Made by a program: the position numbers and the translations under genes
Source of the DNA: Cocleimonas flava
GTDB taxonomy: Bacteria; Pseudomonadota; Gammaproteobacteria; Thiotrichales; Thiotrichaceae
Length of the DNA stretch: 64,000 nt
Assembly: GCF_004339015.1 (NCBI RefSeq)
Contig: NZ_SMFQ01000003.1
Coordinates: forward strand, 558,001-622,000
Reading direction: 5' to 3'
Notes under the pieces: generated by a model
The model's input: only the letters and a program-made list of their open reading frames with translations
Database searches by the model: none
Told to the model about the DNA's origin: nothing
Shown: positions 1 through 64,000 of the stretch, in pieces
How the letters are laid out: every line of letters begins with the position of its first letter
Position numbering within the stretch: position 1 is the stretch's first letter

Positions 1-1
1 A

Positions 2-523
2 ATAGAAAGCCCCGGAATATTAAAACTAAGAGCATTAGCTGAAGACATTCCTCTTAAAGAAGGTGATTTAGAGGTGATACTAAAGTGGACAGCTCTTCAT
101 GGCTTAAGAAGTAAGCTCTTCCGAAAAAGCTCAGGTGTTGACTATCAAGCTGAGTTTAAGGAAAGACTTGAAATTGATTCATTATTTGCAAATTATTTTC
201 AGTACGCTTTTGTCTACAAGAGTCCTAAAGATAAATACTTCATTACTTCGGATCATCCTGTCATAGACTTTACAGTCCAAAATAAAATTAGCAGAATTTT
301 AGTTTGGTCACCAACTCTTGCCTTTGGTTTCTCTTCCATTGATGATTTTCCTATACACGAAGTAGAAACTACAGAAATAATAAACTCTATGATTTACAGT
401 TCATGCAATAATGAAATTTTTACTAATCAAAGTACTTTACCCATTGAAACATATGAAGCTCATATTAAAAAGTGGGAACTGGAATATGAATTTAAAGATA
501 GAAAGTTTAGTGTGAAATATTAG
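2..523 (+). CDS. DUF4238-like protein, 5' end outside the window
   Basis: The frame is open from base 2, so the gene starts upstream of the window; an internal GTG at 74 is not a convincing start. The visible C-terminal part of about 170 residues contains the segment FITSDHPV, which resembles the conserved core of the DUF4238 family; I know no established function for that family. No membrane segment or signal is visible. The gene is followed within 10 bp by an attC-like site, and the next gene has the same cassette-like spacing, so it is probably a mobile gene cassette. The family assignment rests on one motif and is moderate. Confidence 0.55.
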   Translation: MESPGILKLRALAEDIPLKEGDLEVILKWTALHGLRSKLFRKSSGVDYQAEFKERLEIDSLFANYFQYAFVYKSPKDKYFITSDHPVIDFTVQNKISRILVWSPTLAFGFSSIDDFPIHEVETTEIINSMIYSSCNNEIFTNQSTLPIETYEAHIKKWELEYEFKDRKFSVKY

Positions 524-529
524 ATATAT

Positions 530-581
530 ACCAAACAAATTGCTTCATCGGAAAAACTACTCGCTGAGTAAGGCGTTAGAC
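530..581 (+). other. attC-like recombination site (degenerate)
   Basis: The right end is GGCGTTAGAC, matching the attC core GTTRRRY (GTTAGAC at 575-581). The left end is ACCAAAC followed by AAATTGCTTCATCGG, and the right inner arm is CGCTGAGTAA, which pairs imperfectly with TTGCTTCA as in attC sites with extrahelical bases. The outer left core is mutated compared with the expected GTCTAAC. It lies just after one small gene and 19 bp before the next. Confidence 0.55.
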
Positions 582-599
582 TAATTCAGAGATTTAACA

Positions 600-1133
600 A
601 TGGGATATAATTTATACATCACTAGGAAAGAGAATCATTGGGATGAATCAGGCAGCAAGATTTCAAAGAAAGAATGGTTAGAATATGTCTCGAAAGATTC
701 AGAACTTATTATCGATAGTAAATCTAAAGACTATGTAATATTAAAGAATTCAGGCGACTCAGCACCTTGGTTGTTTTGGAGTGAAACTGGTGTCATTGAC
801 AGTAAAAACCCACCGCATTTCTTTATTGAAAAAATGATTTCCATAGCAACTGATATGGATGCAAAGGTTCAGGGAGATGATCTAGAAATTTATACCTCTA
901 TTCCAAATGGTTACAAGTTAATCACAGATGCGCAGCCACCAGTTATGATTGAATATCATAGAAAGGCTATGAACGGCAAAGTTGAATATACTGAGATACT
1001 AACTTCAAATAATAAACCTACAGCAACCCTGCAAAATAAAGAAAAGGCTTCAGTAAATACATTTTCACTACTGTTATTATTACTTGTTGTATTGGCTGTG
1101 GGTTATTTTGTTATAAGTCGATTAATTAAATGA
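600..1133 (+). CDS. Cassette-type hypothetical protein with C-terminal membrane anchor
   Basis: A 177-residue protein. The N-terminus (MGYNLYITRKENHW, then KKEWLEYV) matches a widespread conserved hypothetical family whose members start with MGYDLHITR-like sequences; I know no function for it. The last 25 residues form one hydrophobic helix ending in a short basic tail, so the soluble domain (about 1-145) is probably anchored to the inner membrane by its C-terminus. It starts 19 bp after an attC-like site and ends 8 bp before a GTCTAAC motif, which is the organisation of an integron cassette. No nearby Shine-Dalgarno sequence is clear. Confidence 0.6.
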   Translation: MGYNLYITRKENHWDESGSKISKKEWLEYVSKDSELIIDSKSKDYVILKNSGDSAPWLFWSETGVIDSKNPPHFFIEKMISIATDMDAKVQGDDLEIYTSIPNGYKLITDAQPPVMIEYHRKAMNGKVEYTEILTSNNKPTATLQNKEKASVNTFSLLLLLLVVLAVGYFVISRLIK

Positions 1134-1140
1134 GTCAAAA

Positions 1141-1225
1141 GTCTAACGAGTACATGCATTCAACCAACAAAAGCAAGGTTACTGCGTCACCCTACTATTT
1201 CATTCATCTGATGTAGGCGTCACGA
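1141..1225 (+). other. Possible decayed attC site
   Basis: GTCTAAC at 1141-1147 is the exact complement of the GTTAGAC core of the preceding attC-like site. GTACAT just inside it could pair with ATGTA at 1211-1215 next to GGCGTCAC. The right core is not a good GTTRRRY, so this is a decayed candidate only. Confidence 0.3.
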
Positions 1226-1266
1226 ATCAAACCGAGGTTAAACAGTTGTTTTCATTAAATAGATCC

Positions 1267-1586
1267 ATGATGTATTCCTTTGTTGACTCAATCTGGTTTG
1301 CTTTTATGGTTTTTAATCCGATTATGTCTCTGGTTATACTTTTTAATACTGTAAAAATCACAACAACATTTAATAAACTGATGCTGTTATCTACCCAGGT
1401 GGGTTCTGGTTAATCGTTATAGCCGTATTAGTGATGTCATTATTATCTGTTTATTTTGTTTATCTGAGTAAAACTATAACGACTAAACTTGGTATATTGT
1501 TTTTTTCAACGATTGCGCCATTATTTATGCTGTGCTTTGGCTTATATCAAATGTATGAAAATATAGGTTGGGGTTTTGTTACTTAA
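1267..1586 (+). pseudogene. Frameshifted small membrane protein
   Basis: From ATG 1267 the frame reads about 48 residues of hydrophobic sequence and stops at 1411. From the glycine-phenylalanine-tryptophan stretch just before that stop, another frame continues with about 60 strongly hydrophobic residues (starting FWLIVIAVLVMSLLSVYF) to a stop at 1584. Joined, the two halves read as one protein of about 105 residues with three or four membrane helices. This indicates a one- or two-base indel near 1400. It could also be a programmed frameshift, but I see no slippery heptamer. Family not recognised. Confidence 0.5.
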
Positions 1587-1682
1587 ACTGTCTGCTGCAA
1601 AAAACATTAAATTTTTCATCTAATATAAATATGTATAACAATTTTTTGCAACGGTAAACCACTAACTAGAATCGTATACATT

Positions 1683-2309
1683 ATGAATATCGAGATATGG
1701 ATAACATTCGTCGCCTCATCCGTTATATTACTAATCATACCTGGGCCTACGATTCTCACAGTAATAAGTTATTCTATTTCTCACGGGTATAAGGCCAAGA
1801 TACCATTAATTTTAGCGGTAGCACTTGGCGATTCCACAGCACTTGCTCTTTCTTTACTCGGTTTGGGGGCTCTGTTAACTGAATCTGCTTTTTGGTTTCA
1901 GACCGTAAAATGGGCTGGTGGACTGTATTTAATATATTTAGGGTTTAAACTCTTTATGTCTGGAGTTAGCCCACTAACTATAAGTAAAGGCAAAAAAGAA
2001 ATCACAAGCTCGCAATTGTTTGTAAATACTTATTTGGTTACAGCTTTAAACCCTAAGGGCATTATTTTCTTCGTCGCATTTTTACCCCAGTTTATAAATA
2101 CGAATACTGAGGTGACCACCCAACTTTGGATACTTGCAATTACATTTGTTGCATTGGCCATACTCAATGCCACTTTATACGCAGTATTTGCTGGTAAAGC
2201 TCAAAAGCTTTTGTCGTCGCCAAAAACACAACGTATATTTAATATCTGTGGTGGGTCTCTGCTTACTACCGCTGGTTTATGGGCATTATCAGTCAAACAG
2301 TCACAATAA
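1683..2309 (+). CDS. LysE/RhtB family amino acid exporter
   Basis: A 208-residue inner membrane protein with about six hydrophobic helices. The N-terminal segment ends in the family signature IPGPTILTVISYSISHG, and the middle contains the conserved stretch TALNPKGIIFFVAFLPQF. LysE/RhtB proteins export amino acids or derivatives such as homoserine, threonine or lysine; the substrate here cannot be told. Length is normal for the family. It converges with the dipeptidase gene. The start is the first ATG in frame, with only a weak ribosome binding site. Confidence 0.88.
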   Translation: MNIEIWITFVASSVILLIIPGPTILTVISYSISHGYKAKIPLILAVALGDSTALALSLLGLGALLTESAFWFQTVKWAGGLYLIYLGFKLFMSGVSPLTISKGKKEITSSQLFVNTYLVTALNPKGIIFFVAFLPQFINTNTEVTTQLWILAITFVALAILNATLYAVFAGKAQKLLSSPKTQRIFNICGGSLLTTAGLWALSVKQSQ

Positions 2310-2434
2310 AGCTTACACGCATTTAAGGCTTTATCTTTTTGGAATTGCAAGCTTTGCGCTACACTTCTCACTTAAGCATAATTGATAGTCAAATTTCTCA
2401 AATAGAATATCAACATTAAGCACTTAGGCTGTTT

Positions 2435-3412
2435 TTATTCACCCCATACTTTTTTTAGCAAAGTTAGCCAATTCTCGCCCATGATCTTTCGAACCTGTCT
2501 CTCTGAGAAGCCTTTTGTTAATAATGCCTCTGTGAGGTTTGGAAATTCGCCAACTGTGCGTATTCCTTTAGGGTTTATAATTTCTCCGAAACGTGTAAGG
2601 CGTCGTGCATAGCCTTTATCATGAGTCAGATATTCGAAGAAACTCTGATCCTGATCCTGTGTAAAATCAGTACCGATACCGATATTATCTTCACCTACAA
2701 TATTGTATATATAATCTATTGCTTCTACATAGTCCTCAATAGTCGAGGAAATACCATTCTTGAGGAAAGGAGTAAACATGGTTACGCCAACAAATCCTCC
2801 ATGATCTGCAATAAACTTTAGTTCTTGATCAGATTTATTACGTGGATGTTCTTTTAAACCATTTGGTAAACAATGCGAATATGCGACAGGTTGCTTTGAT
2901 TCAAGAATAACTTCTTCTGAAGTCTTTGAGCCAACATGTGATAAATCACATAGCACACCAACACGATTCATTTCGGCAACGATTTCTCGACCGAAATCAG
3001 ACAAGCCTCCATCTCTCTCATAACAGCCTGTTCCAACCAAATTTTGAGTGTTGTAACACATCTGCACAATACCAACTCCAAGGTCTTTGAATATTTGCAC
3101 ATAACCTATTTGATCTTCATAAGCATAGGTATTCTGGAATCCCATGATGACACCAGTTTTTCCCTCACGCTTTGCACGATGAATATCTTCAGTGGTGTGT
3201 ACTTTTATCATCAAATCACTGTTTGTTTCTATTAATTGATTCATTTCAACAACATTATTAATCGTATTTTGAAAATTTTCCCAAAACGAAACTGTACAGT
3301 TAGCTGCCGTTAACCCCCCTTTTGCCATATCTTCAAAAAGTTTTCGGCTCCATTTTGCACATAGCAGGCCATCTATTACAATTGAGTCTTTGTGTAAATC
3401 CACTGGTTTCAT
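2435..3412 (-). CDS. Membrane dipeptidase family protein (peptidase M19), atypical metal site
   Basis: About 325 residues from the start at 3412, which has AAGGAAAAG just upstream; a longer frame to 3496 adds an implausible N-terminus. The TIM-barrel M19 features are clear: DLSHVG (His159) and AYSH (His180) correspond to two zinc-binding histidines of renal dipeptidase. The usual N-terminal HxD is replaced by DGLLC (residues 14-18) and the bridging glutamate by Gln93 in GFQNT, as in a subgroup of M19 proteins. The metal site and reaction may therefore differ from classical dipeptide hydrolysis. It follows the TRAP transporter genes on the same strand, so its substrate or product may be what that transporter imports. 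Confidence 0.82.
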   Translation of the reverse strand: MKPVDLHKDSIVIDGLLCAKWSRKLFEDMAKGGLTAANCTVSFWENFQNTINNVVEMNQLIETNSDLMIKVHTTEDIHRAKREGKTGVIMGFQNTYAYEDQIGYVQIFKDLGVGIVQMCYNTQNLVGTGCYERDGGLSDFGREIVAEMNRVGVLCDLSHVGSKTSEEVILESKQPVAYSHCLPNGLKEHPRNKSDQELKFIADHGGFVGVTMFTPFLKNGISSTIEDYVEAIDYIYNIVGEDNIGIGTDFTQDQDQSFFEYLTHDKGYARRLTRFGEIINPKGIRTVGEFPNLTEALLTKGFSERQVRKIMGENWLTLLKKVWGE

Positions 3413-3633
3413 ACATCTTTTCCTTTTGGTTCTTAATCCGTTCATGAGAAGGATCTTTGTTCTGTAATAACTTGATACAATTAACAATTGCAGCACGATA
3501 TAAAATATAAATATTCTTTTCTTAGTAACTCACTCCTGTCTCAATATCTAAGGGAGTTATCTATCAGTCAGTTAAATAATTTGATATTAGGATTGGCTCA
3601 TGGCTTATATTGGATAACAAAATAGACGGTTTG

Positions 3634-4926
3634 CTATGAAAATAGAGCATTAGGTAACCAAAGAACTATGGAGGGAAATACTGTTAATAATGCTACTGCC
3701 ATCAATAGAATCAACCAGTAAGGTAAAGACGCTTTAGCAGCTTGTGCAACATTAACTTCATCTTTAGTAATAGCACTTAGTACGAATAGATTAAGACCTA
3801 CTGGTGGAGTAATCATCCCTACTTCCATTAATAACGTAACGATTATTCCAAACCAAACTGGGTCAAACCCCAAGCTTGTAACCATTGGGAATGTTATGGG
3901 AAGTGTCATTAGTAATAGTGAGATTCCATCAAAGAAGCAACCTAGAATGAGGTAAACAAGAACCACCATCACTAATACGCCATAACGATTAAATCCTAGT
4001 TCATTGATAATTTCGACAGCTTCTCGTGGTAATCCTAATAGGCTTACGGCTTGCGAAAGAATAGAGGTTCCGACTAAAATGAGAGCAATTGTCCCAAACA
4101 TAAAAGATGCACGGTTAAATGCTTGCCACAACTTTTTTGTAGTTAGGTCTCCCCAAAAAAAACCAATCACGATTGCAGCAGCTACACCTAATGCCGCTGC
4201 TTCTGTCGGTGTTGCGATACCCATATAAATGGTACCCAGCACGAAAAATATTAATATTGGAAGTGGCCATACTTGCATAAGACCTAATCCAACCTCTTTC
4301 CAACTAAATGGTTCTGTTGCTGGAGGGGCAATCTGGTTTCCTAAACGCGCCCTGATAAATATCCAGGTAGAAAAACCAATAGCTATAATTACCCCAGGAA
4401 TCAAACCTGCCATAAATAATTTGCCGATAGAGACACTTTGCGTTGCTCCATAAATTAGAAGAGCAAGGCTTGGGGGAATTAATAATCCAAGAGTACCTCC
4501 TGCAGCCAATGTTCCCACCACCATACTAGGTGAATAGCCACGTTCTTTAAGCTCGGGGTAACTAACAGAACCAATTGCGGCTGCTGTCGCAGTACTTGAA
4601 CCACTAACTGCTCCAAAGAGAGTACAGACAGCAATATTAGTATGTAATAACTGACCTGGAACCCGGCGAAACAAAGGTGTTAAACCATTATAGACTCTGG
4701 CTGATACACCACTAGCTAGTAAAATATCACCGAGGATTATAAATAGAGGAACTGCACTTAAAGTGAACTCTGTGAGTAGATTCCATGAAGAATTAATCGC
4801 TAAGGATGACGCTCCATTGGCCTGAAAGTGAAGTAGTATAAAACCAGTTAGACCTAAAGCTGCTGCTAGAATAGCGCCACTGCTTAGGAGAACTGCTAAA
4901 CTTGAACTTAAAATAAACCAACTCAT
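3634..4926 (-). CDS. dctM: TRAP transporter large permease, DctM-like
   Basis: A 430-residue protein with about 12 hydrophobic segments and typical DctM stretches: ALFGAVSGSSTATAAAIGSV (about 105-125), PELKERGYSPSMVVGTLAAGGTLG and IPPSLALLIYG. It is the channel subunit that uses the sodium gradient to move the ligand handed over by DctP. Its ATG overlaps the dctQ stop by 4 bp, implying translational coupling. Length is standard. It lies 221 bp upstream of the dipeptidase gene on the same strand. Confidence 0.95.
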   Translation of the reverse strand: MSWFILSSSLAVLLSSGAILAAALGLTGFILLHFQANGASSLAINSSWNLLTEFTLSAVPLFIILGDILLASGVSARVYNGLTPLFRRVPGQLLHTNIAVCTLFGAVSGSSTATAAAIGSVSYPELKERGYSPSMVVGTLAAGGTLGLLIPPSLALLIYGATQSVSIGKLFMAGLIPGVIIAIGFSTWIFIRARLGNQIAPPATEPFSWKEVGLGLMQVWPLPILIFFVLGTIYMGIATPTEAAALGVAAAIVIGFFWGDLTTKKLWQAFNRASFMFGTIALILVGTSILSQAVSLLGLPREAVEIINELGFNRYGVLVMVVLVYLILGCFFDGISLLLMTLPITFPMVTSLGFDPVWFGIIVTLLMEVGMITPPVGLNLFVLSAITKDEVNVAQAAKASLPYWLILLMAVALLTVFPSIVLWLPNALFS

Positions 4927-5423
4927 TGTTTTATTTCCTTCATAGTGTTGTTAAATAAATGTTTGAAGAGTTTATTTATTTCAACAATGACACAGAGAAT
5001 CATCGATAAAGGCATTAAAGCCATCCAAGGCCAAAGTAATATGCCGCTAACATCAGTTCTAGAGTTTATTTGTTTCGAAAACCCCATATATTTCCAAGCT
5101 TGGTAAGTAAACACGACTGCAAATGTTATAAAGACCAGCATTCCAAAATAGGCACATATTTTTTGAAGAAAAGAGGGCATTCTTTTTATGAGTAGATCAA
5201 GACTGATATGCCCTGATTCATTTAATATATGTGGAAATGTTGTAAAGGCCATTGTTAAAAAGAGAAGGCCTGCAAGTTCATCCGAAAATGAAATGGGTTG
5301 TCCTAAAACATATCGTAACAAAGTACTTACAAGTACTAATAAGGCCATAACAGCACCTGAAAATACTCCAATCTTAAAGAAGCTCTTCGCGGTGAAATCT
5401 ATAGCTCTGGAAAGTTTTAACAT
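4923..5423 (-). CDS. dctQ: TRAP transporter small permease, DctQ-like
   Basis: A 166-residue protein with four membrane helices and the DctQ features RYVLGQPISFSDELAGLLFLTMAF and SGHISLDLLIKRMP. DctQ forms the membrane complex with DctM. Its stop overlaps the start of dctM. The upstream gap to dctP holds a stable stem-loop, which in TRAP operons often lets the binding protein be made in excess. Confidence 0.94.
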   Translation of the reverse strand: MLKLSRAIDFTAKSFFKIGVFSGAVMALLVLVSTLLRYVLGQPISFSDELAGLLFLTMAFTTFPHILNESGHISLDLLIKRMPSFLQKICAYFGMLVFITFAVVFTYQAWKYMGFSKQINSRTDVSGILLWPWMALMPLSMILCVIVEINKLFKHLFNNTMKEIKQ

Positions 5424-5501
5424 TAAACTTCTCCTTTAATAATTTTTATTACAGGACGTATTAATCATTATCGTCATGACATAAATAAAATAATCGTAAT
5501 T

Positions 5502-5532
5502 ATTGGCTCTGATATAAAATATCAAAGCCAAT
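5502..5532 (-). terminator. Stem-loop between dctP and dctQ
   Basis: ATTGGCTcTGATAT and ATATCAaAGCCAAT form a 14-position inverted repeat with one mismatch around an AAA loop, 12 bp after the dctP stop on the minus strand. No long T-run follows. It may be a partial terminator or an mRNA-stabilising hairpin that raises DctP over DctQM. Confidence 0.6.
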
Positions 5533-5543
5533 AAAGCCCTCAT

Positions 5544-6557
5544 CTATTTCGTCAAACTAGACACTGTTTTGTAATACCCCAATCCTTCTTGGCCAGACTT
5601 TTCAGCCATTTCCTTCCATGCCTTACTGGATGCTTCAACAAAACTTTTTATATCGTTTTCACCAAACTTTGGAAGTATTGTTATGCCAAGAGTAATACGT
5701 TCTTCTCGCGCTTTATTTTCTCGTTCATCATCAACAGCTAATTTTTGAGTCTCATTCCACACTTGGTTTCCCGCTTCAGAAAGAGCATTTTGTTGTTTTT
5801 CATTTAGAGAATCCCAAGTTTTTTTACTTACACCGAACATCCAAGGAGATGCAGCCCATGGATGAAGATAAGCTTCATACTTTGTGACTTCTTGAAGTGA
5901 TACCGTTTTAGCAACTGTTGATAGATAATATGCACAATCTACAACACCAGTTTGAAGAGCTAGATACATATCGTTTTGAGGGATTACTTGGGCTGATATA
6001 CCTAAATTTTTGAATGTATCAACTAGATGTCCGGACCATACTCTTACCTTTTTGTTCTTGAGGTCTTTAAGAGTATTTATTGGTTCTTTGCAATGCATTC
6101 CCACATCAAATACAGGTGCGACAACTCCACCTACTGTTTTGATATCCCATTTTGCATAAGCTTTTTGATAGATATCACGTAACGTCGGAAGCACTTTTAA
6201 ATGCTGACTACTCTCTGTGATTGCACCTTGCGCATAAACAGAAGCTAGGGCTGGAGCATCACGTTTATAATATTCTCCATACATTAAACCTATATCCACA
6301 ATACCGGCTTGAAGCGTACGAAGCATATCGGCCTCTTTAAGACCTAGTGAACCTGCATGATAGACATCTACTTTAAGAGTGCCTCCTGACTTTTCTTTAA
6401 CCAGTTCAGAGAAATGCTCTATATGTGCTGCTTCAGGACGCGACTGAGCTAATCCACTATGAAACTTTAAAGTTTTTATTTCTTCTGCTTTGGCACTAAA
6501 TAAGCTCCCTAAACTACATGCGGTTATTATTGCTACTACGATTGATTTTTTAAACAT
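5544..6557 (-). CDS. dctP: TRAP transporter periplasmic substrate-binding protein, DctP family
   Basis: A 337-residue protein with a signal peptide (MFKKSIVVAIITACSLG, cleavage near SAKAEE). The DctP fold is shown by LKFHSGLAQSRPEAAHIEHF, the segment KNKKVRVWSG, whose arginine usually binds the substrate carboxylate, and the following LGISAQVIPQNDMYLALQTGVVD. It captures an organic acid or amino-acid-like ligand in the periplasm. It is preceded on the same strand by a TetR gene, with a 212 bp gap. Confidence 0.94.
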   Translation of the reverse strand: MFKKSIVVAIITACSLGSLFSAKAEEIKTLKFHSGLAQSRPEAAHIEHFSELVKEKSGGTLKVDVYHAGSLGLKEADMLRTLQAGIVDIGLMYGEYYKRDAPALASVYAQGAITESSQHLKVLPTLRDIYQKAYAKWDIKTVGGVVAPVFDVGMHCKEPINTLKDLKNKKVRVWSGHLVDTFKNLGISAQVIPQNDMYLALQTGVVDCAYYLSTVAKTVSLQEVTKYEAYLHPWAASPWMFGVSKKTWDSLNEKQQNALSEAGNQVWNETQKLAVDDERENKAREERITLGITILPKFGENDIKSFVEASSKAWKEMAEKSGQEGLGYYKTVSSLTK

Positions 6558-6679
6558 ATTCGTTCTCCAGTATCATTGACTTAAGGATTTCTAATGGTTT
6601 TTAAAAAACTGTCACTCTCATTTATGGTTTGAGTGCAGATGTTCTCCTCGATACGTGCCTTTTATATTGGCATATACAT

Positions 6680-6724
6680 AGTGCTCATGACCTTCCTTTA
6701 GAGTGCTCATGAGGTCATTTTTTA
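6680..6724. repeat. Direct repeat and hairpin in the TetR-dctP gap
   Basis: AGTGCTCATGA occurs at 6680-6690 and again at 6702-6712. ATGACCT at 6687 can also pair with AGGTCAT at 6712, and a T-run follows on the plus strand. On the minus strand this is the leader of dctP, so it could be an operator pair or attenuator. Confidence 0.35.
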
Positions 6725-6757
6725 TAGCTGGTTTTTCATGATTTTTTAAACATAGAA

Positions 6758-6775
6758 ACTTAACAATTGTTAAGT
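6758..6775. promoter_or_regulatory. 18 bp perfect palindrome over the TetR stop codon
   Basis: ACTTAACAATTGTTAAGT is perfectly self-complementary and includes the TetR stop codon. It could be a weak terminator stem or a second operator controlling dctP. It differs in sequence from the operator-like palindrome upstream of tetR. Confidence 0.35.
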
Positions 6776-7402
6776 AATACCCTCCTTCCTGATTAGGAAT
6801 GATGAAAGAATTTGTTTCCAGGTATCTAAAAGTTCTGCGTAATATTCGGGGTCATCACGTAATACTGACTGCAAGGCCATTCCACGTAATAAGCATAAAG
6901 TCATATTTAGCAAAGTTTCTACACGAGCTGGGGAGGTTTCAGTAACCTCATATAAACGATTCCAAATATCATCAAGTCTTTGATGAAGTGTTTTAATCAA
7001 AGGGATCAATCTATCTGTAAGGTCTGGGTCAGTACGTGAAGCAGTGATTAACTCTAATGACGCGAAGAAGAAACGACCATGAAAAAATTTATCTAATGTG
7101 GCATGTAGAAAGTTGTTTACATCGCCTCCTGACTTTTTAAGTTCTATCGATAAAACTTCAATCTCATCTATAAATTCCAAGAAAAGATATTCTGTAGCAG
7201 CCGTGATTAAACCCATTTTGTTGCGATAATGATGAACTTGTGCTCCTCGTGAAACGCCAGCTCTTTTGACTACTTCAACTGTTGTGGTATGCATATAACC
7301 GCATTCAATGAGGCAGTCTATAGTTGCCTCTAATAATAGAGTCTGGGTTTCAGAGCTACGTTGAACTTGTGTTCTTTTAATATCATTCATCTTTTTATCC
7401 AT
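6770..7402 (-). CDS. TetR/AcrR family transcriptional regulator
   Basis: A 210-residue protein. The N-terminal helix-turn-helix is clear: ATIDCLIECGYMHTTTVEVVKRAGVSRGAQVHHYRNKMGLITAA (about 25-70). The C-terminal domain, from about residue 85, is the ligand-binding part and is not conserved enough to name a ligand. An alternative start is Met5 at 7390. A perfect palindrome 29 bp upstream is a good autoregulatory operator. It lies first in a minus-strand series TetR, DctP, DctQ, DctM, dipeptidase, so it is the likely local repressor. Confidence 0.92.
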   Translation of the reverse strand: MDKKMNDIKRTQVQRSSETQTLLLEATIDCLIECGYMHTTTVEVVKRAGVSRGAQVHHYRNKMGLITAATEYLFLEFIDEIEVLSIELKKSGGDVNNFLHATLDKFFHGRFFFASLELITASRTDPDLTDRLIPLIKTLHQRLDDIWNRLYEVTETSPARVETLLNMTLCLLRGMALQSVLRDDPEYYAELLDTWKQILSSFLIRKEGIT

Positions 7403-7430
7403 GGTTACTTAATTATGATTATTAAAAATA

Positions 7431-7452
7431 AAACATACAGTCCAGTATGTTT
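7431..7452. promoter_or_regulatory. Putative TetR operator
   Basis: AAACATAC and GTATGTTT form a perfect 8 bp inverted repeat around a 6 bp spacer, 29 bp upstream of the tetR start. The ACATAC/GTATGT half-sites resemble known AcrR-type operators. Confidence 0.65.
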
Positions 7453-7584
7453 GTTTTATTTTTAATGTCAAGTCAGAATATAATTAAAAAAAAATAATTA
7501 CATCAATGATGTTTTTCAGAGAGTTTTTTTGGTTGTATAGAGAATTTCGTAAAAGATATTTTCTCTTGAGATAAAATAAATAGC

Positions 7585-7955
7585 ATGAGCACACCAAAAA
7601 TCAGTAGCCAAATTACGTGGGTTTACACAGACAACCTAGAATAGACTTGCAAATTATACGCCGTAGATATCGGACTTGAACTCGAAATAGATGAAGGTTT
7701 AGCACGAATATTTACAGTGACATCCTCCGCTAGAATTGGCGTTTGTACCGCCTTCGACGACAATCGAGTGGCGAACCTAAGAGCAGTCTTATTACATTTG
7801 TCAGCGTTGATATTGCTGACTGGTACGAACGTCTATTAGATCGTGGCGTGACAATTATTGATGCTCCGCATGTACTCGAAGCTTTCAATATTTACACGCT
7901 ATTTGTTGCTGATCCAAATGGTTATATGATTGAATTCCAGAAGTTTTTAGATTGA
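7585..7955 (+). pseudogene. Broken VOC (glyoxalase/bleomycin resistance-like) protein
   Basis: The frame from ATG 7585 begins as a VOC domain (QITWVYTDNLE) but meets a TAG after 19 codons. It then continues with DIGLELEIDEGLARIF and must shift frame near 7770 to join VSVDIADWYERLLDRGV and FVADPNGYMIEFQKF, the typical VOC C-terminus, ending at 7955. One nonsense mutation and one frameshift are therefore visible. The gene lies next to the tetR operator in divergent orientation, so it may once have been controlled by that repressor. Confidence 0.75.
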
Positions 7956-8055
7956 CGAATACCTTGGTTTATAAACAACTATTTTTATCGAACAACCAAA
8001 CTTTTTAAGCCAGAAAGTACTACTAGTACAATGACATATTGAAAGGAGAAAAATT

Positions 8056-8829
8056 ATTAACTTTAAACGGGTTTTAACGCTTTTAATTATATTAAGTTGT
8101 TATCACACTCAAGCATTTGCCGAGCAGATGATAAAAATACGAGTGTCTGAATTCCCTCCTAATTATTATAAAGACGCTAACGGAGACTGGACTGGCTTAG
8201 GCGTCGAATTGGCCTCGGCTATCGTAAAAAAAGCGGGATATGAGCCTGCATTCATTAACGAGCCTTGGGCACGCGCGCTTGAATCCATGAAAGAAGGTAG
8301 TCTTCAATATATGACTAACTTGAAAAAAGCGGATGAACGATCAGTATTTATCAACTGGATTGGTCCTGTTCGAAATGGTGAAGTGAGACTTATTGTAAAG
8401 AAGTCTAATGAGCATCTTCCGATAAAGTCATTGAACGATTTCATTACTATTTCTAACAATAAAAAAAGCAAGTTCGGCTATCTGGGAAATATGGAATATA
8501 CAGAAGAATTTAAAAAACGTTTTGCGAGTGACCATGAATTTAAAGATTCATTTGAACCTATACAATCAGCCGAATTGAATTTTAAAAAAGTCATGGCGGG
8601 AAGAATAATCGGTTTCTTTGAGACCACCATCTCAGCCGAATACCGCATTAAGAATGATCCTGATTATAAAGAACTCGCAACACATCCGTTTGTACTGAGA
8701 AGAACGCCGGTATATCACGGAGTGAGTAAAAAAGGTGTTGATAAAGAAACTCTGGGTAAACTCCAAGAAGCTTTTGATACATTACAAAAAGACGGAAGCA
8801 TTGAGAAAATAGTACAGAAATATCAGTGA
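8056..8829 (+). CDS. Periplasmic solute-binding protein, family 3-like, apparent ATT start
   Basis: The mature part from about 8122 matches SBP_bac_3-type proteins: IRVSEFPPNYYKDANGDWTG, then GVELASAIVKKAGYE, with the ligand-binding lobes up to residue 250. The first ATG in frame (8128) would remove the signal peptide. In the same frame, codons 8056-8125 read a good signal peptide ending in QAFA before EQ, and AAGGAG at 8043-8048 sits 7 bp upstream of an ATT codon. The simplest reading is initiation at ATT 8056 (or 8053). The alternative is a gene that has lost its ATG. No transporter genes are adjacent. Confidence 0.72.
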   Translation: MNFKRVLTLLIILSCYHTQAFAEQMIKIRVSEFPPNYYKDANGDWTGLGVELASAIVKKAGYEPAFINEPWARALESMKEGSLQYMTNLKKADERSVFINWIGPVRNGEVRLIVKKSNEHLPIKSLNDFITISNNKKSKFGYLGNMEYTEEFKKRFASDHEFKDSFEPIQSAELNFKKVMAGRIIGFFETTISAEYRIKNDPDYKELATHPFVLRRTPVYHGVSKKGVDKETLGKLQEAFDTLQKDGSIEKIVQKYQ

Positions 8830-9350
8830 TCCAATAAATAATCGTCCAGAATAAAGGTTGTTTGAGCGAAGCGACCTGCCTTCATACCCATTATTTTTCC
8901 CTTAGGTTTAGAAACTATGATGTTGTGAAGTAAACGGTATTTATTTGCTTACATTTCTTGATGCTGTATCTATATGTATGAATATGGACAAGACAGTAAC
9001 TCGTAGCTTTGAATATGAAACAATAATCCAATATCACTCTCTATTTACCTCCTCTATTTACAACCGCAATTTACAGCTCTTTATCATCGCTATCCCACCC
9101 ATCTCATTTCTACCTTTCATATTCATTCCCCCCTTCAGTAATAAATAGTAAAAACAGTATCAACTAAAAAGAAAACACCCCATAACGTTCAGACTTAAAA
9201 ATTGACCACTTATCATTATCAATGAACCAATACAGCCCCACCTATCACGTACTTTTAAATCTTAATGCTTTATATAAATTATTCAGATTGAGTTAATACG
9301 TCAAATGTTAATATAAGAATAAAAAAAGAAGAAAAACCTAGGAGAAGAAA
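8830..9350. other. Intergenic region without a supported gene
   Basis: About 520 bp of AT-rich sequence. The only open frame (8945-9148) has no ribosome binding site or recognisable composition. The end next to 9351 contains AGGAGAAGAAA, the ribosome binding site of the following gene. No repeat or RNA structure stood out. Confidence 0.5.
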
Positions 9351-9710
9351 ATGACTGATCTTGCAATGTCACCCGCAGAACAAAAGTCTCATGGTAAAAA
9401 AGTAGGAGAAATCCTGGTTCGTGATTACGGTAAAAAGAAATACTATTCATGTGCGCACATCAAGAAAGCTTCGTTAGAAGTTAAACAAGGTTTTGATTGG
9501 CATAGTTGGGCAATGAGTTTATTTGCGTCGCCTTCCGGCTTTAGTAGTTATCATGACTCGATTGGTGAAGATTTTGATTATTCTGAGATGAAATCTGAAA
9601 TGACGGCTGCGATGACGAATGGAGCATCTAAAAAGTGGTTTGATGCGAGTATGTCTTGGTTGGATTGGCCGAATGTTGATTTGCAGACAGTTTTTGATTT
9701 TTACGATTAA
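9351..9710 (+). CDS. Small acidic cytoplasmic protein of unknown function
   Basis: 119 residues, preceded by AGGAGAAGAAA with good spacing. It has no signal peptide or membrane helix. Features visible are a lysine-rich N-terminal third, the aromatic segment FDWHSWAMSLFASPSGFSSYHD (about 50-70) and a tryptophan-rich end (KKWFDASMSWLDWPNVD). I do not recognise the family with confidence. It stands alone, with a terminator of the C-rich repeat type 14 bp downstream. Confidence 0.75.
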   Translation: MTDLAMSPAEQKSHGKKVGEILVRDYGKKKYYSCAHIKKASLEVKQGFDWHSWAMSLFASPSGFSSYHDSIGEDFDYSEMKSEMTAAMTNGASKKWFDASMSWLDWPNVDLQTVFDFYD

Positions 9711-9723
9711 TTAAAATACCAAA

Positions 9724-9752
9724 CGCACCCCCCTACTTATGGGCGTTTTTTT
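9724..9752 (+). terminator. C-rich repeat copy 1, terminator after the 9351 gene
   Basis: CGCACCCCCCTACTTATGGGCG followed by seven T. CGC.CCC pairs with GGGCG. It is 14 bp after a plus-strand stop codon. Confidence 0.85.
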
Positions 9753-10013
9753 ATTACGCGTTTTTATCACTCCTTTGGGTATCGTTTATATCGTTAGGAA
9801 TTTGCTGAACTAATTCGGCCCTTAACTATTTAGTTGCTAAGGACTAATCCGATTAATTTTATCGCTGCTTAGCTTTATGCTTATTGTCAGCGCTGCTATT
9901 CAAAGTGGATGACGCTTAATCTATCTAATGCGCCAACTGATTGATCTCCAATTATGCCTTCAGTTATTTCTTACTAATATGAGATCGCTATAGCTGTTGT
10001 ATCTAATTTTTAA
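9753..10013. other. Intergenic region, nothing recognised
   Basis: About 260 bp between the terminator of the upstream gene and the end of a minus-strand small gene. No gene or clear RNA structure was seen. Confidence 0.4.
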
Positions 10014-10211
10014 CTAATGCTTTTCTGAGGTCATATTTAAGACCACATTTATAGCACCAATGTCACCTTCACTATTAGCCGCATTGCTTTGTACCAACGC
10101 TGTACTTTTTGCTGGCGAAAATGCAAAACAACTAATGATAAGGGCTATATAAAATACTCCGCGAACGCCGCGACTGCTGGCTAGTGTAGTGAATTGATTA
10201 ACGAGCTTCAT
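10014..10211 (-). CDS. Putative small exported protein
   Basis: The start at 10211 has GGGAGAAGACA upstream; an upstream ATG at 10238 lacks this. The 65-residue product begins with a basic segment and a hydrophobic stretch (GVFYIALIISCFAFS), which looks like a signal peptide or anchor, followed by a polar tail. Family not recognised. The gene is short and isolated, and could be a chance frame, but the ribosome binding site and signal-like region favour a real gene. Confidence 0.45.
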   Translation of the reverse strand: MKLVNQFTTLASSRGVRGVFYIALIISCFAFSPAKSTALVQSNAANSEGDIGAINVVLNMTSEKH

Positions 10212-10363
10212 TGTCTTCTCCCAGTTTACCAGGCTCAAATATAATCGAGGCTACCTTCACGTTCTGTGAAATCCATCACGTTTCATTGAATCTCTTTGTA
10301 TTTATTGCCTTGTATTTCGGTGCGATTCAATAAACTCGCTAATATTTACTATTCGTAAAACAT

Positions 10364-10395
10364 AAAGCCACCCCCCACCTTTGGGGCCCTTTTTT
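10364..10395 (+). repeat. C-rich repeat copy 2 (ACCTTT variant), divergent gap
   Basis: AAAGCCACCCCCCACCTTT, then GGGG and six T, giving a strong CCCC/GGGG stem. No plus-strand gene ends here: the upstream gene is on the minus strand. ATTGAATC at 10285 and GATTCAAT at 10324 form a second inverted repeat just upstream, so a short plus-strand RNA ending here is possible. Confidence 0.75.
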
Positions 10396-10539
10396 CACCG
10401 CATTGTTCCGCATTGTGTATTTCTGTAATTATTTATCACTTTAGATATCTCTCTAACTGCCGTTAAAACGCCATCTGGCACATCTATTCAGTTTGTTTTT
10501 ACTTATTTATTCAGTTTTTTTAGCTCTTTTTTAAACATC

Positions 10540-10572
10540 TAAGTTACAGCTAAGTTACAGCTAAGTTTCATT
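10540..10572. promoter_or_regulatory. Three 11 bp direct repeats upstream of the PepSY gene
   Basis: TAAGTTACAGC is repeated exactly at 10540 and 10551, then as TAAGTTTCATT at 10562. One-turn spacing of direct repeats is the usual arrangement for OmpR/PhoB-type response regulators. A regulator of that type is encoded 1 kb downstream, so these are candidate binding sites. Confidence 0.6.
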
Positions 10573-10682
10573 CTTTATTCTTCTACTCACGTTAAAACTA
10601 AAAATAGCGTTTTGCTAATTATTTAACGGTTTTTTAATAGTGAAACTTATTCTTAATAGTGAGAAATAGAGGGATAAACACA

Positions 10683-11006
10683 ATGAAACATTTTAGTAAA
10701 ACCATAATCTCAACGCTTATTGGTACGGGTCTTCTTGGTTCTGCAATTATTGCTCAAGCGGGCAGTAATGATAAAAAAGAAACGGAAGTCATCTCGTTTA
10801 CTGAGTCATCAATCACCATTGATAAAGCGCTGGAAATAGCACTCACAACGGTTCCAGGAAAAGCGAAAGCAGTCGAGTTTGATAATGAACACGGCAAATC
10901 AGTCTGGGAAGTTGAAGTGGTTGATTCGAACAAACTAATACACGAATTAGAAATAGATGCGGCTTCTGGCAAGGTGCTGAAGCAGAAACTTGATTACAAA
11001 GATTAA
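10683..11006 (+). CDS. Periplasmic PepSY domain protein
   Basis: The start at 10683 follows AGAGGG with good spacing; an in-frame ATG at 10659 is less likely. The 107-residue protein has a signal peptide (HFSKTIISTLIGTGLLGSA, cleavage near AQA). It is followed by one PepSY domain: ITIDKALEIALTTVPGKAKAVE, then SVWEVEVVDSNKLIHELEID and GKVLKQKLDY. Such small PepSY proteins often sit next to two-component systems, as here. Its role may be to tune the sensor kinase or a periplasmic process, but this is inference. An 8-10 bp hairpin separates it from the next gene. Confidence 0.9.
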   Translation: MKHFSKTIISTLIGTGLLGSAIIAQAGSNDKKETEVISFTESSITIDKALEIALTTVPGKAKAVEFDNEHGKSVWEVEVVDSNKLIHELEIDAASGKVLKQKLDYKD

Positions 11007-11042
11007 GTCTTAAATCTACAGTCTAATCAAAAATAAAGAACA

Positions 11043-11065
11043 GTCACCAGCATTTTGCTGGTGGC
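11043..11065 (+). terminator. Hairpin between PepSY and the following small gene
   Basis: CACCAGCA and TGCTGGTG pair around a 3-base loop, extended by a G-T wobble and a G-C pair. There is no T-run, only CTATTTATA, and the ribosome binding site of the next gene follows at once. It is probably a processing or attenuation hairpin. Confidence 0.5.
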
Positions 11066-11084
11066 TATTTATAAGGAGTATACA

Positions 11085-11366
11085 ATGCAAACTCAAACAT
11101 TTTATCAACAGATGTCACAGCGAAAACCTTCGTTTGCCAAGATTGCCATGTTGTCTGTTATCGCTAGTGTGGTTCTTTTGAGCGGCTTTATGTTTAGCCT
11201 AATTTTAATGGCTGTTTCAGCTATCATCTTTCCTTTTGTGGCATTTAAACTGTGGCGCTTACAACGACAACATCAGAAGGATATAAGCTTAGGTCAGGCG
11301 GCTGTGATTAAAAATGGCGAGATCATTGATGCCGAATACACGGTTGTGGATGAGCCTTTGAAATAA
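11085..11366 (+). CDS. Small inner membrane protein of unknown function
   Basis: The start at 11085 has AAGGAG 8 bp upstream. The 93-residue protein has one long hydrophobic region (about 25-60, probably two helices) with cytoplasmic basic ends, and a C-terminal soluble tail (QAAVIKNGEIIDAEYTVVDE). It lies between the PepSY gene and the response regulator on the same strand, so it is likely part of the same envelope-stress-type unit. Family not recognised. Confidence 0.75.
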   Translation: MQTQTFYQQMSQRKPSFAKIAMLSVIASVVLLSGFMFSLILMAVSAIIFPFVAFKLWRLQRQHQKDISLGQAAVIKNGEIIDAEYTVVDEPLK

Positions 11367-11410
11367 CGCGATTGATAAAACCGTTTTTGTTAATATGCTA
11401 TGACTATTCC

Positions 11411-11462
11411 TTAGCGATTTTCATTAGAGATCTTCGTTAGAGATTTTCAATAGATATACTCA
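11411..11462. repeat. 13 bp tandem repeat upstream of the response regulator
   Basis: TTAGCGATTTTCA, TTAGAGATCTTCG and TTAGAGATTTTCA follow each other at 11411, 11424 and 11437, with a weaker fourth unit. They are 48-99 bp upstream of the regulator start, so they may act as binding sites. Confidence 0.5.
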
Positions 11463-11509
11463 TTACAGATTAGAGTTTTTATAACAATGACAAATACGGC
11501 AAATCAAAT

Positions 11510-12163
11510 ATGCGCATTCTACTGGTAGAAGATGACGAATCTATCGGCAATGCGATTAAGCAGGCACTTAATGATGCATCCTACGCGGTCAACTGGGTAA
11601 AGGATGGCATTACTGCCTTGTCTAGCCTTAACACCGAAGAATATTCGCTGGTATTGCTGGATTTGGGTTTACCCGGTAAAAATGGTTTAGAGGTCTTGCA
11701 TGAGTTACGCAAAACGAAAAGCCTGCCTGTGATCGTGATAACGGCGAGAGATGCCGTTGAAGACCGTATTCAGGGACTGGATTTAGGCGCAGATGATTAT
11801 CTGGTCAAACCTTTCTCGATTGATGAATTACACGCCCGTATGCGTGCCGTGGTCCGACGCAATCATGGTGTTGCCACCCCTATTCTTTCTAATTCTCTGT
11901 TAGAACTTGATCCTGCCACACGCGAAGTCAGCCGAGATGGCGAATCGTTTCCCTTATCTGCACGCGAGTATGCCTTGCTACAAACGCTGATGCTTAGACC
12001 TGGCACTATTTTCTCACGCGATAATCTGGAAGAAAGCATTTACGGCTGGAATGAAGAAGTCGCGAGTAATGCGATCGAGTTTATCATTCACGCATTGCGT
12101 AAAAAACTGGGCAAAGATGCAATTAAAAATATCAGGGGCATGGGCTGGATGGTCAGCAAATGA
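11510..12163 (+). CDS. OmpR-family response regulator, QseB/PmrA-like
   Basis: 217 residues. The receiver domain (1-115) has the acidic pair in VEDDES, the phosphoacceptor Asp51 in LLDLGLPG, Thr near 79 (VITARD) and Lys100 in VKPFSIDEL. The C-terminal winged helix (about 125-215) ends in the typical ALRKKLGKDAIKNIRGMGW. The gene overlaps the kinase gene by 4 bp (ATGA), so the two are translationally coupled. The PepSY and small membrane genes upstream may be regulated by it. Confidence 0.95.
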   Translation: MRILLVEDDESIGNAIKQALNDASYAVNWVKDGITALSSLNTEEYSLVLLDLGLPGKNGLEVLHELRKTKSLPVIVITARDAVEDRIQGLDLGADDYLVKPFSIDELHARMRAVVRRNHGVATPILSNSLLELDPATREVSRDGESFPLSAREYALLQTLMLRPGTIFSRDNLEESIYGWNEEVASNAIEFIIHALRKKLGKDAIKNIRGMGWMVSK

Positions 12164-13536
12164 TGCAACAAAAATCACTGCAACGAGAGTTGTATCGCTG
12201 GATCATTCTCAGCGCGTTGGTTTTAGTAGTGTTCGGTGGTGCAATCGCTGGGGCATTGGCTTTTCAGCAAGCCAGAGAATTACAAGACAATACACTGATT
12301 GAAATTTCATTATTGGTACGTAACGGTCAATTAGATTTTTCTGATTTCAATGAAGATGAACAACACGCCAGAAGAAAAAAGAAACTCAGCGAGAAGATTC
12401 ATGATCGCAATGAAGATTTCCGAGACGAACATAATATCGAAGATGAAACCACCATCATCATCCACGAATTAGGCATCAGCGATAATTTAAAAGGCATCCC
12501 GCCAGATATAAGCGACGGTTTAAAAACCATCACCTTGGGCGATGACAAATGGCGCGTACTGGTGATGAGCCAGTTTTACAGCGATCGCCGCTTTATCATC
12601 GCGCAACCTACCGAGTTAAGAAACAATATTGCATGGAGCAGTAGCATCAGCACTTTTTTGCCGATTCTGTTACTGGTAAGTATTCTATTATTGATGATTC
12701 ATATCATCATTCGTCGTCAGTTTAAATCACTGAATCTATTGGTGAAAAACATCGATCGGCAAGATGGTACACAGCTAAAGGAACTCTCTGAAAAGAATAT
12801 TCCTCTAGAAATTATCCCCTTTGTGAGCTCTATTAATGCGCTGATCTCCAGAGTAAAACAGGTGATGCACAAGCAACACCGATTCATCGCCGATGCTGCG
12901 CATGAATTACGCACCCCAATTACAGCATTGTCATTACAGGCAGAAAACGTCACGCATGCCAACGATGATGCCGAGCGAAATGAACGACAAAAACAACTGA
13001 AACAAGGCTTTGATCGTTTGGGCAATCTGGTGGCGCAATTACTCGATCTGGCACGTTTGCAAAGCAGTGACGAGGTTGAGGCACAAACCGTTAGTTTTAA
13101 TGATGTGGTGAAAAGTGCGATTGCCGATCTCTTTCCATTAGCGGAATCTGCCGAGATTGATTTGGGCATGTTACATCAGGATAAGGCGATCAACGTCAAA
13201 GACCAAAACGGTCGATTAGGCCAATTAGTGCATAATGCGATTGGCAATGCGATTCACTACACACCCGCATCAGGAAAAGTGGATATCAGCCTGTTTAAAC
13301 AGGGAAATAAAGCGATATTACTGGTGGAAGATACCGGCATCGGCATCCCTGAAGATGAACTGCAGCAAGTGATGGAACCGTTCTATCGTGTATTAGAAAG
13401 TGGTAAACCTGGTAATGGTCTGGGCTTGGCAATCAGCCACGAAATTGCAGAACACTTAAACGGTAAGATTCACCTATCGAACCAAAAAGAAGGCGGCTTA
13501 TGCTTTCGTTATGAGCAAGACCTGGTTAGTGACTAA
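12160..13536 (+). CDS. Sensor histidine kinase, QseC-like
   Basis: 458 residues: membrane helix (about 15-37), a short acidic periplasmic domain (about 38-163) rich in Asp, Glu and Arg, second helix (about 164-186), then the kinase. The H-box is FIADAAHELRTPITAL with His248, the N-box NAIGNAIHYTP, and the G-boxes VEDTGIGIP and GNGLGLAIS, all intact. The small charged sensor domain fits a cation, peptide or pH signal, but that is inference. Its last 115 bp occur again, slightly altered, at 15753-15867 behind a different gene. Confidence 0.95.
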   Translation: MMQQKSLQRELYRWIILSALVLVVFGGAIAGALAFQQARELQDNTLIEISLLVRNGQLDFSDFNEDEQHARRKKKLSEKIHDRNEDFRDEHNIEDETTIIIHELGISDNLKGIPPDISDGLKTITLGDDKWRVLVMSQFYSDRRFIIAQPTELRNNIAWSSSISTFLPILLLVSILLLMIHIIIRRQFKSLNLLVKNIDRQDGTQLKELSEKNIPLEIIPFVSSINALISRVKQVMHKQHRFIADAAHELRTPITALSLQAENVTHANDDAERNERQKQLKQGFDRLGNLVAQLLDLARLQSSDEVEAQTVSFNDVVKSAIADLFPLAESAEIDLGMLHQDKAINVKDQNGRLGQLVHNAIGNAIHYTPASGKVDISLFKQGNKAILLVEDTGIGIPEDELQQVMEPFYRVLESGKPGNGLGLAISHEIAEHLNGKIHLSNQKEGGLCFRYEQDLVSD

Positions 13537-13662
13537 ATGTATGCTTGAGTGCATTAATAAGTGCATATTTAAGTAAACAATAAAGTAAATAGTTAAGTAC
13601 ATGATAGATAAGATCATTTCTACAATCGTGATAACACAAAATCATAGATCGTTTCAAAACCG

Positions 13663-13694
13663 AAGCCACCCCCCTACTTAGGGGGCTTTTTTTT
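13663..13694 (+). terminator. C-rich repeat copy 3, terminator after the kinase gene
   Basis: GCCACCCCCCTACTTAGGGG with a full CCCCC/GGGGG stem and eight T. It lies 127 bp after the kinase stop. Nothing else was recognised in the 365 bp between 13537 and 13902. Confidence 0.88.
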
Positions 13695-13902
13695 GCCTTT
13701 AAAAAACACAACGCAGGGTAATTTTTTAAAGATTATCCGAACTAATATGCCCATTAAACCTACATACCATCAAGCTATTGATGCACGTTGTAGGATCTTA
13801 AGACGCTAACCATTAACGAATAAATGTCGCTTCCTATCTAACGTACTGAGAAACAAACAAAAAACGTATCGTAACTAACGTATCTTAATGTATAGGTAAA
13901 AA

Positions 13903-14301
13903 ATGCGAATATTTTCTAGTGTATTGTTTTCAGCGCTCGTACCGACTTTTTTGATTCTGCTATTACCCTCACTGGTAAATAGTCAAGGGATAAATCTTAG
14001 GCAGTCATTAGCACTTTTTCTACCGATTTACGTGGCTTCATTTGCTGGATTATTAATTATAGGTTTACCTATTTATTACGCTTTAAAACAATACAAATTG
14101 CTATCGACGTTTAATCTCGCGCTTTCTGGTGCGTTGGCTGGAGTTATCTACTTTTTGTTTTTAACCTGGTTATTACTCACTGTGCTAACAGAAGGTCATT
14201 TTGTATTAGAACCCCTCACGATGCTTTGGGGTTGTGTACTAGGTTTAATAACCGCAGCTGCTTTTGGTAATTTTTTAGGGCTTAACAACAGGGATTATTA
14301 G
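13903..14301 (+). CDS. Four-helix inner membrane protein of unknown function
   Basis: 132 residues with four hydrophobic helices spread evenly (about 5-25, 42-62, 72-95 and 102-125) and short loops. AGGTAAAAA precedes the ATG. It ends 5 bp before the next gene on the same strand, so the two are likely co-transcribed. No family motif was recognised. Confidence 0.7.
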   Translation: MRIFSSVLFSALVPTFLILLLPSLVNSQGINLRQSLALFLPIYVASFAGLLIIGLPIYYALKQYKLLSTFNLALSGALAGVIYFLFLTWLLLTVLTEGHFVLEPLTMLWGCVLGLITAAAFGNFLGLNNRDY

Positions 14302-14306
14302 TTCAA

Positions 14307-15002
14307 ATGAGTATTTTAGAATCACAGATAGCAGCAACGCTTCTACCGGGCATGTCCATTCCAAAAGAACTGTCCCAATTATTTAGCTGGATTGAAGAGA
14401 ATACATTTTATTTTGACAGAGATGCTGACACAGCACGCATAGGCTTGCTCTGCCCGAAAGAAATGCTAAATCAATACATCAGCGACTTCGATGAAGATGG
14501 CGATGAAATTGAAGCACGAAACGGTGGAACGGACATAAGCTTTCATGCCGAAGGTAATGTTAATCTGCATCATTGGTTTGGTCATGACAAACCCGAAGTA
14601 TTAGATAGGCTTTGTGTGTTTGCCAGAACGGGTGGCGATGGTTCGATGGCTGCATTCTGGTTAGATGATGAAGGCAATCAGAAAATTGTACATTTAGGTT
14701 CAGGGTCTGGTTCGGTCTTGGTTTGTCAGCTAGCAGATAAAGCGATCGATTTTATGCGCTTACTTGCAATTGGTTATGATGAGATATGCTGGAACGAGAA
14801 TTTCAATTTAACCCCTGAGCAATCGTTCGAGCTTAATATGACCTGGGTAAAACCTAATCGCAACTATCAAAACTGGTTAACGCAAACGTTTGATGTATCT
14901 ATTCCTGAGCGCGCGAATGAAATCGTAAAACACCCAGCAGAAATGGGCGATACTGAAACCAAAGATCCTTTTTGCTTATGGGTTGAGAAACACTCAGCAT
15001 AA
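14307..15002 (+). CDS. SMI1/KNR4 (SUKH)-like protein
   Basis: 231 residues without signal or membrane helix, acidic. The central segment FARTGGDGSMAAFWLDDEGN, followed by QKIVHLGSGSG, resembles proteins annotated as SMI1/KNR4 family, which are often immunity proteins of polymorphic toxins. No toxin gene lies next to it: the upstream neighbour is a small membrane protein and the downstream one a methyltransferase-fold gene. It may be an orphan immunity gene or have another role. Confidence 0.6.
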   Translation: MSILESQIAATLLPGMSIPKELSQLFSWIEENTFYFDRDADTARIGLLCPKEMLNQYISDFDEDGDEIEARNGGTDISFHAEGNVNLHHWFGHDKPEVLDRLCVFARTGGDGSMAAFWLDDEGNQKIVHLGSGSGSVLVCQLADKAIDFMRLLAIGYDEICWNENFNLTPEQSFELNMTWVKPNRNYQNWLTQTFDVSIPERANEIVKHPAEMGDTETKDPFCLWVEKHSA

Positions 15003-15079
15003 AATTTAAGTCATCGAATAACACCTCAAAACAAATCTAGATTCCAGATACAGCTTCGTTAAGCTGTATCTTAAAACGG

Positions 15080-15755
15080 CTACGACCTATACTCGAGCTT
15101 CATTCTTACTCGTGAAGCTCCGTCTACGCTATGATCACCCCAACACTTTTAGGTACTGCTGTTATTCCCAATAACGGCGGCGAACTGCGATTAACCCAGC
15201 GCGGCAATGATTTTTCAATTCATTTGAAAGGACTCCGTGGCGAATTGATGAATAGTCGTGTGCACTCTTCTGAATTAGCCTTGGCCGAATTAGGTTGTGC
15301 CCATCTTCAAGGCGTACAAAACACGACCGTATTAGTTGGTGGTTTAGGCATGGGGTTTACGCTGGCAGCCGCCCTTAAAGCTACCACCAAGAGTTCTACA
15401 ATAGAGGTTGCAGAATTGGTGCCAGAGGTTGCGGAATGGAATAAAGGCCCGTTAGGAGAATGTGCTGGCAGACCCATAGATGATAAACGCACAGTGGTGC
15501 GATTAGGCGATGTCGCAGCGCTATTCAAAACCAACAAACCTAGCTATGACGCTATTTTACTCGATGTTGATAATGGCCCAGAAGGTTTTACACATGCCGA
15601 TAACAATAATTTGTATTCGTTAAATAGCTTACTCGCGATCAAACAAACACTTCGCCCTAAAGGTGTGTTAGCTATATGGTCGGCATGGCATGACCCTACA
15701 TTCACCCAGCAATTGAAGAAAGCCCGTTTTAAAGAGGATGTCAAAACGGTCAGGG
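15080..15755 (+). repeat. Segmental duplication, copy A
   Basis: From CTACGACCTATACTCG to the GGG at 15753-15755, this stretch matches 18633-19308 at a constant offset of 3553 bp. It includes 51 bp of upstream sequence and most of the gene. An inverted repeat GAGCTTCA/TGAAGCTC lies just before the start codon. Confidence 0.9.
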
Positions 15756-15790
15756 TTTGGCAATCAGCCACGAAATTGCAGAACACTTAA
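15131..15790 (+). CDS. Spermidine-synthase-like protein, copy A, with replaced C-terminus
   Basis: 219 residues with a Rossmann SAM-binding type fold: VLVGGLGMGFTLAAALK (about 68-85, motif I), AELVPEVAEWNK (acidic residue after strand 2), DAILLDVDNGPEGF and LRPKGVLAIWSAWHD. It resembles spermidine synthase/MnmC-like proteins; the substrate is unknown. It differs from copy B at eight positions after residue 98 and is identical before that. The last residues, after KTVR, come from foreign sequence: the 3' end of a histidine kinase gene read in another frame. It probably lacks the final strand and may be non-functional. Confidence 0.75.
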   Translation: MITPTLLGTAVIPNNGGELRLTQRGNDFSIHLKGLRGELMNSRVHSSELALAELGCAHLQGVQNTTVLVGGLGMGFTLAAALKATTKSSTIEVAELVPEVAEWNKGPLGECAGRPIDDKRTVVRLGDVAALFKTNKPSYDAILLDVDNGPEGFTHADNNNLYSLNSLLAIKQTLRPKGVLAIWSAWHDPTFTQQLKKARFKEDVKTVRVWQSATKLQNT

Positions 15791-15867
15791 ACGGCAAGAT
15801 TCACCTATCGAATCGAAAAGAAGGTGGCTTATGCGTTCGTTATGAACAATTATTATTAGCAGACTAA
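15753..15867 (+). pseudogene. Histidine kinase 3'-end fragment fused behind copy A
   Basis: GGGTTTGGCAATCAGCC and the following bases match the end of the kinase gene at 13422-13536 over exactly the same length, including the stop. In its own frame it reads GLAISHEIAEHLNGKIHLSN to a RYEQ ending. The last about 20 bp diverge more, so it may come from a paralogous kinase. The join occurs in a short shared motif of the form GGT..GGG. Confidence 0.88.
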
Positions 15868-16024
15868 TTAGAAAGATAAACCTAATTATTTAAAGGCTTA
15901 AAGAGAACCTTTGCGCTTTTAATAAAAGATTAATAACGGATCATATAACTTCCAAAGTGATTGAAGAGCTTAGGTAAACCAATCTTTTTCTACAGTTCAT
16001 GCAGTAATTCTGCGTTACTTGAGA

Positions 16025-18430
16025 TTACAATGATATATTGGAACTCGACAATGCGTTTGGATCTTTCTGAAAAGGAATTAAACTTTTAGTTCTGTCTGTA
16101 TTTTTACTATCCCAATGTGTTACAAAATCTTCAAAGTCACTCGCTATCAAAGGTTTAGAATAATAAAAACCTTGACCGTAATCACATCCTGCTCCAAAAA
16201 GTATATCGCTTTGTTCTTTAGTTTCAATTCCTTCTGCAATCACTTTGCACCTGAGTTTGTGCGCCATAATTATAATTGCCTTAACCAGTGCCATATCATC
16301 CGAATCAACTGTCAGGTTCCGTACAAATGATTGGTCTATTTTCAAGAAATTAAAATCATAACTTTTTAAATAGGATAGAGAGGAATAACCCGTACCAAAA
16401 TCATCGATCGCGACGTCTATACCACTATTCTTTAATTGATTAAGATTATTTATTACGGTAGAACTTGGCTTCATTAATATGCCTTCGGTTATTTCCATCA
16501 CCAAATTTTTTCCTGATAGTCCGTATGAGTCTAAATAGCTATTCCAGATATCGATTTTCATACCATTTTTATGATATTGCAAAGGCGATGTATTTATACT
16601 CATTTGGAATTCATTATCGAGAATTTTCATGACTCTGGCTGTTTGTGAAACTGCCTCTTTAAACGTCCATTCTCCTATTTCATTGATTAAACCTGCTTCC
16701 TCTGCAAGAGGTATAAATTCTTCAGGTGAAATGAAACCTCTGCTTGGATGATTCCAACGAATTAGTGCTTCTGCTTTGCAAATTTTGTTTTTTGATAAAT
16801 CAATAATTGGCTGATACAAAAGAATGAATTGCTCTTTTTTCACAGTTAAACGAAGATCTCTAATGGTGTCGTTTTTAAGAGCGGTATTGTGCTTCATAGA
16901 AGAGTCGTAAAAAGTGATAGACTTACTGCCATTATTCTTTGAGAAATCCATGGTCTGATCGGCATTATTGATAAGTTCGGTACTAGTTGTTGCATCTTCT
17001 GGATAACATGTAATTCCGATACTTGTGCTAGTAACAATTTCATGTTCATTAATATGAAAGGGTAAACTTAAACAGTTGTTGATGCATTTAGTTGTAACAG
17101 AAATTTTCTTTTTATCAGATACCCCCGGGAGAATAATCATAAACTCATCTCCTGCAACTCGTGTAATTTCGTTTGTACTTTCTAAGCAGCTTTTAAGTCG
17201 TTTTGAAACCTCAATTATAAGCAGATCACCGATAGAGTGCCCCATGGAGATATTTACTTGTTTAATGTTATCCAGGTCCAGATAAATTAGTGTGAATGGT
17301 TCATCTATTGATTTGGATTGTTCTATTTGTTGTTCGAGTAATTTGTTAAATTTTCGTCTATTACCCAACCCTGTTAAGTGATCTACTTCTATTTCTCTTG
17401 TTAGAAGTCGTCGACTTGTTTTTAGGAGTTCTTCGCTTGTTTTTAGCTGACGTTGTGTTTTTCTGAGACTATAAGTCCATGCCAGTACTAATAATAAAAG
17501 ACCAGCAAGCACTGTACCAATTATAACTACCTTGTTCATAGCAATATGAGGTTGCATTCCCATTCTGAACCAATAGTTTGAAATAATCTCCCTATCCACC
17601 TCCGATATCGAAGCAAGCACTTTTTTTATAATACCTACCAGCATCATATTGCTCTTTACGATGCCAATGCTATAGGTGCTCGAATACTCTGTTTGACCTG
17701 AGAAGGATAAATCATGAAAGTGATATTTATTTATCAAGTAACCTGCAGCTACCGCATTACCCACATAAGCATCTACAAGCCCTGAATGAGCCATACTGAG
17801 TGCATCATGTGAATTTTTAACATCAATTATTTCTATCTCGGGATATTTTCGGCTTAATTCATTTGATACAAATGATCCCTTTGTAGCAGCTATTTTTTTA
17901 CCTTTCAGGTTATCTAATGTCCTTAGATAACCTTTAGCCACACTATCGTTTATTATTACTGTTGGATTGCTGACATAAGGTTCTGTAAATTCTAAAAAAC
18001 TTCGCCGTGTTTCTGTATTAACTATTGATGCAATCATATCCAGCTGACCCGCCTTAGCCATCTCCATGGTTTCCCCCCAGGAGGCATCTTTAGCCATATC
18101 AAATTTAATTTTCAGCCTATATTCAATCATCCGCATAAAATCTGCAGAAAAACCAATGAATTCGTTATCTGAATTAACCGAACCAAAAGGAGGAAAATGT
18201 CTAGAAATACCTAATCTGATAGCAGAATGCTGAGATAACCATTGCTTTTCGTGATCCGTTAGTTCTAATTCATAATTATCACTATAAAGTATGTCATCAA
18301 TACTATTTTTTGATTGATCTGCATCTAATGAGAAATAATGCGGAAGCTTATCTGTAAAGACCATTGCTATAAATATACAAGATAAGGAAAAAATAGCAGG
18401 GATAATTACTTTGTTTATTTTTAAATTCAT
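16025..18430 (-). CDS. Membrane sensor diguanylate cyclase/phosphodiesterase (SBP-GGDEF-EAL)
   Basis: 801 residues: N-terminal helix (about 8-26), a periplasmic family-3 solute-binding domain (about 60-290: IRLGISRHFPPFGSV, FTEPYVSNPTVI), membrane helix 300-322, a short coiled segment, GGDEF domain (about 345-505) and EAL domain (about 520-770). The GGDEF signature is AGDEF (426-430); no RxxD inhibitory site is in the expected place. The EAL domain looks catalytically complete: EALIRW, MEITEG, IDDFGTGYSS, LKIDQSF, VIAEGIE. It probably breaks down, and may make, cyclic di-GMP in response to a small periplasmic ligand. It sits alone between the two duplicated methyltransferase-like genes. Confidence 0.95.
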   Translation of the reverse strand: MNLKINKVIIPAIFSLSCIFIAMVFTDKLPHYFSLDADQSKNSIDDILYSDNYELELTDHEKQWLSQHSAIRLGISRHFPPFGSVNSDNEFIGFSADFMRMIEYRLKIKFDMAKDASWGETMEMAKAGQLDMIASIVNTETRRSFLEFTEPYVSNPTVIINDSVAKGYLRTLDNLKGKKIAATKGSFVSNELSRKYPEIEIIDVKNSHDALSMAHSGLVDAYVGNAVAAGYLINKYHFHDLSFSGQTEYSSTYSIGIVKSNMMLVGIIKKVLASISEVDREIISNYWFRMGMQPHIAMNKVVIIGTVLAGLLLLVLAWTYSLRKTQRQLKTSEELLKTSRRLLTREIEVDHLTGLGNRRKFNKLLEQQIEQSKSIDEPFTLIYLDLDNIKQVNISMGHSIGDLLIIEVSKRLKSCLESTNEITRVAGDEFMIILPGVSDKKKISVTTKCINNCLSLPFHINEHEIVTSTSIGITCYPEDATTSTELINNADQTMDFSKNNGSKSITFYDSSMKHNTALKNDTIRDLRLTVKKEQFILLYQPIIDLSKNKICKAEALIRWNHPSRGFISPEEFIPLAEEAGLINEIGEWTFKEAVSQTARVMKILDNEFQMSINTSPLQYHKNGMKIDIWNSYLDSYGLSGKNLVMEITEGILMKPSSTVINNLNQLKNSGIDVAIDDFGTGYSSLSYLKSYDFNFLKIDQSFVRNLTVDSDDMALVKAIIIMAHKLRCKVIAEGIETKEQSDILFGAGCDYGQGFYYSKPLIASDFEDFVTHWDSKNTDRTKSLIPFQKDPNALSSSNISL

Positions 18431-18632
18431 TAAATCATATCGTTATATCAATATAACTATTATATTGCTAGCAAACCTTATAGAAGCTTAATGACTTTCC
18501 AAATATGCATATGAGCAATTGGCGTAGTAACTGTAAAATTAATTATTCGTTCCTGACTATCATCTGTCATCCTTCATATTGATTGAATTGCGCATCACTT
18601 AAAATCAACAAGTAATATAGAGATTGTTAAGA

Positions 18633-19308
18633 CTACGACCTATACTCGTGCTTCATTCTTACTCGTGAAGCTCCGTCGACGCTATGATCACCCCAACACT
18701 TTTAGGTACTGCTGTTATTCCCAATAACGGCGGCGAACTGCGATTAACCCAGCGCGGCAATGATTTTTCAATTCATTTGAAAGGACTCCGTGGCGAATTG
18801 ATGAATAGTCGTGTGCACTCTTCTGAATTAGCCTTGGCCGAATTAGGTTGTGCCCATCTTCAAGGCGTACAAAACACGACCGTATTAGTTGGTGGTTTAG
18901 GCATGGGATTTACGCTGGCGGCCGCCCTTAAAGCTACCACCAAGAGTTCTACAATAGAGGTTGCAGAATTGGTACCAGAAGTTGTGAAATGGAATAAAGG
19001 CCCGTTAGGAGAATGTGCTGGCAGACCCTTAGATGATAAACGCACAGTGGTGCGATTAGGCGATGTCGCAACGCTATTCAAAACCAACAAACCTAGCTAT
19101 GACGCTATTTTACTCGATGTGGATAATGGCCCAGAAGGTTTTACACATGCCGATAACAATAGCTTGTATTCGTTAAATAGCTTACTCGCGATCAAACAAA
19201 CACTTCGCCCTAAAGGTGTGTTAGCTATATGGTCGGCATGGCATGACCCTAAATTCACTCAGCAATTGAAGAAAGCCCGTTTTAAAGTGGAAGTCAAAAC
19301 GGTTAGGG
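18633..19308 (+). repeat. Segmental duplication, copy B
   Basis: Direct-repeat partner of 15080-15755. The homology ends at GGTTAGGG, after which copy B continues with its natural gene end. Confidence 0.9.
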
Positions 19309-19355
19309 CCCATAAAGGTAAAGGCAGTCGCCATACTATTTACCTCGCCCGTTAG
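18684..19355 (+). CDS. Spermidine-synthase-like protein, copy B (intact)
   Basis: 223 residues with the same Rossmann features as copy A and a natural C-terminus (VRAHKGKGSRHTIYLAR), which should form the last strand. The upstream 51 bp are also duplicated. In related proteins this fold uses decarboxylated SAM or SAM; a polyamine role is possible but unproven, since the substrate loop is not diagnostic and the protein is shorter than classical SpeE (about 280 residues). Confidence 0.8.
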   Translation: MITPTLLGTAVIPNNGGELRLTQRGNDFSIHLKGLRGELMNSRVHSSELALAELGCAHLQGVQNTTVLVGGLGMGFTLAAALKATTKSSTIEVAELVPEVVKWNKGPLGECAGRPLDDKRTVVRLGDVATLFKTNKPSYDAILLDVDNGPEGFTHADNNSLYSLNSLLAIKQTLRPKGVLAIWSAWHDPKFTQQLKKARFKVEVKTVRAHKGKGSRHTIYLAR

Positions 19356-19514
19356 ATCACAAGCAAATTAGTCAGCTACAACTACTACCACGAAACAGGA
19401 ACACTTAGATTGTTTAAAAATAGGAAAAGATCTATTTAGAATTTATGTTCGCTTTTTGTATTCTTATGTTTTATAGTAGAACACATAACAAACAAAAAGC
19501 ATAAGGAGCTAACA

Positions 19515-19763
19515 ATGAATCAACTCATAAACAAAGTAATATCTGTATTAACAAAGAAACCTTCAAATGCATTTCTATTATTTTTAAGTGGCTTTCTTTT
19601 CGCTCAGGTAATGATTGTAAATGTACTTTATAGCCGACACCCACAAGGTGGTTGGGCAACTGATTTAGGTATGTTTTCAACACCGTCTATTCTGATGACA
19701 TTCTTAGCGGCTTTATCGTTATGTCTGTTTGTTTTATGGCGCTCAGTTTCATCTGAAGATTAA
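19515..19763 (+). CDS. Small two-helix membrane protein
   Basis: 82 residues, preceded by AAGGAGCTAACA. Two hydrophobic helices (about 18-36 and 52-74) are linked by a short loop with SRHPQGGWATD. No family recognised. It is followed by a C-rich repeat terminator. Confidence 0.7.
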   Translation: MNQLINKVISVLTKKPSNAFLLFLSGFLFAQVMIVNVLYSRHPQGGWATDLGMFSTPSILMTFLAALSLCLFVLWRSVSSED

Positions 19764-19878
19764 TCTTACTTCCCCCGGTAAGTCCCCCAGAATCTTCTAC
19801 GAATAAAACACTAAAGTAGCACCAAGCCTTGGGTGACCTGCTTTTTTATTGTTAACTAGCCCTTCAGTAAAATGTCAG

Positions 19879-19905
19879 GTCACCCCCCTACTTTTAGGGG
19901 GTTTT
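19879..19905 (+). terminator. C-rich repeat copy 4, after the 19515 gene
   Basis: CACCCCCCTACTTTTAGGGG with a CCCCC/GGGGG stem and only four T. It lies 116 bp after the plus-strand stop and 36 bp beyond the end of the converging transglutaminase gene. The T-run is only on the plus strand. Confidence 0.8.
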
Positions 19906-19940
19906 CATATTTTATTGCTCATTTCCAATAGTTAAAGCAG

Positions 19941-20738
19941 CTATAGTTTTTCTTCTTCAATCAGCTGTACTTCAACACGCTGTGTTTCTAAAGTCACCGA
20001 AGGTCCAAACTGATTGAAAATTGCTACGTCAGCCGCATCACGACCATAACCGATTGCAATATAGCCTCCTGTGATTTCTGACTGTGTCGCATCGAAGGTG
20101 TACCAACGACCGCCGACATAGGCTTCAAACCAGGCATGTAGATCCATCGGTTCTAATTCGTATAAATAACCCACTACCAATCGTGTCGGGATACTCAAAC
20201 TCCTACACAGTGCAATACCCAGATGAGAAAGATCACGACAAACACCTGATTGTCTCTCATTAACTTCTATAGCAGATATCGCTATATCACTGGTTCCCGG
20301 TAGATAACTAATATTATTACGTAACCATGTTTCAATGGCTTTTACTTGATCGTAACCCATTGCATGACCTTCAGTGATCGAAGCAGCCATGTCGTTAAAT
20401 CGATCCGACTCGCAATAGCGACTGGGTAAAAGATAGCTAAGTACAGATTCGGGGAGTTTGTCTATTTCGACAAAAGGTGCGCCGGGTGCTTGATCGACCA
20501 AATCATTAATCAAAACATCAGAGGAGGTAAAGATTTCAAAGGGTCCTACAGGTGCAACCAATCGCTGACAAAGATTGCCATAGTTATCAGTAAATTCATA
20601 AACTGGGACTTGAGGACGAATTCTGTACTCTTCTCTCGCTACCCATTGATTAGCGCCACTGCGTTGTCGCAGCATTAAAATGAACGTTGTTGGTATTTCG
20701 ACTTCGAATGACATGTCACAAATAGTGCGTAACCACAT
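19941..20738 (-). CDS. Transglutaminase-like cysteine protease family protein
   Basis: 265 residues without signal peptide. The C-terminal half is a transglutaminase-like core with the triad Cys167 (SGVCRDLSH), His201 (DLHAWFEAY) and Asp216 (FDATQ). The N-terminal half is the beta-rich domain common in bacterial homologues (about 1-100). Such proteins are often near circularly permuted ATP-grasp and alpha-E genes, which are absent here. Substrate unknown. Confidence 0.9.
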
Positions 20739-20770
20739 AGGGTTTATCCTTATTTAAGGTTTAGGGTATA

Positions 20771-20812
20771 GAACTTGGAACTTGGAATTTGGAATTTGGA
20801 ACTTGGAACTTA
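20771..20812. repeat. 7 bp tandem repeat, six units
   Basis: Units GAACTTG, GAACTTG, GAATTTG, GAATTTG, GAACTTG, GAACTTA run without gaps, 33 bp upstream of the transglutaminase start. The order C C T T C C is symmetric. It could change length by slippage and so affect expression. Confidence 0.75.
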
Positions 20813-20894
20813 CATACTATAACACTGATGCATAGACAGTCAGATTACCTAATTGTTTCAGATAGAAGCCTAGTTATTTGATGCGCATAAATTT

Positions 20895-20922
20895 GACACC
20901 CCCCTACTTACAGGGCTTTTTT
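20895..20922 (+). repeat. C-rich repeat copy 5, between two minus-strand genes
   Basis: GACACCCCCCTACTTACAGG, then GC and six T, on the plus strand. Both neighbours are on the minus strand, so it is antisense to local transcription and ends no recognised gene. Confidence 0.8.
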
Positions 20923-20980
20923 ATCTGCCTTTGATCGATACATTATTTGTTAAAGTATCACTCAATAGCTTGTTTCAGAC

Positions 20981-22309
20981 TCATGAATCCATATAAGGCA
21001 AAAACAGTTGATGCATATTCACACGTGCTTTTAACTTCGCCGCGAGCAAATAAAGTCCCGCCAGTTTACGATGCAAGAATAATGCATCCGCTGGTGGTGT
21101 GTGCCAATAATCCTGTTGCGTACTCAATGCCATGCCCGACTCACGAATACGCTTTGCCAGATTAGAAGTACCAAAGTCGTATTCACCATTAAATGTTAAG
21201 GGTTCGCAAGCCGTTTCAAATAAATCCAGAACGGCTTCGCGTTGTGGTTGTTGAATAAATTCCTGAAAGAAACCAATATCTGTGGCTGCTTGTTCCATAG
21301 CATCACGGTTTTCTTCGATCGCTCCTTGCATTAAGGAACGGTAAGCTGAAGAAATCTTGCTGGAGTATTCACGTGTTGCACCAAAATCCAGCAGAATGAG
21401 TTTTTCACTCTCAATATCGTATTGGTAGTTAGCAAAGTTAGGATCTGTCTGAACCAGTTTAAATTCGAAAATTTCTTTAAACAACAAGGACATCAACAAA
21501 CTAACAACACGATTGCGTTGTTCCTGATTAATTTTCTGCCCCAACGTTTCTACCTGATCACCGCCGACAAACGACATCGCGAGTATATTTTCTGTGCTGT
21601 AATCGGGATAATATTCGGGAAGCTCATAGTCTGGCTCATTGGCTAATAATTCAGTATACGTCTGTATCCACTTACCCTCGAGCGCGTAATCAGCTTCCAG
21701 CTGTAACTGAATTTTTGCTTCATCTAATAACGGTTTGAAATCAACCTCTTTAGGGATCAAGCCAGAGACTCGCAATAAGGTGGCGACATTATCAACATCA
21801 CTGGAAATACTTTCACGTACACCGGGGTACTGGATTTTTAATGCCAGATGACGGCCATCTTTGGTATAGGCAGAATGCACCTGTCCGATTGATGCAGCGG
21901 CAATCGGTTCAAAAGAGAATTGTTTAAACGATTTATTCCAGCCTTCTCCCCAATTATCGTGCAGAATTTTGGTAAGCTGACTAAACGGCATCGGCTTCGC
22001 ATCTGAACGCAATCGAGATAAAATCTGGGTGAGTTCTTCAGGCAGTAAATCACCGGTATCCATCGACAATAACTGACCCACTTTCATTGCGGCACCACGT
22101 AATTGTGCTAATTGATCGGCAACCCGCTTTGCATTGGCAGGCGTCAATAACATATCACGCGTATTGGGGCGATTCCCCTTGGCAAGTTGTCGGGCGCCTT
22201 CAGCCAACATTCCACCAGCTACTCCCGTTGCTAAAGACCCTAGTCTGGCAAAGCGTGACAACCTATGTGTAGGAACACTTGCTGATTTGTTTTTACCTGA
22301 ATCTGCCAT
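20981..22309 (-). CDS. ABC1/UbiB family atypical kinase-like protein
   Basis: 442 residues with the family marks: MKVGQ (KxGQ), PIAAASIGQVH (alanine-rich nucleotide loop), the lysine in ALKIQYPGV, TDPNFANYQ in place of the usual HxDPxxGN, and LLDFGA. Members are linked to ubiquinone biosynthesis and lipid distribution. This one lacks the long C-terminal membrane anchor of UbiB and is closer to the AarF-type proteins of other operons. It stands alone on the minus strand. Confidence 0.92.
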   Translation of the reverse strand: MADSGKNKSASVPTHRLSRFARLGSLATGVAGGMLAEGARQLAKGNRPNTRDMLLTPANAKRVADQLAQLRGAAMKVGQLLSMDTGDLLPEELTQILSRLRSDAKPMPFSQLTKILHDNWGEGWNKSFKQFSFEPIAAASIGQVHSAYTKDGRHLALKIQYPGVRESISSDVDNVATLLRVSGLIPKEVDFKPLLDEAKIQLQLEADYALEGKWIQTYTELLANEPDYELPEYYPDYSTENILAMSFVGGDQVETLGQKINQEQRNRVVSLLMSLLFKEIFEFKLVQTDPNFANYQYDIESEKLILLDFGATREYSSKISSAYRSLMQGAIEENRDAMEQAATDIGFFQEFIQQPQREAVLDLFETACEPLTFNGEYDFGTSNLAKRIRESGMALSTQQDYWHTPPADALFLHRKLAGLYLLAAKLKARVNMHQLFLPYMDS

Positions 22310-22507
22310 GAGTATATTTATTGCCCTGTTTTTGTTTACTAGGAGTTAGAAAACTTTTGATTAAAAACTGTTAATTAGAAACTGTTAACGAAAATACGAT
22401 AAGAGAAATATCGAAATCCTTGATTAATTTAATTATACAATATTTGTACAATATACCTACATAAGTTATATTTCACAAGAAAGACTTATCGAATGAGATG
22501 ACCCATT

Positions 22508-22969
22508 ATGACGAAAACTTCAAAAACAATGTATCTACTCGGTTACGCTGGCGTGATCCCTTTCTTGTTATTAGCGGTGTTAGTTGCACGAGATCAACCA
22601 TCTTTTTTTGACTCCACCATAGCGCTGGCTGTATGGCTGGGTATTTATGCGGCGGTTATACTCAGTTTTTTAGGTGCAATCAGTTGGGGTGTCGCGCTAG
22701 CAAATCAGGCACAATTGAACACGAAGCAATCTAATCAACTTTTGTACTATGGTGTTGTGCCATCGCTATTGGCATGGCTCTCATTACTCTTGCCGATTAA
22801 TCTGGCATTGGCAGTGATGGCCGGTTTAATCGTTTTAGCTTACCTGGTTGATTTATTGTTATTAGCGCCGTGTTTACCTGCAACGATTTCTTCGCAATAC
22901 ATACGCCTACGATTTCATTTGAGCATCACTGTGGCAACGTTGTTATTACTGTCTTCGATATTTGCCTGA
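22508..22969 (+). CDS. DUF3429 family membrane protein
   Basis: 153 residues, four to five hydrophobic helices, with the family-like stretch YLGYAGVIPF-type start (LLGYAGVIPFLLLA) and SFLGAISWGVALAN. DUF3429 proteins are inner membrane proteins of unknown function. Divergent from the UbiB-like gene and 155 bp before dusC. Confidence 0.82.
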   Translation: MTKTSKTMYLLGYAGVIPFLLLAVLVARDQPSFFDSTIALAVWLGIYAAVILSFLGAISWGVALANQAQLNTKQSNQLLYYGVVPSLLAWLSLLLPINLALAVMAGLIVLAYLVDLLLLAPCLPATISSQYIRLRFHLSITVATLLLLSSIFA

Positions 22970-22998
22970 TAGACTCATGCTTTACCCAGCGATACCTT

Positions 22999-23038
22999 GA
23001 CATGCCCAGACATGCCCAGACATGCCTAGACATACTCT
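22999..23038. repeat. 10 bp tandem repeat upstream of dusC
   Basis: GACATGCCCA twice, then GACATGCCTA and a degenerate GACATACTCT, from 22999 to 23038. It lies 86-125 bp before the dusC start. Confidence 0.75.
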
Positions 23039-23123
23039 GATAAAAACTGAGTAAAAACAGACTAAAAGCTTTGTAAGCTCTATAATCCCCCGACTTATTT
23101 TTCGAAACTCTTTATCAATCAAT

Positions 23124-24131
23124 ATGCGAACATTTTTAGCCCCAATGGAAGGTGTGGTAGACCATGAAATACGCGATTTATTAACGCGTATCGGTGGCTA
23201 TGATCGTTGTGTGACAGAATTTATTCGGGTGACGCGACAAACACTGAAGGAAAGTCTTTTCCTACGCAGTGCTCCTGAGTTAAAAAATGGTGGAAAAACA
23301 CCAGCCGGCACTCCTGTCTACTTGCAATTACTCGGTGGAGATCCTGATGCAATGGCGCGCAATGCTGTTCGTGCTCAAAATCTTGATCCACTCGGGATCG
23401 ATATCAACTTTGGTTGCCCTTCTAAAACCGTGAATAAACGCGACGGCGGTTCAGCGCTATTACGCGAGCCAGATCGTATCTATCATATTGTGGCTGCGGT
23501 GCGTGATGCGGTTGATCCTAAAATACCGGTCACCGCTAAAATCCGTTTAGGTTTTAGTGATCATGATTCACTGCATACCATTTCTGAAAACATCATCAAA
23601 GCCGGCGCTAACGAACTGTGCATTCATGCGCGTACCCGTCAGGATCGTTATGTCCCGCCCGCCTATTGGTCTGCGGTTAAAGGTGTTTCTGCGATGAGTC
23701 CAATACCGGTTATCATTAATGGCGAGATATGGACCATTGATGATGCAAAAAAAGCACGTGAAGAAAGCGGTTGCGAAGACATTATGCTGGGGCGCAGTGC
23801 GCTAACTCGCCCTGATCTTGCACTGAGTATCAAAGCCGAGAATGATGGCGTACCTCATCAATTAATGACGTGGCCGGAAGTATTGGAAATGATGCTGATC
23901 TATTTACAAGCATCCACTAAAAACCAACACCCTAAATTTATCGCAAACCGAACCAAGCAATGGTTGGTGTTTTTACAAAGACAATACAGTGGTGCTGCTG
24001 AGTTATTCCATGCGGTTAAACGTTTGCAAACCGAAGATGAGATTTATGCCGCGATAGCAGCCCATCAAAAACAACTAGCATCACATTCACACATGGAAGA
24101 AAAAACAGAGCAAACAACTGCATTGGTCTAA
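23124..24131 (+). CDS. dusC: tRNA-dihydrouridine(16) synthase DusC
   Basis: 335 residues. The N-terminus [20 protein letters not shown] and the segment [19 protein letters not shown] are typical of DusC. Cys98 lies at the catalytic position that protonates the uracil C5, and IHARTR and MLGRSAL form the FMN-binding barrel region. The helical C-terminal domain (about 240-320) binds tRNA. It reduces U16 in the D-loop using NADPH. The start has no strong ribosome binding site. Confidence 0.93.
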
Positions 24132-24157
24132 TTTACCTTACAGAGTACAATTCACGT

Positions 24158-24583
24158 ATGTCATTATCTCTTAAAAATTTACTCATTCTGTTCGTGGTTA
24201 TTACTGTTAGCGCATGCTCCCAGCAATCTACGCATTCAAGTAGATACACCGCGACTAATGCTTCCTCTCCATCATATCCCTCAGTTAGCTATCACGCCAA
24301 AGGTAAAGCCTCGTATTATGCGGACAAATATCATGGCAGGAAAACAGCCAATGGTGAGAGATTCAATCAAAGAGCAAAAACCGCTGCACATAAAAAGTTA
24401 CCATTTGGAACATGGCTTAGAGTCACTAACGTAAACAATGGGAAAACAGTCATCGTTAGAGTTAACGACCGTGGTCCATTTGTGAAAGGACGGATTATCG
24501 ACCTATCGAAATCGGCTTTTTCAGCAATAGCAAATCCAAGAGAGGGAGTTGTTGATGTGGTCGTGGATGTTATTGATCATTGA
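24158..24583 (+). CDS. RlpA-like lipoprotein
   Basis: 141 residues with a lipobox at VSAC (Cys20), so it is anchored in the outer membrane. A polar linker leads to the RlpA double-psi beta-barrel: [45 protein letters not shown] and IIDLSKSAF. In related proteins this domain is a lytic transglycosylase for denuded glycan at the septum. No SPOR domain is present, so this is the short form. The aspartate and histidine region used in catalysis is conserved. Confidence 0.9.
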
Positions 24584-24605
24584 TTAAGTGAGAGATTAAG
24601 TGAGA
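24582..24605. repeat. 12 bp direct repeat over the rlpA-like stop codon
   Basis: GATTAAGTGAGA occurs twice in tandem, then related GAGA-rich sequence follows to about 24630. Confidence 0.6.
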
Positions 24606-24698
24606 GATAGAGAGTGAGTCAGAGATTGAGTTTTTTATCAGTCTCAATGAGTTATAACAGCCAAAAGATAACAACTATCATCGATTGAAATAACTAAA

Positions 24699-24728
24699 AC
24701 CCACCCCCCACCTTTGGGGCACTTTTTT
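24699..24728 (+). terminator. C-rich repeat copy 6 (ACCTTT variant), after the RlpA-like gene
   Basis: CCACCCCCCACCTTTGGGGC with a CCCC/GGGG stem and six T. It is 115 bp after the plus-strand stop and 104 bp before upp. Confidence 0.85.
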
Positions 24729-24832
24729 AATTAGTTAAAATAAATCCAATTCAACGGTTTATTATTTCAATGAAAACGACTATAAACATTAAATAAGCAA
24801 ATACCCCTTTTAAAAGTTTCCGAGGAACACTT

Positions 24833-25459
24833 ATGACAGTCCATGTCGCGACCCATCCTTTAATCCAACATAAACTCGGCTTACTCAGAGCTGTAGATAT
24901 CAGTACAAAATCTTTTCGCGAACTTTCAAGCGAAATCAGCATGTTACTCACTTACGAAGCCACTGCAAATTTGAAGCTGGAACCAACCACGATTGAATGT
25001 TGGGACGGTGAAGTTGAGATTCAGCAAATCAAAGGCAAGAAAATTACCATCGTACCTATTTTACGTGCAGGACTCGGCATGTTAGATGGCGTCATCGAAT
25101 TACTACCAAACGCGCGTATCAGCGTCGTTGGGTTATATCGCGATGAAGAAACTTTAGAGCCTGTGACTTACTTTGAAAAAATGGCACCTAAGATCGAAGA
25201 CCGTATCTCACTGATTGTTGATCCGATGCTGGCAACCGGCGGCTCTTTTAACGCTGCGGTTGATATGGTTAAAAAATCAGGTTGTACCCATATCATGGGA
25301 CTCTTCCTTGTTGCATCTCCTGAAGGAATTGAAGCGGTTAAAGAGCAACACCCGGATGTCGATATCTATGTGGCTGCGGTTGATGATCATTTAAATGAAA
25401 ATGGTTACATCATTCCTGGCCTGGGCGATGCGGGCGACAAATTGTTTGGAACCAAATAG
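24833..25459 (+). CDS. upp: Uracil phosphoribosyltransferase
   Basis: 208 residues, the usual length. The PRPP-binding loop is [12 protein letters not shown], the uracil-binding C-terminus is [20 protein letters not shown], and PILRAGLGM is also conserved. It makes UMP from uracil and PRPP in the cytoplasm. It lies 61 bp before the uracil permease gene, forming a salvage operon ended by a strong terminator at 26798. Confidence 0.97.
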
Positions 25460-25520
25460 CACAGATGTAGCAATAGTTGGAAGGAAAGCCGACTGAATGA
25501 ATCTTTAGGAGAAATAATAT

Positions 25521-26771
25521 ATGCAACACAGCTCAGATTTAGAAAAACAATCGATGCTACATACCGCCATCCTCGGCGCACAAATGTTATTTGTGGCGTT
25601 TGGTGCGTTAGTTTTAGTCCCCATATTAACCGGCTTAGACCCAAATGTAGCCTTGTTCACAGCGGGTATCGGTACGCTGGTTTTTCAGGTAGTAACGAAG
25701 CGTCAAGTACCGGTTTTTCTCGCATCTTCATTTGCCTTTATCGCACCCATTATTTACGGCGTTCAAACCTGGGGAATACCTGCAACCATGTCAGGCTTAT
25801 TTGCGGCTGGTATGCTGTATATGGTTTTAAGTGCAATGATCAAGTGGCGAGGTCGTGGCATTGTTGATCGTTACTTACCACCGATTGTAGTAGGACCTGT
25901 GATCATCGTAATTGGTCTAACATTAGCGCCTGTGGGCATTAATATGGCGCTGGGTAAAACCGGCGATGGTTCTGCCGTTTTAGTGGCGCACAATACTGCG
26001 TTAATTATCTCGATGGTGACGCTATTAGCGACAATGTTAACCACCGTTTTCGCCAAAGGCTTGTTCAAGCTGATCCCTATTTTAATGGGTATCGTTGTTG
26101 GCTATATCATATCGATGTTCTACGGTTTGGTTAATTTTGACGGCGTAGCTAATGCCGCGTGGTTTGCACTACCCAAATTTACAACGCCTGAATTCAACCT
26201 TGAAGCGATATTGTTTATCTTGCCGATTGCGATAGCCCCGGCGATTGAACATATCGGAGATATCTCTGCTATAAGTGGTGTCACAGGCAAAGACTTTATG
26301 AAAAAGCCTGGTTTACATCGCACTTTGTTAGGTGATGGTTTGGCGACATCAACCGCAGCATTATTTGGTGGTCCACCAAATACAACTTACTCAGAAGTAA
26401 CAGGTGCGGTTGCGCTCACAAAATCATTTAACCCAGTGATTATGACGTGGGCAGCGGTATTCGCGATTTTCTTATCGTTCTCTGGCAAAACAGGCGCGCT
26501 ATTAGCAACCATTCCAACACCGGTAATGGGCGGCATCATGACGCTTATGTTTGGTGCTATCGCAGCAGTTGGTATGAATACTTTAGTGCGCGCACGTTTA
26601 GATTTATCTCAATCACGCAATATGATCATTATCGCGCTGGTTTTGGTATTCGGACTAGGCGGCATGCAGTTTGGTCTAGGTGAATTCACACTGAAAGGTA
26701 TTGGGCTTTCTGCGGTATTAGCGATTGTGTTGAATATCATTTTACCTAAAGAAAAAGGTGAAGCGGTTTAA
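25521..26771 (+). CDS. uraA: Uracil permease (NCS2 family)
   Basis: 416 residues with about 14 membrane segments. Family marks include LGAQMLFVAFGALVLVP, IAPAIEHIGDISAISGVTG (with the proton-coupling glutamates) and FGGPPNTTYSEVTGAVALT. It imports uracil with protons, which Upp then converts. TTAGGAGAAATAATAT precedes the ATG. Pairing with upp makes uracil the likely substrate rather than xanthine. Confidence 0.95.
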   Translation: MQHSSDLEKQSMLHTAILGAQMLFVAFGALVLVPILTGLDPNVALFTAGIGTLVFQVVTKRQVPVFLASSFAFIAPIIYGVQTWGIPATMSGLFAAGMLYMVLSAMIKWRGRGIVDRYLPPIVVGPVIIVIGLTLAPVGINMALGKTGDGSAVLVAHNTALIISMVTLLATMLTTVFAKGLFKLIPILMGIVVGYIISMFYGLVNFDGVANAAWFALPKFTTPEFNLEAILFILPIAIAPAIEHIGDISAISGVTGKDFMKKPGLHRTLLGDGLATSTAALFGGPPNTTYSEVTGAVALTKSFNPVIMTWAAVFAIFLSFSGKTGALLATIPTPVMGGIMTLMFGAIAAVGMNTLVRARLDLSQSRNMIIIALVLVFGLGGMQFGLGEFTLKGIGLSAVLAIVLNIILPKEKGEAV

Positions 26772-26797
26772 TACTTAATTAATACCTAATTCATCGT

Positions 26798-26827
26798 AAA
26801 AAAGGCCGGATTTTTCCGGCCTTTTTT
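26798..26827. terminator. Bidirectional terminator
   Basis: AAAAAAGGCCGGA and TCCGGCCTTTTTT form a near-perfect stem with T-runs on both strands. It separates uraA from the converging minus-strand gene. Confidence 0.95.
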
Positions 26828-26839
26828 GTGTCTGCTTTT

Positions 26840-28138
26840 TCATTTTATTCTAAGGCAGTTATCAGAAGGTCTGGTTTCTTTGGGGACTTTAAAACATACG
26901 CTATTATCATTTTCCAAATAAACTGCTGAAGTTTCATTATCATAAAATGGGTTATTTATAACGCTTGGACTTACCGGGAGATTCTTAGTATTCGCCGTTG
27001 CATTAAACAATTGTATTTTAGCATCCAGATAGAAAAGCGAGGCGGCATACTTACTATAATCAGGAAAAGCGACATTATTTAAAATATCCCCAATATAGTT
27101 TTTGAGGAAAGACTTTTTAACGTTTACAGGCTTATCATTTTCTACAAAACTAGTGAATTTTTTTGCGCTTCCTTTAGATAACTCGATGATTTTTTTGTAT
27201 CTTAGGTAAGCTACATTGATTTGCATATTAGGCTTATACAAAAATTTCCTGCTTAATATTCCACCGAGTTCACTGTTTGTCTGACTGTTATCAGTAGAGC
27301 TATTTCTTTGGAAAACTTTTGAGAATTTATAGGCCATAGCAAATTCATAATTGAGAGGTTTTTCCAAACTTTTTTCTTCTTCATTCAACACAGGAATTGT
27401 CTGATGAAAATCAAGCTTTTGTTTGTGAATGATTACTGACAATAAATCTAAACTATTACTAATAGATCGAGCCCCTATTGCTTTTAAAACGATGCTATCT
27501 GCTTGTTGTAGTAAATGACGCAACTGTTTTATCTCATGTAACAAAGCAGTTATTGCCTCTTCTTCCCTGTTTTTTTCTGCATATTCCAACGCTATTAGAT
27601 GGCTTAAATTACTCCCAGCGAAAAGGTATGAGTAGGATGGGAAAGGTGTCAACATATTGGGTACAGCCAGTGTATGAAAATCATCTTTAGCAAGAAATTC
27701 TCTGTAACGCTCTAACAAAATTGATTCAGATGTTTTTATCTGTTCTGCATTATAGTTTTGCGCCAATAACCTATCCACATAACCGCAGTTGTCTTGTATT
27801 TTAAAGTCTTTACAAGACTTCAACTTAAACTCTTTTAATCGTTTTGCTTTGGGATATTCACGAATTTTGTATGTTTGTTCTTCAAAACTTTTATCAGCAA
27901 TTCTCTCTTCTTCAGCTCTAAGAGATTCTAATTGTTGTTTTCCCACTATCATTGGATCGTCATCAACACCCGCGTAGATACCTAACAAATAAACATAAGC
28001 ATCACTTTCAGTGTTTTCACCCACACTTTGATACATCTGAGAGGCTTCTGGGGCTATCTTGTCATCTACTGTAAAATAATAAACGACTAGTACTACAGGT
28101 ATTGTGATCAAGGTAACGAGCTTAAGTACTAGTTTCAT
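26840..28138 (-). CDS. Membrane-anchored protein of unknown function
   Basis: 432 residues with an N-terminal signal-anchor (MKLVLKLVTLITIPVVLVVYYF), then a long, mostly helical, lysine- and glutamate-rich periplasmic part. A cysteine-containing segment (ELKSCKDFKIQDNCGYVDR, near 98-117) and another pair near the C-terminus (NSVCFKV, SDNCLRIK) could form disulfides. No family was recognised. It stands alone and shares a terminator with uraA. Confidence 0.7.
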   Translation of the reverse strand: MKLVLKLVTLITIPVVLVVYYFTVDDKIAPEASQMYQSVGENTESDAYVYLLGIYAGVDDDPMIVGKQQLESLRAEEERIADKSFEEQTYKIREYPKAKRLKEFKLKSCKDFKIQDNCGYVDRLLAQNYNAEQIKTSESILLERYREFLAKDDFHTLAVPNMLTPFPSYSYLFAGSNLSHLIALEYAEKNREEEAITALLHEIKQLRHLLQQADSIVLKAIGARSISNSLDLLSVIIHKQKLDFHQTIPVLNEEEKSLEKPLNYEFAMAYKFSKVFQRNSSTDNSQTNSELGGILSRKFLYKPNMQINVAYLRYKKIIELSKGSAKKFTSFVENDKPVNVKKSFLKNYIGDILNNVAFPDYSKYAASLFYLDAKIQLFNATANTKNLPVSPSVINNPFYDNETSAVYLENDNSVCFKVPKETRPSDNCLRIK

Positions 28139-28238
28139 ATTATTTTTAGTTAGTTTTATATAGTGTTAATTTTAAGAGTAATGAATACGAATAACAAACC
28201 GATTAGATTAGCGGGTAATCGATCAAGTATTTAAGTAC

Positions 28239-28271
28239 AAAGTCACCCCCCTACTTACAGGCACTTTTTTT
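28239..28271 (+). repeat. C-rich repeat copy 7, divergent gap before yegQ
   Basis: AAAGTCACCCCCCTACTTAC, AGGCAC and a run of seven T. The CC/GG stem is weak, but AAAGT and ACTTT can pair outside it. The upstream gene is on the minus strand, so no plus-strand gene ends here. Confidence 0.8.
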
Positions 28272-28365
28272 AATTTGATCTATGTCATAGCAACTTAAAG
28301 CCTGCATTGGTACAGATATTGTTCGATGCTAGACTCCCGCTTTTTAGCGCTTCCAATGTTATCCA

Positions 28366-29742
28366 ATGAAAAAACCTGAATTACTCGCGCCTGCTGGCAC
28401 TTTAAAAAGTATGCATTATGCATTTGCGTATGGCGCTGATGCGATCTATGCGGGGCAACCGCGTTACAGTCTTCGCGTTCGCAATAATGAATTCTTAAAT
28501 GAAAAACTCGCTCAGGGAATCAACGAAGCGCATGCGCTGGATAAGAAGTTTTATCTAACGGTTAATTCATCACCACATAACAGCAAAATCAAAACCTTCA
28601 TCAAAGACCTTGATCCAGTAGCAGCAATGAAACCCGATGCGTTTATTATGGCGGATCCTGGCTTGATTATGATGGCACGTGAAGCGTGGCCAGATATGCC
28701 GATTCATTTATCGGTACAGGCGAATACCGTCAATTATGCCACGGTTAAATTCTGGAAAACCATGGGTGTTGAGCGTGTGATTTTATCACGTGAACTATCA
28801 CTGGATGAAATCGCAGAAATCCGTCAGGAATGTCCTGATATGGAATTGGAAGTGTTTGTGCATGGCGCATTGTGTATTGCGTATTCGGGGCGCTGTTTAC
28901 TATCGGGCTACTTCAACCATCGCGACCCGAATCAGGGAACCTGCACCAACTCCTGTCGCTGGAAATACGATACCAAACCCGCTGTTGAAACGGAGGAAGG
29001 TATTTTCAGTCCTGAAGATGTAAATACTGATTTGGCTAAGCCTGTAATCCTGTCAGAAGATATTCTGAATAATCCCGGTATCGGCGATCAACAACGTCAC
29101 CCACTGGCTGATGAGGTTTACTTCCTCGAAGAGAAAGAACGGCCCGGTGAATTGTTGCCGATTATGGAAGACGAGCACGGCACCTATATCATGAATTCCA
29201 AAGACTTACGTGCGGTAGAACACGTGCAGCGCTTGTGTGAAATTGGCGTCGATTGTTTGAAAATCGAAGGCCGTACCAAGTCTCATTATTACGCCGCGCG
29301 CACTGCACAGACCTATCGTAAAGCGATTGACGATGCGGTCGCAGGACGAGAATTTGATACCGATTTACTCGGCACTTTAGAAAACTTATCCAACCGTGGC
29401 TATACCGATGGTTTCTACCAGCGTCATCACACGCACGAGTACCAAAGCTACATGGCTAATGCGTCTCAAAGCAATCGCGCACAATTTGTCGGTGAAGCGA
29501 TTCAGGTCGATCACGAAAATGGCTTTATGGATGTGGAAGTAAAAAACCGCTTTGGCATTAATGACCGCTTGGAGTTCGTGATGCCAAACGGTAAGAATAT
29601 TGAAGTCACTCTGGATCACATGGAAACACTCAAAGGTGAAACGATTGATGTCGCACCAGGCAGTGGCCATACCGTAAGGATACCTATTAAAGAGCTTGGC
29701 ATCGAAGGTGACCGTGTATTGATATCACGCTATTTGAAATAG
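28366..29742 (+). CDS. yegQ: tRNA hydroxylation protein YegQ/TrhP (U32 peptidase family)
   Basis: 458 residues. The N-terminus KKPELLAPAGTLKSMHYAF and the stretch GADAIYAGQPRYSLR are diagnostic. LSVQANTVN and the cysteine cluster CIAYSGRCLLSGY, followed by GTCTNSCRW, are intact; these cysteines are thought to hold an Fe-S centre. In E. coli this protein takes part in making 5-hydroxyuridine at U34 of tRNA, using prephenate. Length is standard. It is followed at 10 bp by a C-rich repeat terminator. Confidence 0.93.
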   Translation: MKKPELLAPAGTLKSMHYAFAYGADAIYAGQPRYSLRVRNNEFLNEKLAQGINEAHALDKKFYLTVNSSPHNSKIKTFIKDLDPVAAMKPDAFIMADPGLIMMAREAWPDMPIHLSVQANTVNYATVKFWKTMGVERVILSRELSLDEIAEIRQECPDMELEVFVHGALCIAYSGRCLLSGYFNHRDPNQGTCTNSCRWKYDTKPAVETEEGIFSPEDVNTDLAKPVILSEDILNNPGIGDQQRHPLADEVYFLEEKERPGELLPIMEDEHGTYIMNSKDLRAVEHVQRLCEIGVDCLKIEGRTKSHYYAARTAQTYRKAIDDAVAGREFDTDLLGTLENLSNRGYTDGFYQRHHTHEYQSYMANASQSNRAQFVGEAIQVDHENGFMDVEVKNRFGINDRLEFVMPNGKNIEVTLDHMETLKGETIDVAPGSGHTVRIPIKELGIEGDRVLISRYLK

Positions 29743-29751
29743 ATACTTTTT

Positions 29752-29782
29752 AAGTCACCCCCCTACTTTTAAGTAGTTTTTT
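29752..29782 (+). terminator. C-rich repeat copy 8, after yegQ
   Basis: AAGTCACCCCCCTACTTTTA with AGTAG and six T. Here the stem is CTACTT/AAGTAG rather than the C-run with a G-run, the only copy of this form. Confidence 0.8.
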
Positions 29783-29888
29783 AAGTGTAGAAACGAATGG
29801 AACACCATGCTTTTTTAAGGTTTCTACATTAAATGTATAGATTTTTGTAATATTAAAATCATTAATTTATTTATATAAGGACACTCTA

Positions 29889-30824
29889 ATGGACGTAAAA
29901 CAACTTTTTGATGCCGAACCAAAATCACCACTTTATGTTGCGATAAATAAAGTACTGGTGAAAAACGATCCGAATCTTATGCGCATGATGAAACAAGCGA
30001 GCGCGAAAATGTGCTTGGCAACATCGTTGACACCAGGTTTCAGTGGCTTTGATTTAATGAAACAAGTGGGTAGTTGTCCGATGGGAATGCGCTGGGGAGC
30101 TAGTTCAGACATGAGCGATGAGCTTTCTCATATCTGGATTGATCAAATCACTTACTGGGATTCCTGGCAAGCTCATGAAGACTTCCACGAAACGTTTGAA
30201 GATGTAGTCGTTGATACCTGCGCACGATGTGGTGATGTATTGCTTGAGGGGCCTGAAGAGCCTGTTTATCGCGTGGTGAAAAGTGATCTACCTTCATTAA
30301 TTTCAATGACCCAGTGGTTGCGAAAAAGTGCAGAAGGCAAAGCAGATGGTTACGCGGTTGATTCGGGTAACTCAGTTACAGTAATGGCGACGCATAAGAT
30401 TAAACCCGGTGCTGAAGCAGAATTTGAAGAAGGTGAAATTGCCACCATGGAAGGGTTGAAAGCAACTAGCGGTATGGTTGGTTATCAAATACTTAAGCGT
30501 ATTGGCATATCAACATTAGGCAGTGGTCATGCGACTGTAGAATCTATTATGGAAGATATGAAAAACAGTTCCGGGAGCAAACTCAAACGTACCGCAGAAG
30601 TATGGGAAGGTTATACCATTCCGGCTGAATATCTAGTGATGGTTGAATGGGACTCTTTGGGTGCTGCACAAGCTGGGATGCCACATGTAAATGTTAAGCC
30701 AGAATTATTATTCCAGCATGGCCCAAAAGTTTTAAACAACTGTTTGCACATGCCTACGGTAAGAATGTCTGATTCGATGTTCAGAGAACAAAGTAATCGA
30801 GAAATTTTAAACGGTAATAAATAA
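29889..30824 (+). CDS. sor: Sulfur oxygenase reductase (SOR)
   Basis: 311 residues, the same length as archaeal SOR (about 309). It can be aligned from memory with the Acidianus enzyme: Cys42 (KMCLATS) matches the persulfide cysteine 31, His96 and His100 (AHEDFH) with Glu124 match the iron ligands 86, 90 and 114, and Cys111/Cys114 (CARC) match 101/104, with an almost constant offset. The enzyme turns elemental sulfur plus oxygen into sulfite, thiosulfate and sulfide in the cytoplasm, without cofactors other than iron, as a large hollow oligomer. AAGGACACTCTA precedes the ATG. It is flanked on both sides by C-rich repeats, so it is a single-gene transcript. Confidence 0.93.
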   Translation: MDVKQLFDAEPKSPLYVAINKVLVKNDPNLMRMMKQASAKMCLATSLTPGFSGFDLMKQVGSCPMGMRWGASSDMSDELSHIWIDQITYWDSWQAHEDFHETFEDVVVDTCARCGDVLLEGPEEPVYRVVKSDLPSLISMTQWLRKSAEGKADGYAVDSGNSVTVMATHKIKPGAEAEFEEGEIATMEGLKATSGMVGYQILKRIGISTLGSGHATVESIMEDMKNSSGSKLKRTAEVWEGYTIPAEYLVMVEWDSLGAAQAGMPHVNVKPELLFQHGPKVLNNCLHMPTVRMSDSMFREQSNREILNGNK

Positions 30825-30834
30825 AAGTTTATTT

Positions 30835-30867
30835 CAATAGCAGTCTGTTTAATATAGTTTGCTATTG
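30835..30867 (+). repeat. Inverted repeat just before C-rich repeat copy 9
   Basis: CAATAGCA and TGCTATTG pair over a 17-base loop directly after the sor stop codon. It supplies the stem that the following C-rich copy lacks. Confidence 0.6.
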
Positions 30868-30868
30868 A

Positions 30869-30896
30869 TACACCCCCCTACTTTAACGCTGTTTTT
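30869..30896 (+). terminator. C-rich repeat copy 9, after sor
   Basis: TACACCCCCCTACTTTAACG, CTG and five T. The G-rich right arm is missing, so this copy cannot form the usual hairpin, yet the left core is fully conserved. Confidence 0.75.
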
Positions 30897-30958
30897 CGTT
30901 CTCAGTATTATTGAGAGATGTCAGCTTTGAATGCGTCAATTCATGATACTTTCATTCC

Positions 30959-32254
30959 ATGAAATTTAGAAACGCTCAAAGCCTGTTTTTGTTAATGCTA
31001 TTAACACTCCAATCAGGTTGTTCGCTGATTAAAACAAATCAGGAGATCAAGGAAATTGACAGCGCTGTAACAATTACAGGGAAAATCCAAAACGCTAAAA
31101 AACCTGATACGCCAATTGTTATAGGTTTATTTAAAAAAGGGAAAGAAAAAGCGAGAGTAAAAGAGCAAGGCAAGAAAAATAAATATACCCTTTTACAATC
31201 TACAGTCGTTTATGGAAATTCTGCTTTTGAATTTTTGACTGAAGAAGATAGTTATTATGTCGCTGCTTTTGCAGATATTAATCAGGACTTCATTTTACAG
31301 AAAAATGAATCGGCGGGCTGGTATGGTAAACCGTCTGCCTTGAAAGTGATTAGCGGCAAACAGATACCTCCGATACAAATCACATTAAAACCACCCGCAG
31401 AAGTTAGCATCGATATGCCTTCTATTTATGATGCTAACTATCAACAGCTAATAACGCTAAAGAATAATAAGACACTAGGTAGAATCCTTAAAATAACTGA
31501 CCCATCACTTTCTCATTCCGTTGGTCAATTAGGTTTATGGCATCCACTGGAATTTGTGAAACAACAAAAACACGGGGTATTTTTCCTGCAGGATTACGAC
31601 CCTAAAAAAATCCCAATCATATTCTTTCATGGCATTGGAGGTTCGGGTGCTGACCTTAAATCACTAATAGCCAGTGTCGATACAAACAAGTTTCAACCGT
31701 GGGTGCTGCAATACCCTTCTGGGTTACGTCTGGATTTAATCGCCTCTCACTCTTCAGGAGAGATTAACAAGCTGCGTTCAAAATACCATTTTGATCAATA
31801 CGTGGTTATTGCACACAGTATGGGTGGTTTGTTGGCTCGTAGTATTATTGAACGCCAATTATCTCAAAAAAGAGAGGTTGATATCCCTTTGTTTATTTCT
31901 ATCTCTACACCCTGGAATGGTCATAAAGCAGCCACATGGGGCATTGAAGGCGCGCCTGTAGTGATTCCGGTATGGTTTGATATTGCGCCCGGAAGTCCTT
32001 ACTTAAAACGCTTGCAACAGCAGATTGCGAAAACACCCGTCAAACATCATTTACTCTTTAGTTATAAAGGTAACTTGAGCTTAATCAACAGTGAAAATAA
32101 CGATGGTACGGTGACACTCAGCAGTGAGTTATTGCCCGTTGTGCAATCTCACGCCGAAGAAGTGTATGGGTTTGATGTTGACCATGTTGGCATTCTTGAG
32201 CATCAAGAAATGCTGGATAAGGTAAATCAACGACTATCTGAAATCGTCTTTTAA
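30959..32254 (+). CDS. Lipoprotein with alpha/beta hydrolase (lipase-like) domain
   Basis: 431 residues. A lipobox at LQSGC (Cys21) points to membrane anchoring. Residues 30-150 form a beta-rich domain with FADINQDFILQKNES, and the hydrolase starts near 215 with IPIIFFHGIGGSG. The nucleophile elbow AHSMGG carries the catalytic serine, and a DVDHVG segment near the end supplies a likely His. It probably hydrolyses lipids or esters at the cell surface. It is a single gene between the sor terminator and a converging transporter gene. Confidence 0.85.
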   Translation: MKFRNAQSLFLLMLLTLQSGCSLIKTNQEIKEIDSAVTITGKIQNAKKPDTPIVIGLFKKGKEKARVKEQGKKNKYTLLQSTVVYGNSAFEFLTEEDSYYVAAFADINQDFILQKNESAGWYGKPSALKVISGKQIPPIQITLKPPAEVSIDMPSIYDANYQQLITLKNNKTLGRILKITDPSLSHSVGQLGLWHPLEFVKQQKHGVFFLQDYDPKKIPIIFFHGIGGSGADLKSLIASVDTNKFQPWVLQYPSGLRLDLIASHSSGEINKLRSKYHFDQYVVIAHSMGGLLARSIIERQLSQKREVDIPLFISISTPWNGHKAATWGIEGAPVVIPVWFDIAPGSPYLKRLQQQIAKTPVKHHLLFSYKGNLSLINSENNDGTVTLSSELLPVVQSHAEEVYGFDVDHVGILEHQEMLDKVNQRLSEIVF

Positions 32255-32360
32255 GAGATACATTAAATGCTCCAGTATTTCGACAACTAATACTGAGATA
32301 CTGAAGCCAATTTATAACAGTAAACTTTGAAAGTTGTTTTGAAAACAGTGTTTCTCGTTA

Positions 32361-33383
32361 TTATTCACCCACGCAAATACCTTTTTTACGGATCGCATTC
32401 AGCGTTGCCGCGATTATTATTCCAACGACAATAGTCACTAATACGAGCAACCCACTCGCTATCCATAGATAGATGTCTTTTTGGGTATTCTCATAAACAA
32501 CAAAACTGCTGATGGTGATGGCGGCAAGTGGAAAAGAGTAAGCCCACCATGAAAGAAAAAACGGTAAACGAATAAATCGATTCGTTTGCGACAATAGCAG
32601 TAACGTTAAAAACAACGCCGCAAAATAAAGAAAATGAGCGAAATTATCCATGCCGCCATTGAGTCGCATATACGCCAAAAAACCCACCGCTGGTGGAGCA
32701 ATCAATATAAAAAGTGTGGGCAGTAAATGCTTATCCATTGGGTCATGGAACAAAATGCGGTTGAAGAAAATAGTCATCAACACGATCCAGAACATCATTC
32801 CAATACTAAAGAAAAACCATGACACATCGGTATAGCCAAGCGTCACACCAGCTATTGGCACTAACACATTACCTACCGCCGGAATAAACCACGCCGGATT
32901 TATATGATTCACTTTGAAGTGTTCGTGATGCATCCAGGCGCTCACGATATAAAGGGTAAACCCTAGGTGCAATATGGCTCCGATAATCCACAAGGGACGT
33001 GAAATAGCTTCATTGATGTTCAAATACGTTATTGAAAGCAGGATAAAACTAATCGAAATACTGGGGAAAAAACTTAATTTAACAGGATGCTTGAGTTCCT
33101 TTTTAACGCTGGAAGTGTATTTGACTATTTTCGTTACATATAGAACAAACAACAAGACAAATACTACTGTAGCAATACCCACTAAAACAGGCGTGATAGC
33201 CATTTGAAGATTGTATGCGTGCTGAGCTTTCTCCCATGCTATGGTTAAGCCACAAAGACCCATTACGACAGAGAAAAAAGAAACCGGAAAGTTTTCTAAA
33301 CGGTTTTTTTCTGCGATGTGGTTTTCAACACTGTTGTTTTCTGCGTTGTTGTTTTCTGCATAGTTGTGCTGTGATTTTTCCAT
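32361..33383 (-). CDS. SLAC1/TehA-like anion channel family protein
   Basis: 340 residues with ten hydrophobic helices, typical of the tellurite-resistance/dicarboxylate (TDT) family. The first helix has FPVSFFSVVMGLCGLTIAW, a good family start. The N-terminal 30 residues are an unusual, asparagine-rich repeat (AENN, VENH, AEKN, LEN units). It may move anions or organic acids; substrate not shown. AGGATATGGATT precedes the start. Confidence 0.88.
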   Translation of the reverse strand: MEKSQHNYAENNNAENNSVENHIAEKNRLENFPVSFFSVVMGLCGLTIAWEKAQHAYNLQMAITPVLVGIATVVFVLLFVLYVTKIVKYTSSVKKELKHPVKLSFFPSISISFILLSITYLNINEAISRPLWIIGAILHLGFTLYIVSAWMHHEHFKVNHINPAWFIPAVGNVLVPIAGVTLGYTDVSWFFFSIGMMFWIVLMTIFFNRILFHDPMDKHLLPTLFILIAPPAVGFLAYMRLNGGMDNFAHFLYFAALFLTLLLLSQTNRFIRLPFFLSWWAYSFPLAAITISSFVVYENTQKDIYLWIASGLLVLVTIVVGIIIAATLNAIRKKGICVGE

Positions 33384-33636
33384 AATCCATATCCTATATA
33401 GATTGTTTACATATTAGTTAGGATATTGGGACAGTAAGATGAAGTCGTCATTGATAAAACACAAAACTGACTTCGCCTTAGAATGAATTATGGTAAATAT
33501 TTACACCAATACTTTCGATATTGCATGTGCAAATTCGAGATGTTTTTTTTTGATTATGATTGAAATTAACTACAGTTAATCAAAATACTTACCTTCAATA
33601 AGTACTTTGATGAACGGCAAAGCGCAGGATTTATTA

Positions 33637-33858
33637 TTAACTGCCTACGTGTTCTACTTTGAATTTACCGTCGATATGTTCGTTGAAAAACTTATTGATC
33701 GTATCTGACGCGGCAAAAGATTTAAAAACATTTTCAGGAACGTTCACGTAGGGTGTATCAATCTCACTGCCCTGAAAATCTATAAACATCGTATTTACTT
33801 CTCTGCTGTAACCTATTCTATTTATTCTTGAGGTTTTAACAGTAACCCATTCAACCAT
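33637..33858 (-). CDS. KTSC domain protein
   Basis: 73 residues: a start near VKTSRINRIGYSREVN, the beta strand MFIDFQGSEIDTPYVNVPENVF, and a C-terminal FAASDTINKFFNEHIDGKF. These match the KTSC domain, a small fold sometimes attached to lysyl-tRNA synthetase or found alone. Function unknown. An 18 bp palindrome lies 35 bp upstream. Confidence 0.85.
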   Translation of the reverse strand: MVEWVTVKTSRINRIGYSREVNTMFIDFQGSEIDTPYVNVPENVFKSFAASDTINKFFNEHIDGKFKVEHVGS

Positions 33859-33893
33859 ATTTTTTCCTTTATTTCCCTAGCGACACTGAACAA

Positions 33894-33911
33894 ATTGTTA
33901 TTTATAACAAT
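33894..33911. promoter_or_regulatory. 18 bp palindrome upstream of the KTSC gene
   Basis: ATTGTTATTTATAACAAT: two 8 bp arms around TT. It is a possible operator, or chance in AT-rich DNA. Confidence 0.35.
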
Positions 33912-34368
33912 ATATTAGCGCAACATTAAAATACATTATAGTTTTTTATTAAATTGTTTTTTAATGGACTCGTAAAATTAAGTCTTATGGTAAGTAAGCA
34001 CTACCTAAAGAAAGGTTCATGTTAATTTTACAGAAAATTGGCCTCTCTTCTCCGCAACTTGAAAGCCGTCTACCAAACTACCACCTTTAACCTTTATAAA
34101 ATGGTAATTTGTCACATTTTTGAAAAATTATTTGTTTCTCGCTTTTACTTAAATAAAATTAGTTACACCATAAAAACACGTATTCATCTATTCGCCTTTT
34201 CAATGATAAGTAGTTTTACAATTAGAATTAACGAAAAAACCGGAGGTTGGATTTTCCCAATTTCCATCTTTTAAATAATGTTAGATAAAACTTTACTTAC
34301 AGATCGGATAATATGAGCCATCACTCGATTATATTCTAGTAATAGATAGACAAAACATGAGGAATGTC
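33912..34368. other. AT-rich intergenic region
   Basis: About 457 bp between divergent genes. An open frame of 78 codons at 34038 has no ribosome binding site and odd composition, so I do not call it a gene. No strong structure was noticed. Confidence 0.4.
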
Positions 34369-34881
34369 ATGCCGAGAACAGCCTATAAACAATCAATCCT
34401 GATTCATAATGCCCGAGCAACCACTTTATTTGTTTTAATGATGACTTGCGCGTTCCTCATGCATGGTTGTTCATCCAGCGCGCATCAAAAGAATTATCAC
34501 AACAATGGAAAGCTCATCCAGAACGTCAGTGCTGATTTTCGCGTGGGAGGTTTTTTCGGAACAACGTATGTCGTAAAAATAAAAGACAATGTACTTTCAT
34601 ACCGAACTTATAAACAAGGGGTTACCAGCGAATGGCAAAAACAAACGTTAAGCGCAGAGGATATCGAAAAGCTGGAAAGTAAATTTATTGAGTTAGATGT
34701 AGTCAACTGGGACAAGCAATACATTAACCCTAATATAATGGATGGGACAAACTGGTTTATTCAATATAGTTCTAAAAGAATAAAAATAAAATCGAGAGGC
34801 AAGAATAAATATCCGGATAGCTACAAAAGCATCATGACTTACCTATCGAAGGAGTTACTAAAAGGAAAGCCTTTTGCTTAA
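34369..34881 (+). CDS. Putative lipoprotein of unknown function
   Basis: The start at 34369 has GAGGA six bases upstream, better than the ATG at 34357. The 170-residue protein has a hydrophobic stretch ending in a lipobox (LMHGC, Cys34). The mature part is a small beta-rich domain (VKIKDNVLSYRTYKQG, DGTNWFIQYSSKRIKIKSRG) that looks like a periplasmic binding or inhibitor-type fold. Family not identified. The paired C-rich repeat terminator follows it. Confidence 0.7.
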   Translation: MPRTAYKQSILIHNARATTLFVLMMTCAFLMHGCSSSAHQKNYHNNGKLIQNVSADFRVGGFFGTTYVVKIKDNVLSYRTYKQGVTSEWQKQTLSAEDIEKLESKFIELDVVNWDKQYINPNIMDGTNWFIQYSSKRIKIKSRGKNKYPDSYKSIMTYLSKELLKGKPFA

Positions 34882-34923
34882 GTGCCCAATCGTTAATCGT
34901 CAACGATGGTGATTACAGGATAT

Positions 34924-34956
34924 TGCCCCCCCCCCTACTTTAAGGCCTTTAAAAAA
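34924..34956 (+). terminator. C-rich repeat copy 10, plus arm of a converging pair
   Basis: A run of ten C followed by TACTTTAAGGCC. It lacks the usual T-run because it overlaps the minus-strand copy. GCC/GGC can pair locally, and CCCCCCCTACTT also pairs with AAGTAGGGGGGG of the partner as a 12 bp stem. Confidence 0.8.
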
Positions 34957-34979
34957 GTCCCTGTAAGTAGGGGGGGTGC
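34950..34979 (-). terminator. C-rich repeat copy 11, the only minus-strand copy
   Basis: Read on the minus strand: GCACCCCCCCTACTTACAGG, then GAC and six T. It ends the minus-strand aldo/keto reductase gene (stop at 35011). Together with copy 10 it makes a head-to-head bidirectional terminator. Confidence 0.88.
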
Positions 34980-35010
34980 CATGAATAGATTTAGTAATGA
35001 ATAGTGTTGG

Positions 35011-36063
35011 TTAAAAAGGCACAGGGAATTGCTTAATCACATCATCAATTCCTGCCAACACCTCTTCAGATAGCGTCAGGTTATAAGCGTCGATATCTTC
35101 CTTGAGCTGCTCCATCGAGGTCGCGCCAATAATAGAAGATGTCACTCCATTAAACTGATACACCCATGCTAGAGACATTTGCGTTAATGACAGGTTATGA
35201 CTGCTCGCTACTTTATACAATGCTTCAATTGCCGCGTGTGACTGGCTGGTGTCACGGAAAATGCCGTTACGCTGTTCGATCGTCCAGCGACAATTAGGCG
35301 GCAAGGCACCATTGCGGTATTTACCCGACAATGCGCCACCTGCCAACGGTGACCACGGAAGATAAGCCACATCATTCAATACACAGGTTTCAATTAAGTG
35401 TGGAGAATCCATTAAATGAAGAATGTTGAATTCATTTTGAATCGATACCATTTTAGGGAGATCATGCTTTTCAGCCAAACGTAAATATTCATTCACTCCC
35501 CAAGGCGTATCATCAGATAAACCACAATGACGAATTTTTCCTGCTTTTACGCAGTCACCCAAAGCCGTTAAAATTTCCAGATGCTCCTCGCGCTCCTGAG
35601 CTACATCGATCTCTGCATAGTTGACATCTTGTGGCCAGTGGCGATTAAAATGTGGGAATGGGCGATTTGGCCAATGCAACTGATACAGATCGATATAATC
35701 AGTTTGTAGACGTTTCAGCGAGCCATCCAATGCTTCTTTTAGCCCTTTGCCTGTGATCTTGCTACCATCACGAATCCACGAGATTCCCGGGCCACAGACT
35801 TTAGAAGCCAGTACAATATCTTCACGTTTATCTTTATTTGCGGCCAACCAGTTACCGATGTAAGTCTCGGTCAAACCCTGCGTCTCAGCCTTTGGTGGAA
35901 CAGCATAAACCTCAGCAGTGTCGATAAAATTAATCCCTTGATCCAGAGCATAATCAATCTGCTCAAAAGCTTCTGCTTCTGTATTCTGACTTCCCCAGGT
36001 CATCGATCCGAGACAAACCTCGGAAACCTGTAAATCACTGCTGCCTAATTTTACTTTTTTCAT
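35011..36063 (-). CDS. Aldo/keto reductase, Tas-like
   Basis: 350 residues. The TIM-barrel reductase shows GSMTWGSQNTEAEAFEQID, INFIDTAEVYAVPP (catalytic Asp and Tyr), DIVLASKVCGPG (catalytic Lys), and LHWPNR (His). The length and the MTWG and AVPP segments are like E. coli Tas, an NADPH-dependent reductase. Its physiological substrate is unknown. The upstream 664 bp gap holds a C-rich repeat and a possible small RNA. Confidence 0.92.
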   Translation of the reverse strand: MKKVKLGSSDLQVSEVCLGSMTWGSQNTEAEAFEQIDYALDQGINFIDTAEVYAVPPKAETQGLTETYIGNWLAANKDKREDIVLASKVCGPGISWIRDGSKITGKGLKEALDGSLKRLQTDYIDLYQLHWPNRPFPHFNRHWPQDVNYAEIDVAQEREEHLEILTALGDCVKAGKIRHCGLSDDTPWGVNEYLRLAEKHDLPKMVSIQNEFNILHLMDSPHLIETCVLNDVAYLPWSPLAGGALSGKYRNGALPPNCRWTIEQRNGIFRDTSQSHAAIEALYKVASSHNLSLTQMSLAWVYQFNGVTSSIIGATSMEQLKEDIDAYNLTLSEEVLAGIDDVIKQFPVPF

Positions 36064-36383
36064 ATTATTTCTTTTGCACTCTCGCTTTGGGTGATTATTT
36101 ATTAATAAATATTTGGATATGTATTTTGTCTACATTGTTTATTAATGTGTTTTATGTTGACGCTTTGTTCCTAGCTAAGTTACTAATTAAGTTACTGAGA
36201 AAGCACAGTAGATAGTAGATTCAGTTGTGATTTCAAACCTATATCTGGCATTTTCATATCTTTAATTCTAAGTAACATCAATATCATCTATGTAACATCT
36301 ATCTAATAGTAGAATAGAATTCTACCCACAACCAAGTAACACATACAAATTGTGTTTTTTTGTCTTATGCAGATTTATTTTGT

Positions 36384-36415
36384 TTCCACCCCCCTACTTA
36401 TAGGCACTTTTTTTT
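36384..36415 (+). repeat. C-rich repeat copy 12, divergent gap
   Basis: TCCACCCCCCTACTTATAGG, CAC and eight T. The neighbours diverge (35011-36063 minus, 36728 plus), so it ends no known plus-strand gene. Its stem is weak. Confidence 0.8.
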
Positions 36416-36479
36416 ACTAAATTTTTAAAAGATGACTTAAGTCAAAATACGGGATGTTGCATTCGCTATTATATGCCTA

Positions 36480-36570
36480 CCAAACATGTCTCTTTTGGTG
36501 ATTGTGTTGGCTGGCAGCTAGATATTATTTCCTCCTCCTTAAGACCATCTAGTGCGCCAGCCATTTTTTT
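36480..36570 (+). ncRNA. Candidate small RNA or leader with a CCTCCTCC loop
   Basis: TGGCTGGC (36508-36515) pairs with GCCAGCCA (36556-36563), and CTAGAT pairs with ATCTAG inside it. Seven T follow, so the 3' end is a good intrinsic terminator. The 23-base loop holds CCTCCTCC (36531-36538), a match to the anti-Shine-Dalgarno type seed seen in some small RNAs. TATTAT near 36467 could be a -10 box, but no good -35 was found. It could equally be an attenuator of purM. Confidence 0.5.
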
Positions 36571-36727
36571 ACGCTTTCATTTCGAATTCTCCACCTTTCT
36601 TTGCTAAATCACGGCTGTTCTTCAAAAAAACACTGATTTCTTCCCAATAGTTTCGAATAAATCCAGCAGAACTGATCTAGTTTCGTGTTAGAATCGCTTT
36701 TTTTAAAATACCCCCTTTGCACTCATT

Positions 36728-37768
36728 ATGCCTGATTCTAAAACGCCCTTAACTTATCGTGATTCTGGTGTCGACATTGATACCGGTAATGCCTTAATTG
36801 ATCGTATAAAACCACACACAAAACGCACAACACGCCCTGAAGTAATGGGTGGTCTTGGTGGTTTCGGTGGTTTAATGTCATTACCTACAGGCTATAAAGA
36901 ACCGATTTTAGTATCGGGAACAGACGGTGTAGGCACAAAATTGAAACTTGCTATCGAAGCAGGTATCTACGACACCATCGGTATTGATCTAGTTGCGATG
37001 TGTGTGAATGACATTATCGTCACAGGTGCTGAGCCCTTATTCTTCCTCGACTACTATGCAACCGCAAAGTTAGACAATGACATCGCAGAAGATGTTATTA
37101 AAGGTATTGCAGAGGGCTGTGTTCAATCTGGCGCTGCGTTAATCGGAGGCGAAACCGCGGAAATGCCTGGCATGTATGCCAAAGGTGATTTTGACCTTGC
37201 CGGATTTAGTGTCGGAGTCGTTGAAAAATCAGAAATTCTAGACCCTGCAAATATCGAAAATGGCAATGTACTGATTGGACTTGCATCTACAGGACCACAT
37301 TCAAATGGCTACTCACTGATTCGTAAAGTGCTAGAAGTTAGCGGAGCATCTCTATCTGATGCGTTTGATGGCGGAACCTTGGGCGAAGCATTAATTGCGC
37401 CAACCAAGATCTACGTTAAACCATTATTAGAGGCACTGAAAAAACACAAAATCAATGCCCTTGCGCATATCACAGGTGGTGGTCTTACTGAGAACCTACC
37501 GCGTGTTATGGCAGAAAACAGCAAAGGCGTGATTGATTTGAATAGCTGGGAAAAACCAGCCGTTTTTGACTGGCTGCAACAGCAGGGCAATATCGAAGAG
37601 CAGGAAATGCTACGCACCTTTAACTGCGGTATTGGCATGGTTGCAGTGGTTGATAAAGACGATGCTGCAAGTATTCAGCAACACTTTACAGATGCTGGCA
37701 TCAATAACTGGGTAATCGGTTCTATCGAAAGCTCTACTGAGACTGAGCCACATATCGAATATGTCTAA
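36728..37768 (+). CDS. purM: Phosphoribosylformylglycinamidine cyclo-ligase
   Basis: 346 residues, normal length. Typical parts are [35 protein letters not shown] and [16 protein letters not shown]. It makes aminoimidazole ribotide (AIR) in purine synthesis using ATP. The end overlaps purN by 8 bp, so the two are translated together. Confidence 0.97.
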
Positions 37769-38429
37769 GCCTGATTCCAACGATTTTAAAATCGTTGTTT
37801 TAATTTCCGGAAGTGGCAGTAATCTACAAGCGATTCTCGACAATATCGAATCTGGAAATATCGATGCAAAAATAACAGCGGTTATCAGTAATCGCGCAAA
37901 TGCGTATGGTCTGGAACGCGCTGAAAAATACGGCATTGATGCCAAAGTGCTCGATCATACACACTACGAGTCAAGAGAAGAATTCGACTTAGAACTGCAA
38001 ACACTGATTGATTCGTACACGCCAGACTTAATAGTGCTGGCTGGATTCATGCGTATTCTCAGCGATGGTTTTGTTGAGCACTACAACGGTAAACTAATCA
38101 ACATCCACCCTTCTCTATTACCTTTATACAAAGGTCTTGATACGCATCAACGAGCATTGACAGACAAACAATCTGATCACGGTGCGAGTGTGCATTTTGT
38201 CATTCCAGAACTGGATGCTGGCAAAGTAATCATTCAAGGTATCGTCGATATTAAAGAAGATGATGATGCAGAATCTCTGGCTCAACGCGTACATCAAATC
38301 GAACATAAGATTTATCCGCATGCCGTGAAAATTTTGGCTGAAGGTCGTTTAGCCTATAACAATGGCGATGTTTTATATGACGGGAAACCGATGCTAGATT
38401 CCCTGAAGAAAAGACTGACAGACAGCTAG
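37761..38429 (+). CDS. purN: Phosphoribosylglycinamide formyltransferase
   Basis: 222 residues. [17 protein letters not shown] binds the ribotide phosphate. [19 protein letters not shown] and [15 protein letters not shown] carry the catalytic His and Asp set (IHPSLLP and the later ELDAG loop). It transfers a formyl group from 10-formyl-THF to GAR. It overlaps purM and converges with the next minus-strand gene, 37 bp away, without a C-rich repeat. Confidence 0.97.
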
Positions 38430-38465
38430 AGCTGGGTAAATAAACCACTAGGCCTTAGATATACC

Positions 38466-38825
38466 TTAAGATTTATCGTCTGTATCCTTGTCCATTTTTT
38501 GCTCATTGTCTTTGTCGATATCTTTGACGTTATCGTTATCATCTTTATCAATAACAGTATCATTACTCCGCTTTGATTCTTTTTGTTCTTCTTTTAATTG
38601 CTTGAGGAGCTTTAAACCTTTTTTTCGATGCGCGTGAATCAAGGCTAGTTCGTTTGATATTTTTTCTTTGTTACCGCGCCCTTCTGCGAATTTTAATTCG
38701 AGCTTTTTCTCACGTTTACGTAATTTATCCAGCACGTGCTTTAAGCACTTAATTTTGGATTTACGTTTTCGATTTTCGACGCCAAGGTATTCATCAGCTT
38801 TATCAATTAATTCACTAATCTTCAT
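38466..38825 (-). CDS. Small, highly charged coiled-coil protein
   Basis: The start at 38825 follows GGAGGGTAAGC; the longer frame to 38897 runs inside the Na/Pi gene and is unlikely. The 119-residue product has a long lysine/glutamate-rich coiled coil (about 15-80) and an acidic tail of repeated KD/DK units (DKDDNDNVKDIDKDNEQK). The start codon overlaps the end of the upstream transporter gene by 11 bp, so it is likely translated with it. Family not recognised; a role in the phosphate transport unit is inference. Confidence 0.7.
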   Translation of the reverse strand: MKISELIDKADEYLGVENRKRKSKIKCLKHVLDKLRKREKKLELKFAEGRGNKEKISNELALIHAHRKKGLKLLKQLKEEQKESKRSNDTVIDKDDNDNVKDIDKDNEQKMDKDTDDKS

Positions 38826-40659
38826 GCTTACCCTCCTTTGCTCCCTGCTCTGTTGTTTTACGTGCGGCAATTGCCTCGGCGGTCTCCTTTTCATCAAGCA
38901 TCAGACTCTTTTCAATCTCATGCAATGTTGTATTCTGACTCTTAAACAGAATTGTGCCGATCTCTATCAGCTTGTTGGCAATGTTATTAGTATAGCTATG
39001 ATCGTTCATGAGTGAGGTCGCCATCACTCCAGTGATATGTTTTTCGCGGATTAGTTGATTCATATCAGTAAAAAACTGCTTATCGGCTTCTAATACACCC
39101 ACTTTCATTGCCTCAAGTGTGGCTAAAGCGGTTCTATGTTCATCAGGATCGTTCTGCAAATCAGACAATCCCCTTAAAATAGAACCCAGCCGAAAACGTA
39201 TTTGGTTATATTCTGCACGAATATATGGGTTGGGATTGTTAATATAATGTGACAGATTTTTATGCAGATGCTGGATACTTTTGATGCTTTCCAGCATGGC
39301 TCTTCCCGCAGAACGTAATTCAAATACTTCATTACTTTGTTCTTGCGTCATATTCTCATTCGCCTTGCCAATAAAGTTAACGATCTCTGCATAGAGACCT
39401 TTTATTTTATTGGTATATTCTTCTTTGATATTGACCGGAATCGGTTTTCTGTGTGACTGAATAATCTCTTCTACCGGTATGTATGACTTAATATCCCTCT
39501 CTCTAAAACTCAAACCGTGACAGACAATGCCAAAATAGTATTTATAGAGGTTAAAGGTTTCTTTACGCACGGCTTCTAACGCCATCTCAGGCAGCTCCAA
39601 AGCCGCATCATTCAAATACAGAGGTTCAGCTATTTCATGTTCTTTTTCTGGTAATAGTTTGGTAATGAACAATCCCAGCTTATTAATAAATGGCAACATC
39701 AAGGCGATGCCAAGTAAATTAAATAAGGTATGAAATACCGCTAACTTCAAGGTGTAGTTATCACTGGCTATACCCAATTTAATCGATAACCAATCTACTG
39801 CTGTAATCAGTTGAGCGATTAAGGTAATGGCAACCAACCCGGTGACGACATTAAAAACCAGATGCGCTATCGCCAAACGTTTACCATTGATATTCGCACT
39901 GATCGAACCGATGATCGCTGTTACAGTCGTCCCGACATTGCTTCCAATAGCAAGCGCCAAGGCGTTTTCATAGGTAATTTGCTGACTAGCCAGCGCAGTG
40001 ATAATCAACACCAAAGTCGCATGGCTTGATTGCATGATTACGGTGGCGATGATTCCGATTAGGGTATAGATTAATAAGCCTTTTAATCCTGATAAGGCAT
40101 AAGCGGTCAAATCAATATGCTCACGAAAGGTTTCAAACCCTTCCTTCATATAATGAATACCGAGGAATAAAAAGCCTAAACCCGCCAGGATATAGCCAAT
40201 ACCTTTTAACTCTTTTGGTTTTTGTAAAACCAGAATAATGCCAAATACCAACATTGGCATCGCATAGGCGGATATATTAACTTTTAAGCCCAAACCAGCA
40301 ACCAACCAGGCGCCTGTTGTGGTACCCAGATTGGCACCAAAAATAATGCCAATACCCGACGCTAGCGTGATCAAACCTGCAGACAAGAAAGAAATGGTGA
40401 TGACCGAAACCAATGAGCTAGATTGCATGAGCGTGGTCGTCACCACACCAAAACTCATACTCTTCCATAAACCATTGGTGGTTTTATTCAGGATTTTTTC
40501 TAATAACCCTCCGGTGAAAGCTTTGAAGCCCTCTTCCAGAGAAAGCATGCCAAACAAAAATATGGCCACGCCCGCAGTAATCTCTTTCAGGTTAGGACTA
40601 ACCCAAAACCCGTATGACAATATAGCGAAAATACTTAAAAGCAGTATATTCCTAAACAT
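38815..40659 (-). CDS. Na/Pi cotransporter family protein with PhoU-like C-terminus
   Basis: 614 residues. The N-terminal about 330 residues have eight or more helices and two inverted QSS motifs (TTTLMQSSSLVSVITI and ATVIMQSSHATLVLII), which mark sodium-phosphate cotransporters (NptA/YjbB type). The C-terminal part (about 345-590) is helical and PhoU-like. It is followed by the overlapping small charged gene, and a Pit-type gene lies 153 bp upstream on the same strand, forming a phosphate transport cluster. Confidence 0.93.
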   Translation of the reverse strand: MFRNILLLSIFAILSYGFWVSPNLKEITAGVAIFLFGMLSLEEGFKAFTGGLLEKILNKTTNGLWKSMSFGVVTTTLMQSSSLVSVITISFLSAGLITLASGIGIIFGANLGTTTGAWLVAGLGLKVNISAYAMPMLVFGIILVLQKPKELKGIGYILAGLGFLFLGIHYMKEGFETFREHIDLTAYALSGLKGLLIYTLIGIIATVIMQSSHATLVLIITALASQQITYENALALAIGSNVGTTVTAIIGSISANINGKRLAIAHLVFNVVTGLVAITLIAQLITAVDWLSIKLGIASDNYTLKLAVFHTLFNLLGIALMLPFINKLGLFITKLLPEKEHEIAEPLYLNDAALELPEMALEAVRKETFNLYKYYFGIVCHGLSFRERDIKSYIPVEEIIQSHRKPIPVNIKEEYTNKIKGLYAEIVNFIGKANENMTQEQSNEVFELRSAGRAMLESIKSIQHLHKNLSHYINNPNPYIRAEYNQIRFRLGSILRGLSDLQNDPDEHRTALATLEAMKVGVLEADKQFFTDMNQLIREKHITGVMATSLMNDHSYTNNIANKLIEIGTILFKSQNTTLHEIEKSLMLDEKETAEAIAARKTTEQGAKEGKHED

Positions 40660-40777
40660 AGAAGTGATTATTCATTACGTTTTCTATTATTTTTCTTACC
40701 CTTCTTATTCTTAAATCAAACAACTCTTACTTAAATCACATAACCCTGCATCAAGCCTTTCAAAGGCTTTTCAGCTT

Positions 40778-40819
40778 ACAAGACTCAGATTACAAGACTA
40801 GGATTTCAAGACTAGGGAA
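40778..40819. repeat. 14 bp tandem repeat, three units, over the pit stop codon
   Basis: ACAAGACTCAGATT, ACAAGACTAGGATT and TCAAGACTAGGGAA. The last unit covers the stop codon of the phosphate transporter gene. Confidence 0.75.
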
Positions 40820-42380
40820 GCATCGCGCCTCTAATGGTGTAAAAAATCAATGCAGACAGTAATGCTGATGCGGGTACGGTAATCACCCATGCAGCCGCAA
40901 TTTTCAACAGCGCAGATCTCTTTACGAGTTCTTGGCGATAGACCTTCTTCAAGCTTTTGGTTTCGCGTTTCGTAAACTGAGCATCAGTTTTGTTATTTTT
41001 CAGCTCTTTCAACATGATACGTTTGCCCGCAACATTGGCTTTCTGGAAGTCTTCAAGAAACACTTCAACCACATGCTGCTCTGAACCTTCATGATGATCA
41101 ATGATTTCATCGACCATACGCTCGTATGACTTTTTCAGGTACTCACGTAAAAAACCAACACCAAAAATACCACCGACTGCAATATGCGTAGAACTTACGG
41201 GCAATCCTAATTGTGAGGCAATGATGACGGTTATCGAAGCTGCCATGGCAACACTAAATGCACGTAATTTATTCAATTCGGTGATTTCACTGCCTACAGT
41301 ACGAATTAGTTTTGGCCCAAACAATGCCAAGCCCAGGACGATACCTAATGCACCTACCATCATTACCCAGAATGGAATTGATGCTTTACTATGAATGCCA
41401 CCCTGTGTGATTGAATCATTGATCGCTGCTAATGGACCCACTGCGTTAGCAACGTCATTCGCACCGTGTGCGAAACTCAGCATGGCTGCGGCAAAAATAA
41501 GCGGTATGGTAAACAGGCTATTGATAGAGTCTTTCTCGTTTTCGAGCTTATCAGCCGCCTTAATAATTAGAGGCTTTATAATAAAATAGATCGCTAGTGC
41601 GATGAAAAAGCCCATGACAAAAGCCATTAGGAAATCTACTTTCCAGAGTTTTTTCAGACCTTTCATAATTAAATAGGTAGAAAAACTCCACGCCATTAAT
41701 GACAACAACAACGGAACGATCTTTTTCGCCGCTAGAATTTTGTCATCTTTATAGGTAATGGTATGTTTTATAAAGTACAAAAATCCTGCGGCTATCAAAC
41801 CTCCCAGCACCGGAGATATGACCCAACTAGAAGCGATAGCAGCCATCTTGTCCCAGTTAACAATTCCCCAACCACCGGCAGCTATACCAGCCCCCATTAC
41901 CCCACCAACAATGGAGTGAGTTGTCGATACCGGAGCGCCCACCGAGGTCGCAAAGTTTAGCCACACAGCACCAGCCAGTAATGCCGCCATCATCAGCCAG
42001 ATAAAGACATTGCTGTCCTGAATAATATCGGGGTTTATAATACCTTTTTTGATGGTACTGACCACATCGCCACCGGCTATCAATGCCCCTGCAGCTTCAA
42101 ATACACCTGCAATCAAAATGGCCCCAACCAGTGTCAAAGCTTTCGAACCAACCGCTGGGCCTACATTATTAGCAACATCATTCGCGCCAATATTTAAAGC
42201 CATATAACCACCGATCATCGCTGCCACGATTAACATGATTCGATGCGGAACATCAGGAATATTAAAATGGGTATAGAGCATAATACCAATCATAAATACC
42301 AACACGATAGCCATGCGCAGCGATTCACTTTTACTGAAGCCCGTGTTTTCTTCAATTTTATTTATGCTCGACAAATCCAT
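40812..42380 (-). CDS. Inorganic phosphate transporter, Pit family
   Basis: 522 residues, about twelve helices. The two family signatures are GANDVANNVGPAVGSKAL and GANDVANAVGPLAA, with PVSTTHSIVGG and PVSSTHIAVGG nearby. It takes up metal-phosphate with protons, or sodium in some relatives. An N-terminal extension of about 50 residues and a cytoplasmic loop (about 420-480) rich in KKSYERMV and HHEGSEQHV are features of the longer Pit subgroup. One CTGTCAT lies just upstream of the start, but no full Pho box. Confidence 0.94.
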   Translation of the reverse strand: MDLSSINKIEENTGFSKSESLRMAIVLVFMIGIMLYTHFNIPDVPHRIMLIVAAMIGGYMALNIGANDVANNVGPAVGSKALTLVGAILIAGVFEAAGALIAGGDVVSTIKKGIINPDIIQDSNVFIWLMMAALLAGAVWLNFATSVGAPVSTTHSIVGGVMGAGIAAGGWGIVNWDKMAAIASSWVISPVLGGLIAAGFLYFIKHTITYKDDKILAAKKIVPLLLSLMAWSFSTYLIMKGLKKLWKVDFLMAFVMGFFIALAIYFIIKPLIIKAADKLENEKDSINSLFTIPLIFAAAMLSFAHGANDVANAVGPLAAINDSITQGGIHSKASIPFWVMMVGALGIVLGLALFGPKLIRTVGSEITELNKLRAFSVAMAASITVIIASQLGLPVSSTHIAVGGIFGVGFLREYLKKSYERMVDEIIDHHEGSEQHVVEVFLEDFQKANVAGKRIMLKELKNNKTDAQFTKRETKSLKKVYRQELVKRSALLKIAAAWVITVPASALLSALIFYTIRGAMLP

Positions 42381-42770
42381 ACAGTTATTCCTGTCATTGA
42401 TGCTTTTGGCATCAACTTCTGATTACCATTAAGGGGAAATAAATCACGCTTTTAGAAAAGCGAAATTCTCATAGACTTAGTAATACACACCCATTCTTCT
42501 TCCTTTGACTAAATATGTCGAATGAATGTCTACTGATTACATTTATAGATCATGTTAAGGCTTATGTAAAAGCAATTCTCATCATTTATGACCTATATCA
42601 ACAGTGATAGTATTTGACATCTAAATAACTATTTTTATAGCAAAATTTGTCTACTTATTTACCGACATATTTTATGTATTTTGTCTGTATAAAAAAGATA
42701 GAAAGTTATGAGGTATGGATTTCATAAAGAGACTTTAAATAAGAGACGAGAACGAGTAGATAAAAGCCTT
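42381..42770. other. Leader region of the pit gene
   Basis: About 390 bp, AT-rich, upstream of the pit start. No gene and no clear direct CTGTCAT pair were found. Promoter elements for the minus-strand gene must lie here. Confidence 0.4.
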
Positions 42771-42774
42771 TTAC

Positions 42775-42810
42775 AAAAAAAAAGGAGCCACTAATTGTGA
42801 CTCCTTTTTT
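42775..42810. terminator. Terminator after the mini-SOR gene
   Basis: GGAGCCAC and GTGACTCC pair (one G-T wobble), with A-runs and T-runs on both sides. On the minus strand it lies 29 bp beyond the stop at 42839. Confidence 0.9.
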
Positions 42811-42838
42811 ATACAACATAATTAAATGAGGAAATGCG

Positions 42839-43252
42839 TTATTCAGGAACACCCTGCCATAACATCTCATAACCTAATTCATGAGTGTCATCACAGAAGG
42901 TTGCTAACTCGTCAAACTTCTCTTTGAACAGTTTGTCAGCATGTGATTTTTCATGTTGCTCAAACGATTTCCAATAAGTAATGATGGCAACTTCACCAGT
43001 CTTCACTTTCTCTGCTTTTTCTTTTTCGGCTGATGACTCAGCACCTACCGAACCTTCTTCTGAGATAAACCCAGCGTATTTAAAAACCTGACCACCGATA
43101 AAACCGCCTTTATCATCGCCATAGTTATTTTTAACTACATTGCACATTTCGCCGAGAGTTAACTCAACATCCTCAATACTAACGCCCTCTTTCAGGTCTA
43201 CGACATTAAATAGCATGACGCAGCCAAAAGGTATTTCAATCGGGTGAAACAT
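42839..43252 (-). CDS. Half-length SOR-like protein (single dimeric alpha+beta barrel unit)
   Basis: 137 residues. It shows the N-terminal SOR pattern but no second half. EMCNVV (Cys37) matches the KMC cysteine of the SOR encoded at 29889, GGFIGG matches GFSGF, and TYWKSFEQHEKSH (His100, His104) matches TYWDSWQAHEDFH. The end WQGVPE resembles the GPEEP glutamate region, and Glu137 or Glu129 could be the third iron ligand. It is preceded on the same strand by a small cytochrome c, 68 bp away, and ended by a terminator. The reaction is unknown; iron binding and sulfur chemistry are inferred from the motif. Confidence 0.6.
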   Translation of the reverse strand: MFHPIEIPFGCVMLFNVVDLKEGVSIEDVELTLGEMCNVVKNNYGDDKGGFIGGQVFKYAGFISEEGSVGAESSAEKEKAEKVKTGEVAIITYWKSFEQHEKSHADKLFKEKFDELATFCDDTHELGYEMLWQGVPE

Positions 43253-43320
43253 AGTTTTCTCCTGTTAATCTAATGAGTTATTGTTACTTATAAGATGGGG
43301 TAAAAATGATTAATTTCAAT

Positions 43321-43623
43321 CTACTGCTTAGGGAATTTGTAGAAACTATCGTTCAGGTATTCAGTGATCTCTTCCATGTCTTCGTCAAACAGAGACGTAC
43401 CTAAATTGGCATCACACATTCTCACCATTGACCCCAGACCTTTAAAATCTTTGATACGACGATCTTTGCGCGTGTAGAATTTTTCGTCGTGATTACCTCG
43501 ATGACAATTAAGGCAATTCTCATCGTGTAAGGCTTTACCCGACATTTCCTCATCAGCAAATGCAGATACACTGAAAGCTGATGACAATAAGAGGCTACTT
43601 AAAGCTAATGATAAAAACTTCAT
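43321..43623 (-). CDS. Small periplasmic cytochrome c
   Basis: 100 residues: signal peptide (about 1-23, SVSAFA), one heme-binding CLNCH (Cys37, Cys40, His41), and a Met (GSMVRM) that can be the sixth ligand. The C-terminal helix EDMEEITEYLNDSFY is typical of class I cytochromes. The cognate partner may be the next gene, the half-length SOR-like protein, but that one has no signal peptide, so a direct complex is doubtful. It also could serve respiratory sulfur oxidation. Confidence 0.85.
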   Translation of the reverse strand: MKFLSLALSSLLLSSAFSVSAFADEEMSGKALHDENCLNCHRGNHDEKFYTRKDRRIKDFKGLGSMVRMCDANLGTSLFDEDMEEITEYLNDSFYKFPKQ

Positions 43624-43773
43624 AAATACTCCTTAAGGCAATAAATGGGTCTAATTAGTAGTAATGCTATTTACAGACCATACCAACTATTTATTATTTT
43701 TGTATATCCCAAAATAGTCATACTTTATAAGGTAAATGTATGAACTTATTCAGATTGCCTCAGACACGAGTTT

Positions 43774-44682
43774 TCACGATAAGTGCGACATATTTTTGCG
43801 CCCGTGCTCTACCAGTAAATCCACACAATCGTGCAGATAGCTCTTCATAAACTTACTTTTTACATACGCCACTGTGGTCGTGGAATACGGAAAAAACTCG
43901 GATAAATCTCGCATAATAAGATCACTATCATTCTGCTCCGAATACGCCATGCGTGAGATAATTCCCGCACCAAAGCCTAACCGCACGTAACTTTTGATCA
44001 CGTCAGTATCCGTAGCCGCGAATGTCACATCCATCTCCAGCCCTTTTTCTTTAAAAGTCTCATGAATTTTAGTGCGACCTGTAAATCCAAACACATAGGT
44101 AAGCAGAGGAAATTCTGCAATACGCTCAAGCGTGAGCTTACCTTTTTCAAGCGGATGACCTGGCGGTACAATCAATGCATGGTTCCAGTCATAACATTTC
44201 TTTTTCACCAGATCCGCGTGTTCTGCTAATTCTTCGGTACAAACAGCGATATCGGCTTCACGCTTATGCAGCATATCGACCAATTGTGTTGGCTTCCCCT
44301 GAAGAAAGTGAATTTTGACTTTCGGGTATTTTTCACGGAACTGATTCAGCACTTCAGGCAAAAAGTATTTCGCCTGCATGTGGGTTGTTGCCAGACGTAA
44401 TTCACCGACACGGGCATCACGATGGTCGTCTGCTACCGCTCTTATATTATCCATCGCCAATTCGAGTTGATCGACTTCTTTACAGATATCGAGACACAAC
44501 GGGGTGGGTTCTACCAACCGTTTTCCTTTACGGATAAACAATGGCATGCCTAATTCATCTTCCAGCAAACTCAGCTGTCGACTAACCGCAGATTGCACCA
44601 CATAAGTCTGCTTAGCCGCTTCGCTAATATTTAAACCGTTATTTAATAAAATTTTGAGTAATTGTAATTGTGTAATTTTCAT
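43774..44682 (-). CDS. cysB: LysR-type regulator CysB/Cbl-like
   Basis: 302 residues from the start at 44682 (the longer frame to 44760 adds a non-conserved leader). The N-terminal helix-turn-helix is typical: LKILLNNGLNISEAAKQTYVVQSAVSRQLSLLEDELG. The sensor domain carries LRLATTHMQAKYFLP, close to the CysB sequence that binds acetylserine or sulfate. It is divergent from cysJ, so it probably activates the sulfite reductase genes in sulfur limitation. Confidence 0.9.
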   Translation of the reverse strand: MKITQLQLLKILLNNGLNISEAAKQTYVVQSAVSRQLSLLEDELGMPLFIRKGKRLVEPTPLCLDICKEVDQLELAMDNIRAVADDHRDARVGELRLATTHMQAKYFLPEVLNQFREKYPKVKIHFLQGKPTQLVDMLHKREADIAVCTEELAEHADLVKKKCYDWNHALIVPPGHPLEKGKLTLERIAEFPLLTYVFGFTGRTKIHETFKEKGLEMDVTFAATDTDVIKSYVRLGFGAGIISRMAYSEQNDSDLIMRDLSEFFPYSTTTVAYVKSKFMKSYLHDCVDLLVEHGRKNMSHLS

Positions 44683-44827
44683 ATATCTAATTATGACATA
44701 AGGATAACGAATTATATCACTTTTATTGTTGTTTATTTTAAGAGATATTAGCTTCCACAAAATGCTGGGCAGTTAACACAGCAATTAAATCATTTATGAA
44801 AAAGCGAATTAAAGCGAGCAAATAATC

Positions 44828-46660
44828 ATGACATTACTAAACCAACAACAAATACAGAAAGTGTCTTCAGCAGTCGAAGGCCTTAATGCGAATCAGCTTG
44901 CATGGGTGAGTGGTTATTTCTCTGGCTTATCTGCAAATGCCGATACGGGCTTACAGCATCAGATCACCGATTTATCTACTTCACAAACCAGCGCACAAAC
45001 TAGCCCACAACTGCATACCGCAGAAAAAGTGACGGTATTGTACGGCAGCCAAACAGGTAACAGCAAAAAAATTGCAGAGTCAGTAAGTGCCGAACTTAAA
45101 ACCAAAGGCGCTGATGTTACTTTAAAGAACCTGCTGGACTACAGACCGCAACAATTAAAGAAAGAACAGAAGGTTGTTCTTGTGATCAGTACTCATGGTA
45201 ATGGCGAAGCACCTGATGAAGCTTTGGCTTTTTACAACTTCATCTATAGTGACCGCGCACCTAAATTAGACAACCTGGAATTTGCAGTGCTTGGTTTGGG
45301 TGATTCTAGCTACGACGACTTCTGCCAGACAGGTGTTGATGTTGATGCTAAATTTGAAGAACTTGGCGCAAAACGCTTTCATGACCGTGTCGATCTAGAC
45401 CTTGATTTCGAAGTGGGTGCAAAAAGCTGGCAACAGGAAATCGTTTCTAAATTAGATGCGCTTAACGATCAAAAAACAGAATCGAATGACGCTCAGCATG
45501 TCGTTATCGACATCAATAGCAAACAAGCGATTAACACTGCTGAAACACAAAGCTGGAGCGAAGCAAATCCGTATCACGCTGAGATTTTAGCAATTACAAA
45601 TCTGACCACAGATGATTCTGAGCAAGATGCTTACCACATCGAAATCTCAACAGAAGCTGAAGGTCTACGCTACGAACCAGGCGATATCATTGCGATTCTG
45701 CCAGAAAACAATACTGAACTGGTTGATGCAATCATCAAACAATTAGATGCAAGTGAAACCGAGTTGGTGACTGTTTCAGGCGATACAAGCTCATTACGCA
45801 ATGCCCTAACGCATAAATTAGAAATCGCGAATCTTACGGCTAAAGTTGTAAAATCTTATGCTGAGTTAGTAAGCAACGAACCACTAAACGCGCTTACTGC
45901 AGATAAAGAACAATTAAAGCAATACCTTCACGGTTCTGACCTGCTCGACTTATTACAAGATTACCCGGGAGAGATTGCGACGGCAGACTTGTTATATATT
46001 TTACGTCCGCTGTTCTCTCGTCAGTATTCAATTGCCAGCAGTGAGCAAGTGCATACCGAAGAAGCACATATTTTAATCAAGCCTGTCTACTATGATCACA
46101 ACGATAGAAAACACCTTGGTGTCTCTTCTAACTGGTTAATCGACAAACAAGCGGGAGATACAATCCCGGTTCACATCAAGCCTAATAGCGGATTTTCATT
46201 ACCTGAAAGCAATGAAGACAAGATCATCATGATCGGTGCAGGCACCGGTGTTGCACCTTACAGAAGCTTTTTGTACGAACGTGAAGCACGTGAAGCGAAA
46301 GGCAATAGCTGGTTGTTCTTTGGTGAGCAACGCTTCCAGAGTGACTTCCTATACCAAACGGATTGGCAGCACTTCCTGAAGAATGGCACATTAGAAAAAA
46401 TGAATGTTGCCTTCTCACGCGATCAACAAGAGAAAATTTATATTCAGGACAAACTACTAGAAGAATCAGCACAAGTGTTTGAATGGATTGAGCAAGGCGC
46501 GACGCTGTATGTCTGTGGTGATATTGACAGACTGGCACAAGGTGTTCATGACACGCTTCACAAAATCATTAGTAAACACTCAGGTTTAGATGACGACGGT
46601 GTAAGCAACTATATCGATCAGTTAAAGATCAATAAAAAGTACCAGCGCGACGTTTACTAA
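44828..46660 (+). CDS. cysJ: Sulfite reductase flavoprotein alpha subunit
   Basis: 610 residues: flavodoxin domain (about 65-205: LYGSQTGNSKKIAES and STHGNGEAPDEAL bind FMN), FAD/connecting domain (about 230-440, RQYSIASSE), and NADPH domain (about 450-610, GAGTGVAPYRSFL and the C-terminal Tyr). It passes electrons from NADPH to CysI. It is divergent from cysB, with cysI 223 bp behind, separated by a C-rich repeat terminator, so cysI may have its own promoter. Confidence 0.97.
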   Translation: MTLLNQQQIQKVSSAVEGLNANQLAWVSGYFSGLSANADTGLQHQITDLSTSQTSAQTSPQLHTAEKVTVLYGSQTGNSKKIAESVSAELKTKGADVTLKNLLDYRPQQLKKEQKVVLVISTHGNGEAPDEALAFYNFIYSDRAPKLDNLEFAVLGLGDSSYDDFCQTGVDVDAKFEELGAKRFHDRVDLDLDFEVGAKSWQQEIVSKLDALNDQKTESNDAQHVVIDINSKQAINTAETQSWSEANPYHAEILAITNLTTDDSEQDAYHIEISTEAEGLRYEPGDIIAILPENNTELVDAIIKQLDASETELVTVSGDTSSLRNALTHKLEIANLTAKVVKSYAELVSNEPLNALTADKEQLKQYLHGSDLLDLLQDYPGEIATADLLYILRPLFSRQYSIASSEQVHTEEAHILIKPVYYDHNDRKHLGVSSNWLIDKQAGDTIPVHIKPNSGFSLPESNEDKIIMIGAGTGVAPYRSFLYEREAREAKGNSWLFFGEQRFQSDFLYQTDWQHFLKNGTLEKMNVAFSRDQQEKIYIQDKLLEESAQVFEWIEQGATLYVCGDIDRLAQGVHDTLHKIISKHSGLDDDGVSNYIDQLKINKKYQRDVY

Positions 46661-46678
46661 CAGATAAAAAATGTAATA

Positions 46679-46708
46679 GGCACCCCCCTACTTACAGGGG
46701 GTTTTTTA
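46679..46708 (+). terminator. C-rich repeat copy 13, after cysJ
   Basis: GCACCCCCCTACTTACAGGG with a full CCCCC/GGGGG stem and six T, 18 bp after cysJ. Confidence 0.88.
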
Positions 46709-46883
46709 TTAAAAGCTAAAAACAACGAACAAACAGGAACAGGATTAATCATATTGAAAAAATTTTAGCGCCATCATAACCGTTAGCACCATTAACCACT
46801 CATTGATTGAGTGATCAGCAAACATAAGCTGAAATGTTAATACTGATATCGCTGAAATACTCCGTATGATTTAACACAAAACA

Positions 46884-48650
46884 ATGAAAAACGTATTAGA
46901 CCCAAGCAAAGAAATCATCAAACACCAGGGCGTGTTAATCAATGACAGCACCCCAGTGGAAGTTGCGAAAGATAAAGGTAACTACCTTCGTGGAACCTTA
47001 GTCGATACCTTTGCCGATCAAATAACAGGATCGATTCCCGCAGAAGACACTTACCTACTCAAGTTTCATGGAACCTATCAACAAGACGATAGAGACCAGC
47101 GAATCGTGCGTCAGGAAAAGAAATTAGAACCTGCTTACTCATTCATGATTCGCGTCAGAATTCCTGGTGGCGATTTAACTTCGGATGCATGGCTTGCACT
47201 CGATGCGATCAGTGACGAGTACGGCAATAAAGATTTCAAATTGACTACGCGTCAAGCGGTGCAATTTCATGGAATCATCAAGTTTGATTTAAAGCAGACA
47301 ATCAAAGCGATGGATAAAGCACTACTCGACAGCATTGCTGGCTGTGGTGATGTCAATCGAAACGTCATGTGTGATCCTGACCCTACGCAATCAAAGATTC
47401 ATGCACAGGTCTTCCCATGGGCGAAAAAAATCAGCGAACATCTGTTGCCTAAATCTCGTGCTTACCATGAAATCTGGTTAGATGAAGGTAATGGCGAAGG
47501 CAAAAAACAGGTTAATGCACCTGAACCTGAAGAAACCGTTGAACCGCTTTACGGAAAACTCTATCTGCCGAAAAAATTCAAAATTGGGATTGCGATTCCA
47601 CCAAATAACGACAGTGATATCTACACCAATGATGTGGGCATCGTCGCTATCGTTAAAGATGAAGTGCTACAAGGTTTCAATATTGCCGTAGGTGGTGGCC
47701 TGGCAATGACGTTTGGTCGCACAGAAACTTACCCACGACTTGCGACCGATATTGCCTATGTAAAACCAGAGCAATTACTGGAAGTCGTGACCACAATCGT
47801 AGAAATTCAACGTGACTATGGTGATCGAACAGACCGCAGTCAGGCGCGTTTAAAATACACCATCGACCGCATGGGTTTAGACACATTCCAAACCATGTTG
47901 ATCGAACGTCTTGGTTACGAGCTTGATGCACCTAAGCCGGTTGAATTCAAAACGTCAGCGGATAACTTTGGCTGGCATAAAGCGACCAATGACAAATGGC
48001 ATCTACTATGTTTTGTTGAACATGGTCGCGTACAAAACGTCGAAGGCTCTCAACAAAAACAAGCCTTAAAAGAGATCGCTGAACTCGGTGTGTGTAAATT
48101 CAGACTCACGGGTAATCAACACGTATTGCTCGTCGATGTTGATGAAAACGATAAAGACAAAATTGAAGCGATCTTCAGCAAATATGGTTTATCCGCTGAT
48201 GCCAGTCACCTTAGTGGACTGCGACGTAATGCGATTGCCTGTGTTGCACTAAACACCTGTCCGTTAGCAATGGCAGAAGCAGAAAGATACTTACCTAGTT
48301 TAATCACTAAAATAGAACCCATTCTAGAAAAGAATGGTTTGATTAATGATGAGATAAAATTCCGCATGACAGGCTGCCCGAATGGCTGTGGTCGTTCTGT
48401 AATGGGTGAGATCGGATTTATTGGTAAATCATTGGGTCGATATAATGTGTATCTTGGCTCAAGCCATCAGGGTGATCGACTCAGCAAACTGTATAAAGAG
48501 AATCTGGATGAGAAACAAATCCTCGAAGAGATGGATCTATTACTCACCGACTATGCTAACAATAGAAATAAGGACGAACACTTTGGTGATTATGTCATCA
48601 GAGCAGAATACGTCAAAGCAACGACACAAGGTCTAGATTTCCACGATTAA
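46884..48650 (+). CDS. cysI: Sulfite reductase hemoprotein beta subunit
   Basis: 588 residues. The siroheme/4Fe-4S cysteines are Cys453, Cys459 (CVALNTC), Cys498 and Cys502 (TGCPNGC). LTTRQAVQFHG and the R-x-K pattern of the active site are also present. It reduces sulfite to sulfide with six electrons from CysJ. A 17 bp perfect hairpin and then a C-rich repeat follow it. Confidence 0.97.
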   Translation: MKNVLDPSKEIIKHQGVLINDSTPVEVAKDKGNYLRGTLVDTFADQITGSIPAEDTYLLKFHGTYQQDDRDQRIVRQEKKLEPAYSFMIRVRIPGGDLTSDAWLALDAISDEYGNKDFKLTTRQAVQFHGIIKFDLKQTIKAMDKALLDSIAGCGDVNRNVMCDPDPTQSKIHAQVFPWAKKISEHLLPKSRAYHEIWLDEGNGEGKKQVNAPEPEETVEPLYGKLYLPKKFKIGIAIPPNNDSDIYTNDVGIVAIVKDEVLQGFNIAVGGGLAMTFGRTETYPRLATDIAYVKPEQLLEVVTTIVEIQRDYGDRTDRSQARLKYTIDRMGLDTFQTMLIERLGYELDAPKPVEFKTSADNFGWHKATNDKWHLLCFVEHGRVQNVEGSQQKQALKEIAELGVCKFRLTGNQHVLLVDVDENDKDKIEAIFSKYGLSADASHLSGLRRNAIACVALNTCPLAMAEAERYLPSLITKIEPILEKNGLINDEIKFRMTGCPNGCGRSVMGEIGFIGKSLGRYNVYLGSSHQGDRLSKLYKENLDEKQILEEMDLLLTDYANNRNKDEHFGDYVIRAEYVKATTQGLDFHD

Positions 48651-48695
48651 TTCTTCTTCTCCTTGAGGATGATACTTAGTTAAATCTAAGATTGC

Positions 48696-48734
48696 GCTTA
48701 TCCGTTATTACACATCATGTAATAACGGATAAGC
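48696..48734 (+). repeat. 17 bp perfect inverted repeat after cysI
   Basis: GCTTATCCGTTATTACA and TGTAATAACGGATAAGC flank CATCA. It is followed 19 bp later by C-rich repeat copy 14, so the cysI transcript would end in two hairpins. Confidence 0.85.
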
Positions 48735-48753
48735 CTTTATTACTATATTGAAG

Positions 48754-48783
48754 ACCACCCCCCTACTTTTAGGGTGTTTTTTA
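48754..48783 (+). terminator. C-rich repeat copy 14, after cysI
   Basis: ACCACCCCCCTACTTTTAGG, GTG and six T; CACCC pairs with GGGTG. The converging vWA gene ends 43 bp further on. Confidence 0.88.
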
Positions 48784-48826
48784 GTAACATCTCCATCTCT
48801 TTTATTTCTAATACCTTGAGAAGACT

Positions 48827-50215
48827 CTAAAGACATAAGCCATTATCATACTTACCCACTTTTCTAATCATCTCAGCTTTACTCGGTTCTACACGACGAC
48901 CCGATAACTCCGATGAAATCGTTCTGACCACCAGTTGATCCAATCGTGTCACCACATAACATGCCACATTCGGTTCTTGGTGTTTGTTACCCACACCCGA
49001 ATCATCCGTTAAGAATTGATAGCGACCGTTACTGATTAAGGCAATATGTCGCATCAGATATTCTGCTTCATCCTTAACGCCACTGGCACCCAGTGGATAA
49101 ATACGTATCCCTTTTTGATGAGCAATTTTAGCGGCATTAAAGGCTTTGTTTACACCGTTGATATGCGCGGGAGCATCTGCAATCAAGAACATCAATCTCG
49201 CGCGATTTCCTTTACCCCAATCTGCTCTTACACCCTTTTCAACGGCCGCATCTAAAGCTTCCGGGTAATCACCACCGCCATTTGCATTTTGCTTCTTAAG
49301 TAGTGTTTCCATTGCAGATAATGAGTTCTGGAATTTATAATGACGTACCACATATTGATCACCCACATCACGATAAACAATTAAACCATAGCGAATGCTA
49401 GTTTCTGGATGTAACCGTTTAACACGATTAATAATGCTTTTAAGCTCAGATTTAATATAGCTCAACTCATCCTGCATACTGCCTGTGGTATCAATAACAA
49501 ACATCAGATCAAGTCCTTTAGGCAGTGTATTTTGCTGTCCTGTTAGAGTGATTTTTTGTACACCTGTTTTTCTAGTATTGATGACGGTTGTTTTAAGCGC
49601 TCGATTACGTTGTGAATCATTTGATAACAAGGTTACTGTTAATTTTGATGAATCGAGTTGAGGGATTTCATAACCAGGGTATAAATAGAAGTGGCCATCG
49701 CTACGCGTATAGTAAGTTTGTCCCGCAATTTTTAAATGCACATTACTCAATCCTCTACCTGTGGTATCCACCACCTGTAAATGAATCACACCCTTATCAA
49801 TAACCGAAGGGTATTGAGCAAGATTACCATTTCCATTTTGTTTATCTTTAACTCTCTTTGCGTAGCGTTTGAACTCTTTAAAATTTAAATTATCATCAAT
49901 TTCACCCGCCGTAAGAAGACCTGACTGAGGTATATGCGAGGGACGACTGGGCTTCTTTGTTAAGCCAGACGAACTCGAAGAAGAAGATGGTTTTGCAGCT
50001 ACCCTGACCGATGGAGCAGATAAAGATTTTGCAGAAGAAGGGGAAGACGCTACAGGAGCGGGAGCCGGCCTAGGTGATGGTGCAGGCTCCAAAACAGGTT
50101 TAGAAACGTCACTCCCTTTATTTTTTGTTGCGGAAGATGTAGAAGTTGTAGAAACACTTGTACATGAAGAAAGTAAAACAGAGAAAAACACGAGTAGAAA
50201 AAAACGTAACAGCAT
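48827..50215 (-). CDS. vWA-domain lipoprotein
   Basis: 462 residues. Lipobox LLSSC (Cys18), then a serine/proline/alanine-rich linker (about 20-110), a beta-sandwich region with VVDTTGRGLSNVHLKIAGQ (about 145-225), then the vWA domain (about 235-430) with the MIDAS start FVIDTTGSMQDEL and a later YPEALDAA. A secreted adhesion or scaffold role is likely, anchored to the membrane. Its partner is unknown. It separates cysI from cysH but is on the opposite strand. Confidence 0.88.
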   Translation of the reverse strand: MLLRFFLLVFFSVLLSSCTSVSTTSTSSATKNKGSDVSKPVLEPAPSPRPAPAPVASSPSSAKSLSAPSVRVAAKPSSSSSSSGLTKKPSRPSHIPQSGLLTAGEIDDNLNFKEFKRYAKRVKDKQNGNGNLAQYPSVIDKGVIHLQVVDTTGRGLSNVHLKIAGQTYYTRSDGHFYLYPGYEIPQLDSSKLTVTLLSNDSQRNRALKTTVINTRKTGVQKITLTGQQNTLPKGLDLMFVIDTTGSMQDELSYIKSELKSIINRVKRLHPETSIRYGLIVYRDVGDQYVVRHYKFQNSLSAMETLLKKQNANGGGDYPEALDAAVEKGVRADWGKGNRARLMFLIADAPAHINGVNKAFNAAKIAHQKGIRIYPLGASGVKDEAEYLMRHIALISNGRYQFLTDDSGVGNKHQEPNVACYVVTRLDQLVVRTISSELSGRRVEPSKAEMIRKVGKYDNGLCL

Positions 50216-50385
50216 TACAGCTCCCCTTAATTTGTATAGTTATTCATGAGTATAAAAAAGTTATATTCTGAATATCATTAAAAAACAACCATTCATTGAG
50301 TTGTCTATGATGACTGTCAATATCAAGAAACGGCATCAGCTTTTCTCTTCCGGTAATAAAATAAATAATTAGAAATGAATCGATC

Positions 50386-50419
50386 CAAAGTCACCCCCCT
50401 ACTTACAGGCCTTTTTTTA
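50386..50419 (+). repeat. C-rich repeat copy 15, divergent gap before cysH
   Basis: AAAGTCACCCCCCTACTTAC, AGGCC and seven T. AAAG and CTTT can pair outside a weak CC/GG stem. The neighbours diverge. The 411 bp gap contains no other recognised feature. Confidence 0.8.
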
Positions 50420-50626
50420 TTTCGTTCCTTCCTTTTTTTTATTCATTCTTTCCTCCCCAGCACTATTATCAAGGCATATACCCTTATCTAAAAGTTAGAT
50501 ACTTAAATCTAATTATATCGTTTTAACTGATGATAAATATAAATGATAATAGCATTCATACACTGAATACCGTTATTAATAAGCACTTTTCAGTACAAAC
50601 ATAATCATTAATTTTTAGGAGACATC

Positions 50627-51280
50627 ATGTCAATCAACATAGAACAATTGAATGCCGAAGTGACAGGCAAATCACCACAGGAAATTATCAAAGCAGTGTT
50701 AGCAGCTGATTCAAACGCGTTTGTGACTACAAATTTCAGCCCGTATGAAACCGTCATTTTACACATGCTCACACAAGTTAAACCTGACATTCCTGTGGTA
50801 TGGATTGACTCTGGTTTAAACAAGCCAGAAACCTATGAATTTGCAGAAACCGCAATCGAAGAACTAAACCTGAATGTATCTGTATATACACCAACTGTAA
50901 CGGCAGTACGTTTAGAATCTGTATTCGGCGGCATTCCAACTATTGATGATGAGCGTCACGCAGAATTCACCAAGCAATTCAAGTTAGAGCCCTTCCAGCG
51001 CGCGATGAATTCACAAACAGATAAAGTCTGGTTTACCGCAGTACGCCGTGAACAAACAGCAGTCCGCGCAGACATGGAATACGTTGATAATGGCCCATTT
51101 GGTTTAACCAAGATAGCGCCTTTACTCGATTGGACTTTAGAGCAGATGGACGCGTACATCGAAAAGTACAACCTACCTAACGAAACAAACTACTTCGACC
51201 CGACCAAAGCAGAAGGCGATCGCGAATGTGGTTTACACACTTTAAAGGTAGAAGACCAGCCAATCGAAAACGCGGCGTAG
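50627..51280 (+). CDS. cysH: Phosphoadenylyl-sulfate reductase (CysH)
   Basis: 217 residues. The PAPS-binding PP-loop region NFSPYETVILHMLTQVKPDIPVVWIDSG and the C-terminal ECGLH with the catalytic Cys201 are present. The paired cysteines that hold a 4Fe-4S cluster in APS reductases are absent, so PAPS is the probable substrate and thioredoxin or glutaredoxin the reductant. It is shorter than E. coli CysH (about 244). TTTAGGAGACATC precedes the start. Regulated with cysJI by CysB, by inference. Confidence 0.93.
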   Translation: MSINIEQLNAEVTGKSPQEIIKAVLAADSNAFVTTNFSPYETVILHMLTQVKPDIPVVWIDSGLNKPETYEFAETAIEELNLNVSVYTPTVTAVRLESVFGGIPTIDDERHAEFTKQFKLEPFQRAMNSQTDKVWFTAVRREQTAVRADMEYVDNGPFGLTKIAPLLDWTLEQMDAYIEKYNLPNETNYFDPTKAEGDRECGLHTLKVEDQPIENAA

Positions 51281-51315
51281 TCAAAAAAACATACGCCACA
51301 GTAGAGACAAATCCC

Positions 51316-51342
51316 CCCTTGGCAATCACTATTTGCCAAGGG
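51316..51342. repeat. 10 bp perfect hairpin between cysH and the CxxC gene
   Basis: CCCTTGGCAA and TTGCCAAGGG around a 7-base spacer. No T-run follows, so it is not a standard terminator. It could be a processing or protective hairpin, or an operator. Confidence 0.6.
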
Positions 51343-51368
51343 ATATCAGCAAAATCCGGAAGGGCAAT

Positions 51369-51653
51369 ATGCAAGAAATCATCTTTGTAAAAAAGAAACT
51401 GGCAACCGGCGAATGGTGCGCTAAATGTATCGATGTATCTAATCGTTTAGAAAAAGATGGAACATTACAATATATAAATCGCATCGTGGTTGCGGACGTG
51501 AACGATGCGCAATCAGAAGGCATTCAATTAGCCTTAAAACATAATATGGACCGTGCGCCATTTTTTATCGTGACAGATTCAAATACCACCCAGATATTCG
51601 ATGTGTATTTCAAATTCAAACGTCACATGCAACGATTTGCCACAGCGGCTTAA
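51369..51653 (+). CDS. Thioredoxin-like CxxC protein
   Basis: 94 residues starting at 51369, where GGAAGG lies 7-9 bp upstream (an ATG at 51333 lies inside the hairpin). It has a CAKC motif (Cys17, Cys20) in an EWCAKC context, a Pro-containing RAPFFIV segment as in the thioredoxin fold (cis-Pro), and an alpha/beta pattern. It probably is a small thiol-disulfide protein; being right after cysH it may supply electrons to PAPS reduction, but that is inference. Confidence 0.75.
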   Translation: MQEIIFVKKKLATGEWCAKCIDVSNRLEKDGTLQYINRIVVADVNDAQSEGIQLALKHNMDRAPFFIVTDSNTTQIFDVYFKFKRHMQRFATAA

Positions 51654-51784
51654 TTAATCTCAAGCGTTGCTTTGATTGTTAAATAAAACAACCCACAAGC
51701 AAGATCAGGATATCTGGTTATTTGCATCGGAATGCTGTCTACTAACTGTTACTTTCTGTTTTGTAATCCAAAGGTGTAACAACA

Positions 51785-52117
51785 ATGGCGACCCATCATG
51801 CAAAATCCGGCGAACTCGTAGACCTCAAAACCTGGGCGAATGATTTAAAAAAAGAACAATCCAAAGCCATTACAAAAACCAAAGGACTGGAGCTTGCTCG
51901 CATTGTGATTGAAGCGGGCGCAGATATGCATCACTCAGATTATTGTAGTGTAGCAGGTGCAACGGTATTTCAATGTATTGAAGGGCACGTGATATTGAAA
52001 TTGCCTGATGAAGAAATCTCCATCCAACAAGGTCAATTAGTGTACCTGGATGCGGGTGTAAAACACGCCTTGAGTGGCGTACAGAAATCAGTTGTTTTAC
52101 TCACTATCGTTTTATAA
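51785..52117 (+). CDS. Small cupin-domain protein
   Basis: 110 residues. A single cupin barrel: GLELARIVIEAGADMHHSDY, VFQCIEGHVILKLPDEEISI, GQLVYLDAGVKHALSGV. The His, Glu and second His positions fit a metal site only in part (MHHSD, QCIEG and VKHAL). No partner gene; function unknown. Confidence 0.82.
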   Translation: MATHHAKSGELVDLKTWANDLKKEQSKAITKTKGLELARIVIEAGADMHHSDYCSVAGATVFQCIEGHVILKLPDEEISIQQGQLVYLDAGVKHALSGVQKSVVLLTIVL

Positions 52118-52289
52118 AGAACAGGCTTATTGCTATTCTCAATACGCTTATCAAGATAGATGAGTATTATACTAACTGGCCCGCCGTTGTTACTGAGGGC
52201 ATTACTTAAAATTACTACTTAGTTACTTGTTACTATTTTCAGGTGTTTACTTGTCTTAGAACAAACAGTCTAAGACTGCTTAAACAATA

Positions 52290-52577
52290 TTAAGCAGCTT
52301 TAGGTGTTCTAGGCATCTGTGGCGCTTCTGTAACAGCTTCTTTAGCTTTTAGTGTAGTTACATTATCAGGGATAAGCTTAGAAATTTCTTCTGCTTTCCA
52401 AGGGTATGCGTTTACGCCAATTTCCAATAACGCTCTTGAAATACCTAAATCAGCTAATTGCTTATCAGATAACAAGCGTAATTCCTGTGCTGTACGTGCA
52501 TAACCAGAAAGTCTCATGCCTTCATTGATGCCACCGACTAAACTACTTAATCCGTTTACTATTTTTCCTACTATCAT
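52290..52577 (-). CDS. DUF1127 domain protein
   Basis: 95 residues. The middle matches DUF1127: AQELRLLSDKQLADLGISRALL (about 30-50), a basic helical motif with the LSDxxLxDIGI-like pattern. Small DUF1127 proteins in other proteobacteria affect RNA or phosphate metabolism and the stress response. The C-terminal tail is longer than usual. A stem AGCTGC/AGCAGC region lies beyond the stop but is not a clean terminator. Confidence 0.85.
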   Translation of the reverse strand: MIVGKIVNGLSSLVGGINEGMRLSGYARTAQELRLLSDKQLADLGISRALLEIGVNAYPWKAEEISKLIPDNVTTLKAKEAVTEAPQMPRTPKAA

Positions 52578-52850
52578 TGTGTTTACCTCTTAAATTGTTT
52601 TCAAATTATTTTAATATTCGAATGCGCAAACCATTTTGCGTTTCGATGTGTCAATTTTAGAGTTTTAAGAGAACTTCACAAGCGAGTTAATATTGCCTGA
52701 TTGTATAGTTTTAGTAACCAATAGTGATTATTAAAAAGTTGTAATTATTTGTTTTTATTATTTTATTCCAATACGCTTTTTTGAAGTGGCGTATTTTCGA
52801 AGTGCGCGTACTTTAGTAAATTTTCGCCTTCACCGCCAGTAAAATTTCAC
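52578..52850. other. Intergenic region before the pspA terminator
   Basis: About 270 bp. It includes the leader of the DUF1127 gene; no gene or clear RNA was seen. Confidence 0.4.
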
Positions 52851-52905
52851 AAAAAAAATCGCAGCATGTAACATCAATTTTCGACATTACACCCTGCGAT
52901 TATTT
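52851..52905 (-). terminator. Terminator of the yiaAB-pspA unit
   Basis: On the minus strand AATCGCAG pairs with CTGCGATT, with an inner TGTAAT/ATTACA-like stem, and eight T follow. It lies 84 bp beyond the pspA stop. Confidence 0.92.
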
Positions 52906-52920
52906 CCTCCGTTTTTAACA

Positions 52921-52970
52921 ACAATTAACTACAATTAACTATAATCAACGTTAATTAACTGTAATTGACC
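52921..52970. repeat. 10 bp degenerate tandem repeat, five units
   Basis: ACAATTAACT twice, then ATAATCAACG, TTAATTAACT and GTAATTGACC, between the pspA stop and its terminator. Confidence 0.6.
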
Positions 52971-52988
52971 GTAAGAACAGAACATCAG

Positions 52989-53666
52989 TTAATCAACCGA
53001 CTTCTTAAATCGTGCGAGCACCTCCTCGGCTCTCTTCTTGTTAATCTCTTGTGAACCTGGCTCACCGCGAATATGCGATTCGATATTCTGCATCGCCAGC
53101 ATTTTGTCATCGAAATTTTCATGCTTCAGCTTAATCCGATCCAGTGACTCCTGCATTCGCGAAAACGTGTGGCTGTGTTTATTCGCATGTACCGAAATCT
53201 TGCCGACACTCTTTTGCGTCTCCTCAACCGCTCTCGCCATGTTCAACTCATTCCGGTATTTCGACAACGTAAACGCCGTGCGCTTTAACGCCTGTAGCAG
53301 ATTCGTCTCATAATCCTGTAGCTGATCATGTTGCTGTTGCTGCGTTTTCACCCAGGTTTCAAGCTGCGCCAATTCCTCAGCCAGTAACAATGCCGAAGTC
53401 TCATCACCCTGCTCTAGCGTATCGCGAATCTCCTGTTCCTTATTTGCGACTCGCTGTTTCTGCGCATCGAGTTTGCGTTTAATGCTGAGCTTTTCCGCCA
53501 CCACATTCGACAAATGTAATTTAGACTCCTTAAGGCTCGCCTCGCATTCGTAAATCTCCTGCGACAAGATTCGAAGTGATTGCGCATCAACCGCATTTTC
53601 CAACACTTCCCGAGTACCACCGCGAGCGGCAGTCGATAATTTCTGTATAAATTCAAACATAATCAA
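52989..53666 (-). CDS. PspA/IM30 family protein
   Basis: 225 residues, nearly all helical coiled coil, starting MFEFIQKLSTAARGGTREVL. The register of charged and leucine residues and SLRILSQEIYECEASLK match PspA/IM30. PspA binds membranes in envelope stress and can assemble into ESCRT-III-like rods. A YiaAB-type membrane protein is 5 bp upstream. No pspF/sigma-54 signature was seen in the promoter region. Confidence 0.88.
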   Translation of the reverse strand: MIMFEFIQKLSTAARGGTREVLENAVDAQSLRILSQEIYECEASLKESKLHLSNVVAEKLSIKRKLDAQKQRVANKEQEIRDTLEQGDETSALLLAEELAQLETWVKTQQQQHDQLQDYETNLLQALKRTAFTLSKYRNELNMARAVEETQKSVGKISVHANKHSHTFSRMQESLDRIKLKHENFDDKMLAMQNIESHIRGEPGSQEINKKRAEEVLARFKKSVD

Positions 53667-53671
53667 CCCTC

Positions 53672-53953
53672 CTATTCCGCGTATTCTTTAAGAATTTTAT
53701 TGGTCTTCGCTTCACTGATTTTGCGATTAATACTCTGCGCCTCGTGTTCATCACGCATGGTTTTAGACATAATGATTGTCGAACTAATCAAAAATAGTGA
53801 GTTCAATGCGAGGTAACCGCGCATTAACAGACTGCCTTCCATAAAGAAGATGAAACCCAGCATCGCTGCGATAGATATGCCGAAGGTCAACCTTACGAAA
53901 AGTAACCAGCCTGTAGAATTAGATTGAAGTGATTGTAATGTAGCAGTACTCAT
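53672..53953 (-). CDS. YiaAB two-helix domain membrane protein
   Basis: 93 residues with two helices (about 17-36 and 43-62) and a charged end. FFMEGSLLMRGYLALNSLFLISSTIIMSKTMRDEHE resembles the YiaA/YiaB domain (the NEKGFY-type loop and KxxRD). It is directly upstream of pspA, a pairing seen in other proteobacteria, and may recruit PspA to the membrane. Confidence 0.85.
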   Translation of the reverse strand: MSTATLQSLQSNSTGWLLFVRLTFGISIAAMLGFIFFMEGSLLMRGYLALNSLFLISSTIIMSKTMRDEHEAQSINRKISEAKTNKILKEYAE

Positions 53954-54018
53954 GGTCTTTCCTCTTTTGCTTTAAAAAGCATTTCGTTTTGTTTGTTAAT
54001 AACTGTTTTATACTCTTT

Positions 54019-54066
54019 GTTTTAAACGTTGTTTTTAACGTTGTTTTGAACTTAGTTTTAACGTTG
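54019..54066. repeat. 12 bp tandem repeat, four units, upstream of yiaAB-pspA
   Basis: GTTTTAAACGTT, GTTTTTAACGTT, GTTTTGAACTTA and GTTTTAACGTTG, at 66-113 bp before the yiaAB start. The AACGTT core is palindromic. Possible regulator-binding array. Confidence 0.65.
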
Positions 54067-54265
54067 TTATTAATGCAAAGTTACAAGTCCGAATGTGTAT
54101 GTCCCTGTAACTGGAAACGAAGATTAGAGAAAGGTATTACAATCAACAATTATTCTAATAAAAAGTGTGATAAGCGCACCTATGAGTATTAATTAGTGAT
54201 ACTTAAACTCGATTTGAGGAAATATGAGTGTGGCAATGAATAGAACTGACTAAGTCTATAAAGAT

Positions 54266-54298
54266 AAAGTCACCCCCCTACTTTAAGGCACTTTTTTC
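54266..54298 (+). repeat. C-rich repeat copy 16, divergent gap before the cassette array
   Basis: AAAGTCACCCCCCTACTTTA, AGGCAC and six T. AAAGT pairs with ACTTT. The gap 53954-54618 contains this and the 12 bp repeat only. Confidence 0.8.
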
Positions 54299-54550
54299 TA
54301 ATTTATAAAAATTCAGAGCTAGGTTAAAAATCGACATATTTCAGTAAATGAATGAGAATAATTTCTCACAATAGTCTTGAAAGGTACTTGCTTATTCTTA
54401 ATAGATAATCTTTACGTCCAAAACAAGTCATTCCGTATAGTATGATATTTAATGCCTGACTATTTTAAACATCCAGCTATAGCGTCATTAGCACTCATAA
54501 ATTGAGCTAATCTGTATAGTAAGATATTATTTGGGTCTGTATAATAAGCT

Positions 54551-54557
54551 GTTATGT
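54551..54557 (+). other. Possible left core of the cassette array
   Basis: GTTATGT, 62 bp before the first cassette gene, resembles the GTTATGC core of the attC site at 54931. It would mark the left edge of the array. Confidence 0.35.
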
Positions 54558-54618
54558 TTCAAAAAACTAAAAAGTACCAAAAAATACAGGCGTGTCATGT
54601 AAATGACAATTTAAATTT

Positions 54619-54930
54619 ATGAGTTCTATATCCAAATCACTAAGATTTTCAGAAATAACAACTTATTGGGCTTATATATTTTCAGGCGTCTCTGTAATTA
54701 ACATTGCATGTTTAGCTAGTATCACCAGTGATGGCTCTTGGGGTCTACCTCTTTCCTTTTGGTTATTGCCTGTTATAGGCTTTTTATATTTTATTTTTTG
54801 GTTGCTAAGTATTGCCAATTTTTCAAAGTATCATAGTGAGTTAAGTAAATTTAAAAAGTATTATATTTTATTAATAATTCATATTCCGCTGATACTTTAC
54901 GGTATATTTATCGTTATAAGTTATATATAA
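54619..54930 (+). CDS. Cassette-encoded small membrane protein
   Basis: 103 residues with three hydrophobic helices (about 16-36, 45-63 and 81-103) and short loops. Directly followed by an attC site. No homologue recognised. Its low GC and lack of a ribosome binding site are typical of cassette genes. Confidence 0.65.
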   Translation: MSSISKSLRFSEITTYWAYIFSGVSVINIACLASITSDGSWGLPLSFWLLPVIGFLYFIFWLLSIANFSKYHSELSKFKKYYILLIIHIPLILYGIFIVISYI

Positions 54931-55002
54931 ACATAACAAGTTACATCATCGGAAAAAAGACTCGCTCACGCTCGCATTTTTCCGCTGTGTAAGGCGTTAT
55001 GC
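54931..55002 (+). other. attC site 1
   Basis: ACATAAC at 54931 pairs with GTTATGC at 54996. Inside, TTACATCATCGG opposes CCGCTGTGTAA with unpaired extra bases, and CGGAAAAA/TTTTTCCG closes the central hairpin. It fits the attC form very well, 72 bp. Confidence 0.92.
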
Positions 55003-55093
55003 AGTAAAGAGAAACCGATCTTATCTACGAAAGAACTGTTTTTCCGGCTAAATTATAGGTCTTGAAACAACTTTATCAAACAGGTGAAATTAA

Positions 55094-55843
55094 GTGGGTC
55101 AACAAGGAATTTGCAAACTTTGTGGTAATGTAGAACATCTCAGAAAGTCACACGCCATACCCAGCTCATTTATTAAAGAAACTCTAAATAGCAGTGGCTG
55201 GGCTTATACTTTTCGAATGGAAAATAAAGGGTCACCCGAAAAAACTGGAAATGACATTAAAGACTACCTTCTTTGCGAAAGTTGTGAACAGTTTTTAAGC
55301 AAAACATACGAGCATCCATTTATAACACTTTTAAAAAATGACAGTGTAGACAGAGGAAAAGCTTCTCTTAAAAAAACATTACACGGACACACATTTCATT
55401 TTGGGAGTAAAAAGCTATCTAGCATTCATGCTATTAACTTTATAATATCTATATTTTGGCGATGTTCATTGCTTGATATAGATCTTTTTAAAAATTTCAC
55501 ACTTCCTGATTCCTGTCTTGAATGGATGAAGGAGATTGTAATAGAAAACAAGAAACCTGAGTCTAGACTTATTGGAATAGAGATTAATACTTTGACTGAC
55601 TCAACCGAAAGATATTCTAGTGAGGCTTTAAATCAAATAATCGTCGCTCCATTTATGTTTGAAGATCATCCCAGACCGATTATTGGAATAATATTTGGAG
55701 GGTATTTATTTAAAATTATAATTCCCAACAATAGAATAAATGATAGGCATTCGTTATTACAACAAAACACAAAAACCTACCTTGCTAAAAATCAAGAATT
55801 GTTGGAAATACCTAATATTAACGATACATTAATTATAAATTAA
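55094..55843 (+). CDS. Cassette-encoded zinc-knuckle (HNH-like) protein
   Basis: 249 residues from GTG 55094. Cys7/Cys10 (CKLC) and Cys61/Cys64 (CESC) with Ser-His-Ala-Ile-Pro (19-23) between them fit a treble-clef zinc site of the HNH-like kind seen in several mobile-element proteins. The remainder is a helical and beta region (about 100-240) without known motif. A nuclease activity is possible but no full HNH catalytic triad is visible. Confidence 0.6.
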   Translation: MGQQGICKLCGNVEHLRKSHAIPSSFIKETLNSSGWAYTFRMENKGSPEKTGNDIKDYLLCESCEQFLSKTYEHPFITLLKNDSVDRGKASLKKTLHGHTFHFGSKKLSSIHAINFIISIFWRCSLLDIDLFKNFTLPDSCLEWMKEIVIENKKPESRLIGIEINTLTDSTERYSSEALNQIIVAPFMFEDHPRPIIGIIFGGYLFKIIIPNNRINDRHSLLQQNTKTYLAKNQELLEIPNINDTLIIN

Positions 55844-55892
55844 AGCATTACAATATAAGAAAAATCACAGTTATTTCATTGCTTGATGTAAG

Positions 55893-55962
55893 GCATAACA
55901 AGTGACTGTTGTTGGAAAACCATACGCTGCGCTTCTGTTTTCCACAAAGTCAGACGTTATAT
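55893..55962 (+). other. attC site 2
   Basis: GCATAAC (55893) and GTTATAT (55956) are the outer cores. TGACTGTTG and CAAAGTCA pair with one extra base, and GGAAAAC/GTTTTCC closes the stem. 70 bp. Confidence 0.88.
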
Positions 55963-56030
55963 TTCTTGATGAAAAAATTTGAAGATTATTTTTTCCAACA
56001 ATCGTCACATGTAAAGGAAGAAATGGATTC

Positions 56031-56858
56031 ATGAAAAAGAAGTGTATGGTCTATAAGTATAGTGATGAAAATATTGGACTTATTGATTATAGAATGTTGC
56101 CGCCTAAAATTGTTTCGCCACATGATGAGCCATCTATGGAGCTTATTCAAAGAGACGTTGATGAGATAAAGGTTTCAAAAAATGAAGAGTTATCTTTTTT
56201 TACGCCCAGTATCGTTTCTATACAGTTAAATGTTGCAAAACCTGCATTACTTCGCTGTGGAGTATTATCTAAAGAATTGAAAGCTCTTGCAGAGAAACAG
56301 AAAAAAAGTCTGGAAACAAAAGAACATGAGCAACTTATAAAAGACTCTTTGGTTTTGTATGAGTATTTAGAATGCGCTCAAACTGCAATAATGTTTAGTT
56401 TTACTGCAATTGAAACTTTCTTTAATCTGAGTATTCCTGAAGACTACGAATACAAAAGAACTAGTAAACTTAAAACAGAAATATTTAACAAATCTCAAAT
56501 TGAACGATCTATCTCCTGGAAAGAGAAGTTAACTAAGATTATCCCAGAAATATATAATATTTCGGATTTTAGTTTGGAGCCATTCTGGGGGCATCTTCAT
56601 CAGCTAATACAAATTAGAAATGATATTGTTCATCAGAAAAGCTCTGAAGATACAGAAATAGTTCAAAAGCTTATCAAGCTTAAAGTACCAATTGTTTGTT
56701 TTTCTGCAATCGAGCTAATAGAACACATTTATATTAAGGCTTCTGAAAACGAATCAATTCCAGAGTGCTGTGAGAGATTCCCTATTGTTAGTGCTGATAA
56801 TATTTGGTTAATAAAAAAAACTAGCTATTTAAAGCCAGTTAATGATGACTTAACATAA
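56031..56858 (+). CDS. Cassette-encoded HEPN-like protein
   Basis: 275 residues, helical. RNDIVH (Arg196, Asn197, His201) is the RX4H motif with the polar residue typical of HEPN ribonucleases, and the helix AIETFFNLSI (127-136) is the usual partner helix. The N-terminal region (about 1-90) is unrecognised. In HEPN proteins this motif cleaves RNA, often in toxin or defence roles. No antitoxin-like MNT gene is adjacent. The stop codon overlaps the following attC site. Confidence 0.65.
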   Translation: MKKKCMVYKYSDENIGLIDYRMLPPKIVSPHDEPSMELIQRDVDEIKVSKNEELSFFTPSIVSIQLNVAKPALLRCGVLSKELKALAEKQKKSLETKEHEQLIKDSLVLYEYLECAQTAIMFSFTAIETFFNLSIPEDYEYKRTSKLKTEIFNKSQIERSISWKEKLTKIIPEIYNISDFSLEPFWGHLHQLIQIRNDIVHQKSSEDTEIVQKLIKLKVPIVCFSAIELIEHIYIKASENESIPECCERFPIVSADNIWLIKKTSYLKPVNDDLT

Positions 56859-56938
56859 CAAGTAACTGTGGTTTCAAGTTATTTCATAGAAAAAATATTT
56901 ACTCACCCTCACCTTTTCCGCTGAACAAGGCGCTACAG
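56853..56938 (+). other. attC site 3 (degenerate right core)
   Basis: ACATAACAAGTAACTG at the left is a good core. CCGCTGAACAAGGCG at 56919 is a typical inner right arm, but the right core reads GCTACAG. A GTTATGT at 56961 is an alternative right core. Confidence 0.65.
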
Positions 56939-56969
56939 ATCATCTTTATATACATGTCCTGTTATGTCT

Positions 56970-57358
56970 GTAGATAAACAGTCATCTGACTTCTTTCTTA
57001 TTATCAATAGACAAGAAAGAAAATTTTGAGTCTAAAAATATAAAATGATTAGTATAAAAAACTGCTAGCTGAAATTGAACTTTGTGAATCAAATACTGAT
57101 ACTGTAGTTACTTTCTTAGCTAATCAATGCGGTAAACAACGATAGAAACGAACAACCATTACACCTTGCACTAAACAGTACTTCCCCCATTTAAATAAAC
57201 GCTTTATTTCCAATAATTAATTTCTGTTAGTAGCATCCAGTTACTATACTCTTATGTTTTTGAATGTGCGTATTTAGTAACCGTCAACACGCGTTTCATA
57301 GAGTAAGCACATAAGCTTCAGTTAAACCTTGCGCCAAGCGCAGTATCGGAATTCCATC
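56970..57358. other. Intergenic region between the array and the PACE gene
   Basis: About 389 bp without a supported gene. It marks the return from the low-GC cassette region to a resident gene. Confidence 0.4.
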
Positions 57359-57799
57359 ATGAGCCCCAAAAAACGTCGCGTTCTGCAAGCTATCTTGTAT
57401 GAAGTCTTTGCTATTGCCTTTGTTGGCCCGATTCTGAGTCTCATTTTCGATAAATCCCCGGCTTCAACCTTTGGTCTCGCCTTTGTTTTATCCAGCGTTG
57501 CACTTGCCTGGAACTATGTATTCAATGCATTATTTGAGCGCTGGGAGTCTCGTCAAACGGTTAAAGGGCGATCATTTATGAGACGTTTGATTCATGGTAC
57601 TGGCTTCGAAGGTGGTCTGGTTATTATGCTGGTTCCGGTTATGGCTTATTGGTTGGATATTTCAGCGCTCAGTGCGTTTGTGGCGAACCTTGGTTTATTC
57701 GTGTTCTTCTTTATCTATGCCATTGTTTTCACCTGGGCTTTCGATCGCGTTTTTGGACTGCCTGCATCTGCAGAAAAGCATGGTGACACTAAGCTTTAA
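57359..57799 (+). CDS. PACE family multidrug/biocide efflux transporter
   Basis: 146 residues from 57359, with four helices arranged as two bacterial transmembrane pair domains: RRVLQAILYEVFAIAFVGP, then FEGGLVIMLVPVMAYWL and VFTWAFDRVFG. The glutamate in the first helix (YEVFAIAF) is the proton-coupling residue in AceI. It exports polyamines or biocides such as chlorhexidine in relatives. Confidence 0.92.
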   Translation: MSPKKRRVLQAILYEVFAIAFVGPILSLIFDKSPASTFGLAFVLSSVALAWNYVFNALFERWESRQTVKGRSFMRRLIHGTGFEGGLVIMLVPVMAYWLDISALSAFVANLGLFVFFFIYAIVFTWAFDRVFGLPASAEKHGDTKL

Positions 57800-57827
57800 A
57801 TCCATAATTGGGTTTTATTGTTATATT

Positions 57828-57857
57828 GGCACCCCCCTACCTTGAGGCGTTTTTTTG
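57828..57857 (+). terminator. C-rich repeat copy 17 (TACCTT variant), after the PACE gene
   Basis: GGCACCCCCCTACCTTGAGG, CG and seven T, 29 bp after the stop. Confidence 0.82.
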
Positions 57858-57900
57858 GTAGACTCAGTTAACCCTGAAATAAAACCAAAGGAGCACCACA

Positions 57901-58272
57901 ATGAGTCATACCACGGTCAACTGCATTACGCCTTTTCTGCCTGCTAAAGACTTTGATTTATCGTTGCGTTTTTATAAAGATCTGGGTTTTATTGAAGTCG
58001 CTAAGATTGATAATGCAGTAAGGCTAGAGATGAACGGTAATAGCTTCTGGCTTCAGGATTATTATATTGAAGAATGGGCGAATAACACCATGCTGTGCCT
58101 TTATCTGGATGATTTAGCTGCTTGGTGGAAAGACGTGAAAGCGATAAATATTGCGGAAAACTACGAGGGCAAAGCCAAGGTCTTTGCAGAACCACATGGA
58201 CAGGAAGGCGGTCAAATGATGCAGATTGGCGACCCTGCTGGCGTGTTGTGGCATATCAGGGAAGGCAACTAG
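57901..58272 (+). CDS. VOC family protein
   Basis: 123 residues with AAAGGAGCACCACA before the start. One glyoxalase/bleomycin-type VOC domain: FLPAKDFDLSLRFYKDLGF, NSFWLQDYYIEEWANN, and DPAGVLWHIREG at the end. The metal ligands are not complete, so it may bind rather than transform its ligand. Confidence 0.88.
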   Translation: MSHTTVNCITPFLPAKDFDLSLRFYKDLGFIEVAKIDNAVRLEMNGNSFWLQDYYIEEWANNTMLCLYLDDLAAWWKDVKAINIAENYEGKAKVFAEPHGQEGGQMMQIGDPAGVLWHIREGN

Positions 58273-58309
58273 GTTTTTAAATCAGGTTTTTAAATCAGGT
58301 TTTTACAAC
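58271..58309. repeat. 13 bp tandem repeat, three units
   Basis: AGGTTTTTAAATC twice, then AGGTTTTTACAAC, starting over the VOC gene stop codon. Confidence 0.75.
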
Positions 58310-58458
58310 GCATTTTCAAACCAAGCCATAGGACATAAAGTCACAGCAAAAACACTTTATGCTGGACTCATAAACGCTCAGCTTTTAGCATTAGCTTCTA
58401 TCTCACACATTCAATATAAATGAGTTTTCAAATTTAGAAATATTATAAGGACATCGAT

Positions 58459-58728
58459 ATGGTTACCTCTATCATTCTATTAAAAGTAAAAAGAAAAAAA
58501 GTAAACGAAGTGGCTGAGCAGTTGGCAGATATTCCGGGCGTTTCTGAAGTGTATTCTGTAACCGGTAAGTATGATCTTGTGGTGATGATTCGCGTAAAAA
58601 CCAATGACGATCTTGCGGAGCTTGTAACAGGCAATCTTGTGAACGTGGATGGAGTTAAAAAGACCGATACCATGCTGTCGTTTAAAGCCTTCTCAAAGCA
58701 TGATCTGGATTCTATGTTCTCTATGTAA
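58459..58728 (+). CDS. Stand-alone Lrp/AsnC ligand-binding (RAM) domain
   Basis: 89 residues: VTSIILLKVKRKKVNEVAEQLADIPGVSEVYSVTGKYDLVVMIRV is the RAM/AsnC C-terminal fold without a DNA-binding domain. Such proteins bind amino acids and can pair with full-length Lrp. AAGGACATCGAT precedes the start. It stands between unrelated small genes. Confidence 0.9.
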   Translation: MVTSIILLKVKRKKVNEVAEQLADIPGVSEVYSVTGKYDLVVMIRVKTNDDLAELVTGNLVNVDGVKKTDTMLSFKAFSKHDLDSMFSM

Positions 58729-58738
58729 ACCAACCCGA

Positions 58739-58770
58739 CTTAGTGAACCTAGTGAAGAACTTAGTGAAGG
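58739..58770. repeat. 10-12 bp imperfect repeat after the RAM gene
   Basis: CTTAGTGAAC, CTAGTGAAGA and ACTTAGTGAAGG follow each other just before the next start. Confidence 0.5.
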
Positions 58771-58784
58771 ACTTATTTAAGAGC

Positions 58785-59432
58785 ATGGCGAAGCATATAG
58801 CAGTACTCATAGCCTTCTTGTTGTTTAGCCCTGGTCTGTTTGCGACACCCACATCCGCGACAGTAACAGCAGCAGACTTGCTCACCATTGGCTTTAAACA
58901 TGCTGGAGGCATTGATTATTCTACAAAGTGTCTTCTGGAAAATGTATCAAAAGCATTCCCTGGTTTTATCGTAGAACCCGCTGTTTTTGATGATACCTAC
59001 AGAAAGGATGCGAAAGGTTTTCATGTGCGCTTAGCGTCGAATCCTGACCCTGTATTTTCACTTAGTTGTGTTGATGTGGATGAAGGCAAAGAATCTGGTT
59101 CTACCTACGCTGGGGCAGAGAATAAATCCGGCGAATATGTTTTTTTAGTGCGCACGCGTAATAGTTTGGTTAAAGGGCCTGCTAACGCCATCGTGGGTAA
59201 AACAACCTTTGCTGAAATGAGAGATGTCCCCTGGGGTACAGGGGTTGATAGAGGCTGTTCCTTTGGTCAAAATGGAATGAAGAACACCATGGTTTGTTTA
59301 GGTGGAAATTTCAGAGCGTTATTCGTGTCACCCGATGATTATAAGAAACCACTAAGACGCGCTCGACCAAAAATCATCGATAAAGCCGTTTTGTCTGAGC
59401 TGACGTATTGGCCAGATTTTAAAGATAACTAA
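58785..59432 (+). CDS. Exported protein of unknown function
   Basis: 215 residues from 58785 (an earlier ATG at 58743 lies in the repeat). Signal peptide AVLIAFLLFSPGLFATP, then a soluble domain with three or four cysteines and a glycine-rich middle (GVDRGCSFGQNGMKNTMVCLGG). No family recognised. It is followed by a small membrane gene, possibly co-transcribed. Confidence 0.65.
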   Translation: MAKHIAVLIAFLLFSPGLFATPTSATVTAADLLTIGFKHAGGIDYSTKCLLENVSKAFPGFIVEPAVFDDTYRKDAKGFHVRLASNPDPVFSLSCVDVDEGKESGSTYAGAENKSGEYVFLVRTRNSLVKGPANAIVGKTTFAEMRDVPWGTGVDRGCSFGQNGMKNTMVCLGGNFRALFVSPDDYKKPLRRARPKIIDKAVLSELTYWPDFKDN

Positions 59433-59470
59433 ATAACGAGCGTTGCCAACACGAAAGGATCTAGAATTCT

Positions 59471-59818
59471 ATGGATTACATTAAAGGAATAGCGCTTGCG
59501 ATCGTCTTTATCGTATATACAGTAACCCCTACTTTATTATTTATCATCCTATCGGTTCAATTTAAAAAATACTTACCTACACGTAGTTTTGTGTTGTTAG
59601 TCATGTCGACATTGCTGATTACTTTTTTATCTGCGCTTAAAGTTGGCAGTTTAATCTTCCCGATGATAAACAGAAACAATATGGGTTTGATTGCAGAATA
59701 TGTACAGATTTCATCAATTGCCGGGACGGTCAGTAGCTTTTTACTGTTGATTATTATCGCTATTTTGTTGTTTCAACTGAAAGGACTGATTGCCAGTAAT
59801 CAAAAATCAGGCGACTGA
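59471..59818 (+). CDS. Small membrane protein of unknown function
   Basis: 115 residues with three helices (about 5-28, 38-60 and 75-103). AAGGATCTAGAATTCT precedes the start. It ends one base before the next start, so the two are coupled. Family unknown. Confidence 0.65.
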   Translation: MDYIKGIALAIVFIVYTVTPTLLFIILSVQFKKYLPTRSFVLLVMSTLLITFLSALKVGSLIFPMINRNNMGLIAEYVQISSIAGTVSSFLLLIIIAILLFQLKGLIASNQKSGD

Positions 59819-59819
59819 A

Positions 59820-60158
59820 ATGAGCAATAATTTTGATCCATGTGTCATTGAAAAATCTCCCATTAATGGAAATTTCACACTCTGGCTTTCTGAACAAGAA
59901 GGCATTGTCGAGTGGCTAGAACAAAAGCACCAACACTCTCAAGGTAATATTTGGCACGGTATAATACGTGCGTTTTATGAAACTCGAGAATTAAGCCTAA
60001 GCGATTATTACATCGAACCAGAAGGTGATGTCTTTGTCGCTTATACAAAGACAGAATCAATAGCAAATAGCATGGCTACAGTGATTTTAGAATTACTTGA
60101 GAAAAAATCACTAATGCTTGAAATGGCGGATTATGCTGAGAAACACGGTTATTTTTGA
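59820..60158 (+). CDS. Small acidic protein, possibly Imm51-like
   Basis: 112 residues starting at 59820 (one base after the preceding stop). GNIWHGIIRAFYETREL and YYIEPEGDVFVAYTKTES resemble the Imm51 immunity-protein pattern (a GxxW helix, then D/E-rich strand with VAY). No toxin gene is adjacent. The preceding small membrane gene is translationally linked, so a pair function is possible. The family call is weak. Confidence 0.5.
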   Translation: MSNNFDPCVIEKSPINGNFTLWLSEQEGIVEWLEQKHQHSQGNIWHGIIRAFYETRELSLSDYYIEPEGDVFVAYTKTESIANSMATVILELLEKKSLMLEMADYAEKHGYF

Positions 60159-60202
60159 TTTTTGATAGGGCTAAACCTGATTCATATTGTATTCAAATTG
60201 TT

Positions 60203-60235
60203 AAAGCCACCCCCCTACTTATGAGCACTTTTTTA
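60203..60235 (+). terminator. C-rich repeat copy 18, after the 59820 gene
   Basis: AAAGCCACCCCCCTACTTAT, GAGCAC and six T. Weak stem. It lies 45 bp after the plus-strand stop and before the converging AI-2E gene. Confidence 0.82.
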
Positions 60236-60295
60236 TAGTGTGCTTTTTAGATTAAAACTGATTAATCAGAATTAAGTCATTAATCAGAATTAAGC

Positions 60296-61366
60296 CTAAG
60301 ACTCCTCGCTTTCTGCCTTGGCGTTTTGGTTTTCAATCTTCTGATCCAGAATGATTTTGATGCTGACCAGTATTGGCACCGCCATAAAGATCCCCAACAC
60401 TCCCCAGATCCACCCCCAAAATAGAATAAACAGGAAAACGATCACCGGATTGACGGTTAGCATTTTGCCAACAAAAAACGGTTGAATAAATTGACCTTCC
60501 AGCAAGTTCAAACCTAATAAAGCCAAGGGCGGCATGAGAATATTAAACGGCGTATTGAAGGTCGATAAAGACACAACCGCGACGATGCTGATGTTAATCA
60601 GCGGGCCAACGTAGGGAATATAATTAAGTAAAGCAGCACTCGCGCCCCACACCAATGGATTTGGCATACCTAGCCACCACATCACAGCAGCGACGATTAA
60701 ACCGAGGACAATATTGATCGCGGTAATTAAGAATAAATAACGACTGATGGTTTGTTGTGTATCGCTGATGGCTTTGATGATATTGGTTTCATACTCCAGC
60801 CGCTTCCAGTAACGTCCCAGTTGCCTGACCAGGGAATGGCCGAACGCCAGTATAAAAAACAGTAACACGATGAAAATCAGGAAGCCCCCAATAAACGATT
60901 GGGTGCTATCCAGCATCTTGGCAACAATACCTGGTTTTGTTTGTACCGTTTGCCCTGAACTTGAATCACCCGTTGCCATTTCGGTTAAGTCATCTATTTT
61001 TTTCGTGGCTTCTTTGACGTTATCGACAGAGCTTTTAAACACTTTTAAACGTCTATCTATATTGCGTATTTCTTTGGGTAATTTTTCCAGCCATTCACCT
61101 GCAGGAGTAGACAGACTATTAAACGAAAGTACGATTAGCGAGGATGATATCAACAACACCAGAAAACTCGCCATAGCGCGCGGAATACGAAGTTTCATTA
61201 AAAACAGTACAACGGGTGTCAGCATAAAGGAGATTAAAATCGCCAGAAACACGGGGATTAACAGGCTTTGACCGACGTGCAAGACAAACAAAACACCGAT
61301 AATAAAAAGCCCCCAGAGAGGGATTTTTATCGATTCTGATAGTGCTTTGAAGTCTTTCGTTTGCAT
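60296..61366 (-). CDS. AI-2E family transporter
   Basis: 356 residues, about eight helices: IPLWGLFIIGVLFVLHVGQSLLIPVFLAILISFMLTP at the start, a central periplasmic loop (about 85-150), and the family stretch NYIPYVGPLINI and FVGKMLTVNPVIVFL at the end. Despite the name, most members are sodium/proton antiporters or unknown. Next on the same strand are the yqjD-like genes, separated by 29 bp from the last one. Confidence 0.92.
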   Translation of the reverse strand: MQTKDFKALSESIKIPLWGLFIIGVLFVLHVGQSLLIPVFLAILISFMLTPVVLFLMKLRIPRAMASFLVLLISSSLIVLSFNSLSTPAGEWLEKLPKEIRNIDRRLKVFKSSVDNVKEATKKIDDLTEMATGDSSSGQTVQTKPGIVAKMLDSTQSFIGGFLIFIVLLFFILAFGHSLVRQLGRYWKRLEYETNIIKAISDTQQTISRYLFLITAINIVLGLIVAAVMWWLGMPNPLVWGASAALLNYIPYVGPLINISIVAVVSLSTFNTPFNILMPPLALLGLNLLEGQFIQPFFVGKMLTVNPVIVFLFILFWGWIWGVLGIFMAVPILVSIKIILDQKIENQNAKAESEES

Positions 61367-61395
61367 GCGTATTACAACCCGTTATTTTTAATGGC

Positions 61396-61773
61396 TTACA
61401 ATTGGATTAAAGACTTAGCGACCAGAGATGTAACTTTAGAGGTTGCCAGTGCAGATGTTTTTTCAGCGCCTGCAAGCAAGCCTGCAAAAAATGAAATACC
61501 AACGCTTTGTATTGGATTCTCTTTTACTGGTGCTAAATAATCGATAGTAGCTGCATTATGGCGTAGTTGTTGTTTCGCTTCAGCAACTGAAAGCGGTGTT
61601 TTGGTGCTTAATGTTTTTTGTGACGATTCGCCATCTGTTGACGTGTTTGGAGAAGATTTGTAGTGAATTGATGCATTTTGAGTGGCTACATCAATCGTTG
61701 AAGAAAGATCAGACTTTGAAATATCTAACTTTGTACTATCTATGCCTGTTGATTTAGACGATACGCTAGCCAT
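61396..61773 (-). CDS. Small serine-rich protein at the end of the yqjD-like unit
   Basis: 125 residues from 61773, where AGGAGGATTAGT gives a strong ribosome site. The N-terminal 70 residues are Ser/Thr-rich and disordered; the last 50 have NPIQSVGISFFAGLLAGAEKTS, a short amphipathic helix. The start overlaps the preceding gene by 34 bp. It sits where YqjK-like genes are found, but similarity is weak. The order DUF883, holin-like, this gene is the E. coli yqjD-yqjE-yqjK order. Confidence 0.65.
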   Translation of the reverse strand: MASVSSKSTGIDSTKLDISKSDLSSTIDVATQNASIHYKSSPNTSTDGESSQKTLSTKTPLSVAEAKQQLRHNAATIDYLAPVKENPIQSVGISFFAGLLAGAEKTSALATSKVTSLVAKSLIQL

Positions 61774-62021
61774 ACTAATCCTCCTATAAACAATAAACAA
61801 ACCAGACTGGTAACCAGGTACGCTACAGCAGGAACCGAAACCATCAATGATGCGTGATATACAGACGCAAGCAACAGGCATATAGCGATGAGTGACATAA
61901 TCGCCACAACCAGTATCATAAAAGCGATACTGGTTGTTTTGATGATTTTTTGTCGAAGCAAACGTCCTTCCGCTTCAGCCAGTTCAAATAGACTTATGGT
62001 GGTTTCGGTTAGTGCTTTCAT
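61740..62021 (-). CDS. YqjE-like (phage holin family) membrane protein
   Basis: 93 residues with two long helices (about 30-55 and 62-88) and an N-terminal amphipathic segment TTISLFELAEAEGRLLRQKI. It fits the phage holin superfamily III/YqjE type. Overlaps the next gene. Confidence 0.8.
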   Translation of the reverse strand: MKALTETTISLFELAEAEGRLLRQKIIKTTSIAFMILVVAIMSLIAICLLLASVYHASLMVSVPAVAYLVTSLVCLLFIGGLVWLAYRLNQQA

Positions 62022-62074
62022 GGAGTTAACCTGCTAGTTACGTTAGTTGCTTGTAATAAAATATTAAGTAAAGA

Positions 62075-62389
62075 TTATTTATTTGAAGACACTTTCGACA
62101 ATACATAACCCACACCAAATGCAACCAGAATGCTCGCAACCGGATTTTGCTTAATGCGGCCACTCACGGCTTCAACGCCCTCTGTGCCTTTCTCATACAC
62201 TTCTTTCAAACCTTCTTCAGTCGTGTTTTGCAGACCTTCGAGCTTGCTTGCCATTTCGCTTTTAATATCGTCCTTTTTCTCTGAACCCTTCGCTTTTAAC
62301 AATTCAACAAGATCGTTGTATTTATCCTGAAGTTCTTTTAACTCTTCGTTGATCTCTTTATTGCTAATTGCTTTTTTAGTCGCAGCCAT
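62075..62389 (-). CDS. DUF883 (ElaB/YqjD-like) protein
   Basis: 104 residues: helical, NEELKELQDKYNDLVELLK, AVSGRIKQNPVASILVAFGVGYVLS at the end (the membrane anchor). The family binds ribosomes at the membrane in stationary phase in E. coli. CAGGAGTAAGTC precedes the start. Confidence 0.9.
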   Translation of the reverse strand: MAATKKAISNKEINEELKELQDKYNDLVELLKAKGSEKKDDIKSEMASKLEGLQNTTEEGLKEVYEKGTEGVEAVSGRIKQNPVASILVAFGVGYVLSKVSSNK

Positions 62390-62567
62390 GACTTACTCCT
62401 GTTATTAATGATTGAATGAAATTTTGATTAGGCTGACCGTTTAAGTAATCAGCAGAATCTAATTTACAGAAAACAGGAGCGGAATGAACTCGGACAAATC
62501 CACAAATGATGTAAGGCTTGTCTTACATTGAGTGATTCTTAGGTGATTTCGTTATAACATTTAGAAT

Positions 62568-62597
62568 AAGTCACCCCCCTACTTTCAGGCACTTTTT
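62568..62597 (+). repeat. C-rich repeat copy 19, divergent gap
   Basis: AAGTCACCCCCCTACTTTCA, GGCAC and five T, 50 bp before a plus-strand gene. The upstream neighbour is on the minus strand. TGTAAG/CTTACA at about 62510 forms a small hairpin upstream. Confidence 0.8.
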
Positions 62598-62646
62598 ATC
62601 TAGATGTTAGCTTTGAAGTATTGCTGATTAAACAATTGGACTATTT

Positions 62647-63381
62647 ATGATCTTAAGAATTTTAATTGCACTGATAATCAGCATTGTCGCTTATGTGACT
62701 TATTACAATAACGCGATCAGTACCGATTACAACGAAGACATCGCTTGCTTTGATCTCAATGACAGCCACATCAACACATTAAGAAATAGCGCCGTGACTT
62801 TTGATACTACGGAAGGTGGCGCGCCGATGCTGTCGTTTGAACTAAAGGATCTGCTCTTTCCGGGGAAGATCAGCGCGAATGAGTCTCTTGATACCACTAA
62901 CAGAGCCATCATCAAGGGCATTGCTTTTCAAATTTTCCTTAATGCTGCGACCTTAAAGTCAGGAAACTATTCTTTCACCAATCCTTTATTTGATGATGAT
63001 AATCACAATAGCAGGATTTCATCGATTCCCAAGCTATTAGAGCTGTATGACAACAAAACAATAGGGTTTTATTTTAACGAGAATCACGCCACGCTTTTAA
63101 AGTCGAGTAAGGCGAGCTTCTCCTACGGTGTTATCGGAATAAACGCGAAAAGACCGTTCGGTGATTCGACCGCGTTTGAATACGATATCGCTGATATTGT
63201 CGGTGAAAAATACCCTGTGAATAACGACAACACAGGAAATATGTCAGCGGAGATGCTGGATAGAATAATGCGTCTGTATTACGAACTGGTCCCTGCGTTA
63301 CAGGTATTACTGATCAATGGAGAGATTGAAACGGGTAAGTATTGTAGAGAGAACTCTAACTCTGAATGGATAAAATTCTGA
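62647..63381 (+). CDS. Exported or anchored protein of unknown function
   Basis: 244 residues. N-terminal signal-anchor MILRILIALIISIVAYVTYY, then a periplasmic domain with a conserved-looking cysteine (IACFDL) and one near the end (KYCREN). FFAYD-like or GFYFNEN segments are not known to me. Family not recognised. Confidence 0.6.
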   Translation: MILRILIALIISIVAYVTYYNNAISTDYNEDIACFDLNDSHINTLRNSAVTFDTTEGGAPMLSFELKDLLFPGKISANESLDTTNRAIIKGIAFQIFLNAATLKSGNYSFTNPLFDDDNHNSRISSIPKLLELYDNKTIGFYFNENHATLLKSSKASFSYGVIGINAKRPFGDSTAFEYDIADIVGEKYPVNNDNTGNMSAEMLDRIMRLYYELVPALQVLLINGEIETGKYCRENSNSEWIKF

Positions 63382-63416
63382 TCAAAACAAGAGGTATCAT
63401 CTTTAAAAATAAAAAT

Positions 63417-63445
63417 GACACCCCCCTACTTATGGGCACTTTTTA
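63417..63445 (+). terminator. C-rich repeat copy 20, after the 62647 gene
   Basis: GACACCCCCCTACTTATGGG, CAC and five T; CCC/GGG stem. It is 36 bp after the plus-strand stop and before the converging DASS gene. Confidence 0.85.
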
Positions 63446-63468
63446 GTAGAAGCTAATCATTTAAGAAT

Positions 63469-64000
63469 CTACCAGTAGCCAAGAAGTTTCCACCAAAGGC
63501 CGCCAACGACTCCCCATATAATCAAGTTAACAACACTCATAATCAGCCCCATGACCCACCAATTTTCCATTGAGACATAACCTGAACCAAATATGATGGG
63601 TGAAGTACCTGTCGCGTAATGCGTCAAAGACATCATTAATGAAGATGCGCCTGCAAGCAATAAGCCCAAGTACAACGGTGGCGCGCCTAGCGCTAAACCA
63701 GCCACATAAAACGCAGCGAACATCGCAGTAATATGCGCAGTGGTACTGGCGAAGAAGTAATGAGCATAGAAATAAATCACAACCAGGATAATGGTAGAGG
63801 CTATCCAGTCAAAACCAAGTTCTTTGATATTGCTTTCAACCACGGTAGAAAACCATGCAACCAAGCCTAATTTGTTGAGGAATGTCGCCATCATCACTAA
63901 CGCAGAGAACCAGATTACCGTATCCCACGCTTGTTTTTCTTTCAGCACATCTTCCCAGCTTAAAACACCGGTAATCAATAACACAGATAATCCCAGAAAG
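63469..64000 (-). CDS. DASS family sodium-coupled anion symporter, C-terminal part
   Basis: The frame is open to the window edge, so the N-terminal part is missing (a GTG at 63984 is internal). The visible about 177 residues contain the DASS marks: AHYFFASTTAHITAMFAAF (the SNT-like motif region), LTHYATGTSPIIFGSGYV and NLIIWGVVGGLWWKLLG at the end. Members import dicarboxylates, citrate or sulfate with sodium; the substrate is unclear. The stop is 23 bp from the C-rich repeat copy on the other strand. Confidence 0.9.
   Translation of the reverse strand, partial: FLGLSVLLITGVLSWEDVLKEKQAWDTVIWFSALVMMATFLNKLGLVAWFSTVVESNIKELGFDWIASTIILVVIYFYAHYFFASTTAHITAMFAAFYVAGLALGAPPLYLGLLLAGASSLMMSLTHYATGTSPIIFGSGYVSMENWWVMGLIMSVVNLIIWGVVGGLWWKLLGYW

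Follow-up and report, generated by a model that had tools for sequence, protein, structure and literature searches.

The window, that is, the whole stretch of 64,000 nucleotides analysed here, carries at 42839..43252 on the minus strand an open reading frame with an ATG start that encodes a protein of 137 residues, a half-length relative of sulfur oxygenase reductase (SOR) belonging to what we term type I. A Shine-Dalgarno-like AGGAG (43259..43263, minus strand), picked out by eye, lies 6 bases upstream of the ATG, and inspection by eye found no signal peptide on the protein. The codons of the residues discussed below are those of Cys37 (43142..43144), His100 (42953..42955), His104 (42941..42943), Cys120 (42893..42895) and Glu125 (42878..42880), all on the minus strand. 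The features to which the earlier note had drawn attention, namely Cys37, GGFIGG and TYWKSFEQHEKSH matching TYWDSWQAHEDFH of the full-length SOR encoded at 29889..30824 on the plus strand, are all present. This longer protein, used for comparison, matches the Pfam SOR model PF07682 with an E-value of 4e-64 (216.8 bits) and represents a divergent subfamily: it shares 30-32% identity with the classical SORs of A3, our alignment of seven full SORs, and scores below the NCBIfam cut-off. Among PDB sequences, A3 matches 9rdn best. No sign of linkage was found between the window SOR and the short gene.

Upstream of the short gene and on the same minus strand are a gene for a one-heme (CLNCH) cytochrome c-like protein (43321..43623), which has a signal-peptide-like start by eye and Pfam matches below cut-off, and a gene for a CysB-type LysR regulator (43774..44682), 302 residues long from its ATG, whose match to the CysB model (E 1.5e-96) is below the curated cut-off and whose listed open reading frame opens at TTG 44760. 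The sulfite reductase genes, named by eye, are divergent, and the order is the one described in the earlier note. On the downstream side, an imperfect inverted repeat with T runs (42777-42813) looks terminator-like by eye and was not reported by the pattern scan; further on, two phosphate-transporter-like genes (38815-42380, minus strand) are presumably Na/Pi symporter-like and PitA-like. With regard to co-transcription with the cytochrome gene, the pattern scan gave no more promoters or terminators than shuffled sequences did.

This arrangement is not kept elsewhere. Among 111 loci (one of them, L002, not of the family, and some contigs fetched twice), a single Cocleimonas genome, apart from the window genome, has the cytochrome gene next to the short gene, and the five genomes with a CysB-type neighbour all belong to the window's genus. 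The proposed pairing with cytochrome c was therefore rejected as a general partnership. No constant bacterial partner emerged from clustering 1001 open reading frames around 80 loci, in which the short gene was recovered as an open reading frame in 68 and the other 12 were not placed, or from the reading frames around 40 further regions; in this survey, which the earlier note had suggested, the bacterial neighbours differ from locus to locus. Single cases may be recorded. Genes of the dsrC family lie near the short gene in L053 and L085, and about 7 kb off in L110. A sulfate adenylyltransferase gene (sat) is the nearest reading frame downstream of the type II gene in L203 (6864-8051) and the fourth in L210 (8144-9358). 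In five of the 40 further regions (L194, L198, L203, L204 and L216) an HtrA/DegP-like protease gene, named by eye, lies upstream, and small heat-shock-like or DnaJ-like genes are present in some of these five. Two small proteins that looked DsrE-like by eye (L199, L213) had no NCBIfam match and were discarded.

Taken alone, the window protein gives weak matches to known families. Its first Pfam match is SOR (PF07682), with E 0.011 and 15 bits where the cut-off is 25, and with the NCBIfam SOR model NF047630 it scores 11.3, below the cut-off of 400. The Pfam ABM model (PF03992) does not match it, and phmmer found nothing among PDB sequences up to E 10. When 15 members of the family alignment A1 were compared with Pfam at E up to 1, SOR was matched by 10/15 (best E 0.0021), DUF6965 by 9/15 and Monooxy_af470-like by 4/15, all weakly, and ABM by 2/15 (best E 0.019, below the family cut-off). 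No Pfam model rose above its cut-off for these 15 members, and no NCBIfam model did so for the window protein.

A family profile pooling both sequence types scored 37.7 against A3; it scored 34.7 against the N-terminal half of SOR versus 16.7 against the C-terminal half. With ABM-like proteins it reached 22.4 when 12 of them were aligned and no more than 26.2 when they were taken singly, and the highest score among 200 column-shuffled SOR alignments was 25.1. The value of 26.2, given by the ABM-like protein L185, is just above the best column shuffle. The hhalign probabilities are modest, at 47% for type I against A3 and 66% for both types pooled. An hmmsearch of A1 against 177,635 PDB sequences placed the SOR 6m35 at the top (E 4e-4; best stretch alone E 0.0066), with eight further SOR sequences at E 0.15 to 1 and unrelated proteins intermixed from E 0.43; the bacterial SOR structures 9rdn and 6qpa were not among the matches. 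On the strength of the profile scores and the PDB search, the short protein is remotely related to the N-terminal half of SOR, but by family cut-offs it is not an SOR; since it lacks several SOR-defining features, we call it SOR-related. The membership that the earlier note had deduced from motifs is thus borne out, with the profile preferring the SOR N-terminal half over the C-terminal half, ABM and shuffles, and the profile-to-profile comparison recommended there comes out in favour of SOR over ABM. The second ferredoxin-like half is indeed lacking, as neither the length of 137 residues, nor the profile, nor the predicted fold leaves a counterpart for it.

Conservation was evaluated over 118 distinct short sequences of at least 115 residues, the window protein included. 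Scans with alternative patterns, Cys37 being part of one of the two, contributed 67 of these, and homologue searches of genomes contributed 50; neither the histidines nor Glu125 formed part of any pattern. Cys37, His100, Glu101, Ser103 and His104 are invariant in 118/118, so that the claimed conservation of Cys37 and the HxxxH pair holds throughout. Glu125, Tyr128 and Trp132 are found in 117/117 (one sequence ends early), and Cys120 is present in 113 and missing in 5. In the hmmsearch alignment to 6m35 the family histidines sit on chain positions 86 and 90, counted by hand, which makes His100 and His104 the counterparts of the SOR iron ligands His86 and His90. Through alignment of 7 SORs and 24 short proteins with MAFFT in three modes, it was found each time that Cys37 pairs with Cys42 of the window SOR (as it also does in hhalign), taken here as Cys31 of archaeal SORs, that His100 and His104 pair with the SOR histidines, and that Glu125 pairs with the glutamate numbered Glu124 in the window SOR, xx[YF] following in both families. 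Unlike the three MAFFT modes, global hhalign leaves Glu125 unaligned. Cys120 pairs with the second cysteine of the SOR CxxC motif in two modes and with the first in the third; the CxxC pair itself (Cys101/Cys104) is not kept, the short proteins having a single cysteine there.

We take 6m35 to be the Sulfurisphaera SOR, the enzyme of the mutagenesis work mentioned next, and the numbers Cys31 and Glu114 were carried over to the aligned SOR residues by spacing, on our assumption that they correspond. In that work, alanine mutants of His86, His90, Glu114 and Cys31 are inactive, and those of Cys101 and Cys104 are about ten-fold weaker (PMC7398979). By alignment, the 2-His-1-Glu set of SOR has sequence counterparts in the short family, in His100/His104 and in Glu125. 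The latter, which lies in an ExxY motif on the last strand, is proposed as the third iron ligand (Glu114 in SOR); this candidate for completing the iron triad had been overlooked in the earlier note. Glu129 was also considered for this role and rejected, because the position varies among the 118 sequences.

The AlphaFold2 model built from 67 sequences has a mean pLDDT of 85, with its weakest part at residues 71-80, and the order β-α-β-β-α-β; the predicted fold is a single ferredoxin-like domain. The best fold matches among those listed are ABM-type barrels, RslO4 (7bio; Z 13.3, rmsd 1.5, 97 aligned residues) and SnoaB (3kg0; Z 13.2). No SOR chain appears among the best 50 Foldseek matches or the best 50 VIA-align matches, an absence that is no evidence, because it concerns the best 50 of each search only. 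A barrel of this kind is built either from two chains that dimerise or from one chain whose domain has been duplicated and fused (PMC4835899); for this reason, the short protein would probably be a homodimer. The earlier note had named a better match to ABM together with unconserved Cys37 and HxxxH as the finding that would count against kinship with SOR. What was found is a sequence that favours SOR and a monomer fold nearest to ABM-type barrels among the matches listed.

The gene is present in 34/95 related genomes, the window genome counted, and homologues in the same family are 71-92% identical. Between the window copy and the Cocleimonas copy, dS is about 1.5 and dN 0.05. A scan of one genome per species, covering 84,980 species, yielded 479 relatives among 525 candidate stretches, of which the best 80 were named. 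These best 80 of 479 include Thiothrix, Leucothrix, Thiofilum, Thiodiazotropha, SUP05, Ruthturnera and Sulfuriflexus, all of them sulfur oxidisers, as well as many MAGs, and the best named match to the window protein among them is an uncultured Cocleimonas (91%). Five records titled Hyphomicrobiales, Halobacteria archaeon or Alphaproteobacteria (L040, L041, L048, L055, L071) share 75-78% identity with the window protein and appear to be gammaproteobacterial contigs that were binned wrongly. The plasmid search gave no match. Two types can be told apart, type I (the window protein, about 137 residues) and type II (about 155 residues, 35-42% identical to the window protein); a quick tree of 61 rows separates them with full SH-aLRT support, and both occur together in G101, G170, G271 and G332, typed by score and, where fetched, by sequence.

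In a sample of 276 genomes of the window's class with completeness of at least 90%, 57 genomes from 38 families carry the gene, two of these matches being fragments of 29 and 61 residues (G121, G236). The marker dsrA (TIGR02064) is found in 91/276 and soxB, above cut-off, in 116/276. Fifty of the 57 carriers have dsrA, 53 have soxB and all 57 have at least one of them, versus 0/150 carriers among genomes with neither; where both markers are present, 46/81 genomes carry the short gene and 35/81 do not. Fisher's test for dsrA gives P ~3e-22 when related genomes are treated as independent. In a sample of the phylum 8/328 genomes carry the gene, the window genome among them, and six of the other seven have soxB, the exception being G436. 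Three carriers have small genomes of 1.0-1.1 Mb (G186, G286, G314); G097, a dsrA genome of 1.1 Mb from the same genus as G314, is without the gene. The earlier note mentioned neither the two types nor the phage copies described below, nor the confinement of carriers in the class sample to genomes that have dsrA or soxB. Phototrophy was tried as a gauge of oxygen need and abandoned: photosystem genes occur in 0/57 carriers, and the comparison is uninformative because they also occur in 0/41 dsrA genomes without the short gene.

Full-length SOR is above cut-off in 10/276 genomes of the class sample, five scoring in the range of the window SOR and five in a higher range. Six of the ten, the window genome included, also carry the short gene, which argues against plain redundancy between the two. 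Seven further Pfam SOR matches in this sample lie below the cut-off, and one of them (G118:C136) is not at a short-gene position.

Type I relatives, with 54-67% identity, were also found on 12 IMG/VR contigs out of 67 candidate stretches; INPHARED, queried with the L161 copy, gave no match. All 10 proteins taken from L158-L161, L166 and L169 match PHROGs phage families, comprising gp32-like ssDNA-binding protein, DNA end protector, tail tube, baseplate hub, tape measure, tail protein, dCTP deaminase and nucleases, with L159 represented only by dCTP deaminase/dUTPase. Ten more proteins of L158 and L160 include UvsX-like, clamp loader, helicase, RIIA, baseplate and tail fibre proteins. These tests left out L167 and L168; L162-L165 share genes with L161, and L161-L165 are near copies of one phage lineage. 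In a tree, L161, L163 and L166-L169 group with the bacterial copy of G314, the 1.1 Mb dsrA genome (SH-aLRT 98), L169 and the G314 copy being flagged as long branches. Changes between phage copies are mostly silent (dN 0.015 and dS 0.57 for L166/L168; dN 0.017 and dS 0.055 for L161/L163).

The dsrC/tusE model TIGR03342 is above cut-off in 6/12 of the IMG/VR records, many of which are fragments. The dsrC/tusE gene lies directly upstream in L161, L162, L164 and L165, ending 121 bases before the short gene; one reading frame intervenes in L163 and several in L169. The gene product, whose last residues are GCV or GCI, has one C-terminal cysteine; the second cysteine, presumably a DsrC trait, is missing, and for that reason the protein is TusE-like. 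IscU/NifU_N is encoded upstream of the short gene in L160 and, as a partial match, in L159; A-type carrier genes lie nearby in L159, L160, L166 (just below cut-off) and L168, and other neighbours are glutaredoxin (L166) and AhpC (L163). A Rieske ring-hydroxylating oxygenase-like gene (3868-4998) is directly upstream of the short gene in L168. Published work describes NifU, IscA, GrxD and TusA as common around dsrC and sox genes in phages (PMC8190135), the main text of which contains no word beginning with "oxygenase", and dsrC in SUP05 phages (PMC4164917), where the sole oxygenase named in the passages considered is a 2OG-Fe(II) oxygenase, of a different family.

We propose that the short protein may be a cytoplasmic mononuclear non-heme iron protein acting like one SOR half. 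Two copies would form a homodimeric α-β barrel, each binding iron via His100, His104 and Glu125; Cys37 would take up sulfane sulfur as a persulfide, and the bound sulfur would then be oxygenated, most likely to sulfite, inside sulfur-oxidising bacteria. The sulfur would probably be supplied by small persulfides or by a carrier of the DsrC/TusE/TusA kind. We judge the chances to be about evenly balanced that the protein is a persulfide enzyme of this kind, resembling one half of SOR: cytoplasmic, homodimeric, with mononuclear iron, and serving sulfur oxidation. A more specific version is offered tentatively and may well prove wrong: the protein would be a core enzyme of lithotrophic sulfur oxidation, a homodimeric cytoplasmic persulfide dioxygenase, SOR-derived or SOR-ancestral, that converts sulfur from DsrC/TusE/TusA-type carriers to sulfite, and its gene would be an auxiliary metabolic gene of T4-like phages of sulfur oxidisers, alongside dsrC/tusE.

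The first of these two readings is favoured by the profile kinship with the SOR N-terminal half together with counterparts of the four essential residues, by the closeness of the predicted fold to dimeric α-β barrels, by the confinement of carriers to genomes with dsrA or soxB (57/57 versus 0/150, and soxB in 6/7 further carriers of the phylum), by the retention of the gene in genomes as small as 1.0-1.1 Mb, and by the few amino-acid changes in the phage copies and the dsrC/tusE genes on 6/12 of their contigs. Against it, SOR works as a two-domain chain inside a closed 24-mer, and the site of a free dimer would be less enclosed; CxxC is cut to one cysteine, itself missing in 5/118; the Pfam SOR matches stay below cut-off, and 9rdn and 6qpa did not appear in the PDB search; 35/81 genomes with both markers, and G097, are without the gene, whose bacterial neighbourhoods are not conserved. 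Moreover, conserved residues alone would also fit a persulfide carrier or sensor, and the TusE-like phage protein with nearby iron-sulfur assembly genes would fit sulfur transfer. This is the strongest rival explanation, somewhat unlikely in our estimate: persulfide handling without oxygen, by a metal-dependent carrier, transferase or sensor feeding DsrC/TusE, TusA or iron-sulfur assembly. It would account for the invariant Cys37 and for the phage neighbours dsrC/tusE, IscU/NifU_N, A-type carriers and glutaredoxin, and PMC8190135 shows a similar phage gene pattern. A carrier, however, would not need the full 2-His-1-Glu set, which is nevertheless invariant along with ExxY, and iron-sulfur assembly is universal, whereas in the class sample the gene occurs only with dsrA or soxB.

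The remaining explanations appear less probable. Counterparts of the same essential residues could also belong to a miniature of the full SOR, which, as part of a larger oligomer, would use O2 to disproportionate elemental sulfur into sulfite, thiosulfate and sulfide; with the second half absent, a single cysteine in the CxxC region and the short gene held by 6/10 genomes that have a full SOR as well, we think this improbable. Still less probable is an ordinary ABM-type protein that merely resembles SOR and either binds heme or acts on an organic substrate as an oxygenase or isomerase free of cofactors: the ABM-type barrels that best match the monomer among the matches listed (Z ~13) and the score of L185 just over the best shuffle speak for it, but this fold is common to a large superfamily, SOR outscores ABM in the profile comparison (37.7 versus 22.4) and among the 15 Pfam-searched members (10 versus 2), and the cysteine with the HxxxH...E set is an SOR trait. 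Very improbable, and weakened by the neighbour search, is a role as accessory of the adjoining cytochrome c or of CysB-regulated sulfur assimilation; the gene order in the window and the genus suggests it, yet homologues elsewhere have other neighbours, and the cytochrome has a signal-peptide-like start whereas, by eye, the short protein has none.

In the open-licence full-text literature we found no description of half-length or truncated SOR-like proteins or dimeric SOR relatives, and no SOR relative of the short kind in the carrier genera or in phages; together with the absence of any Pfam or NCBIfam model above cut-off, this agrees with the view that the protein is an undescribed small relative of SOR. 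That so short a relative keeps the catalytic residues suggests that a step in bacterial sulfur oxidation has been overlooked. The known SOR is a barrel of two fused halves, about 310 residues long, that assembles into a hollow sphere of 24 chains, and it is sparse in the class sample (10/276). A half-length relative in 57 genomes, very reduced ones included, and in phages would indicate an overlooked step from sulfane sulfur to sulfite. The family would also be a living model of the single-domain state before duplication and fusion gave SOR, and its gene would join those by which viruses may alter sulfur oxidation.

Compared with SOR (PF07682, NF047630; PDB 6m35, 2cb2, 9rdn), the short family shares homology to the N-terminal half, counterparts of Cys31, His86, His90 and Glu114, and a GF motif after the cysteine. 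It differs in length (137-155 residues versus about 310), and the second ferredoxin-like half and CxxC are found on the SOR side only. With the dimeric α-β barrels of the ABM superfamily (PF03992) it shares, according to the model, a single ferredoxin-like domain, and it would probably dimerise as they do; in contrast, the sequence similarity is weak, and to our knowledge the HxxxH...E set plus cysteine is not an ABM trait. Persulfide dioxygenases of the ETHE1/Blh type carry out iron-dependent oxygenation of persulfides to sulfite on a metallo-β-lactamase fold, and would thus be alike in the proposed chemistry and unrelated in fold. As for viruses, the short-gene phages have dsrC/tusE in common with the sulfur phages carrying dsrC, dsrA and soxYZ (PMC8190135; PMC4164917), and the phages of the former resemble them further in their NifU, IscA and GrxD genes.
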